This document shows, piece by piece, positions 1 to 31,459 of a stretch of 31,459 nucleotides of DNA (position 1 is its first letter; the number at the start of each line of letters is the position of its first letter). A program made the translations under genes and the position numbers. Source of the stretch: a virus; the IMG/VR virus record IMGVR_UViG_3300029309_000198, positions 1 to 31,459 of that record; one strand, 5' to 3'. Below the pieces are notes generated by a model. The model saw nothing but the letters and a program-made list of their open reading frames with translations, searched no databases and had not been told where the DNA came from.

Positions 1-102
1 GTTCAGGACTTGCCCCGCGAGCCGTTCCTGCCCTCGCAACAGAACACACCTGTTTACCCCGATGACCAACCCACCAACACTAACGAGGAGATCCCCACTT
101 GA
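1..102 (+). CDS. 3' end of an unidentified protein (partial)
   Basis: An open frame runs in from the left edge and ends at TGA 100-102, leaving 33 visible residues. The peptide is polar and rich in proline, asparagine, threonine and acidic residues, which suggests a flexible tail rather than a folded domain. The next gene starts 11 bases later behind a strong ribosome binding site, so this is probably the previous gene of the same operon. Too little is present to assign a function, and only the reading frame and the spacing support it. Confidence 0.5.
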   Translation, partial: VQDLPREPFLPSQQNTPVYPDDQPTNTNEEIPT

Positions 103-113
103 GATGGGAGGAC

Positions 114-209
114 ATGATCCGGTGGTGCGCTGTGTGCCACCGCATGTTCGCCAAAGCCAAAACCTGCCCCCACTGCGGGGCCGACTACAAAAAGGACAAA
201 CAACAATGA
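114..209 (+). CDS. 31-residue zinc-ribbon peptide
   Basis: A tiny gene starts at ATG 114 directly behind GGGAGGAC (106-113), the same extended ribosome binding site used by several other genes of this arm. The product has two CxxC pairs, CAVC near residue 5 and CPHC near residue 20, and a basic lysine-rich end. This is the minimal four-cysteine zinc ribbon pattern. The stop overlaps the next start as ATGA (206-209), so the two are probably translationally coupled. It could bind nucleic acid or a protein partner; no specific function can be read. It is well below the length most gene finders accept. Confidence 0.6.
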   Translation: MIRWCAVCHRMFAKAKTCPHCGADYKKDKQQ

Positions 210-304
210 CGCCTATCTTCACCGCACTCGACTTGTTCTTCTACACAATCGCACTAGGAGCAGGTTGCTACTGGATCATGCTTTACGAAAACACAAAAAA
301 ATAA
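206..304 (+). CDS. 32-residue single-span membrane peptide
   Basis: The start overlaps the stop of the upstream zinc-ribbon gene as ATGA. After a few polar residues, roughly residues 4-26 form one hydrophobic stretch rich in Leu, Phe, Ile and aromatic residues. A short charged tail ending in lysines follows. This predicts one membrane span with a cytoplasmic lysine tail. Small membrane peptides of this kind in phages can be holin-like, superinfection-exclusion or membrane-anchoring proteins, but nothing here decides between them. It is the last gene before a probable promoter at 311-340. Confidence 0.5.
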   Translation: MTPIFTALDLFFYTIALGAGCYWIMLYENTKK

Positions 305-310
305 AAAAAC

Positions 311-340
311 TTGTTGCGCGATTTAACACCACCCTATAAG
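311..340 (+). promoter_or_regulatory. Probable sigma70-type promoter for the DUF932 gene
   Basis: TTGTTG at 311-316 and TATAAG at 335-340 are separated by 18 bases and sit 70 bases upstream of the DUF932 start. The -10 region lies inside a short inverted repeat (331-345), and its ATAAGAGGG recurs before the next transcription unit. The 105-base gap 305-409 carries nothing else I can support. Confidence 0.5.
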
Positions 341-345
341 AGGGT
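331..345 (+). repeat. Inverted repeat over the -10 region (copy A)
   Basis: ACCCT (331-335) and AGGGT (341-345) are perfect inverted repeats around the loop ATAAG. The nine bases ATAAGAGGG are identical in copy B at 1476-1484. It may be an operator overlapping the promoter or a small 5' leader hairpin. Confidence 0.45.
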
Positions 346-409
346 ATCACAAAGGCGAAGGGGGCGGCCTCAACAGTCCCCGACAACCAACAAAAGAAAG
401 GAACAGCAA

Positions 410-1420
410 ATGTTTGTATCAGAAAACACAATCGAATCGAGCCTTATCCCTGACGCAGCGCCTATCGCTCCGGCTCACACCCTCGGGTACAAGGTGCCCA
501 CCGATGTCGATAACATCGTGGACGCATTGCTATCCGCTGGCATCTCAACCGCTCCGCCGGTCAAGGTGCCGATGGCTTCGGTCATGCCTGACGGCGCGGT
601 TCGCGAGGTGCCCGGTCGCTTTAACCTTCTCGATGAGGCCACGGGGCGCATCGTTGGCGAGAACGTCAGCGACCGCTACCAACCCATAGGCTTCGGTGAG
701 CAGTTGGCTGTTCTCGGTAACATCACCGGACTCCACACGGGCGACTTCAAGCTTGACCGCGTTGTGTCGTTCGATGGCCGTACCATCTTTTTCAGTGTCG
801 CCCTGTCAAGTATGGCCTACTCGGTGAAGGGACTGGATGACTCGGTGACGCCTCACATTTGGATGTACGGTTCACATGATAGCAGCACCAGCACGGGCGC
901 GACGTGCGCGACCTCCCAAGCGCAATGCTCGAATCAGTTGGCGATGACTAAGCAAATGGCCAAGGGACTCGGACTGCCCCAGTTTAATATCCGGCACACG
1001 CGCAGCGCCCCCGCTAGGCTCAAGCTCGCGGGCGAGATGCTCATGAACTGCGAGAAGATCGTCATGACTCAGAAGGCGATCATGCAACAGCTAGCCAGTG
1101 ACCGATTCACGCCCGCCGACTTCTCCAAGTTTGTGGATGCCTTGATGCCGCTGCCTACCGAGCCGCTAGAGGGCGAGCCGACTCGCGGCTATACCTTGGC
1201 CCTCAACCGTCGCGAGAAGCTCTTTGACCTGTACGCTGGCGGTCGTCACGCCGCCGGAACCGAGGGCACCAAGTGGCGCGCGCTCAACGCGGTCACCGAG
1301 TACACGACGCACTACATGGCGACCCGTGGCGGCAACCCTGACGAAAAGCGATTCCTTAGCACGCTAAACGGCCCAGCCGCGAAGCTCAACGACCACGCGA
1401 TGCGCCTGCTCACCGCATAG
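410..1420 (+). CDS. DUF932 phage/plasmid-like protein
   Basis: The 336-residue product matches the DUF932 family (phage/plasmid-like protein) in its overall pattern. An N-terminal region leads to a VSDRYQPI segment near residues 90-97, and a C-terminal segment near residues 290-305 reads as a threonine-lysine-tryptophan followed by LNAVTEY. Both are typical of that family. Its biochemical role is not established; members occur in phages, plasmids and near mobile DNA. I chose ATG 410 because the upstream extension to 311 would run through the promoter and inverted repeat. The gene stands alone, with its own promoter upstream and a strong terminator immediately downstream, suggesting independent early expression. 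The family call rests on motif memory, not a search. Confidence 0.8.
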   Translation: MFVSENTIESSLIPDAAPIAPAHTLGYKVPTDVDNIVDALLSAGISTAPPVKVPMASVMPDGAVREVPGRFNLLDEATGRIVGENVSDRYQPIGFGEQLAVLGNITGLHTGDFKLDRVVSFDGRTIFFSVALSSMAYSVKGLDDSVTPHIWMYGSHDSSTSTGATCATSQAQCSNQLAMTKQMAKGLGLPQFNIRHTRSAPARLKLAGEMLMNCEKIVMTQKAIMQQLASDRFTPADFSKFVDALMPLPTEPLEGEPTRGYTLALNRREKLFDLYAGGRHAAGTEGTKWRALNAVTEYTTHYMATRGGNPDEKRFLSTLNGPAAKLNDHAMRLLTA

Positions 1421-1428
1421 CCATCGCC

Positions 1429-1453
1429 GCCCCCTTCGGGGGGCAACTTTTTT
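1429..1453 (+). terminator. Rho-independent terminator with UUCG tetraloop
   Basis: GCCCCC (1429-1434), loop TTCG (1435-1438) and GGGGGC (1439-1444) form a perfect 6-bp GC stem. AAC and six T residues (1448-1453) follow. The C(UUCG)G loop is an exceptionally stable tetraloop. It lies 8 bases after the DUF932 stop. Confidence 0.85.
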
Positions 1454-1454
1454 C

Positions 1455-1480
1455 TTGCACACTTCACCCCCCTCGATAAG
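1455..1480 (+). promoter_or_regulatory. Putative promoter after the terminator
   Basis: TTGCAC at 1455-1460 and GATAAG at 1475-1480 resemble -35 and -10 boxes, but the 14-base spacer is short. TTTCTT at 1451 would give 18 bases. The main support is position, directly after a strong terminator and before an operon, together with the ATAAGAGGG shared with the promoter at 311-340. Confidence 0.4.
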
Positions 1481-1484
1481 AGGG
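1470..1484 (+). repeat. Inverted repeat over the -10 region (copy B)
   Basis: CCCTC (1470-1474) and GAGGG (1480-1484) pair perfectly around GATAA. The arrangement and the ATAAGAGGG core match copy A at 331-345, which makes a shared regulatory site plausible. Confidence 0.45.
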
Positions 1485-1507
1485 ATGCACAACCAAAAGA
1501 GGACATC

Positions 1508-1891
1508 ATGGGAAAACTAGACGACCACCACATTGAAGATCTGCAACTTGCTGCACGCAAAGAGTACACGACGCACAACGAAGACCCGTCTTTGTTCCGC
1601 AAAACAGAGGGCACCCACCGCGTGGGCGAGGTGACCGTAGACTTCGAGGACCTTGTCAAGACGTTTGGCATGCCTCGCCGCATCGACAACACGTTCGACG
1701 GCACCTATTACCAGTGGGACATCGAGTTCGGAGACGGCTCCATCGCGACCGTCTACGACTACAACATGAAAGTGCCCTGCTACGACGACATGGAGTGGCA
1801 CATCGGCGGCAAGTCCCATGACGTCGCCCTCTTGGTGGTCTTGGCGATCATCCGGGGCGCGTTTCCAACATTAAAACAACTGAACGGTTAA
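1508..1891 (+). CDS. Hypothetical protein, 127 residues
   Basis: ATG 1508 follows AGAGGACATC, a good ribosome binding site at proper spacing. The product is soluble and mixed alpha/beta. A charged N-terminus of about 40 residues precedes a core where glycine-aspartate-glycine and YDYN suggest a beta hairpin, followed by W-H-I-GG and a hydrophobic helix near the C-terminus. The YDYN...WHIGG arrangement resembles small conserved phage proteins of unknown role, but I cannot name the family. It is the first gene of the operon that continues into the HTH, zinc-ribbon and helicase genes, and it follows the putative promoter at 1455-1480. Confidence 0.75.
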   Translation: MGKLDDHHIEDLQLAARKEYTTHNEDPSLFRKTEGTHRVGEVTVDFEDLVKTFGMPRRIDNTFDGTYYQWDIEFGDGSIATVYDYNMKVPCYDDMEWHIGGKSHDVALLVVLAIIRGAFPTLKQLNG

Positions 1892-1908
1892 CTTGAGAGG
1901 AGGATAGA

Positions 1909-2373
1909 ATGGATAGAGTAGTAATCCAGTTTGTACTTGACACATCAGCAGAGGACGAGGCTATTGATGCCGCGTGTCGGACGCTCGGCCCGGAGATTGC
2001 GCGCTGCGTCGGGGAGGTCACAGGTCGCACGACCAAGTTTGTAGACACGCCGTGTGCGATCATCGTTGCCGACCTTGGCAAAGTCGCGCCAAAGCAGGAG
2101 CAGATGAGGATCAAGCTCCCACTGCCGAAGCCGAAGCCATTGCCTCGGGTCGATCTGTCGCCGAAGGACGAGGGCGACCACACGCTGTTGACGTACAAGC
2201 AGTTGAACAAGGTCACCGGCATCAACCTTCACACCTTGTACACCCTTGTGCAGCGCAACAAGATTCCGCACATCCGCCTTGGGCCAAGGACCGTCCGCTT
2301 TGATCTCGCCAAGATTGAGAAGTGGATCAGCAAGTCGGGCCGCAAAGCCCTTCCCTACACGGCGCGCGCCTAG
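1909..2373 (+). CDS. Helix-turn-helix DNA-binding protein (excisionase-like HTH)
   Basis: The start at 1909 is preceded by AGAGGAGG (1896-1903). Of 154 residues, about 92-143 form a helix-turn-helix of the excisionase/HTH_17 type. LTYKQLNKVTG is followed by a second helix (HTLYTLVQ), then KIPHIRLG and a wing and helix ending FDLAKIEKWI, the usual layout of MerR-like and Xis-like small DNA binders. The N-terminal 60 residues look like a separate alpha/beta domain I do not recognise. A proline/lysine linker lies at 68-80. The likely role is a transcription regulator or DNA-architecture protein of the early region. No integrase is in the window, so an excision role is unsupported. Its stop shares a base with the next start. 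Confidence 0.75.
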   Translation: MDRVVIQFVLDTSAEDEAIDAACRTLGPEIARCVGEVTGRTTKFVDTPCAIIVADLGKVAPKQEQMRIKLPLPKPKPLPRVDLSPKDEGDHTLLTYKQLNKVTGINLHTLYTLVQRNKIPHIRLGPRTVRFDLAKIEKWISKSGRKALPYTARA

Positions 2374-2570
2374 TGCCGCTGTACGACTACCGTTGCGATG
2401 GGTGCGGCCATCGGTTCGAGAAGCTAGCCCCGGCAAGCTCAAAGGAATCGCCGCCGTGCCCATCCTGCGGAAACAACAAAACAAACCGCTTAATAAGCTC
2501 CGGCCACTTTATCCTCAAAGGTGGTGGCTGGTATTCAGACGGCTACTCCAAGCCAAAGGAAGAATCATGA
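2373..2570 (+). CDS. FmdB-family zinc-ribbon protein
   Basis: I place the start at GTG 2373, overlapping the TAG stop of the HTH gene by one base. From there the protein opens as M-P-L-Y-D-Y-R-C, the hallmark opening of FmdB-type putative regulators. Residues C8-DG-C11 and a CPSC pair near residue 29 form the zinc ribbon. A glycine-rich GGGWYSDGY segment near the C-terminus also matches the family. FmdB proteins are small putative regulatory proteins of uncertain mechanism. The 65-residue length is near the short end for the family. The stop overlaps the next start as ATGA (2567-2570). Confidence 0.75.
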   Translation: MPLYDYRCDGCGHRFEKLAPASSKESPPCPSCGNNKTNRLISSGHFILKGGGWYSDGYSKPKEES

Positions 2571-2806
2571 AGTGCCCAGTATGTGGATCAGACAACAACA
2601 AGGTGGTGGATTCCGTTCGCACCTATACGCGGAAGCCGGGGAAGAAAGAGTATATCTTGAACCGGCTGGTCCGTGCGCTCCGACTGAAAGATCGCGGAGA
2701 GCTATCGAGGCAGGGCGGCGTCGGTCGGCGTCGGCGCTGCCAACATTGTGGATGCTTCTTTATCAGTCACGAAACCCTAGCTCAAATCATGAGGACAAAA
2801 CAATGA
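2567..2806 (+). CDS. NrdR-like zinc-ribbon protein lacking the ATP-cone
   Basis: The 79-residue protein begins MKCPVCGS, continues to VVDS, and later has RRRRCQHCG and an FFISHE segment. These elements occur in the same order in the N-terminal zinc ribbon of NrdR, the bacterial repressor of ribonucleotide reductase genes. Two features differ: about 35 basic, arginine/lysine-rich residues separate VVDS from RRRRC, where NrdR has about ten, and the ATP-cone that senses nucleotides is absent. It could bind DNA without nucleotide control or act as a decoy of host NrdR; both are inference. It overlaps both neighbours by ATGA junctions, so it belongs to the same translationally coupled operon. Confidence 0.65.
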   Translation: MKCPVCGSDNNKVVDSVRTYTRKPGKKEYILNRLVRALRLKDRGELSRQGGVGRRRRCQHCGCFFISHETLAQIMRTKQ

Positions 2807-3042
2807 TGGCCGAGGGGTACGGCTGGGTGTCGCTCGATGAGATACAAGGTCTTATGGCCTCGATGTCTCTTGAGCTTGAAGAAACCCCTGACAAAACGGA
2901 CGAGGTTTTGTACGCCATCATGGGCGACATGTTCAACCTCGACATGCTTGTTGAGGGCGACATGCTCACCATCACGGGGCACAAGTACGACATCTGGTCG
3001 TGGCTCACCTTCTCCATGTGGTATTCGGTTGACGCGTCATGA
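2803..3042 (+). CDS. Hypothetical acidic protein, 79 residues
   Basis: The start at 2803 overlaps the previous stop as ATGA and lies behind GAGGACA (2791-2797), which also supports a second in-frame ATG at 2806. The product is acidic and methionine-rich, with an amphipathic helix near residues 10-25, an acidic middle and a tryptophan-rich C-terminal part. The hydrophobic content is scattered, so no membrane span is predicted. No family is recognised. It overlaps the helicase start by four bases (3039-3042), which suggests coordinated synthesis with the helicase. Confidence 0.65.
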   Translation: MMAEGYGWVSLDEIQGLMASMSLELEETPDKTDEVLYAIMGDMFNLDMLVEGDMLTITGHKYDIWSWLTFSMWYSVDAS

Positions 3043-4475
3043 AGCTCCACGACTGGGTGCTCGACGGGTTCCTTACCGAGTACCAGAACGAAGGGTGGGA
3101 CTTCATGTTCCAGAAGGACGCAATCTTGTGGTGGGCCTGCGGTTCCGGTAAGACGCTAGCTGCATTGTTATGGGCCTCGTCACAATGTGAGTCAGGCAAG
3201 ACGCTGGTCATTACACGCGCCCCTGCTCGACGCCAGTGGCAGCGCGAGGTGTCGCACTACACCGATGGCCGCGCTGTCGTCGGTGAAGGCAGAACTCCTA
3301 TGCCGATGGAGGAGATGCGGGACGCTGACATCTTGATCCTTTCATGGGAGACGATGCCCTACTGGATAGACGCCATCCGCGAGTGGCGCAGACTAGAAGG
3401 CAAGCTCTTTGTAATCTGGGACGAGCTTCATAAGGGCAAGTCTTGGAAGCGAAAGAAGAAGTACCTCGCACGAAACGGCGCGGTCAAGTACCAGTCGGCA
3501 GAGAATCGAGCAGCCGCAGCCGCTGAGATCTCGGGCATGGCATACCGGCGTCTCGGCCTGACCGCCACACTCATCCGCGATAGAGTCGCAGACCTATGGG
3601 CACAGGCGGATTTGGTATCGCCGAAGTTCTTTGGTTCTAACTGGGATTTCGTGCATCGCTACTGCGACGCGAAGCCCGGAGCTTTCGGAGGTCTGGATGT
3701 CTCGGGCAGGTCCAACGAGGCGGAGCTAAAAGAGAAACTAGCAAGAATAGTCCACGTCGTTTCTCGTGAGGAGATGGCGCGGAACCTGCCGCCCAAGCGG
3801 AGACAGCTAGTGTATCTGTCTAAGAGTGACCAGATGAGACCCGCAGGGTTTGCGGCAGACATGAAGCGTGCAGCCAAGAACGGAGCGCAAGCCCTGTTTG
3901 AGATGAAGCTGCTGGAAGCCGCGAGTCGGAAGCGAAACTGGATTGCGGAGACGGCTGCCGATGCCCTCGACGCAGGACAAAAGGTTTGCGTTCTAACTGG
4001 ACGCAGGAAGGACTGTGAGGCCCTCGCGAAGCTCATCACGAAGAAGGCCAAGGCCAACCCAGTCTGGACCGGACACGGCGGCGACAGCACCCAATACAGG
4101 GATTCTATTGTAAAAGAGTACGCCGACCACGATGGTGCGGGAGCTTTCGTTGGAACCACCGATGCATTCGGCGAAGCTATTGATGGATTGCAGAACACAG
4201 ACCTAGTGATATTCGGCCTTCTACCTTGGACACCGGGCCAAGTGACGCAAGCTGAAGGGCGATTCAGTCGTCACGGGTCGAAGCGTTCGGTACTAATAAT
4301 GTACACAGTAGCGCAGGGCACGGTAGACGAGCACGTTGCTGACATCCTTTTGACAAAGCTCCAAGCTGTCGAGGCTGTACTAGATGATAAGGAGTCTGGG
4401 GAGGTGGCGAGCACGCTCGCTGGCGACCAAGATGAGGACGCGATCATAGCTTCAATCTTGAGCTTGTGTTCTTGA
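3039..4475 (+). CDS. SNF2-like superfamily 2 helicase
   Basis: The 478-residue protein has the superfamily 2 motifs in order. Walker A is CGSGKT at 34-39, with K38 the nucleotide-binding lysine. VIWDELH near 125-131 is motif II, written DELH instead of the usual DEAH. LTATLIRD near 174-181 is motif III, and QAEGRFSRHG at 404-413 is motif VI with R408 and R411. The compact two-lobe layout, with no accessory domain, fits phage SNF2-type ATPases thought to unwind or remodel DNA during replication or recombination. It starts at an ATGA overlap with the previous gene. Its stop codon lies inside the first unit of the 11-bp repeat array at 4472-4515. Confidence 0.9.
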   Translation: MKLHDWVLDGFLTEYQNEGWDFMFQKDAILWWACGSGKTLAALLWASSQCESGKTLVITRAPARRQWQREVSHYTDGRAVVGEGRTPMPMEEMRDADILILSWETMPYWIDAIREWRRLEGKLFVIWDELHKGKSWKRKKKYLARNGAVKYQSAENRAAAAAEISGMAYRRLGLTATLIRDRVADLWAQADLVSPKFFGSNWDFVHRYCDAKPGAFGGLDVSGRSNEAELKEKLARIVHVVSREEMARNLPPKRRQLVYLSKSDQMRPAGFAADMKRAAKNGAQALFEMKLLEAASRKRNWIAETAADALDAGQKVCVLTGRRKDCEALAKLITKKAKANPVWTGHGGDSTQYRDSIVKEYADHDGAGAFVGTTDAFGEAIDGLQNTDLVIFGLLPWTPGQVTQAEGRFSRHGSKRSVLIMYTVAQGTVDEHVADILLTKLQAVEAVLDDKESGEVASTLAGDQDEDAIIASILSLCS

Positions 4476-4515
4476 CATGTTCTTGACATCATATTGACAT
4501 CATCTTGACACAACA
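4472..4515 (+). repeat. Four 11-bp tandem direct repeats (TTGACAnnnnn)
   Basis: TTGACA occurs at 4472, 4483, 4494 and 4505, exactly 11 bases apart. The second and third units are identical over 10 of 11 bases (TTGACATCAT). The first unit contains the helicase stop codon. One helical turn per unit would put bound proteins on the same face of the DNA, so an operator or iteron array is plausible. Confidence 0.8.
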
Positions 4516-4536
4516 TCTGGGGGATTGGGTTATACT
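4505..4536 (+). promoter_or_regulatory. Putative promoter at the end of the repeat array
   Basis: The last repeat is a consensus -35 (TTGACA 4505-4510), and TATACT at 4531-4536 is a good -10 box. The 20-base spacer is longer than ideal, so an activator bound to the array might be needed. The next start codon is at 4571. Confidence 0.45.
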
Positions 4537-4570
4537 GACTGCGTCAGCAACGACAACCACGGAGGACAAT

Positions 4571-4900
4571 ATGGGATACGACGCACACATAAACGCCTAC
4601 GCTGCCGTCATCATCAACGTGGTAATGGAGGCGATGGGAGATGCGGAAGGCGACTATGACGGTGGCGGCGTTACCGTTGTGGATGCGACCGCAAAAATCG
4701 CTGACCTTTATCACGACGGCGTGTACTTCCTCGCGGAGGAGCTAGCGTATGAGGTAGAGCACGAACAGTATCGGCACTGGCACAGGCAACCTCGGAGTGC
4801 TTGGCCGCTGTCTCCTTACGTCACCTATATGCCGATCCCTGATTTCTATGTTCGCACATCAGACCTTCAACTCATGTCTTACGTCTTGGATGCGACATGA
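4571..4900 (+). CDS. Hypothetical acidic protein, 109 residues
   Basis: I chose ATG 4571 because GGAGGACA (4561-4568) lies at ideal distance and the longer frame would start inside the repeat array. The protein is acidic, with an alanine/valine-rich helix near residues 10-25, a glycine-rich turn (GGGV) near 32, and histidine and tyrosine residues in the middle. No cysteine motif or membrane span is visible and I recognise no family. It is the first gene after the 11-bp repeats and putative promoter, and its stop overlaps the nuclease start as ATGA (4897-4900), so it probably leads the nuclease-Sak4-SSB unit. Confidence 0.7.
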   Translation: MGYDAHINAYAAVIINVVMEAMGDAEGDYDGGGVTVVDATAKIADLYHDGVYFLAEELAYEVEHEQYRHWHRQPRSAWPLSPYVTYMPIPDFYVRTSDLQLMSYVLDAT

Positions 4901-5718
4901 AGTATATCGACGCAGGCCCATCGCCCGCTGGCTGGAGCAGGCTCTCGAACGTGCTGAAGTGCCCGCGCTATTACGCGCTGAACAGAGAGCACGACCGCAC
5001 GGCTTCGGACGCGCTGGTGCGTGGCTCGCTGATGCACATCGCGCTCGCCCATCACTATGCAGCCATCGGCGCAGAGCAGCACGGCGCCCGAGTCGATTAC
5101 CTCAGCCCCGAGGCTGCGGTCGAGAGGTGTGTCGCCGAGGCGAACTGTGAGCTTCACGACAAGTGGAAGGACAATGTGATTGGCGTGTACCACCAGTACG
5201 CGATGATGTACCCAACCCCAAGCTGGCGCATCCAAGCGGTCGAAGAGATTGTCTCGACCAAGGTCCGCGATGACGTGCGAGATGTCTCGTATGATTACAC
5301 GGCCCGCATCGACCTCATTGTAGCTCACCACGGCAAGCACTACTTCGTGGACCACAAGACGAGCTTCATGATTCTACGCAAGACGTACAACAAGTACACC
5401 TTGTCGGGTCAGTTTCTCGGACAGCAGATGATGGGGCGCGAGATGTTCGGTGACGACTTCGGGGGCGTCATCCTGAACCTCATCGGATGGGATGATAAGA
5501 AGCCTGTTTCTTCGTTTAAAAGGAAAGTTCTGCCTTATGCAGAAAAGTCTGTTGCGCTCTTTCCTGATACAGTTATAATGGGTGAGAGGATGATAGCCGA
5601 CTTCAGCGGGAGGGATGCCTTCCACTGGCCCGGTGCTCATCGGGAGACAGCGTGCCAAACAACCTATGGCCCCTGTAGTTTTTTTGAGACCTGTAAAAGA
5701 GGAGGACACTATGAGTAA
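4897..5718 (+). CDS. PD-(D/E)XK nuclease with apparent Fe-S cluster (RecB/Cas4-like)
   Basis: The 273-residue protein has the RecB-family nuclease pattern: RGSLMH near 42-47 (motif I with H47), a glutamate pair at 116-117, D139 in ARIDLIV, D152-H-K154 (the D/E-x-K triad) and a following Gln-rich helix. Cysteines C22, C253, C260 and C266, one near the N-terminus and three near the C-terminus, match the 4Fe-4S arrangement of Cas4 and AddB-type nucleases. The family degrades or trims DNA ends. Next to a Sak4-like ATPase and an SSB-like protein, it likely works as the exonuclease of a phage recombination module. CRISPR adaptation is unlikely, since no array or cas1/cas2 is present. It overlaps the next gene by 8 bases. 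Confidence 0.85.
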   Translation: MKYIDAGPSPAGWSRLSNVLKCPRYYALNREHDRTASDALVRGSLMHIALAHHYAAIGAEQHGARVDYLSPEAAVERCVAEANCELHDKWKDNVIGVYHQYAMMYPTPSWRIQAVEEIVSTKVRDDVRDVSYDYTARIDLIVAHHGKHYFVDHKTSFMILRKTYNKYTLSGQFLGQQMMGREMFGDDFGGVILNLIGWDDKKPVSSFKRKVLPYAEKSVALFPDTVIMGERMIADFSGRDAFHWPGAHRETACQTTYGPCSFFETCKRGGHYE

Positions 5719-6631
5719 GCTACCGTTTGTATTCGGCATCGTGTATGCCGCGCCCAAGAAGGGCAAGACGCTCAACCTGATCAAAGCTGACCCCAGCGCG
5801 TTGATCATCACGCCGGTCGGAGGAACATCCTGCGCCGAGTACCTTGGGGTGACGCCCGAGACTTGGCTGGTCAAGCCCGACACTCGCGTGGACAAGATCA
5901 TCGAGGTCATCAACCGGGCGTCCAAGTCCAAGAAGTTCCGCACGATTATCGTGGATGACTTCAGCCTTATCGCTGATTCAGAGCTTCACCACATCCAGAC
6001 CAACCCGCGCAACGCTGGGTTCAAGGCCTTCGATGTTTTGAACAAGACCATGTACAAGCTGAGGGATGCGGCACGAAACGCCGAATGCCATGTATTTCTG
6101 GTTATGCACGAGACGCCTCCTCGCGAGGTGACCCGTGACAACAAGACCGTGTTCATCCCCGGGCACCCGTCCATCACAGGATGGAAGCTCCCCGAGAAGA
6201 TTCCGGCTATGGCTGACTTCGTGGTCCGCGTCAAGTACGACGCCAAGGCCGTCAGCAACTGGCCATATGTCTACCAAGCCGCGCCGACACCTGATTACAT
6301 TACAGGTAGCCGCTTGGCTATGATGCCTGCTTACTCCCCAACTAACATCAGGGAGATCATGCTTGCCACGGGTTACGACCTGCCTCGACCCAAGGGCATG
6401 GAGTGGATGGACGATGTGGCGGAGGCTGTTTGTCAAGAGCTTGTAAAGGCGGAGGCCAAAGACAAGCGATCAGTTAAGAAGTGGTTGTCCAGCGATGGCC
6501 CTGCTTTGGCGGAGACATACAAGGACAAAGACCCAAGACACGTCCGCTGGGCAATCAGCGACGGTATCGATCGGGCGGTACTTCGCCGCCACAAAACCAA
6601 CCTGTTGACCGATTTTATCGCCAACTTTTAA
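5711..6631 (+). CDS. Sak4-like RecA-fold ATPase (single-strand annealing/recombination)
   Basis: ATG 5711 follows AGAGGAGGACACT, the extended binding site seen in several genes here. The 306-residue protein opens with a beta strand and Walker A (APKKGKT near 14-20). Walker B is IIVDD at 79-83, and VFLVMHET near 135 is a likely sensor strand. This is the layout of phage RecA-like nucleotide-binding proteins of the Sak4 type, which bind single-stranded DNA and promote annealing with an SSB partner. The SSB-like gene directly downstream strengthens the call. The C-terminal 70 residues are lysine-rich and less familiar. Walker A is unusual in having two lysines before GKT. Confidence 0.8.
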   Translation: MSKLPFVFGIVYAAPKKGKTLNLIKADPSALIITPVGGTSCAEYLGVTPETWLVKPDTRVDKIIEVINRASKSKKFRTIIVDDFSLIADSELHHIQTNPRNAGFKAFDVLNKTMYKLRDAARNAECHVFLVMHETPPREVTRDNKTVFIPGHPSITGWKLPEKIPAMADFVVRVKYDAKAVSNWPYVYQAAPTPDYITGSRLAMMPAYSPTNIREIMLATGYDLPRPKGMEWMDDVAEAVCQELVKAEAKDKRSVKKWLSSDGPALAETYKDKDPRHVRWAISDGIDRAVLRRHKTNLLTDFIANF

Positions 6632-6648
6632 TAGAGAGGGAGAGTAAC

Positions 6649-7116
6649 ATGGCTGTTATTTTTAGAATAAACACGGATGACATGAACAGCGGCAAGCTGG
6701 AAGAGCGGGGCATCTACAAGGTGGAGGTCAAGAGCCTCAAGCCTGAGGTCAGCAAGAGCGGCAAGGACATGGTGAATGTTGCAGCCGAAGTTGTTGAGGG
6801 TGAGCACAGGGGCAAGATGGTGTACAAGCGCATCATGATTCCCACCCCTGAGATGAAGTGGCCGCGTTTTCGCTGGCTAGAGATGTTGGGGTCGTTCGGT
6901 CATTCGGTAGAAGAGGCCAAGGCGATCATGGATGACGGTGTGGACGACGAGCAGCACATCCTCGGACAGCAGGGATGGATCGAGTTTACCCCTGCTGTTG
7001 GCGAAGGCTCGTTCTCGGAGACGGAGTGGGTGACCGAGAAAGAAGCCAAGTCTCGCGCGGCTATCGTAGCCGAGGCAGCCGCCGCTCGCGCCGACATGGA
7101 AGACGTGCCCTTTTAA
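6649..7116 (+). CDS. SSB-like single-stranded DNA-binding protein
   Basis: I set the start at ATG 6649, behind GAGAGGGAGAG. The 155-residue product has a beta-rich N-terminal half (YKVEVKSLKPEVSKSGKDM, then VNVAAEVVEG) resembling the OB-like fold of phage DUF669/SSB-type proteins. It ends in an acidic tip, DMEDVPF. An acidic tail finishing in proline-phenylalanine is the protein-interaction tip of bacterial and phage SSBs. It probably coats single-stranded DNA and recruits replication and recombination partners such as the adjacent Sak4-like ATPase. It is the last gene before the 205-base gap, so it probably ends this unit. Confidence 0.75.
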   Translation: MAVIFRINTDDMNSGKLEERGIYKVEVKSLKPEVSKSGKDMVNVAAEVVEGEHRGKMVYKRIMIPTPEMKWPRFRWLEMLGSFGHSVEEAKAIMDDGVDDEQHILGQQGWIEFTPAVGEGSFSETEWVTEKEAKSRAAIVAEAAAARADMEDVPF

Positions 7117-7321
7117 TCACTTTGGGGCGCCCTAATCTCACGGTCGGTTTCTTGTCCTTCCTGTCCGTGAGTAGGTTTCGTGGTTGTCGCCGTGGGGCGT
7201 CCCATTTATCTCAAGCGGGGGTCTTTGCAGACTCTTTCTTCAGCGGAGTTAGGTCAGGCTAGAGGTTTTACTAAATTTCCCTCTACCTGTCCGCGCAGAG
7301 GCCCCTGCTTTTGGAGGAATC
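7117..7321. other. Intergenic region with short inverted repeats
   Basis: At 205 bases this is the widest gap in the window. CTCACGG (7137-7143) pairs with CCGTGAG (7165-7171). TAGAGG (7260-7265) pairs with CCTCTA (7280-7285). GCAG (7295-7298) pairs with CTGC (7305-7308) and is followed by TTTT. None is a strong terminator. No convincing ORF or promoter is seen, so a regulatory or origin role is open. Confidence 0.4.
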
Positions 7322-7564
7322 ATGGGCGAGTGTCCTTTTTGTTGGGCAAAACTTGCTGACGCCACGGATGAGTCTCTCAAAGAGAGACACCCCGATACTG
7401 CTGCGGATATACACTTGTACTGCCCCAACTGTGGTGCGAGCATCTACTGCCACATGGGACCGCCGCGCCCGTGGACAAAAGCGAAGGGCTTTCTTTTCCG
7501 TCAGTCATCTGTTACCGGCGAGTTCTATCAAGACGAGGATGAAGATGAACTGCTTTTACTGTAA
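7322..7564 (+). CDS. Zinc-ribbon protein, 80 residues
   Basis: ATG 7322 follows TGGAGGAATC at good spacing. The protein has CPFC at residues 4-7 and CPNC near 34-37, a four-cysteine zinc ribbon with an LYCPNCGA knuckle typical of treble-clef and ribbon folds. A further C-H pair follows near 43. The C-terminal third is not cysteine-rich and ends in a run of acidic residues and then leucines. It probably binds nucleic acid or a protein, but no specific family is clear. It overlaps the next gene by about 20 bases and is followed by another zinc ribbon, suggesting a local duplication or a cooperating pair. Confidence 0.75.
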   Translation: MGECPFCWAKLADATDESLKERHPDTAADIHLYCPNCGASIYCHMGPPRPWTKAKGFLFRQSSVTGEFYQDEDEDELLLL

Positions 7565-7730
7565 AGACACCGAGTTAGTCTGGGGCGGCGACCATGAGGC
7601 TGACAGGAGTACCGTGTACAGCATGGTTACAAACCTGACGTGCCCCAAGTGTAGCGCGCTTGTCTTGATCTACTCCGGCGTGGAAGCAGAGGAGCCTCCG
7701 GCCCGTATCGTGTTTGACGATGAAGCCTAA
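7545..7730 (+). CDS. Zinc-ribbon protein, 61 residues
   Basis: I prefer ATG 7545, which has GAGGAT five to ten bases upstream; ATG 7539 in the same frame is the alternative. CFYC (3-6) and CPKC near 34-37 are the only cysteines, giving a two-knuckle zinc ribbon. Short beta-like segments (ALVLIYSG) follow the second knuckle, and the C-terminus is acidic (VFDDEA). The size and spacing resemble the preceding protein's first 45 residues, so the two may be diverged relatives. The stop overlaps the next start region, continuing the tight packing of this arm. The function is unknown. Confidence 0.7.
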   Translation: MNCFYCKDTELVWGGDHEADRSTVYSMVTNLTCPKCSALVLIYSGVEAEEPPARIVFDDEA

Positions 7731-8046
7731 GTTCTACCGGCCCGGACGTAAAGCGATTGCCGCGCTTGAGCGGCTCATGAAGTTCTGGGATGTTGAACGG
7801 AAGGACTGTACTCCGAAAGAAAAATCTGGCTTCACTATGTTGGTCCGCAGGAAGCTGGTTCAAAACAAAAGGGGCACCTACACTCGCCCTGACTTTGAGA
7901 CCGTCGAAGATTTAGAGATCTGGCTTGACTGGGTAGAGGATTCGCTGGGGCTGACAGTCCCAACTCCATCCGCAGTAAGATGCCGCGATGTAGATTCCCA
8001 AGGGGACACTGACGGCGAGATGCGACAGAAGGTAAAACGTAACTAG
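7720..8046 (+). CDS. Hypothetical basic protein, 108 residues
   Basis: ATG 7720 overlaps the end of the previous gene by 11 bases; TTG 7714 in frame is possible but less likely. The product is basic, with RPGRKAIAALERLMKFWDV near the N-terminus forming a probable amphipathic helix, a second helix near 35-45, and a segment near 60-80 rich in acidic and tryptophan residues. The C-terminal 30 residues look disordered and end in lysines. No motif or family is recognised. Its place directly before the DNA polymerase gene is compatible with an early or replication-linked role, but nothing in the sequence shows one. Confidence 0.6.
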   Translation: MKPKFYRPGRKAIAALERLMKFWDVERKDCTPKEKSGFTMLVRRKLVQNKRGTYTRPDFETVEDLEIWLDWVEDSLGLTVPTPSAVRCRDVDSQGDTDGEMRQKVKRN

Positions 8047-8109
8047 CAGGGCGCCGACTTCTTTGTGGTTCATTTTCATCGCCTCAACATATTAACAAGA
8101 GGGATACTT

Positions 8110-10572
8110 GTGGGATTTAACAGAGCAAAATGCAGCAGGTGCCCATTGCGTAAGTATTGGCAGGCCGAGGGCAGGTGGGAGAGAGTGGACTTTCTTCACA
8201 ACGAGTCTGATGTTTTGATCTTGGGCGATGCACCCTCAAAGCAATCCTCCGCTATGGGCAGAGCGTGGGCGGATACCCACGGCGTAGAGATGAAAGATGC
8301 GCTGGAGTCTGCTCGGGTCAAACCTCACAATGTAGATTACGGATACATTGTAGGCTGTCGCTGGCCAAAAGACGACCCCCGCATGTTTATGCAGATTTTA
8401 AAGCGGAGGAATCGTAAGCTCGCCTCAAAAGGCAGGGCGCTGGAGCTATCCCCGATAGAAGCGTGCCGAGAACATGTAGCAGAAGAGATGGCTAAGTATA
8501 AAACCGTGGTCACCTGCGGGCCTATTGCAACCAAGGCAGTGCTATCCGGCAACCCCTCGCTGGAGGCCGTCAGAGGCGGCCCTACCGTCGTGAACGGCGT
8601 GAAGGTACTACCTACATACCATCCGTCGCAAGTCGCGCTACAGAGGCATCTCCGGCCCGTATTGCACAGCGACATCCAGAAGGCGATCCGTCACCATCGA
8701 GACCGTCTTAGGTGGCCCGAGCCTGTTGTCCGTTACAATCCTCCACCGGATATTGTGCGGGAGTTTTTTGCGGATGCCGCGAAGAATGACTGGTTGTTGT
8801 CCTACGACGTTGAGACTGACGGAATCGACGCGCTCAACGCAGACTTGAGGTGCATAGGCATTGGAACCGAAAGCGAGGTTTTAATGCTGGGATTCCTTAG
8901 TATTGATGGAGTTTCTAGATTCTACTCGCCGGAAGATGAGGAGGTGATTAAAAGCCTGCTCCGCGAGGTGTTTGATGAGCGATCTAAAGTTCGGATTTGT
9001 GGTCACAATGCAGGTTACTTTGATCGGCTTGTTGTGGAGCAGCATCTGGGCGTTACCCCTGCCCCTCTTGTAGATACCCTGCTTCTTCATAAGCTTGGGG
9101 CGTCGGAGTACAGGCATAGCCTCGGCTTTGTCGGGTCGGTGCTGACCGATGTCCCCGCTTGGAAGGCGGACCACGCAGGCGTCACAGCCAAGACAGATGA
9201 AGAGCTTCATGAATACTGCGCCACCGATGTTGCGGTGACCGCCCGCATTGTACAGCCTTTGCTTGAGATGGTGTACGAACGAAAGCAGACGCATCTGATC
9301 GACAAAGACCTGCGGATGCAAAGCTTGTGTGCTGGTATGCGGCGCATGGGGATTAGAATCCATGAGCCTACCCGCTTGGCGCATGAGGAAGCCCAGACTG
9401 AAGCAGCAGTCAAGTGGCGCACGAAGTTACAACGCATCCAGCCAGATATAAATCCCAACTCTCCCGCCCAACTAAGGCATCTGCTTTTTACAAAATGGGC
9501 GCTGCCTCCGCATGAGTACACCCTCTCGGGCGAGCCTTCGACGAGCGTGGCCTCTTTACGCGCTCTCTCGATTAACCCCTTGGCTGACGGTGAACAGCGC
9601 GAGTTCTTGCAGGCGCTCCGCTTCTACCGTAGAGCCGAGAAACTATTGTCTACTTATATAAGAAAGTTCGCGCCGGATGCTGGCGTCGTAAAGGATGGAT
9701 ATGTTTACCCCGACTACAACTCACATGGTACAGTTACCGGGCGGCTCTCTTCGTCTAACCCTAACTTCCAGAACATCCCATTCAACCTACGAGATATGTT
9801 CATCCCTCCAGACGGTTGCGTCTTCGTCGGTGCGGACTATGACCAGCTTGAGCTTCGCTTTGCAGCCGCCTTGGCAAACGCCAAGCACTACCTCGACGCC
9901 TTCGAGAAAAAGCAAATCGACCCCCACAACCTCACCGCAGACCTCATGTTCGGAGAAGTCTTCTGGAATGCGGAAGGCGCGCCGGATACCAAGATGGGCA
10001 AAGGCAAGGGCCAGTTTAAGCAACTGCGTAACTTGGCCAAGACAATCTGCTTTGCCTCGCTATACGGTGCGTCCGCGCCTAAAGTTCATGAGATAATCGG
10101 AAGGGCCGAGGACGACGACGGCAACATGCTGTATGCCCACTACGACCTGCGGCAAATCCGTGTACTGCATCGGCGTTGGAAGTCTAAGGCCCCGGAGTTT
10201 GAGCAGTGGTGGAAGAACACTTTGGACCAGTTCAAGATGGACGGGTACATCGAGGAGGTCGTTTGGATGCGCCGCCGCTACTTTGCCGAAGAGGATTACA
10301 ATGCAATCCTAAACTTCGGGGTGCAGGCAGGCGGGTTTGCGGTTGTCGCCATGTCCATGTTGGAGCTTGTTGAGAAGCACATCCCCTTCGACTTTGACAA
10401 TAAGATTGGCTTAGTAAATCAACTGCACGATGCCGTACTGCTATCGGTGCCTGAGGAGCGTGCCGAGGAGGTTAAGCAGATCGTTGACGAAACCTTGACA
10501 CGCAAGGTGGACGGTCTCGATGTTACCTTCAGTGCGGAAGCAGAGATAGGAATGACTTGGAAAGATGTCTAG
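8110..10572 (+). CDS. DNA polymerase A with N-terminal uracil-DNA-glycosylase-like domain
   Basis: I chose GTG 8110, behind AGAGGGA (8098-8104), giving 820 residues; GTG 8065 lacks such a site. Residues 1-180 match family 4 uracil-DNA glycosylases: Fe-S cysteines C8, C11, C83 and C119, LGDAPS at 38-43 and YHPS at 170-173. A 3'-5' exonuclease follows with D233/E235, HNAGYFD near 299-305 and an ATD segment near 380. The polymerase has TGRLSSSNPNFQNIP near 550-565, motif A with D576, motif B with R640, K644, F648 and Y652, and motif C with H773-D774. E. coli Pol I has glutamate after that aspartate; here it is A775. The residue equivalent to Pol I 762 is phenylalanine. This is the replicative polymerase of the phage. 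Confidence 0.9.
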   Translation: MGFNRAKCSRCPLRKYWQAEGRWERVDFLHNESDVLILGDAPSKQSSAMGRAWADTHGVEMKDALESARVKPHNVDYGYIVGCRWPKDDPRMFMQILKRRNRKLASKGRALELSPIEACREHVAEEMAKYKTVVTCGPIATKAVLSGNPSLEAVRGGPTVVNGVKVLPTYHPSQVALQRHLRPVLHSDIQKAIRHHRDRLRWPEPVVRYNPPPDIVREFFADAAKNDWLLSYDVETDGIDALNADLRCIGIGTESEVLMLGFLSIDGVSRFYSPEDEEVIKSLLREVFDERSKVRICGHNAGYFDRLVVEQHLGVTPAPLVDTLLLHKLGASEYRHSLGFVGSVLTDVPAWKADHAGVTAKTDEELHEYCATDVAVTARIVQPLLEMVYERKQTHLIDKDLRMQSLCAGMRRMGIRIHEPTRLAHEEAQTEAAVKWRTKLQRIQPDINPNSPAQLRHLLFTKWALPPHEYTLSGEPSTSVASLRALSINPLADGEQREFLQALRFYRRAEKLLSTYIRKFAPDAGVVKDGYVYPDYNSHGTVTGRLSSSNPNFQNIPFNLRDMFIPPDGCVFVGADYDQLELRFAAALANAKHYLDAFEKKQIDPHNLTADLMFGEVFWNAEGAPDTKMGKGKGQFKQLRNLAKTICFASLYGASAPKVHEIIGRAEDDDGNMLYAHYDLRQIRVLHRRWKSKAPEFEQWWKNTLDQFKMDGYIEEVVWMRRRYFAEEDYNAILNFGVQAGGFAVVAMSMLELVEKHIPFDFDNKIGLVNQLHDAVLLSVPEERAEEVKQIVDETLTRKVDGLDVTFSAEAEIGMTWKDV

Positions 10573-10581
10573 GGAGGACAC

Positions 10582-11076
10582 ATGAGGAAGAAGCCGGACC
10601 ATAACATCAAGGCATGGTCGCCTACTAGGCGGCAACTTATGGAAGAGTTGGGTACAGCATCGGACAGAAAGCTAGGCCTGAAATACTCTTTGAGTATGGA
10701 GAGAGTGCGGCAGTTGCGGCGCGAAAATGGTATAGCATCGTACACGAAGAACAAGAAGCGCACCCCTATAAGCGATTTGCAGGAGAAGGTTCAGAGTCTA
10801 GATGATGAGGTTATACACCTACACAATAAGATTGGCGGAGTTGCGTCTAGACTAGACAGCTTGGAGAATAAGATCAATAAGTGCTTGTGGGAAGTACATG
10901 CGCTAGGGCACAGCGAAGACAGGCTGCGTCAACTTATTATTGACGAGGTGTCTCGGATGAAGCCTGAGCCTCTGCCTGTGAAGAAGCAGGAGAAAACCAA
11001 AAGACGGCGATTCGCAGACCATATACCCGCTGGCTTTGCCTATCAAGAGTTTTACCACAATCAGGAGGACACATGA
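10582..11076 (+). CDS. HTH protein with coiled coil, 164 residues
   Basis: ATG 10582 follows GGGAGGACAC. Residues 12-55 read W-SP followed by LMEELGTASD, then a basic helix ending RVRQLRRENGI. This is the layout of a homeodomain/SANT-like helix-turn-helix found in many phage and bacterial proteins. Residues about 65-120 have heptad-spaced leucine, isoleucine and valine and form a coiled coil. The C-terminal part is lysine/arginine-rich. A dimeric or tetrameric DNA-binding protein is likely, either a regulator or a DNA-organising factor. It overlaps the winged-helix gene as ATGA (11073-11076) and lies in the operon leading to the mini-SMC ATPase. Confidence 0.7.
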   Translation: MRKKPDHNIKAWSPTRRQLMEELGTASDRKLGLKYSLSMERVRQLRRENGIASYTKNKKRTPISDLQEKVQSLDDEVIHLHNKIGGVASRLDSLENKINKCLWEVHALGHSEDRLRQLIIDEVSRMKPEPLPVKKQEKTKRRRFADHIPAGFAYQEFYHNQEDT

Positions 11077-11267
11077 GCATTAACAAGGGAGATGCAGTTC
11101 TATCCGCCGTTCCTTCGGATGGGTGGTATACCACAGATGACATACGAAACCGCAGCGGATACTCGCCGCACACGCTGGATTACTGGCTAAAGAAGCTTGT
11201 CAAGCTCAACAAGGTCGCCCGGAGGCAAATTGCGTCTACGAGGGAGAACCTGTGGCGAAGGATTTAG
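11073..11267 (+). CDS. Small winged-helix-like protein, 64 residues
   Basis: Its start overlaps the previous stop as ATGA and follows AGGAGGACAC. The protein has the helix pattern of a small winged helix: AVLSAVP, then WYTTDDIRNRSGYSPHTLDY for a helix-turn-helix, LKKLVKLNKV for the recognition-side helix, and a short basic wing ending in NLWRRI. Such proteins bind DNA as repressors or accessory factors. No longer domain is present and no family can be named with confidence. It overlaps the next zinc-ribbon gene by 16 bases. Confidence 0.65.
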   Translation: MSINKGDAVLSAVPSDGWYTTDDIRNRSGYSPHTLDYWLKKLVKLNKVARRQIASTRENLWRRI

Positions 11268-11431
11268 TTTGGGAGAAAGAGGGCAGCCCTTGCCCTAAGT
11301 GCAAAGAGCCTCGGCTTTGGGCCGGTGGCGTTGAAGATGTTGTCGTAGACGCTGGTCCGCAGGGTGGGTGGCGATGCAAAAATAACCACGGAGGCTGGAT
11401 ATGGCCCCATGAGATGAGGGAGAAAAAATGA
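11252..11431 (+). CDS. Zinc-knuckle protein, 59 residues (GTG start)
   Basis: This gene lies almost hidden between its neighbours. GTG 11252 follows AGGGAG (11241-11246) and the frame stays open to TGA 11429-11431. The product has CPKC at residues 14-17, one further cysteine at 42 and histidines at 46 and 53, which could complete a zinc site. Tryptophans flank the second half (GGWR, GGWIWPHE). The stop overlaps the ATPase start as ATGA. Support comes from the ribosome binding site, the overlap junctions at both ends and the cysteine pattern. The function is unknown; nucleic-acid or protein binding is likely. Confidence 0.65.
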   Translation: MAKDLVWEKEGSPCPKCKEPRLWAGGVEDVVVDAGPQGGWRCKNNHGGWIWPHEMREKK

Positions 11432-12414
11432 TTGAGGGAATCTATTCTAACGTAAAAGGTCCAATCGACCTACAACTCGCGTCACCGTATAACCTTGTCT
11501 TCGGACGCAATGGCTCAGGCAAGAGCGCCATCATACACTCGATTGAGCTTGGCGCGTTTGACACCGCCTTCGATGCGGCGGGCAAGGACGTAAAGACAAA
11601 AGGCGCGCTAGAGCTACTTGCCCCGCGAGGCGACGGCCTGTTTTGCCATCTTACTATTGACGGAGAAGAAGTCAGTTGGGGCGACCGCAGCAAGAAGTTT
11701 GACAACGTGGTCGCGATGGCGATGCGTGCGCTTGCGGGAAGCCATGACAATCTAGTAGAGTTTCTGCTAACAAACATTGACGACGACGATCACCCCATCG
11801 CTCTCGACATTCCGGGATGGGACGCCCGCGTCAAACATCACGGTTCGTACCGGAAGGCCCTGCTTGAGATGATGAAGTCAGTTGGTTCGTCTATACGAAG
11901 CCATCAGAAGCGAATGCGAGAGCTTGCCGTGATTCAAGAGTATGTCGAGGACAACGGTCTTGAATCTTACTTCGTGGACAATGAAAAGGATTCTCTTGAA
12001 ACACAGATTTTCAAGTCAAAGCAGTTAAAGGCCAAGATTGACAAGGAGGCCCTCATCTTTGTGAAGGGCGCCTTCGATGTGGTCGAAGCTGGCATCAACC
12101 GCTATCTGCCGGAAGAAATCGGCAGAGCCGAGTTCGTCGAGCTTGGGGGCAAGATTCGCCTCTCCATCAACGGAGATGTTGTTATCCCATCTGGCGTAGA
12201 AACTGTGGCCCTTGCTGTCGCGCTCGCTGGTGCCCTTCTGAGCGGCCCTCGGGCTTTGTTTATCCTGCCTGACCGGGCATATGACCCGAGGACTCTAGGG
12301 TGGCTTATGCGCTCTCTGAGGAATGTGTTGTGTGCAGGTGTCTTCGTTCAGACCACCGTGTTACCCGAAGACTACGATTTCATGTCCCTCGGGTGGGACT
12401 TGGTGAGGGTGTAA
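11428..12414 (+). CDS. Small SMC/Rad50-like ATPase
   Basis: The 328-residue protein begins with strands typical of SMC/Rad50/RecF heads and has Walker A GRNGSGKS at 26-33. Residues about 140-225 are helical and charged, a short coiled-coil arm instead of the long arms of Rad50 or SbcC. PSGVE at 254-258, followed by an alanine-rich helix, is in the place of the ABC signature. LFILPD at 277-282 is the Walker B position, but the next residue is arginine where the catalytic glutamate is expected. It may bind ATP and DNA with weak or no hydrolysis. It is the last gene before the hydrolase and overlaps the zinc-knuckle gene. An SbcC-type nuclease partner is not adjacent. Confidence 0.75.
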   Translation: MIEGIYSNVKGPIDLQLASPYNLVFGRNGSGKSAIIHSIELGAFDTAFDAAGKDVKTKGALELLAPRGDGLFCHLTIDGEEVSWGDRSKKFDNVVAMAMRALAGSHDNLVEFLLTNIDDDDHPIALDIPGWDARVKHHGSYRKALLEMMKSVGSSIRSHQKRMRELAVIQEYVEDNGLESYFVDNEKDSLETQIFKSKQLKAKIDKEALIFVKGAFDVVEAGINRYLPEEIGRAEFVELGGKIRLSINGDVVIPSGVETVALAVALAGALLSGPRALFILPDRAYDPRTLGWLMRSLRNVLCAGVFVQTTVLPEDYDFMSLGWDLVRV

Positions 12415-12986
12415 TGGACGAGTGTACTATTGGTTTGTATCCTTCTGAGGTCGGCAATCCCCGACTTAGGAACCGTATTCTTTCCTGCCTTCCTGTATGG
12501 AAGGACTACACCTACGGGCACAAGGTAGACTACCCGCCCGACATCCCCGGTGTTCCAAGCACACTGATCCGTAGCGGCACGAGAGAGATTGACTGCTCTT
12601 CCTTCACCTACGGCTTGCTCGCCCAAGTATACCCCAAAGCAGGTTGGGATTTTACCCGATACAAGCAGTGGCAAATGTGGGCACGCGAAGATTTGTGGGG
12701 GCCGCTGACGGCGGCGACAGACATGGGCCTCACCACAAAAGGAACCGGTAACGGCTGGTATCTTTATCAGAAGTGGGACGAGCGATGGAAGCGCGGCCAT
12801 TCGTTCATCGCTTTGAAGCGAGGACAGAATCTTCTCGTACTTGAAGCAAACCTGCGCCTTAACGAAGACGGTGTGGTTTGGCGGGGCATTGGCCCTGCCG
12901 TGAACATCCTGCCTTCGATATGGTCAGGCACAGAGACCGGCATTCTTGGTGATTCCGAGTATTTCTCTGTTAGACTGCGAGGCTAG
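12414..12986 (+). CDS. NlpC/P60-like cysteine hydrolase, candidate endolysin
   Basis: ATG 12414 shares one base with the ATPase stop (TAATG), giving 190 residues. D60-C61-S-S-F near REIDCSSF and G128-H129-S-F-I-A-L near the C-terminal half are in the right order and spacing for the catalytic Cys and His of NlpC/P60 or related papain-like peptidoglycan hydrolases. A glutamate or asparagine at 144-146 could be the third residue. There is no signal peptide or membrane span, so export would need a holin. The position at the end of the early arm, facing the late genes, suits an endolysin. An amidase or cell-wall-modifying role is the alternative. The stop is part of the CTAG shared with the convergent gene. 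Confidence 0.65.
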   Translation: MDECTIGLYPSEVGNPRLRNRILSCLPVWKDYTYGHKVDYPPDIPGVPSTLIRSGTREIDCSSFTYGLLAQVYPKAGWDFTRYKQWQMWAREDLWGPLTAATDMGLTTKGTGNGWYLYQKWDERWKRGHSFIALKRGQNLLVLEANLRLNEDGVVWRGIGPAVNILPSIWSGTETGILGDSEYFSVRLRG

Positions 12987-13351
12987 GGGCTGTACAAACA
13001 GGCTACCTCTACGGCGCTTCCGGTTGCAGTTCCTGCCCCGGAGTTTGCTTGCGTCGTGGTCACGACGTAGGAAAAATACCCAAACGCAGTTCCTGCTGGG
13101 AAGATGACGTGCTGCTTAGTGGCCGCCTCTGCGCGCAGAATGTAGAACGGGGCGTTACCCGCGTGTGTTGGTGCAGCCGCATTGTAGACTTTGAGGTACG
13201 CCGCCGCAGAGTTGGCGCTATTGTCTAACTCGATTTGGTACACGGTAATCGCCGTATCTGCTAACGGATTGTCAACAGGCGTGGTGTTGGAGATAGTGGC
13301 GGTGTATACCTGACCACCGATCGGGCCTAGAAGGGGTTGAATCTGAGCCAT
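12983..13351 (-). CDS. Probable structural protein, paralog 1 (122 residues)
   Basis: This is the last gene of the late arm. The protein is beta-rich, with repeated Thr, Ala, Val and Gly, no membrane span and few charges, typical of small virion proteins. A YLKVYN segment near residue 52, a FPAGTAFG segment near 85 and an ANSGAGTATG segment near 102 line up with FLKLYD, FPDGLTITNG and SNAGGTGAG of the next gene upstream, so the two look like duplicated copies. The stop TAG is the same four bases CTAG that carry the stop of the facing hydrolase gene. Its role could be decoration, fibre or tail-tip; the sequence does not decide. Confidence 0.7.
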   Translation of the reverse strand: MAQIQPLLGPIGGQVYTATISNTTPVDNPLADTAITVYQIELDNSANSAAAYLKVYNAAAPTHAGNAPFYILRAEAATKQHVIFPAGTAFGYFSYVVTTTQANSGAGTATGSAVEVACLYSP

Positions 13352-13359
13352 TGGTTACC

Positions 13360-13731
13360 TCACTTAAAAACCATCTGAATAGATAGCGTCCGGTTCGGGT
13401 TAGCGCCTGCACCTGTCCCACCTGCGTTGCTTGCAACGTACCCAAGCCCGTTTGTAATGGTCAGGCCGTCCGGGAAGTGAAACACTTCATTTTTACCGTA
13501 AGTGATCGGGAAAACAAAATCAGGAGCGTCAACAGCGAGGTCTACCTGATCTTTGGTGTCATACAGCTTGAGGAAATCAAACCCCGAGGCTGCGGCCCCG
13601 CTGCTTGACACGAACAAAAAGTAAATCTTACCGCCCGCGCCAAACACATCGCTGACCGCAGTGTTGTTTGCAAGAGAATCAGTCAACTGGCTGAAGTCAA
13701 CGCGGGTAGACTGTTTATTTACTGTAGGCAT
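13360..13731 (-). CDS. Probable structural protein, paralog 2 (123 residues)
   Basis: The product has almost the same length as its neighbour at 12983-13351 and a similar order of motifs: FLKLYD near residue 52, FPDGLTITNG near 88, and a glycine-rich stretch near 105. An N-terminal polar segment precedes the beta-rich part. The translation start is preceded by GGGGTAATC. Both genes are at the far end of the late operon, where phages often keep fibre or decoration genes. The pair most likely arose by tandem duplication and diverged. No enzymatic motif is seen. Confidence 0.7.
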   Translation of the reverse strand: MPTVNKQSTRVDFSQLTDSLANNTAVSDVFGAGGKIYFLFVSSSGAAASGFDFLKLYDTKDQVDLAVDAPDFVFPITYGKNEVFHFPDGLTITNGLGYVASNAGGTGAGANPNRTLSIQMVFK

Positions 13732-13734
13732 TGA

Positions 13735-13914
13735 TTACCCCATTACTTCGTCGAGGTACGCGCTGACCTCCGACAATAGAAGCGCAATGATTTCGTCGCG
13801 CTCATCAGGAGTGATCTTCTGATCGTCAGCGAGTGCCACGGTGATCTTCCGGCCAACACGCAGGATGCGAGCAACAAGGGCAAAGATGTTGAACTTCTTT
13901 TGCTTCTTAGGCAT
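13735..13914 (-). CDS. Small basic helical protein, 59 residues
   Basis: I set the start at 13914 because the motif MPKKQKK, preceded by GGAG at suitable spacing, is a natural N-terminus; a longer frame would overlap the phosphoesterase gene by about 150 bases. The protein starts with a lysine-rich stretch and a hydrophobic helix (FALVARILRVGRKI). A second helix (DERDEIIALLLSEVSAYL) follows a DDQKITPDE turn. The KITPDE pattern occurs in small phage proteins, some of them near lysis genes, but the family is uncertain. It overlaps the phosphoesterase stop by 8 bases. Confidence 0.55.
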   Translation of the reverse strand: MPKKQKKFNIFALVARILRVGRKITVALADDQKITPDERDEIIALLLSEVSAYLDEVMG

Positions 13915-15067
13915 TTGTATCTCCGATAAACTGTTTCCACCCGGTCTCGAAGGCGATTCTCTCGTAAGGGTCTTGCCCCTCAAAGACTTTGCCGTTCCAG
14001 ACAATCCGGCCATTAGTGATTGGAAGTAAGTGCATATGAACGTCATTGGTGTTCTCGTCAAGTATAGCGACTCCCACGCCTTGTTGCCAGTCGGGAGTCA
14101 AAGAAACACCGGGAGTAGGCCCCGGAACGCGCACAAGGCATCCGGGAGATAAAGCAGTGACCGTTTGCGGGCCATTGGGGCCGTGAAAAGTCTTCTGTAC
14201 CATTTCGACCTTATGGATGTGACCGTATACCTCAGACCAGCGTGAGCTTTTGGCGATGGCTGTAGCCGTTCCGCCTGCTCCGCCGCGCACTTTGTTGCCG
14301 TGAGTCACCCGAACAGGAGAGTTTGATTCGGGCCAAAGCCACCAGTCCGCGCCGTAAGGCCCCACATAGTCGATGTCTAGCCGGTCAAGATGTAGAAGCC
14401 GGTTGAGGCTAAGTACGGGATCTGTTTCTAACGCAGGCGCTACGCCCGTCGCCTCGGGCAAAAGCTCGACCGCTGCTTTAGAGATGCGCTCTTCATGGTT
14501 GCCAGCTAAGTATAGAATCTTACTAGAAGGGGCGACAGAACGAAGGTCCGCAAGCCACCAATGAAGCTCGTCAATCGCGGGCTGGGTCGTTTGCCGATAC
14601 TCGGGCTTACGGGGGAATCGCGTACTCCAAGGCGCTAGATCCAACATGTCGCCCAAGAGTACAATGTTGGTGGGCTGCATCTCTTTGGCCAGCGCAATCA
14701 CAGCGTCCATTGCTGTGCGGTCGTGCATAGGCTCAAGGTATGTGTACCTTTTCCGCCAGCAAAAGCCCAACTGTAAATCAGGGATAAACAAAGTGCTTTG
14801 TAGCCCTGAGCTTCTGACCCCCGGCTCGATTCGCGGGATGTACTTGGGAGGGTGAGCGGGTTTTCGGTCAGGCTCAATCTTCCGTTCAAGGTAAGCTTTG
14901 ACCTGATAAAGCGTGATAGTGTCTTCGCCGCCTTTGACGCTCTGCTCCCAAGAGTTGCACTTCCATGAAGAGACGCGCCATTTTTCTGTGTCTACTTTGG
15001 CGTGCTCCAGCAATTGCTTCAGGGTCTTAACCCGATGCCCTTGTGCGCTGATGGTGATTTCTTCCAC
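13907..15067 (-). CDS. Calcineurin-like metallophosphoesterase with N-terminal HTH-like domain
   Basis: Residues 1-65 form a small helical domain that looks like a helix-turn-helix (TLKQLLEHAKVD and LYQVKAYLE). The catalytic part has IPDLQLG at 95-101, GDMLD at 139-143, GNHEE at 189-193, THGNK at 255-259 and YGHIH near 281-285, which are metal-binding motifs of calcineurin-like phosphoesterases. The first motif is D-x-Q (D97, Q99) instead of D-x-H. Phages encode such enzymes as phosphatases or nucleases of uncertain substrate. The start is GTG 15067, two bases from the previous stop, with no clear Shine-Dalgarno site, so translational coupling is likely. Placement among late genes is unusual for a free enzyme and might mean a packaged protein. 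Confidence 0.8.
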   Translation of the reverse strand: MEEITISAQGHRVKTLKQLLEHAKVDTEKWRVSSWKCNSWEQSVKGGEDTITLYQVKAYLERKIEPDRKPAHPPKYIPRIEPGVRSSGLQSTLFIPDLQLGFCWRKRYTYLEPMHDRTAMDAVIALAKEMQPTNIVLLGDMLDLAPWSTRFPRKPEYRQTTQPAIDELHWWLADLRSVAPSSKILYLAGNHEERISKAAVELLPEATGVAPALETDPVLSLNRLLHLDRLDIDYVGPYGADWWLWPESNSPVRVTHGNKVRGGAGGTATAIAKSSRWSEVYGHIHKVEMVQKTFHGPNGPQTVTALSPGCLVRVPGPTPGVSLTPDWQQGVGVAILDENTNDVHMHLLPITNGRIVWNGKVFEGQDPYERIAFETGWKQFIGDTNA

Positions 15068-15069
15068 GG

Positions 15070-15501
15070 CTAAAGAATGCCCTCAGCCATGTCTGGGGAC
15101 TTAAACTTCACATCATCAATAGTCTTGTCCCGATAATCCCGTAGCGCGGGATCTTTTTGTTCGGCGGTTAGCTTACGTCTTACACGCGCGTCAAAGCTGC
15201 TCTCGCCGTAAGGAGCCATCTCGCGGGCAAGCCGCGCCCTACGTCCTGCCTGCATCATATCCTGAAGGGCCGTAGTTCTAGGGGCGTCCGGCGAGGCCAT
15301 TCTAGCCGCCGCTGCGGTGCCTTGTGCTAACTGTTGATCTTCGGCAACCTTCTTTTCTTTCTTGTCTTTAAATGCGCCGCCTAGTCCACCGGCAACCGCG
15401 CCAACGGCGCCCCCAATAAGAGTACCAACTCCGGGAACGATTGAGCCTATTGCCGCGCCTGTTGAGGCTCCAGTCGCTGCGCCTTTAGCGATGTTGCTCA
15501 T
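15070..15501 (-). CDS. Glycine-zipper protein, candidate internal/ejection protein
   Basis: The first 45 residues are rich in glycine and alanine with repeated GxxxG spacing (residues about 7-43) and a hydrophobic profile, typical of a membrane-inserting glycine zipper. The remaining 100 residues are charged and helical, with KDKKEKK at 45-51 and an R-rich middle. In podoviruses, small membrane-active virion proteins of this kind often accompany a giant internal protein and form part of the DNA-ejection channel. Here it is encoded in the same operon as the 2028-residue protein. A holin is an alternative reading. No enzyme motif is seen. Confidence 0.6.
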   Translation of the reverse strand: MSNIAKGAATGASTGAAIGSIVPGVGTLIGGAVGAVAGGLGGAFKDKKEKKVAEDQQLAQGTAAAARMASPDAPRTTALQDMMQAGRRARLAREMAPYGESSFDARVRRKLTAEQKDPALRDYRDKTIDDVKFKSPDMAEGIL

Positions 15502-15517
15502 CGACCCCCCAGACTAC

Positions 15518-16231
15518 CTAGTGTGTAGGCTCGATGTCTAAGATGAACGTCAAGTTGGACATATCGTTGTCGTAGTTAAAACCCTCAGCAAGAAGCGTGA
15601 GGTAGAGGCTGTTTTTTTCCGTGAAGTTCGGACCATCTACAACGGTCGTCACACCAGCAATGGGGCTTTGAACATCGTAGAAGATACCTCCGGGCGGGAA
15701 GGCCCCCGAGGTTGTCTTAATAGTAGCGCCCTCAATCACGGGAGTGATGTTAGCGGGTGTTGCAGGAAAGGCTAGAGAGCCTGCTGCGTCGGTCGCATGA
15801 GGGGCATTATAAAATCCACCAGAGCCGATACCGCCGCAGTTTACCGGAACACAATCGACCGCGCTTACAAACCTACCATTACCGGGTCCAGTTTCGCCCA
15901 AAGAAAACCCCGCGAGAGTATTTCGGTTTTGTTGATCATACGCCAGTTGGGAGAAAATAGTGGGCACATAGGCTGTAGACCGTTTGTTCAGTCCCGGCTC
16001 ACCAACGTAGTGCAGATACAAAGAGTCGTAAGTCCGAGGAAGGTTGGCTAACGGGCCGGGTGACACTGCGATGATTCCTACGCGACGAATAAGGCCACGA
16101 GCAGGAACCCCAGCAAACTCTACCGTTACGGTCTCGCCTGCGGTTTCAGGAAGTGTCTGCGTCCCGCCGCCACCCGCTTGTACGCGGACAGCGTATTGTA
16201 TTCGAGATTGCCTAGTTCGAGCAATGCTCAT
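15518..16231 (-). CDS. Probable virion structural protein, 237 residues
   Basis: The protein is beta-rich throughout, with many Gly, Pro, Thr and aromatic residues and few lysines, and no signal peptide or membrane helix. A segment near 25-50 (TAGETVTVEF) and another near 150-200 look like beta-sandwich strands. Two cysteines lie near residues 127 and 131 in VDCVPVNC. This composition is usual for capsid or tail structural proteins. It sits between a glycine-zipper gene and a decoration-like gene in the late arm. No family name can be justified. The start is preceded by AAGGGGG. Confidence 0.65.
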   Translation of the reverse strand: MSIARTRQSRIQYAVRVQAGGGGTQTLPETAGETVTVEFAGVPARGLIRRVGIIAVSPGPLANLPRTYDSLYLHYVGEPGLNKRSTAYVPTIFSQLAYDQQNRNTLAGFSLGETGPGNGRFVSAVDCVPVNCGGIGSGGFYNAPHATDAAGSLAFPATPANITPVIEGATIKTTSGAFPPGGIFYDVQSPIAGVTTVVDGPNFTEKNSLYLTLLAEGFNYDNDMSNLTFILDIEPTH

Positions 16232-16242
16232 TTAGGCCCCCT

Positions 16243-16701
16243 TTATGGGATTACAGCGAGGTTCTGAACGCCTTCACCACTAAAATGAACTTTGCCTGCT
16301 GTGGCTCCGCCGACTACAACAACGGTTCCGACCTCTCGGATTACGTCACCACTTGCCGAAGGTACAGTCAGGGTCAGCTCGCCAGCGGTGAGGGAGACAT
16401 ACACAGGGTCACCGACTGCACCGGCAGAAGTGTCCATAGTCACGATCTTCCAAGGCAACGCCACTCCGTATCCACCAGCGGGGATTTCGTGTTTCGCCAC
16501 CAGCAACCGGCCTCGCGTAGTCGCAAGAGCGTCCGCATCTGTCTTTCCTACCTTCAGGAAAGGGCCAGAGGCACCTACACCACAGAGGATGGTCTCTGCG
16601 GGCAGCGCGTTTGCCGGGTCGTTGTTGAGGACTTTGACGCCCTCTGCGTAGTTAAAGTCGCGACCTGCTTTGATGAGGCGCTGCTTCAAGTTGCCAGCCA
16701 T
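16243..16701 (-). CDS. Decoration-like virion protein, 152 residues
   Basis: Polar N-terminus, then a beta-rich body with a tight glycine pattern: VGASGPFLKVGK near 42-53, ATTRGRLLVAKH near 60-71, IPAGGYGVALPW near 73-84, VGDPVYVSL near 96-104 and a C-terminal strand with VHFSGEG. This resembles small capsid-decoration or head-fibre proteins that bind as trimers, with a VGDPVYV-type motif I have seen in such proteins. It lies in the late arm, but far from the capsid gene; a second candidate decoration protein lies at 29054-29533 next to the major capsid gene. The start follows GGAGACAT. Confidence 0.6.
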   Translation of the reverse strand: MAGNLKQRLIKAGRDFNYAEGVKVLNNDPANALPAETILCGVGASGPFLKVGKTDADALATTRGRLLVAKHEIPAGGYGVALPWKIVTMDTSAGAVGDPVYVSLTAGELTLTVPSASGDVIREVGTVVVVGGATAGKVHFSGEGVQNLAVIP

Positions 16702-16751
16702 TTAATGTCTCCTATAGACTATCCAAAGCGGATGTTGTTTCTATACAGTGC

Positions 16752-17054
16752 CTATGGTACTGTGTCAAGGGTTTGCCCTGCAAGAGCAGGATTCATTGCG
16801 GTGTTTGCAAGCATCATGGTGTCATGTCCGAGAAGGCCCCCGATGAGAATCAAGCCCAAAACTATGGTTTGAGGATTCTTGAGCGCCGTACCCCAATCAA
16901 ACTGATTTCGTTTTGCGATTTCAATAAGTTGAGCTTCGATGCGGTCTAGTGTCTTACCGGAATGCTTTTGTTCGTTTTGAACGATGGCAAGGGCCTCGCG
17001 GATGCCTCCTACTTGGTCTTCGAGGACTGTGACGCGCTGATCTAAGTTGGACAT
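16752..17054 (-). CDS. Coiled-coil protein with C-terminal membrane span, 100 residues
   Basis: The first 50 residues have heptad spacing typical of a coiled coil (VTVLEDQVGGIREALAIVQ). Residues about 63-80 (PQTIVLGLILIGGLLG) form one hydrophobic span, and a short polar tail follows. This resembles XhlA-like or holin-like phage proteins, which have a coiled coil followed by a membrane helix. It is placed directly after the giant internal-virion gene, sharing a base with that gene's stop as TAATG. It may be a membrane-anchored partner of the ejection apparatus or a lysis protein. The sequence does not distinguish these. Confidence 0.6.
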   Translation of the reverse strand: MSNLDQRVTVLEDQVGGIREALAIVQNEQKHSGKTLDRIEAQLIEIAKRNQFDWGTALKNPQTIVLGLILIGGLLGHDTMMLANTAMNPALAGQTLDTVP

Positions 17055-20000
17055 TATTCCACCATACCTTCTTTCCCCGCCTTCTTGTATTCGCGGGTTA
17101 GCTCTCGTCGATTTGCTTTAGCGGTGTAGCTTGCAGTTTCATTTCCGTGGAAAAGGTAAACTCTTTGTATGTTCATTAACTGACCTAATGCTACTAGTCT
17201 CTTTTCTACTTCAGATTTGTCCAACCCAGCAAGGTAGGCGCGGGTCTCGATTGGCGTTAAAGCGCCTAGATCCGTACCAAATACAACGGAGGCCATAAGA
17301 CGTAAACGGTTGGCCTCTCGCCCAGCCATGTCTAGCAGCCCGGTCTTGATGAGGTTGTCATTAGATCTGATCTTGCCGTTTGTTTTGGTCAAACCTAAAG
17401 AATCGCTCATACCAAACAGGCGGGCAAACTCAAGCTCTGCTCCGGTCAACGGCTTTCCATAGGCTGATTTTGGGGGTACAGGCAGCCCTGCGAGCTTCTT
17501 CAGAGAATCCTCGAACGCGCTTTCCGCCAATGGGTTCATCATGTTGACCATTTCTTCCAGTATAAAGGAAGCGCCTTGTCGTGTGTCAAAATCCACATCG
17601 GTTCTTAGGCCCGCAATGGCTGCCCCCGATACAAGGTGGATCATCTCCGAGTACATGTTTTGAAACTCAATAGACGTAAGCCGCGTAGATACTGTGCGGG
17701 CGTAGTTTACACGTTCGCGGCCTAGCTCCGACATAAGCCGCTGGCCTTCTGGGGTCAGGGTTCCTACGTCAGAAATCATGTAATCCATAAGCCAGTCAGG
17801 GATTTCTAGCTCTGCGGCAATCTGCGCCTGCTCTTCAGGGGTCAGGACTCTAGAGGGATCGACATACTGCTCATGAAATACGACGTTAGCGAATCGGCTC
17901 AAGGCCTCCATCCGCTGCTGCTTGGTGTTGAAAGTAACGTGCCTTTTAGCGTAGTCCATCAAGTCGTCGGACCCGTGAAACAGGGCGTTAAAGTTCTGTA
18001 CGATCGCGTTCTTAGAGAAGACGTAGAAGGCACTAAATCGGGCAATGTACTCCGTCTCAAACTTACCCACACTGGTCTGGTAATCATAGAGCGCCCTAGA
18101 CATCATGTCGGCAGCCTCGTCCCTCGACATCCCCTTGTTGAAGCGGAGATGCGCGTAAAACTGAATACGCTGACGCCGCTGGGCGGCCCGCATTGTGATG
18201 TCCATGATGTCGAAGTATTCGTCTTTAGCTTCTTGGAGAGTGCGTATTGCGGGATTGGTGGCCCTGATGCCTTTCTCGACTAAGCCAATGTCGCGGTCGG
18301 CGGCCTCCCGAAGCTCGACTCCCCAGTCAGTGTGCCGGATACTGTCGTCGATCCCGTCTTCTAAAGCCTCGTTCATCAGCTTGGCAGGGTTTACTTCGAC
18401 AGTCTCACCGTTGGCTTTCTTGTAAACCTTAACCTCATCAGCCCCTTCGAGAACATCGTCGATAAATCGGTTAAAGCTCGCATCAAACAGCGAGGGCAAT
18501 CTCAAGCCCACGTCTCCCGCCGCTTCAGCAGCCTTGCGGGTAGCATCTTGTAGTCTGGTTCCAATGTAAGGGACGTATCCAAGTGACCCGTACATCGAGA
18601 TCACAGCCGCCTCACTTATGCTTAGTTCCGTCGCCATCTGCGAAAAGTCACCCACGGAGTTGTTCATAAAGAATCCGGGGTTAGGCACCAAGAAGCCGCC
18701 AAGGACGTGCCGTTTCCACAGTCTAATCATCTTTTCGGCCCCGCCCGCTATAGCCGCAATCAATGGGTTCTGTGCTGCCGCGTCAGACAAGTTTTCCGTC
18801 AGCTTCTTAGAAATGCCGTCGAGGTTCCTTGAAAACGTCTCAAGTTTAAAGCGGGGGACAATCCGCATATTGCCGTTAGCGTCCATCGAGTGAGCTACTA
18901 GCTCCATGAAATCATCAGAGGCCTGTCGGACGTTGCTGGCCAAATCTTTCTTATACGCCTGTTGAATCAGATTTGGACCAAAACGCAGGTAAGCGTCGGC
19001 AACATCTAGAAACGAAAGCTCCGGCTCCCGCATTGTTAGGTCTTTAATCGGAACATCGTCAAAAGTTCCATCGGGGTTAAGCAGTCGCCCCTTTGTTACG
19101 CCGTCTTCGGTAATAATCTCCATCAACTCTCGCGAAACAACAGAGTTTCCTTCCGTAGCGGCCTTCTCTACCGATGAAAGCGCGCCTCGCTTTTTGCCTG
19201 CGTATTTTGTGGTGTTGGTAACACTGCGATAAAGCTCTACATCGGACTTGAGGACCACCATGTCGCCTTCTTCTAGCGTTTGGCGGAACGGTATTGATTC
19301 TTTGCCTCTCCCGATAAATCGTTCGTAGGCTCGGATTGTGCGGACATTTAGTCCGGCCCCGACTAGATTCGCCATGCGAGACGTGTACACTTCTTCGACA
19401 GCGGCACCCAGCACAGACTTATAAGACAAGGCTAAATCTTTAGTGGGAATGTCTTCAAACTTAGCCGCTACCCGTGGAATCGGCTTGCCCGCTACTCGCG
19501 TTTCACCGATTGCGTCAAAAGCAAGCCGCTGCATCCCTTCGAGAGTCAGGTCTGCCGGTGCGTCTTTGAGTTTCTCTACAAACTTCATCACCGCGCCACC
19601 AGCGGCGAGCGCCTCATCTCTTGTGGCGGCGTCCGATATAAACGCTTTTACAAAGGCTTCAAGAGAAACAGATTGCTGGTTTTTAAAGAACTCTTCGCGG
19701 GCGGCTTTGTTTCTCGGGATGACCCGCGCAATGTTGAGGAAGCCCTCCTTGGCTGTTTCAAAGAACGACGACCCCATGCCGATGTTTCCGCTGACTTCAA
19801 CTCCGGGGCGGAGAATCACCTTTTCGCCAGAGGTTAGATACTGCTTGATTAGGTCATTACGCTGGCCCTCAGGGGCGTAACGCACGATCAGGCTCAAGTC
19901 TTGGCTGCTGGCGCGGGCGAAACGTGCGACCCGCTTGGCAATCCTGTCCACCGATTTTGAGAACCTCGGCCCTAGAAGCGCGACCTTGGTGTTAAAAATC

Positions 20001-23000
20001 GTACCGATTCTGCGTGTGATTAGGTCGCCGACACGCACCCTTGTAGCAGCATACCAAGTCTTAGGGTCAACAAAAGCGTCTACCACCAGCCCAATCTTAA
20101 TCTTGTTCATGGTCGCAGGAGATGCCCAGATGCGCTCCATTAGATCGGGGCGTATGATCGCCTCAAGGAAGTCTTTATCGGACAGAGAGGCCAGATCGTC
20201 CGCCGCCAACTTCCGGAGATCACCAAGGCGCTCTGTGTTTTCTAGAATCTCAGGAACGCCCTCGCCGCCCTCTACGAGCTTCCGAATGGCGTCTCCACCC
20301 TCTTGAGTCTTAGCGATGTCAATCGCCGAGGCCATCTTGTTAAGGGTCTGCAACATAAAAGAAGAGACATCTGCCTGCGCTTCCAGTGCTTTGGGGCCTA
20401 GCTGTACCTCATCGCCCACAGCCTTTCCAACCTTTTCCGCCATGACGATTTCATCTGAAGCCCTTCGTATAGCCGCATCGGCGTCTTGCGCCGCTTGCTG
20501 TAGCTCCTCTATGGCCTTCGTTTGATCTGCCTTCATAGTCCTTAGCGCCGCCGCGTTGATGCCTTTTGCTCCGGCTCCGGCCAGCAAGTCGTCAAACGCT
20601 TTTACACCTTTCGGGGTAAGGCTTGCCCTGACATTGGCAAGCGCGTTTTCAAGAGCCTTTTGTGCCTTGGTTTGCTTCTCAAGGGCGGCGTCGGCACGCT
20701 TTTTTAATCTGGCTTGGTGCTTAGACAGAGGCGTTGATATTTCTTTCTGGTAAAACTTTGCGACCTTATCCCGCAGGGCCTTCTTTGCCGCACGGGCCTC
20801 CTTTGCGGTCTTAAACTTCTTGGTCTGAAGCGTGGCGATTTCATTGCGAAGATTGGTGGCGTCGAGGTCTCTGTTTTTAAAGAACGCCTTGGCGTCATCA
20901 CTGTCGAGGTACGCTTCTAACTTCTTAGACTTGCCTGTTCTAATGTACTTATCAAAGGCATCATCATCGACCATGGCGCGAGCGGTGGCCATTGCAATGT
21001 GATCTGCTTGTGCTTTTTTCTGGAAAGCTGTTGCCCTGTTCAGTGAGGCTTGTAGGCCCCGAAGGTCGTCGCCGGACGCGGCAATGGAGTCAAGCACAGC
21101 CTTGTTGACGGCTTCCGCAGCCTCCGCGTCAGTCTTGGCCGCTTTGGCCTTTTCCATGTTTTCTAGCGCGTTCGCCCTATTCTTTACAGCAGATTCTGCC
21201 CTCCGCTTAATGCTGTGCGTCTCGCGCCTAATCACATCACCAAGGCCTGTTGCTTGGCCGCCATATTTTGTCCCAGCGTCATAAGCCATCTGCTGAAGAA
21301 TCACACGGGCTGTTCCCGATCTGTCTTTTTTTGCCGCATCTTGCAGGGCATCTGCGATGTTAACCGGATTGGCTCTCTGCTCTTCTGTTAGTTCATCAAC
21401 CGCCCTAAGCAGTACATTTTTGCCTTCGTCGAGGCGGTCAATGTGACGCAAGCCAGCTATGCGCTCTGCCGCCTTGAAGCCTTTGCCTACGGCCTTTCCC
21501 GCTTTGCCCGCAAAGGGCAGTCCGTAAAAAACGTCCGGTTCTAGAATCATGACCCCGAACATGGGAACCCCGAACATTATTGCTGCGGCAGTAGGATTTG
21601 CTTCCCCGAAATCATCAAACAGCACCGGCCCTGCTTCCGTTAAGAGCCTGCCCGAGTTGTCGGTGGTAGTTGCGATTTCTTCTACAAGACGATCGCTGTT
21701 CCATATCTGCCCCATGCGCCGGAGAATCCAAGCTCCTCGACCCGTCGCCTCGTCACCAAACTCGCGGACGTAATCTTTGTGTGCGAGGTGATACGCGGCC
21801 CCTACTGCCTCTGTAGGCGCATATCTAAAGATGGAGTCGGTAGCGTTGGCTACCCCTCCGTCTGAAATGTAAGTAGCGGCGATGCCCTTCTCGGCCACCT
21901 GCTGCGCCTCCTCGCCCTTTCTGCCTATAGTTCCGGCGATTTGCCTGTGAGGCAAAAATGGAGCAAGTAGTGGCTTGAGAATCGGAATCGTAGATATAGG
22001 CCCGAGGATGCCCGTGCCGTCGAGGTAGTTTTGAAGCGCCTCGTCATTTCGACGGTAGACAAATGCGGGGGTATTCCTCTCGATGCGGGAGATGTCGCCC
22101 CTTGCGAGGCCTTCAGCTTCCGATCGAATCTCGTCTCGCTCAGATTCGCTAAAACTAAGCAGAGGCTTGTTCTTCGTAAGCTTCTGGATGTAGTGGGCCT
22201 TAGCGGATGTATACGCAACATCAAGGTCAATGCCCTTGGTTTTACCCGTAGGGTCAACAAAAAGGGGCTTGTAAACGTCCATAGCCAGCGCGTCTTTCTG
22301 GGGCCGGTACGCATTGCTAAGGTATTTCTTTCGCTCCGAGGGACTGTCGAAGGCAAACTCTGCAAACTCATCTGTTGTTGGTGTGTCGGTAAGCCCGAGA
22401 GAGACGCTTCTATATAGCTCTGGGTCAGACGCATCAGAGTATAGAACCTGTTCTGCCCCCGGCTTTAGATGGGACGCCTGTTGCTCATCAAAGCCAGTGC
22501 CTGTCATCTTGGCCGCGCCTGCCAACTTGCCCTTAACAATGCCCACAGAGCGGTATTTTGTCTTTCGGTTAGCCGCCTCGTCTTTTAGCCTCTGTTGATC
22601 TGCATTGTAAGCCTCCGCGTCTTTGCGGAAGTTCTTTTTGAGGTCTTCGAGGTCTTTATACTCGCGCCCAAGCTGCGTCATAGACATGACGTTGAGGGCC
22701 TTAAACTCATCCTCGCCTAGCTTTTCATGCTCTTCTTCTCGGAGCGCATGGCCGACGATTGTGCTGAGGCGCTTCTGTCTTACCGAATCGTTAGAGAGCG
22801 TTTGTTCTTTGGCTAGAATCATATCAAGCGCATCTTTTTGCTGAGGAAGCATCGAGATGCCCTTGTCGTAGGCTGCCTGCTTGGCTTCTTGAGACGGCAT
22901 CCGGGTCCGAATAGAGGCTGTCTCGACCCCTGCTGTTCGGCCCTCTGTGGCAGGCTGCATCGCCTTAGCAGCGGCGTTGCCTTTTTCCGCTTGGACTCTG

Positions 23001-23140
23001 ACGTACTCGTTTAGCTGGTCGGGAGTAAACTTGATGAACTCTTCGTAGCTGGGCCTCTCAAAGTTAGGCTTTGTCGGCTCCGGCGGTGCAGCGGGAGCTT
23101 CAGTAACCTTTGGGACTTCTGGAGCAGTCTCTTCCGCCAT
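17054..23140 (-). CDS. Giant internal virion (ejection-type) protein, 2028 residues
   Basis: A single open frame of 2028 residues. The first 25 residues are acidic and proline-rich. Hydrophobic stretches occur near 377-400 (GILGPISTIPILKPLLAPFL) and near 510-550, where Gly-rich segments could insert in membranes. About 620-920 is a long alanine/lysine-rich coiled-coil region. Near 1470-1500 another hydrophobic segment contains VPNPGFFMNN. Near 1680-1710 the segment ALYDYQTSVGKFETEYIARF, followed by FYVFSKNA, matches a feature I recall from large internal proteins of marine phages. This fits a podovirus ejection protein that crosses the envelope with the DNA. No transglycosylase or virion RNA polymerase signature was found. 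The start follows AGGTCATC. Confidence 0.75.
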   Translation of the reverse strand: MAEETAPEVPKVTEAPAAPPEPTKPNFERPSYEEFIKFTPDQLNEYVRVQAEKGNAAAKAMQPATEGRTAGVETASIRTRMPSQEAKQAAYDKGISMLPQQKDALDMILAKEQTLSNDSVRQKRLSTIVGHALREEEHEKLGEDEFKALNVMSMTQLGREYKDLEDLKKNFRKDAEAYNADQQRLKDEAANRKTKYRSVGIVKGKLAGAAKMTGTGFDEQQASHLKPGAEQVLYSDASDPELYRSVSLGLTDTPTTDEFAEFAFDSPSERKKYLSNAYRPQKDALAMDVYKPLFVDPTGKTKGIDLDVAYTSAKAHYIQKLTKNKPLLSFSESERDEIRSEAEGLARGDISRIERNTPAFVYRRNDEALQNYLDGTGILGPISTIPILKPLLAPFLPHRQIAGTIGRKGEEAQQVAEKGIAATYISDGGVANATDSIFRYAPTEAVGAAYHLAHKDYVREFGDEATGRGAWILRRMGQIWNSDRLVEEIATTTDNSGRLLTEAGPVLFDDFGEANPTAAAIMFGVPMFGVMILEPDVFYGLPFAGKAGKAVGKGFKAAERIAGLRHIDRLDEGKNVLLRAVDELTEEQRANPVNIADALQDAAKKDRSGTARVILQQMAYDAGTKYGGQATGLGDVIRRETHSIKRRAESAVKNRANALENMEKAKAAKTDAEAAEAVNKAVLDSIAASGDDLRGLQASLNRATAFQKKAQADHIAMATARAMVDDDAFDKYIRTGKSKKLEAYLDSDDAKAFFKNRDLDATNLRNEIATLQTKKFKTAKEARAAKKALRDKVAKFYQKEISTPLSKHQARLKKRADAALEKQTKAQKALENALANVRASLTPKGVKAFDDLLAGAGAKGINAAALRTMKADQTKAIEELQQAAQDADAAIRRASDEIVMAEKVGKAVGDEVQLGPKALEAQADVSSFMLQTLNKMASAIDIAKTQEGGDAIRKLVEGGEGVPEILENTERLGDLRKLAADDLASLSDKDFLEAIIRPDLMERIWASPATMNKIKIGLVVDAFVDPKTWYAATRVRVGDLITRRIGTIFNTKVALLGPRFSKSVDRIAKRVARFARASSQDLSLIVRYAPEGQRNDLIKQYLTSGEKVILRPGVEVSGNIGMGSSFFETAKEGFLNIARVIPRNKAAREEFFKNQQSVSLEAFVKAFISDAATRDEALAAGGAVMKFVEKLKDAPADLTLEGMQRLAFDAIGETRVAGKPIPRVAAKFEDIPTKDLALSYKSVLGAAVEEVYTSRMANLVGAGLNVRTIRAYERFIGRGKESIPFRQTLEEGDMVVLKSDVELYRSVTNTTKYAGKKRGALSSVEKAATEGNSVVSRELMEIITEDGVTKGRLLNPDGTFDDVPIKDLTMREPELSFLDVADAYLRFGPNLIQQAYKKDLASNVRQASDDFMELVAHSMDANGNMRIVPRFKLETFSRNLDGISKKLTENLSDAAAQNPLIAAIAGGAEKMIRLWKRHVLGGFLVPNPGFFMNNSVGDFSQMATELSISEAAVISMYGSLGYVPYIGTRLQDATRKAAEAAGDVGLRLPSLFDASFNRFIDDVLEGADEVKVYKKANGETVEVNPAKLMNEALEDGIDDSIRHTDWGVELREAADRDIGLVEKGIRATNPAIRTLQEAKDEYFDIMDITMRAAQRRQRIQFYAHLRFNKGMSRDEAADMMSRALYDYQTSVGKFETEYIARFSAFYVFSKNAIVQNFNALFHGSDDLMDYAKRHVTFNTKQQRMEALSRFANVVFHEQYVDPSRVLTPEEQAQIAAELEIPDWLMDYMISDVGTLTPEGQRLMSELGRERVNYARTVSTRLTSIEFQNMYSEMIHLVSGAAIAGLRTDVDFDTRQGASFILEEMVNMMNPLAESAFEDSLKKLAGLPVPPKSAYGKPLTGAELEFARLFGMSDSLGLTKTNGKIRSNDNLIKTGLLDMAGREANRLRLMASVVFGTDLGALTPIETRAYLAGLDKSEVEKRLVALGQLMNIQRVYLFHGNETASYTAKANRRELTREYKKAGKEGMVE

Positions 23141-23146
23141 GATGAC

Positions 23147-24007
23147 CTACAGTTGATTTAGCTTGGTGTGAAGTGGGATTGCCGTAAGATTAGATTTACC
23201 CATCTCTAAAGTCGCCGTCCAGTCTCCCGTTGGCCCGAGGCCTACTTGCGCCATAAGCTCAATCTTCGCAACGTCCGACAGGCCGCCCGCATCCAAGTCT
23301 GAAGGCATGATTACAGTACGAATAGACACGTCTTGGTTAGTCATTTTGTCGTTCCCGGCCGCGCTATTGTAGAATCCCGGAAAGTGGTAAATTGTGCCCG
23401 CGCCGCCAGAAGCGCCTTTGGTTGATATTGTAACCCTCGGCGACATTGCCCTCACTGTACGGTGAAGGACGTGAGAGTTTGGGGGCGAGGATGAGTCTGT
23501 TATCTTGATGTAAAATAGACCGTAATGTTCGTCTTCATTGGCTTTCCACACATCAATTCCGGTGTTGTCTGTCGCCGTAACATCAATCTGCGTAAGGTCT
23601 GCGTTGGCTAAGACCAATATGGCCCCGACTTGTGAGTCTGTATCCATGCCAAGCTCTAGTGAAATGCTGGCGGGTAGTGCGTTGTAAGACACATCAACAA
23701 TAGGCGTGCCCACTACTGCGCTGGTAACTGTAAGTGTCGAACTAAAGGCCGTGTGGTTCATAGTGGAAAAGATGTTTCGAGAACCGCTTCCAAGGCCTGT
23801 TAGATCTGCATAAGTTGTTGCATCGGCAACGCCGTCCTGAAGAACAAGCCTTGGGAGGTGATTATGCCTAAGGGCGCCTAAGCAAAGGTCTTCAAGCGTT
23901 AAAGAGTTTATGCCCTTGTTTGTTCCTACAGCGGCGTCAAACCTAAGATTTAGCGAATCTGCTGTAAAATCAGAATCAGGGACTAGGTAAGTGTAAGTGA
24001 TAGCCAT
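23147..24007 (-). CDS. Probable tail-fibre/head-fibre protein, 286 residues
   Basis: The N-terminus (YLVPDSDFTADSLNLRFDAA) leads into LRHNHLPRL near residues 46-54. That short motif, with arginine-x-histidine-leucine-proline, recurs near the N-terminus of many phage fibre-like proteins. The rest is beta-rich with repeated T, S, A and G and no enzyme motif. The neighbour at 24007-24729 shares the same context and composition, and the two genes overlap by one base as TGATG. A fibre, spike or adhesion-related virion protein is most likely. A host-specific receptor-binding role is possible but not shown. Confidence 0.6.
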   Translation of the reverse strand: MAITYTYLVPDSDFTADSLNLRFDAAVGTNKGINSLTLEDLCLGALRHNHLPRLVLQDGVADATTYADLTGLGSGSRNIFSTMNHTAFSSTLTVTSAVVGTPIVDVSYNALPASISLELGMDTDSQVGAILVLANADLTQIDVTATDNTGIDVWKANEDEHYGLFYIKITDSSSPPNSHVLHRTVRAMSPRVTISTKGASGGAGTIYHFPGFYNSAAGNDKMTNQDVSIRTVIMPSDLDAGGLSDVAKIELMAQVGLGPTGDWTATLEMGKSNLTAIPLHTKLNQL

Positions 24008-24729
24008 CAGCGAAGCATCTCCAAGGCAAACATCTCCCTAGTGGCGATGTACGTTCTGCTGTCCGAAGAAGAGCTTTCCATAGATGCGCGGATGTTCATT
24101 ACAGTCACTTCGATTAGATGTCTTCCGGGAGAAAGCTCTAACACCGTGTCCACTGTTACCGGAAGCCTCGCCCCGGACAAGCCGCCTCCACATTGAGGCG
24201 TGGCAAGCTCCGAATCAGTGTTGGGTTCTACAACAAGCCCTCTTCCTTTGTAACCACGATAGAACTCGTTGCTCGCATCACCGGTTCCCAATACGGATTC
24301 AAACACAGTAGTGCCGTCGATCTTCAGTCCGACGTTGTAGCCAAAGCCCTTCTGGTCGATACGGGCCACGCCAGTCCCGGCAATAAGTTGAAGAGAGGCG
24401 CAAATCCAAACGGTTCCCCCCTTGGCTACAAAATCAAGCGATAGACCCTTGTCATCAAAAGTCTGCCATCCGTCTGTACTTGCGATCGTGGCCCAATTTG
24501 CTTTGGTTGTGTAATCCTGAACGCTAGGGGATTGAGATGTCGTATGCAGTATAAATGCGGCGTCCTCAGCTAACTGGGTTCGCGTAATAGCAGGAGTTTC
24601 GGCGCTGATGTTGTGTTCATCTATAGCGCCGGAGGCTTCTGATACAATGGGGATAAAGTTTTCGTTGATGCCATCAATGTCAACAACGGCGCCCGATTTA
24701 ATATCGTATCTTGGGTATCTCCAAGCCAT
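24007..24729 (-). CDS. Probable fibre-like virion protein, 240 residues
   Basis: An N-terminal segment (MAWRYPRYDIKSGAVVDIDGINENFIP) has the aromatic-rich opening seen in small virion attachment proteins, then a helical linker (SEASGAIDEHNIS). The body is beta-rich with a glycine-rich turn (CGGGLSGA) near 180 and an E-L-S-P-G-R-H segment, suggestive of a jelly-roll-like fold. No enzyme motif, membrane span or signal peptide is present. It overlaps the fibre-like gene downstream by one base, so both are probably expressed together. The start is preceded by GGGGTGA. A head- or tail-fibre role is inferred from context. Confidence 0.6.
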   Translation of the reverse strand: MAWRYPRYDIKSGAVVDIDGINENFIPIVSEASGAIDEHNISAETPAITRTQLAEDAAFILHTTSQSPSVQDYTTKANWATIASTDGWQTFDDKGLSLDFVAKGGTVWICASLQLIAGTGVARIDQKGFGYNVGLKIDGTTVFESVLGTGDASNEFYRGYKGRGLVVEPNTDSELATPQCGGGLSGARLPVTVDTVLELSPGRHLIEVTVMNIRASMESSSSDSRTYIATREMFALEMLR

Positions 24730-24732
24730 TCG

Positions 24733-27042
24733 TCACCCCGGTGTTTGTGCGCCACCAAAGTAACGCGGAGACTCGTCGAAAGATAACCCTACGAACTCCC
24801 AAGCGCCGGTTCCTCGAATGCGAAACTTAAAGGTTTCGGCAGAAGGAAGGTAGATCTGCGCCCTTGTCCAAAAGGGGCGGCGCTCTTTGTACTTGCCGCC
24901 CGCGTTCAAACGCTCCTCTCCCCAAAATGGAGGAATATCTACAGCGGAGTAACGTGTAGTAGTTACCGTCTCGACAACGGTATCTCTCCAATCACGCATA
25001 ACCTCTATTGTAATGTCGGCTTTCTCTGTTTCCCGAAACCAAAGATACAGCTTGGGCACCGTTTTTTTAGACAACGATGCCTGCCCGTCAAGCCACACGG
25101 TTTCGATCAAAGCCTCACGCTCGTCGATAAGGGCCGTTAGAGACTCGTCTGAGCGATTTCCTGCGTGATCTAGCAGGTAGACGCCAGAATGCCCCTCGTC
25201 GCCTGCTACAGAGCCTGCTGCGAGCATGTAGGAGCGGTGGTCTTGTGTGACGCATACAGAGCGCGGCTGGAAATCGGTTCGGATGCGCCATCCATTGCCG
25301 TCATAAATAAAGCAGGTATCGTTCTCTACGTTACCGTCAGTAGACACCCAGCAGCGATACTCATTGGTCTCAGGATCATACGCAGAACAGGCTTGCGGAA
25401 AACGCGATTTGGTTGTCCTCTTGAAGTATTTATCAAGCGCGCCGGAAATAGGAGTAATGCTTTCACCGTCATAGCTGTAAAACCCGTCTGAACCCAGCCA
25501 AATCACATCGTCCGCAGCAGTGGTCTGTAAAGATGAGGGGGCGTGGCAACCGATTTCTGACGACAGAGGTTCCGGCCTAAAGCGGGCACCATCATCCGAG
25601 ACCTGCACTAAAAATGAACTTCTTCGTGTAAAGACTAGAAGCCCTCGGGGGCATCGCCAAAGCCCGGTGATTTCGCCCCCTGTTGCGTCAGGGTAGATTT
25701 TTTCCCTCGCTTTAAATGTGCCCCACTGACCGGGCATCGAGGGCATAATGGCGGACTCTTGGCCTTCGATATTTCCGATCCATAATCTTCCGAAAGCAAC
25801 CTTGCAAAGCTTAAACTTGGGCACGGCTACAATGTCCACCGCCTCCCGAGTTAGAAAAGAATCAGGTATGTTGTCGGGGTAGATCGTCGTTACGTTGTCG
25901 GGCAATGTGGCAAACGCATTGGCCACAGATGCGGCATTTAAAGGAAGCTCATAAAACTTAATATCGCCGGAGTTTTTAAGGTCTTTTGTCCGGTGAATAA
26001 TGCGCCCGACGCAATGCTCTGGTCCGGTCGGTACTCCGGCCCAAGCTATTTGCATTCTAAGGGCGTCCACTGAAACCGGAAGCGCGCCACTTAGGCCTGT
26101 TACGCCCGGATACGCGGCGTTTAGCTTGAGCTTTGCCCCCTGACGAGTAAACTTAATAGGCTCACTAGCATTCGACAAAGCGGACAAGTTGCCCCAGCGG
26201 TCGATAAACTGAACCTTACAGCGCCATTCTCCGGGGTTTAGCCATCCGCTCGATGTGACATTAGAGTCCGTAAAATCGCTGACCGTTCCGAGACGGCAAA
26301 GGCCAAAGCCGTAAGTCATCCCTGAAACACCCGCCGTCCGAAGCATGTAGCCGAGGCCCGAATGTGCGTACCCGGTGTCATTTGACCCGGTTACAGTATT
26401 ATTTTGGGTCACACCCATATTAGAATCTTCAGGGCCTCTAGCTAAAGGCGCCGCCGGTACATCAGAAAATCCTAGAGGGGCGATTATTTCCCCGTCGTAG
26501 AAATACGCCCGACCGTCTTGCGGGACGATAACAACGCCTGTCCCTGTGGCTTCAAACTGCGTTGGAAATCGGATCGCATTGTCATCCCGCAGGATGTCTT
26601 CGACACCATGAGAACTAGCGGGGGAAGATAGAAGCTGACGCCAGTTTCGATGCCAGCCCCTGAACTCCCATAGCTCGTCGCCCGTGTGAAGAAGCAAAAC
26701 GCTTCGCTCTCTGCCGTAGAGTTTGGTGTGAAAAATGCCGTGCTGATATTGTCCATACACCGGATATTCAGGATAAACGGCTCTAAGTGCTTGCGGGCTG
26801 CCTGTAGCGCCTACCGACGACAAAGGCCGTTCACCCGGAGTCCCGTATTTAAACTGCTGAGACTCAAGAGGCTCTTTAATAGGGACGTACGCCGCAGGCC
26901 CCCAGATGGAGCGGAGGGTGCCTTCGTCCATTGGGTACATGTTCTTGATCTCATGAGCAAGTTCATTAGGAAGGAATAGCTTCCCAGCCTGTGTTCTAAG
27001 TAGGTAAGGGCCGAGAGAAGAGACCCCGCGCTGGTCCGCCAT
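24733..27042 (-). CDS. Large tail/stabilisation-like virion protein, 769 residues
   Basis: The protein is soluble and beta-rich over its whole length. Repeated strand-turn units such as VFTRRSSFLVQVSDDG near 460-475 and VIWLGSDGFYSYDG near 505-518 suggest a beta-propeller-like fold, similar to tail-stabilisation proteins of short-tailed phages (P22 gp10-like). The N-terminus (GPYLLRTQAGKLFLPNELAHEIKNM) and the C-terminus (WEFVGLSFDES) have the character of tail-tube or hub proteins. It lies between a connector-like gene and fibre-like genes in the late operon, consistent with a tail hub. The fold is inferred from sequence appearance, with no enzyme motif seen. Confidence 0.65.
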   Translation of the reverse strand: MADQRGVSSLGPYLLRTQAGKLFLPNELAHEIKNMYPMDEGTLRSIWGPAAYVPIKEPLESQQFKYGTPGERPLSSVGATGSPQALRAVYPEYPVYGQYQHGIFHTKLYGRERSVLLLHTGDELWEFRGWHRNWRQLLSSPASSHGVEDILRDDNAIRFPTQFEATGTGVVIVPQDGRAYFYDGEIIAPLGFSDVPAAPLARGPEDSNMGVTQNNTVTGSNDTGYAHSGLGYMLRTAGVSGMTYGFGLCRLGTVSDFTDSNVTSSGWLNPGEWRCKVQFIDRWGNLSALSNASEPIKFTRQGAKLKLNAAYPGVTGLSGALPVSVDALRMQIAWAGVPTGPEHCVGRIIHRTKDLKNSGDIKFYELPLNAASVANAFATLPDNVTTIYPDNIPDSFLTREAVDIVAVPKFKLCKVAFGRLWIGNIEGQESAIMPSMPGQWGTFKAREKIYPDATGGEITGLWRCPRGLLVFTRRSSFLVQVSDDGARFRPEPLSSEIGCHAPSSLQTTAADDVIWLGSDGFYSYDGESITPISGALDKYFKRTTKSRFPQACSAYDPETNEYRCWVSTDGNVENDTCFIYDGNGWRIRTDFQPRSVCVTQDHRSYMLAAGSVAGDEGHSGVYLLDHAGNRSDESLTALIDEREALIETVWLDGQASLSKKTVPKLYLWFRETEKADITIEVMRDWRDTVVETVTTTRYSAVDIPPFWGEERLNAGGKYKERRPFWTRAQIYLPSAETFKFRIRGTGAWEFVGLSFDESPRYFGGAQTPG

Positions 27043-27044
27043 GA

Positions 27045-27305
27045 TTAAGCCTTCTTCTTAGGTCGCCCCACTTTTGGAGCGGAAGGCCGTCCAAGTTTCG
27101 CAGAAGCGGGCCGTCCCACTAGAGTAAACTGCTCCCACCGTTCGGTATTAGGGCGGACAAGCTCAGGCGCAAAGCCTGTAGCGAGCATCGTGCCCTCGAT
27201 AACACCGTTCGGACTGTGCGTAATCGAGACTAGTGTGCCTTGGAACTTTCGCCCTCCAGCATCAGACCAAGTATATATGCCCCCGCAAACCATATCTGCA
27301 TTCAT
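27045..27305 (-). CDS. Small late protein with AT-hook-like tail, 86 residues
   Basis: I set the start at 27305, where ATG overlaps the stop of the upstream connector-like gene as ATGA. A longer frame would extend further into that gene. The first 60 residues are a compact beta-rich domain with TWSDAGGRKFQG and GVIEGTMLATG. The last 24 residues contain three GRP tripeptides separated by short lysine-containing spacers, ending in KKKA. The GRP core flanked by basic residues is the AT-hook DNA-binding pattern. A virion protein touching DNA at the head-tail junction is possible; a free DNA-binding late protein is the alternative. Confidence 0.65.
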   Translation of the reverse strand: MNADMVCGGIYTWSDAGGRKFQGTLVSITHSPNGVIEGTMLATGFAPELVRPNTERWEQFTLVGRPASAKLGRPSAPKVGRPKKKA

Positions 27306-29050
27306 TCTACCACCCCTCCCAAATCTTCCGTTGACAAACGACGGTTCCACTTGCGACCCGTTCGGTAGCCTGTGGCCCGTGTCATTCGACGTAACACAGG
27401 AACGGCGGGAGGTCGAAGGTCTCCATATCTTTTAGATAACGTAAGTAGAGCCTCGTTGTATTTGTCTTTACTAAGTTGAGACATCACACCGTTGCCCATG
27501 TTCTCGTAGAGGTAAACCATCGCCCGCTCTAATAGGGCGCTCATACACTCTGCGTGGATAAGTGGTGTGTCTTGATCGTCTACGAGCTTAGACGGACGTA
27601 CAACAGCGCGAATCTCCGTGACGTACCGCTTGTCAGGCTTAGGGTAAAACTGCATAGTTTGATACCCGTGGATGTCCCGAAGGCGGCGATTGTAGTCGGG
27701 GAGAAACTCGCCGGTATCATACCATACGCCTTCGTTGACGCTATCCGCCCGCATCTCCGCCAACAGAAGGAAATCTTCTGCCACATCAAGCTGTGACTGT
27801 TGAAGCCCGGAGGCTTGGTTGAGAAGATTGCCGTAGCCTAGTAGATCGGTAGATGTTCGCTTGCGGTAAATGCGGATGTAAATACCGCTTTGATTCAAAG
27901 ATTGGCGCGTGAAAGTGTTGATTACCACCCCAATAGAGCTTAGATACCCAAGCGCGTAGGTGATGTTCGGCAAAGAAACTTTAACTGCGGGGCGTAAGCC
28001 GGGAGCGGCCTCTGTGAGCGCCACAGGCGCCGAAGCTGCGGAAGGGGGTGACTCAAAGCGCGGAGTCCTAAACCTATTGCGGGAAGCGTTATCTCCGCCA
28101 GTCGCGGTGCTGTCCGAGGCAAAAGCCGTAGTGCTTGTGATTTCTAGCGGTTGAGCAAATCCCTCCCAGCTACCGAGTCCGGGAAGTTGAAACTCAACGT
28201 CGCGCTTGCCCCAAGTGTAAGTCACCTTATACTCAAAGGTTCCGGCAGGCTCAGGGCCTAACCAAGCAACATCGACTGTTTTGCCTGTAAGAGCAGGTGT
28301 TGCTACCGGAGGAACGCTTGGTCCGCGCATGTGAATGTGTTGACGGCGAAAGATGCAGCGAGGAATGCCCGAAGCTACTTGGCTAGGGGGTCCGTCAAGC
28401 TCAAACTCTTCTGCCTCCCGCTGACCGTATACGTCGAGCGGGTAGTTGATGTCTTCGTCTCGAAGCCGTGCAGAGCGAAGTTCGATGAGGTCGTCAGGCA
28501 ATGCGTAGGCGTCAGTAAAAATACGGTACTTTAATCCGCTTGGCGCTCCCCATCGGGCAATATCCCAAGGGGTGACTAGCGTAAGGTAAACCTTATCGTC
28601 CCCGCTATTGTGCCAGATTGATCGAATCTGGTTGCGGATCTTTACGCCGTCATTCGCCGTCGTGATCTCAATCATTCGACCGTCCCAAGAACGGTCGTAC
28701 TTCCAAGCCGTCAAGCCGGAGGTAAGCCCTTTTTGTTGCGCTTCGGTGTAGTCGGTGCTCCACGTCCACGGGTCTTTCGTTGTAGGACCGCCGGGTAGCG
28801 TGTTAGCCCCAGCCAAACTAATGGTGTCTGTCAGGTCAACGCCTAACAGGGTGCCGCCGTCCTTAGAGGTAACATCCGGCTCTGTAGCCAGATGCACCTT
28901 AGATTCAAAAAAGAGAAACGGAGCTTCCAAGGCCAACACGTTGTAGGCCCGGTTGATGAAGCTGTTGGCGCGGGTGATCGCTTCAGGGGACTGGGTTGGT
29001 GCCCAATCCGCCTGAGCGAACATCGCGTCCCGAATCTCTTTGAGATTCAT
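27302..29050 (-). CDS. Head-tail connector/tail-tube-like protein, 582 residues
   Basis: The N-terminus (MNLKEIRDAMFAQADWAPTQ, then SFINRAYNVLALEAPFLF) is typical of adaptor proteins that attach tail parts to the portal. Similar openings occur in tail-tube-type proteins of podoviruses. The middle third is a long beta-rich region with proline and glycine turns, and the last 70 residues are helical (CMSALLERAMVYLYENM, then LLTLSKRYGDL) and end in a basic segment. This is longer than T7 gp11-type adaptors, so an extra domain is present. It is in the expected place after the capsid and decoration genes. The start has only a weak Shine-Dalgarno site. Confidence 0.6.
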   Translation of the reverse strand: MNLKEIRDAMFAQADWAPTQSPEAITRANSFINRAYNVLALEAPFLFFESKVHLATEPDVTSKDGGTLLGVDLTDTISLAGANTLPGGPTTKDPWTWSTDYTEAQQKGLTSGLTAWKYDRSWDGRMIEITTANDGVKIRNQIRSIWHNSGDDKVYLTLVTPWDIARWGAPSGLKYRIFTDAYALPDDLIELRSARLRDEDINYPLDVYGQREAEEFELDGPPSQVASGIPRCIFRRQHIHMRGPSVPPVATPALTGKTVDVAWLGPEPAGTFEYKVTYTWGKRDVEFQLPGLGSWEGFAQPLEITSTTAFASDSTATGGDNASRNRFRTPRFESPPSAASAPVALTEAAPGLRPAVKVSLPNITYALGYLSSIGVVINTFTRQSLNQSGIYIRIYRKRTSTDLLGYGNLLNQASGLQQSQLDVAEDFLLLAEMRADSVNEGVWYDTGEFLPDYNRRLRDIHGYQTMQFYPKPDKRYVTEIRAVVRPSKLVDDQDTPLIHAECMSALLERAMVYLYENMGNGVMSQLSKDKYNEALLTLSKRYGDLRPPAVPVLRRMTRATGYRTGRKWNRRLSTEDLGGVVE

Positions 29051-29053
29051 CTA

Positions 29054-29533
29054 CTAACCCGCACAGTTGATCCAGCAGGTCATGAGCGTGCCTACCCCAG
29101 TAGCGTTCTCGGTAGAGAAGGCGAACACGCAGTGCTCTTCGCCTGCTGCCATCACGTCAGCACGTCCTGTAGTACCGCCCACAACAAGTGGGTCGTTGAG
29201 TTGATCATTGCCTCCGTCGTCCGCTAGGACTTCGCCGATGCCGGTGCTTAGGATAAATCCATAAGATCCGGAAGCAATAGTGTGCTGCGCGACACCTACG
29301 ATTGCGACGTTAGGCACAATGGCCGTAGCCGTTGTTGCCACTACAACTTCGCGTGTCGCTGTTGCGCCTTTCCGCATAGCGACAGTACCTTGAAGTAGTT
29401 CTGCGCCTGCTTTAACATAGGTCCACTCTTGGATTCCATTGTCACCGTCAGGGACGGTGAGAACAAAGCCCAGAGGAGCCTGTTGGTCAGTAGTAACAGT
29501 GGTGGCGGAAATGCCAGATGCTGTGAAACCCAT
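29054..29533 (-). CDS. Probable capsid decoration protein, 159 residues
   Basis: The gene starts behind AGGAGGATCTC, one of the strongest binding sites of the late arm, which fits high expression. The protein is beta-rich, small and hydrophobic-polar, with TGRADVMAAGEEHCVFAF near 123-140 and a C-terminal CWINCAG. Its position is directly after the major capsid gene, with ten bases between them, the usual place of decoration or head-stabilisation proteins. No enzyme motif is seen. A role as a head fibre is possible. The call rests on position, size, composition and the strong binding site. Confidence 0.65.
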   Translation of the reverse strand: MGFTASGISATTVTTDQQAPLGFVLTVPDGDNGIQEWTYVKAGAELLQGTVAMRKGATATREVVVATTATAIVPNVAIVGVAQHTIASGSYGFILSTGIGEVLADDGGNDQLNDPLVVGGTTGRADVMAAGEEHCVFAFSTENATGVGTLMTCWINCAG

Positions 29534-29543
29534 GAGATCCTCC

Positions 29544-30638
29544 TTATGGGGTGCCTGCGCCGGTGACGACGAAGTTAGAACGAAGCTGCGTGGTATGGAG
29601 GCCCATCATGAGCACCAACTCGTAGCGGAAGATATCTTGGTCGGGAATACGGAACGGTCCACGGAGAGCGAAATCGCCCTTCGTTTCCATGTTGCCATCA
29701 TGGCCAAGGGTGAACAGGTGCCAAGTCGGAGTCTTGAGACCGTAAATGATACCGTCTTGCGCGGCAGTGCTAAACAAGTTGGCGTCGGCTGCGTCCTTAG
29801 CGGTAACGTCAATCGCATCGTCGAGGAAGAAGTCAGCTTCGAGGAACTTCACGCCCTGACGAACCAGTGGTGGAGCCTTGTCGCCTTCAACCTTGACCAC
29901 GCGGACTTGATCGTCCAAGTCGTCGATGTAGTTGAGGTAAGAGGACTCATCGCCGATCATCAAATCGACTGGACCCATAGTCTTGCCTTGGCGCGATGCG
30001 GCGAAGTACGCCTTACGCATTTGGCTACGGCCGTTGACAGCGAACGAGCCGATGTCTTCGTACTGGTTGTTCCAGCCAGCGATTGTGCCTTGAGTCAGGC
30101 CGTGGATGGTCTTGCCTGCCGCTGCCTGTCCTGCAATGGAATCCTGTTGCATGATGCCGCTGCGAGCGACACCGTCTGGGGTAAACTGCGCGTTACCGTT
30201 GAGGGTAACAAAGCCGCCAACACCTTTGCCGTTTCCTGTTCCAAGCTGATGCGAGATCCGCTCGTGGAAGTCAGACAACGCCAACTCTGGGTAGTGCTGA
30301 AGGATTCGTGCGAGGTCCATCTCGCCATTGGCTTCAGCCAAGTCCTTGCCGGGAACGTCGAACGCATAGATGAGGCGCGGGGCAACCACGTTTCCTCGGT
30401 GCGCGTTTTGTGTACGCCCACCAGCGATGACTTCCGAACCAGTAGTGACTTGCGTCACGTTACCGGGACCATCGGTGACAACAGCAAACTCGCGCTTCGG
30501 ACCCTTCAGGGCGCCTCGCTCAAGGTTGCCGTTCAACATTACTTTTTCCATCAGCGGGTGGAACTTGACGAACAACTCGCTGTATGACGGCATCAGCTCA
30601 TTTAAAGCAGTTGCCAATACGTCAGGTGAAATAGCCAT
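29544..30638 (-). CDS. Major capsid protein (HK97-fold likely)
   Basis: 364 residues, the usual size for a phage major capsid protein. The N-terminal helix (LATALNELMPSYSELFVKFH) leads to a beta region with REFAVVTDGPGNV near 70. A long central domain with MDLARILQHYPELALSDFHE near 127-146 could be the spine helix. The C-terminal part (DGIIYGLKTPTWHLFTLGHD and later FRYELVLMMGLHTTQLRSNF) has the strand layout of the P and A domains. The start overlaps the scaffold stop by one base (TAATG) behind AGGAG. The scaffold gene immediately upstream and decoration gene immediately downstream support the call. I cannot place it in a specific capsid subfamily. Confidence 0.85.
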   Translation of the reverse strand: MAISPDVLATALNELMPSYSELFVKFHPLMEKVMLNGNLERGALKGPKREFAVVTDGPGNVTQVTTGSEVIAGGRTQNAHRGNVVAPRLIYAFDVPGKDLAEANGEMDLARILQHYPELALSDFHERISHQLGTGNGKGVGGFVTLNGNAQFTPDGVARSGIMQQDSIAGQAAAGKTIHGLTQGTIAGWNNQYEDIGSFAVNGRSQMRKAYFAASRQGKTMGPVDLMIGDESSYLNYIDDLDDQVRVVKVEGDKAPPLVRQGVKFLEADFFLDDAIDVTAKDAADANLFSTAAQDGIIYGLKTPTWHLFTLGHDGNMETKGDFALRGPFRIPDQDIFRYELVLMMGLHTTQLRSNFVVTGAGTP

Positions 30639-31459
30639 TAGGCTCTCCTAGTTTTGGTTTTACTGAGTGCATTTCGCGCAACATGTGATCTCCAGTCCTT
30701 CAGGGACATGGCGTCAGTATTTGGCGCAGAAGACTGCGCTGGCGGCCTACTTGGAGTAGTAGCCCCCGCTGTTAACTGGGCGCCCGGACGAGGTTTAGAA
30801 GGCCGTTGCTTACCCACATTGGCGAACCGTAGCGCGTAAGTGTCAGGGACTCCATCAGCCTTCGCCTTCCTCGCAATCTCAAGAACATCATCCGAAAGGC
30901 GCGAGGCTTTCGCTGCGGTCTCAAGATCCCAGCCCTCTTCGAGCAGGTCTGCGAACTTTGTTGCGAGTTCATTGCTCTCGAAAATATCGGAGTTTTCCTC
31001 GCGGAACGTCTGTGCATAAGCATCTGCTTCAGCCTCAATGGCAGCCTCTACATTTGCCTTGAATCCCTCATATTCAGTCTGCATCGCCGTGTATTTGTCG
31101 TCAAGCTCACCGTATTTCCCCTCCCATTCGGTAAGCTTTGTCGAATACTCTTCTACTCGGGGGTCTTCGTTGCCTCCCATAAGCGCCTCATACAGCCTCC
31201 GCGTGTGCTCGGAAGACTCTTCGTGCTCTTTAATCTTGGCTTCCGACTGGGCAGTATAGTAATCTGACAGACGATTACCCCAGCCGCGAACAGGCTCAGG
31301 GAGTGCGCCGTGGGTTCCGTCCCAATCATCCCAAGCAAAATCGTCATGAGAGGGGAAAGAGGCGGAGGCCGAGTCACTTTCCGTGTCGTCGGAGAGGGAG
31401 GGAGCCGAAGTGGCAGGAGCGTCATCGGAAGCGACATCAACCGTCTCCGCTTCAACAGG
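30638..31459 (-). CDS. Scaffolding protein (5' end cut by window)
   Basis: The frame is open to the right edge with no start codon that can be preferred, so at least 273 residues are visible and the N-terminus is missing. The visible part is strongly acidic with repeated Asp, Glu, Ser and Ala near the N-terminal end. A coiled-coil stretch follows (YSTKLTEWEGKYGELDDKY, then a glutamate/alanine-rich helix). The last 60 residues are proline- and basic-rich and end in KTKTRRA. Acidic helical scaffolds with a basic capsid-binding C-terminus, encoded just upstream of the capsid gene, are typical of tailed phages. A fused protease domain is not visible. Confidence 0.75.
   Translation of the reverse strand, partial: PVEAETVDVASDDAPATSAPSLSDDTESDSASASFPSHDDFAWDDWDGTHGALPEPVRGWGNRLSDYYTAQSEAKIKEHEESSEHTRRLYEALMGGNEDPRVEEYSTKLTEWEGKYGELDDKYTAMQTEYEGFKANVEAAIEAEADAYAQTFREENSDIFESNELATKFADLLEEGWDLETAAKASRLSDDVLEIARKAKADGVPDTYALRFANVGKQRPSKPRPGAQLTAGATTPSRPPAQSSAPNTDAMSLKDWRSHVARNALSKTKTRRA

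Follow-up and report, generated by a model that had tools for sequence, protein, structure and literature searches.

The window analysed here is an entire IMG/VR contig of 31,459 bases, in which four copies of the hexamer TTGACA follow each other in tandem at the end of a helicase gene. The question raised by this locus is what such an array does at this position and what kind of protein would read it.

Four phased repeats precede a -10 element

TTGACA starts at 4472, 4483, 4494 and 4505 on the + strand, exactly 11 bases apart, and 20 bases (4511–4530) separate the last copy from a TATACT hexamer at 4531–4536. The stop codon of the helicase gene, TGA at 4473–4475, falls within the first unit. 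The starts of the hexamers and of TATACT, and the presence of the stop codon in the first unit, had been given in a preliminary description of the locus and were found to be exact. The combination TTGACA-N5-TTGACA occurs three times in the window, each time at the array, compared to a mean of 0.01 in dinucleotide shuffles, and Tandem Repeats Finder gave the array the highest score of the window (61, with a period of 11 and 3.7 copies). A better notation for the repeat is a conserved motif of 7 bp, (C)TTGACA, followed by 4 variable bases; only the units of arrays that are close kin have spacer bases in common. The parts of the locus are listed below. Gene calls follow a simple longest-ORF rule and the promoters are predictions; promoter positions such as -60 to -44 assume that the -10 element occupies -12 to -7.

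3039–4475, + strand: SNF2/DEAD-type helicase gene, ending inside the array
4471–4477, + strand: putative operator unit 1, CTTGACA, hexamer at about -71 to -66
4482–4488, + strand: putative operator unit 2, CTTGACA, hexamer at about -60 to -55
4493–4499, + strand: putative operator unit 3, ATTGACA, hexamer at about -49 to -44, 31 bp before the -10 element
4504–4510, + strand: putative operator unit 4, CTTGACA, hexamer at about -38 to -33, 20 bp before the -10 element
4531–4536, + strand: predicted -10 element, TATACT
4543–4551, + strand: GTCAGCAAC, kept just past the -10 element in most close-kin arrays of this locus; probable transcript start region, judged from the sequence
4561–4565, + strand: GGAGG, predicted ribosome-binding site for the next gene
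4571–4900, + strand: first downstream gene, 109 aa, no family; other genes occupy this place in relatives
4897–5718, + strand: PD-(D/E)XK nuclease gene, the first of the replication and recombination genes
5705–6631, + strand: AAA_24 ATPase gene
6649–7116, + strand, as the ATPase gene: DUF669 protein gene

Units 2 and 3 stand where the upstream and the downstream half-site, respectively, stand in all relatives, and unit 4 is an extra that is found only in the three-, four- and nine-unit arrays of the closest kin of the window. The bases preceding the -10 element are GGT and not TGn, the latter being present in several relatives (G003, G021 and G022). A scan for canonical sigma-70 promoters, with -35 and -10 elements 16–18 bp apart, detected none between positions 3000 and 5000, and the 20-bp spacer is therefore a real departure from the canonical arrangement. 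The earlier suggestion that such spacing points to a possible need for activation is supported.

The promoter presumably serves the replication and recombination genes beginning with the PD-(D/E)XK nuclease gene, and the AAA_24 ATPase and DUF669 genes are presumably on the same transcript. The gene directly after the array (4571–4900 in the window) varies among close relatives (L104, L105, L107, L399 and L402) and the nuclease gene lies directly behind the array in distant ones, so that the region downstream of the array has the appearance of a gene-insertion spot behind a constant promoter. Elsewhere in the window, positions 8065–10572 encode a family A DNA polymerase with N-terminal uracil-DNA glycosylase and 3'-5' exonuclease domains in one protein, and the late strand carries an open reading frame of 2028 residues (17054–23140) that is conserved throughout the family.

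The array is retained at the helicase locus of related phages

A helicase search of IMG/VR yielded ten loci with 83–99% identity, and a helicase profile search yielded 33 loci, down to 33–41% identity. The family of the window is referred to as group A. In these relatives the array recurs in the same place, just past the helicase stop codon, and with the same period, and it is retained down to 38–40% helicase identity (L256, L413, L415–L422 and L424). This recurrence supports the proposal, made from the window alone, of an array of operator units that are spaced by one helical turn and fixed in position relative to the promoter. The number of units differs: four were found at L103, L104, L105 and L110, three at L111 and the distant L415, nine at L112 (where one step is 15 bp and the others 11 bp), and two at L107, L108, L401–L405 and many distant relatives (L256, L413, L416–L422 and L424). 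The 5-base spacers TGTTC, TCATC, TCATA and TGATT come in different orders in near-identical phages, and TTGACA hardly changes, a pattern suggestive of slippage or unequal recombination, with the hexamer under selection.

Two kinds of exceptions are informative. In L106, with 85% helicase identity, the array and the -10 element are both lost, and the ribosome-binding site of the next gene follows directly after the helicase stop codon. L412 and L423 do not have the pair but carry an ordinary promoter instead, TTGCAC and TATACT separated by 17 bp. Pair and promoter thus behave as one module, in which the pair seems, as far as these sequences tell, to stand in for a -35 element.

The contig is without a close relative among phage records. 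The array locus had no DNA match in known phage records, the helicase and the polymerase matched known phages at about 25% identity only, the structural protein at 29547–30638 had no match among known phages, and the consensus promoter gave no convincing match there.

Other group A promoters carry the pair without a -35 element

Further pairs were found before other genes in G001, G003, G020, G021, G022 and G023. In every case with a called -10 element, a TATAAT-like hexamer followed the last TTGACA at a distance of 31 bp (for example G001:705, G003:9441, four promoters in G022, and promoters in G020, G021 and G023), which equals 20 + 11, i.e. one unit beyond the distance of 20 in the window. 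The region that G001 retains at 705 is cut off by the left end of the window. No -35 element is present at 17 bp in these promoters; that region is often C-rich, and TGn precedes the -10 element in several of them. The idea that the last unit of the array serves as an ordinary -35 box is not supported by this arrangement, nor by that of a second phage group (group B, see below), where the pair is accompanied by a separate -35 element at 17–18 bp.

The same promoters bear on two further explanations. One is that an initiator binds the units as iterons of a replication origin, a possibility also raised in the preliminary description and in line with tandem repeats that adjoin a helicase gene upstream of replication genes. 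However, pairs stand before several separate promoters within one genome, always in gene orientation and at a fixed distance to the -10 element, the array is absent altogether in L106, and the GC skew computed around 4.5 kb displayed no switch; an origin is therefore highly improbable. The other is that the array is the operator of a repressor. Unit 4, at -38 to -33, overlaps the -35 region, and a protein bound there could block the polymerase, but the core pair that is conserved sits further upstream (-60 to -44), and the group A promoters would be weak unaided since they have no -35 element. We consider repression quite unlikely.

The same pair precedes promoters of unrelated marine phages

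An IMG/VR-wide scan for three-unit TTGACA arrays gave about 100 matches. This set as a whole was discarded as uninformative: among unrelated contigs the periods 9, 12 and 14 were as common as 11, indicating that most such arrays are ordinary minisatellites and that only the set phased to promoters is informative. Long tandem arrays of TTGACA with no visible -10 element in phase were seen in L010, L013, L055, L085 and others. When pairs followed by TATACT were collected from IMG/VR, the distances peaked at 17 bp, which represents ordinary -35 elements, and at 31–33 bp, with few at 22–30 bp. The 31–33 bp peak consists of the family of the window and a second phage group, group B. By our reading of their sequences, the group B contigs, which reach about 200 kb, appear to encode GroEL-like and DNA polymerase III alpha-like proteins. 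At the BLAST level groups A and B have one family in common, and this in a single group A record. Both groups are metagenomic contigs, and they occur together in some samples, as would fit with hosts in common.

Because group B was first found through the motif, it was sampled anew without use of the motif, through homologues of a MoxR-type ATPase, which gave 80 loci and 1.26 Mb. In this sample TTGACA-N5-TTGACA pairs of period 11 numbered 281 on the gene strand and 3 on the opposite strand, with up to 12 pairs per locus. Other periods from 8 to 16 gave at most 33 pairs; the highest of these values was obtained at period 15, a signal that comes from the second half of the pair together with the -35 element. 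The distance from the pair to the best -10 element was 31 bp in 60 cases, 32 bp in 143 and 33 bp in 38, other distances totalling 11, so that 241 of the 252 pairs with a called -10 element lie 31–33 bp before it. The consensus of 213 unique group B promoters is CTTGACA-TYYN-CTTGACA-N8/9-TTGAC, in which a C precedes the second hexamer in 92%.

Close and distant relatives within group B differ in what occupies the place of the pair. Two loci with about 80% MoxR identity (L447 and L480) carry GTGACA-N4-GTGACA with a period of 10, and in more distant relatives (60–71% ATPase identity) the place is taken by long A-tracts, the -35 and -10 elements being the same. In L483, L489, L490, L495, L498 and L499 the A-tracts stand directly upstream of TTGAC-N17-GATAAT in the manner of UP elements, and such A-tract promoters were seen at many sites within one phage. 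A-tracts between -40 and -60 are known to act as UP elements for alpha-CTD (PMC2988021). The pair thus stands where these relatives have a recruitment element, and this favours activation.

It could also be argued that RNA polymerase itself reads the phased hexamers, by docking of sigma region 4 or alpha-CTD and with no extra protein, given that TTGACA is the -35 consensus and that the pair, at -44 to -60, lies where distant group B phages have A-tract UP elements. At 31–33 bp from the -10 element, however, the pair is too far away for sigma region 4 of the same complex to reach, and alpha-CTD prefers A/T-rich DNA (PMC2988021) and not TTGACA. Moreover, the flanking C (92% at the second half-site) and the pyrimidines of the spacer also appear to be read. 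Reading by the polymerase alone is accordingly regarded as unlikely.

Search for the binding protein

We searched the phages for a regulator that could read the pair. Trans_reg_C (PF00486) was not detected in 22 phage records from groups A and B. HTH_17 proteins were found only in group A, where an HTH_17 gene adjoins a long gene in every record covering that region (G002, G003, G021, G022 and G023). Sigma-region-4-like proteins (Sigma70_r4) were, of the two groups, found only in B, and they also occur in A-tract phages without pairs (G037, G039 and G041). When 73 group A families were compared with 63 group B families in 4,599 profile comparisons, the similarity was limited to generic HTH folds. 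The HTH protein at 1909–2373, previously put forward as a candidate binder, is absent from G002, G004 (a partial record) and G023, all of which keep the pair, and it was rejected for this reason. Two other proteins of the window were rejected as not conserved in all pair-carrying relatives: a small protein at 10582–11076, with a sigma-4-like recognition helix by eye and no Pfam support, and a MerR-like protein at 11073–11267 that scored below cut-off. A small SWIM zinc finger protein (G006_79501, G040_158969) seemed at first to track the operator: it occurs in many of the group B phages that carry the pair, and three phages without pairs lack it. As a group B binder it was rejected, being absent from group A; in addition, the motif search misses it in several pair-carrying group B records, some of which are partial.

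Host genomes were also examined. No copies of the whole group B promoter were found in 84,980 species genomes, and exact matches to the bare operator in these genomes numbered 48, compared to about 45 expected by a rough calculation. Among 385 genomes from the class of a marine alphaproteobacterial cell, 5 exact operator matches were obtained as opposed to about 9 for the control. The only promoter-like matches in the genome scans came from a phage-like piece in a WOR-3 MAG (CP070664.1, 2,846,434 bp). This record contains two group-B-like promoters, small phage-like genes and runs of N, and the piece is possibly phage DNA joined by assembly. The sequence CTTGACACTCACTTGACA recurs in Streptomyces and Micromonospora genomes (L363, L367, L369, L388, L393 and L394); most copies lie before genes in a comparable setting, and they may represent an unrelated actinobacterial element. 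The opposite strand of TTGACA contains TGTCA at an 11-bp period. PhoB in the E. coli sense was nevertheless rejected as the binder, because the Pho box of E. coli pho promoters replaces the -35 element and, relative to the promoter, points the other way than the pairs described here.

These results have to be weighed against an activator encoded by the phages themselves, acting on the same operator and with the same activating effect; it could be a protein of unrecognisable family, or HTH proteins differing by group, HTH_17 in A and the sigma-region-4-like protein in B. Such an activator would fit with the lack of a detected host regulon and with the presence of the HTH_17 gene in all group A records that cover the region. 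It would also account for the change of operator among close group B relatives, from TTGACA with period 11 to GTGACA with period 10, since co-evolution of a fast-evolving regulator with its operator would produce differing operators in close kin. The binder could also be one of the many conserved phage proteins that lack a known fold. Nonetheless, no family beyond the generic HTH folds links groups A and B, the sigma-4-like gene is also present in phages that have A-tracts and no pairs, and the gene content of group B revealed no regulator that tracks the operator. We regard a phage-encoded activator as a realistic possibility, though one that probably does not apply.

A model for the array

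The reading we prefer, to which we give about an even chance as a whole, is that the array is an activator operator on a sigma-70-type promoter, read by a protein of the OmpR/PhoB type that is most likely supplied by the host. Its parts differ in strength. Function as an activator operator is well supported by the anatomy and conservation of the element and is very probable, an OmpR/PhoB-type reader is plausible by analogy, and a host origin of the reader has a modest lead over a phage-encoded one. The host is the most likely source because unrelated groups share the operator and no specific regulator gene. What the sequences show directly is the array, its conservation, its phasing to the -10 element and the lack of a common phage regulator; binding by a protein, the activating effect, the family of the protein and its source are deduced from these.

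According to this model, the operator would be joined to a sigma-70-type promoter that drives replication and recombination genes, and a DNA-binding protein would assemble head to tail on the 11-bp units (CTTGACA plus a 4-bp spacer), all of which face the same side of the DNA. The position of the essential pair, about -60 to -44, would be that of a class I activator or of an UP element bound by alpha-CTD, and the protein on the pair would recruit RNA polymerase to a -10 element that has no properly spaced -35. In the lineage of the window the pair would have grown to four units; one of these lies at -38 to -33, so that contact of the protein with sigma region 4 would be possible as well.

The element defines a class of promoters found in marine phages that are unrelated to each other, and standard promoter searches miss this class since the -35 element of the core promoter is wrong or absent. 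We tentatively suggest, as a rather unlikely extension, that in both marine lineages most early-type promoters have become tuned to one and the same host regulator of the OmpR/PhoB kind, and that in one lineage the operator has multiplied to arrays of up to nine units. Phage transcription would in that case be tied to the signalling state of the host, e.g. nutrient stress. If the binder is a host response regulator, the phages would read the physiological state of the host through a dedicated operator at many promoters, which would provide a handle for linking uncultured phages to their hosts. If it is phage-encoded, the operator could serve as a bait sequence for finding a new activator.

Comparison with known systems

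The promoter design shared by these two unrelated marine phage groups appears to be undescribed, as literature searches retrieved no description of such a promoter class. The CII site of phage lambda, TTGC-N6-TTGC, flanks the -35 element and has a period of 10. It resembles the present element in being a direct repeat read by a phage transcription activator, but the pairs described here have a period of 11 and lie upstream of the -35 element (in group B the pair ends 8–9 bp upstream of it), and no CII relative was seen.

The early promoters of T4, with an UP element, and its MotA-dependent middle promoters likewise combine a good -10 element with an extra element upstream or instead of the -35 (PMC2988021). 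MotA recognises a single box, 12 bp from the -10 element, whereas the present element is a phased direct repeat at 31–33 bp. The A-tract UP element matches the pair in position but not in sequence, and in distant group B relatives A-tracts are used instead. A parallel with respect to the supposed reader is the PhoB control of the cyanophages S-PM2d and P-SSM2, which also involves marine phage promoters with direct-repeat operators; in S-PM2d, host PhoB binds phage genes and has been linked to their induction (PMC10976474). That control concerns only some genes, the box matches are weak and the binding of the host regulator is established, whereas here the operators are nearly identical and stand at many promoters of unrelated phages, and the host factor is what we infer.

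In geometry the array agrees with the operators of the OmpR/PhoB family, all known examples of which are direct repeats (PMC4832192). The Pho box consists of 7 + 4 bases (PMC4415409), and PhoP of M. tuberculosis binds cooperatively only when the spacer is exactly 4 bp and binds arrays of three and four motifs more tightly than pairs (PMC4832192). CTTGACA-N4-CTTGACA likewise repeats a motif of some 7 bp in direct orientation, with a spacer of constant length and an 11-bp period, and it too has grown into longer arrays. The E. coli (CTGTCAT-N4), S. coelicolor (GTTCACC-N4) and M. tuberculosis PhoP operators share with the present array the 7-bp plus 4-bp direct repeat and its period, as well as runs of two or more units (PMC4415409, PMC4832192). 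The differences are that the pair here lies upstream of the -35 position and does not replace it as in E. coli pho promoters, that the half-site is CTTGACA, that arrays reach up to nine units, and that the operator is placed on most early-type promoters of a phage.

Follow-up and report, generated by a model that had tools for sequence, protein, structure and literature searches.

A uracil-DNA glycosylase-like domain with altered pocket residues at the N terminus of a phage family A DNA polymerase

Fusion of a uracil-DNA glycosylase (UDG) domain to a family A DNA polymerase is not a new architecture, having been found in SPO1 gp31, PaBG, the Thermus phage phiLo (PDB 9qhs) and others. In gp31 of Bacillus phage SPO1 (NC_011421), an N-terminal UDG-like domain is followed by an exonuclease and a family A polymerase. 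The DNA polymerase I of Pseudomonas phage PaBG (gp205) and its counterparts in the Lupandier group also combine UDG, exonuclease and polymerase, were modelled on 1ui0 and were assumed to remove uracil (PMC7412058). For the phiLo polymerase we found no paper, the literature that we found covering phage isolation and the ligase; a UDG domain goes unmentioned in papers on the polymerases of YerA41, of viral metagenomes and of bacteria. Several PDB entries for UdgX are still titled "Phage SPO1 DNA polymerase-related protein".

Here we describe a polymerase of this type encoded in a viral sequence of 31,459 nucleotides (IMG/VR record IMGVR_UViG_3300029309_000198), the whole of which we call the window. 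The window polymerase and its clade are a variant of the known fusion in which the fold and the cysteines of the UDG are retained and the uracil pocket is not. The likeness to PaBG and the Lupandier group, which are jumbo phages, is one of architecture.

A complete gene within a replication module

The polymerase gene (8110..10572, + strand) is complete, starts with GTG and encodes 820 amino acids. As judged from the sequence, AAGAGGG (8097..8103, + strand), six bases 5′ of the GTG, could serve as a ribosome-binding site. Pfam matches to UDG (5e-13, residues 30–179), DNA_pol_A_exo1 (1e-6) and DNA_pol_A (1e-54) all exceed their curated cut-offs, with PF03167 scoring 49.7 bits against a cut-off of 24.3. 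In the 3′-5′ exonuclease domain (Pfam match to residues 220–388; 8767..9273, + strand), the invariant residues D233, E235, D305 and D373, the last within Y369xxxD373, are intact, as are motifs A, B and C (DYDQLELR, RNLAKTICFASLYG and QLHD) of the family A polymerase domain (Pfam match to residues 434–819; 9409..10566, + strand). With a UDG-like part at the N terminus and exonuclease and family A polymerase behind it in one chain, the protein is of the same fusion type as the SPO1, PaBG and phiLo polymerases. Since PHROG 17 spans residues 34–819 in a single match, UDG and polymerase already form one recognised phage protein family.

An earlier note, made from the DNA letters alone, had given the same domain order, and the residues it listed are all present in the translation from 8110: C8, C11, C83, C119, LGDAPS (38–43) and YHPS (170–173). 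Its list of features passed over the Tyr at the catalytic Asn position and the basic insert between Cys83 and Cys119, both described below. It placed the domain at 8110–8640; the start stands, but the domain reaches approximately residue 197 (8110..8700, + strand). It also allowed for a true start downstream of residue 180, which is not supported, as the start at 8110 is common to relatives. Relatives L002, L003, L004 and L005 have ATG at the equivalent codon, which is preceded directly by a stop codon in L005/L006. An in-frame GTG lies upstream at 8065; the start used by relatives nonetheless corresponds to 8110, which rules out a wrong start there.

The genes upstream of the polymerase are a phage replication and recombination module, containing a helicase (3039–4475), a PD-(D/E)XK nuclease (4897–5718), a Sak4-like ATPase (within 5615–6631) and a single-strand-binding-like protein (within 6481–7116), all on the + strand. 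The window is made up of two converging halves that meet at about 12986, with replication genes on the + strand up to 12986 and virion genes on the − strand from 12983 on. The + strand also encodes a DUF932 protein (311–1420), an ORF (2246–2806) that matches an NrdR-type zinc ribbon across 17 residues and, downstream of the polymerase, a small SMC/RecF-like ATPase (11428–12414) with a weak match only (AAA_23, SMC_N). In the virion half, a 2028-amino-acid ORF (17054–23140, − strand) has no Pfam or PHROG match and is possibly a large internal virion protein.

A UDG fold with conserved cysteines and a basic insert

A model of residues 2–210, built on 48 homologous domains, had a mean pLDDT of 94.5. 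Its best matches among solved structures are family 4 UDGs (1ui1, Z 22.4; 4zbx, 22.3; 1vk2, 22.1), followed by UdgX structures at Z of about 21.5, with TDG far lower at about 13. A single solved phage polymerase, that of phiLo, matched the model (9qhs, Z 14.4). The model of the full-length protein has a pTM of 0.87, and its residues 201–819 match Klenow-type polymerases (best Z 34.8). When the full protein was used to search the PDB by sequence, the 60 matches listed contained only polymerases without a UDG-like domain. The predicted model places the N-terminal domain in the UDG superfamily (PF03167) by fold; structure prediction and HMM comparison, by which the earlier note had proposed to check the domain, both point to UDG. 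Because all 48 aligned homologous domains match Pfam UDG and the model fits family 4 UDG structures at Z of about 22, the UDG-like domain of the window polymerase is real and not a chance match. The comparison with SPO1 that the earlier note had drawn was apt: the window polymerase joins a family 4-like UDG fold in cis to a family A replicase, an arrangement comparable to that of gp31.

The cysteines C8 and C11 (CxxC; 8131..8142), C83 (8356..8358) and C119 (8464..8466, all + strand) align with the cysteines of 80 of 80 stand-alone family 4 UDGs, where they are characteristic of the family, and would most likely bind an iron-sulphur cluster that stabilises the fold. On our tree, all four are retained in 49 of 49 fused relatives other than SPO1, each changes once, and SPO1 is the only representative without them. 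Within the domain, they belong to the most conserved positions. As redox activity has been reported for Fe-S clusters in DNA glycosylases, a family 4 UDG among them (PMC9266487), this conservation might also reflect a switch in which the oxidation state of the cluster alters the affinity of the polymerase for DNA. We consider such a switch very unlikely, however, as a purely structural cluster would also give conserved cysteines, and SPO1 and some other fusions do without them.

The third and fourth cysteines are 16 residues apart in the stand-alone enzymes (80 of 80) and 36 apart in the window protein. The additional length lies in an insert specific to the window clade (residues 90–111; 8377..8442, + strand), which has a net charge of +8, a predicted helix at residues 90–106 and an N101-R102 pair that is invariant in the clade; we infer that the insert touches DNA. 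It lies roughly at the position of the R-loop of UdgX, which is likewise extended in the stretch that runs from the Asn motif to the last Cys. Unlike UdgX, the window protein has GDAPS rather than GEQPG as motif A and lacks the covalent R-loop His. The absence of any His from residues 84–118, and hence from the insert, rules out a UdgX-type covalent trap.

Changed residues in the uracil pocket

In UdgX and family 4 enzymes, the nucleophile or water is activated by the Glu in motif A, and the residues that hold uracil are Asn91 and His178 (PMC10359453). Assigning roles from that study, we place Asp40, Tyr79 and His171 of the window protein at the Glu, Asn and His sites. In the alignment, motif A (residues 39–43; 8224..8238, + strand) is GDAPS instead of GE(A/G)PG, with Asp40 for Glu and Ser43 for the last Gly, a departure to which the earlier note had rightly drawn attention. 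The uracil-binding Asn, present in 80 of 80 stand-alone family 4 UDGs, is replaced by Tyr79 (8344..8346, + strand). His171 is retained within motif B (YHPS, residues 170–173; 8617..8628, + strand). Thus, like the stand-alone enzymes (1ui0, 1vk2, 4zbx), the domain has the CxxC...C...C pattern and the motif B His, but it differs from them in its fusion to a polymerase and, in addition to Ser43, at other positions that are invariant among the 80: Phe is Trp53, Gly is Asp55 and Pro is Trp85. Of the features of family 4 in the NCBIfam model TIGR00758, the domain has neither the motif A with its catalytic Glu nor the uracil-binding Asn, and its score of 36.6 bits falls short of the curated cut-off, 125.3.

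Glu, Asn and His occur together in 18 of 28 other phage fusions, in none of the 25 members of the window clade and in 80 of 80 stand-alone cellular family 4 UDGs, a set that was retrieved with two patterns, one containing GEAP and the other CRPPENR, lies nearest to canonical queries and is biased to canonical sequences, such that the motif A Glu, but not Asn or His, was partly selected for. If Asp is counted as Glu, 4 of the 25 clade members have the acid, Asn and His. The pocket also varies within the clade: the acid is lost in L028/L003 and L062, His is lost in 11 of 25, and the Asn site is N, Y or T, with Tyr in 12 of 25. None of the three sites is fixed.

Could the domain nonetheless be a working uracil-DNA glycosylase that starts repair in cis during replication? 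This interpretation has been published for PaBG (PMC7412058), the earlier note entertained it, and the clear family 4 fold, the cysteines, His171 and the motif A acid are all compatible with it, as are the canonical-looking residues of some other fusions, such as phiLo, Manatee and RHph_TM39. Uracil removal is not favoured, because two of the three catalytic residues are changed in the window protein and none is fixed in the clade; together with the complete absence of the full Glu, Asn and His set from the clade and the low score with the family 4 model, this makes a working enzyme quite improbable. Since some enzymes of the UDG superfamily combine altered motifs with a different specificity (PMC8307549), the changed residues are not proof of inactivity. 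A related suggestion, also from the earlier note, is that the domain is non-catalytic but senses uracil, binding it in the template and stalling or marking the polymerase. Such a sensor would have the fold of uracil-binding enzymes in cis with the polymerase, yet the Asn that contacts uracil (PMC10359453) is Tyr in the window protein and in nearly half of the clade, His is lost in others, and the clade has no uracil-handling genes; we regard it as improbable.

Comparison with individual fusions underscores the range of pocket states. The phiLo polymerase, like that of the window, has the four cysteines in its sequence; unlike it, phiLo retains canonical GEAPG, Asn and His and is larger, with an open frame of about 1180 codons. 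SPO1 gp31 differs in the other direction, with no cysteines and with QENPF, Ser and His at the three catalytic sites. UDG-like domains are also found at the C terminus of DnaE in Pseudomonas phage ZY21 (L101 1–2522; LDGPS, Ser and Asn at the three sites) and Rhizobium phage RHph_X66 (L186 1–1056; SDAPG, no cysteine pair). By their sequences, these DnaE fusions are a second, separate fusion, to an unrelated polymerase, also with altered pocket residues. In Caulobacter phage Kuura (L015 4950–8354), UDG-like domain and exonuclease share one gene and the polymerase is in another, two small genes on. Among the cellular genomes scanned for the polymerase, no relative was confirmed.

Selection, gene content and the role of the domain

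Is the domain still under selection? In relatives at 83–98% identity, its dN/dS is mostly about 0.05–0.1, close to the values of the exonuclease and polymerase, although some dS values are saturated; dN/dS is higher in the linker (residues 201–225) than in the domain. On a tree built from exonuclease and polymerase only, a quick tree with several long deep branches whose deep placement is unsure, the motif A acid changes letter at least 12 times, the Asn site changes state 7 times and the His site 3 times. As dN/dS is low while pocket residues change, the domain is constrained, but not for a canonical uracil pocket. The loss of catalytic residues might be expected of a decaying remnant without present function. 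We reject decay, which is scarcely credible given a dN/dS as low as that of the polymerase and exonuclease, the invariance of the cysteines and many structural residues and the presence of the domain in every clade polymerase for which the contig includes the 5′ end. The "inactive DNA-binding remnant" of the earlier note was thus half right: a non-catalytic DNA-binding domain fits better than uracil removal, but "remnant" does not fit purifying selection about equal to that on the polymerase.

Gene content offers no support for a link between the domain and uracil or hydroxymethyluracil metabolism in the window clade. Neither thymidylate synthase, ThyX, dUTPase, dCMP deaminase nor a second UDG was found in the window or the clade's other contigs (31–56 kb and possibly incomplete), nor were base-modification synthesis genes found in these contigs. 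SPO1 differs in having an annotated dUMP hydroxymethylase, which makes hydroxymethyluracil precursors; no such gene was found in the window. ThyX is present in two or three distant relatives, and genes for deaminases and for members of the thymidylate synthase family occur in Manatee Spring phage, Serbin, PMBT14 and SPO1. In four phages (L016, L017, L018 and L192), unlike the window clade, the UDG-PolA gene lies near genes for thymidylate synthase and/or dCMP deaminase, and it is possible that modified thymine is linked to UDG-PolA in these phages.

These observations bear on the possibility that the domain is a glycosylase or base reader of altered specificity, its pocket (Asp40, Trp53, Tyr79, His171) remodelled for a non-uracil template base such as a modified pyrimidine or deaminated purine. 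Strong purifying selection on the domain, the His171 and acid that the window protein retains, a residue set that is new and widespread in the clade (Asp55, Trp85, Lys44), the activity of other UDG families on other bases (PMC8307549) and the residence of some fused relatives in phages with thymidylate-synthase-type modification genes are all consistent with this idea. However, variation at the acid, His and Asn sites inside the clade is unlike one new specificity, and no base-modification synthesis genes were found there. We consider altered specificity unlikely.

The explanation that we favour, with a probability of roughly 60%, is that residues 1 to approximately 197 have been repurposed as a module of the replicase that is stabilised by Fe-S, probably lacks catalytic activity and has a DNA-binding or architectural role. 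A UDG fold derived from family 4 would occupy the N-terminal place held by the 5′ nuclease in bacterial Pol I. Uracil excision has probably been lost through the replacement of Glu by Asp40, of the uracil-binding Asn by Tyr79 and of several surrounding pocket residues. The domain may instead grip the template or single-stranded DNA, aided by the basic helix at residues 90–106, and thereby serve the exonuclease and polymerase as a processivity or architectural module. This repurposed module fits the fold, the conserved cysteines, the pocket loss, the low dN/dS, the basic insert, the lack of uracil-metabolism genes and the similar pocket loss in the DnaE fusions better than its rivals; the retention of His171 and acidic Asp40, and of the acid, Asn and His in a few clade members, argues against it.

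More tentatively, the UDG fold may have become an accessory module of phage replicases that keeps Fe-S but no longer excises bases. It would have joined family A polymerases at their N terminus and DnaE at its C terminus in independent fusions, lost its catalytic pocket repeatedly and taken on a new function, for example as a DNA clamp, a reader of template bases or a redox-tuned element for processivity.

The names given to UDG-polymerase fusions present them as uracil-removing polymerases, and one paper interprets them in this way. Since the window clade retains fold and cysteines under strong selection and drops the uracil pocket, the domain name would mislead for this clade. The fusions can be placed in a natural series: canonical in phiLo and Manatee Spring phage, changed in the pocket but still with the cysteines in the window clade, and without cysteines in SPO1. 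Such a series would allow a direct test of what an Fe-S glycosylase fold does as part of a replicase.
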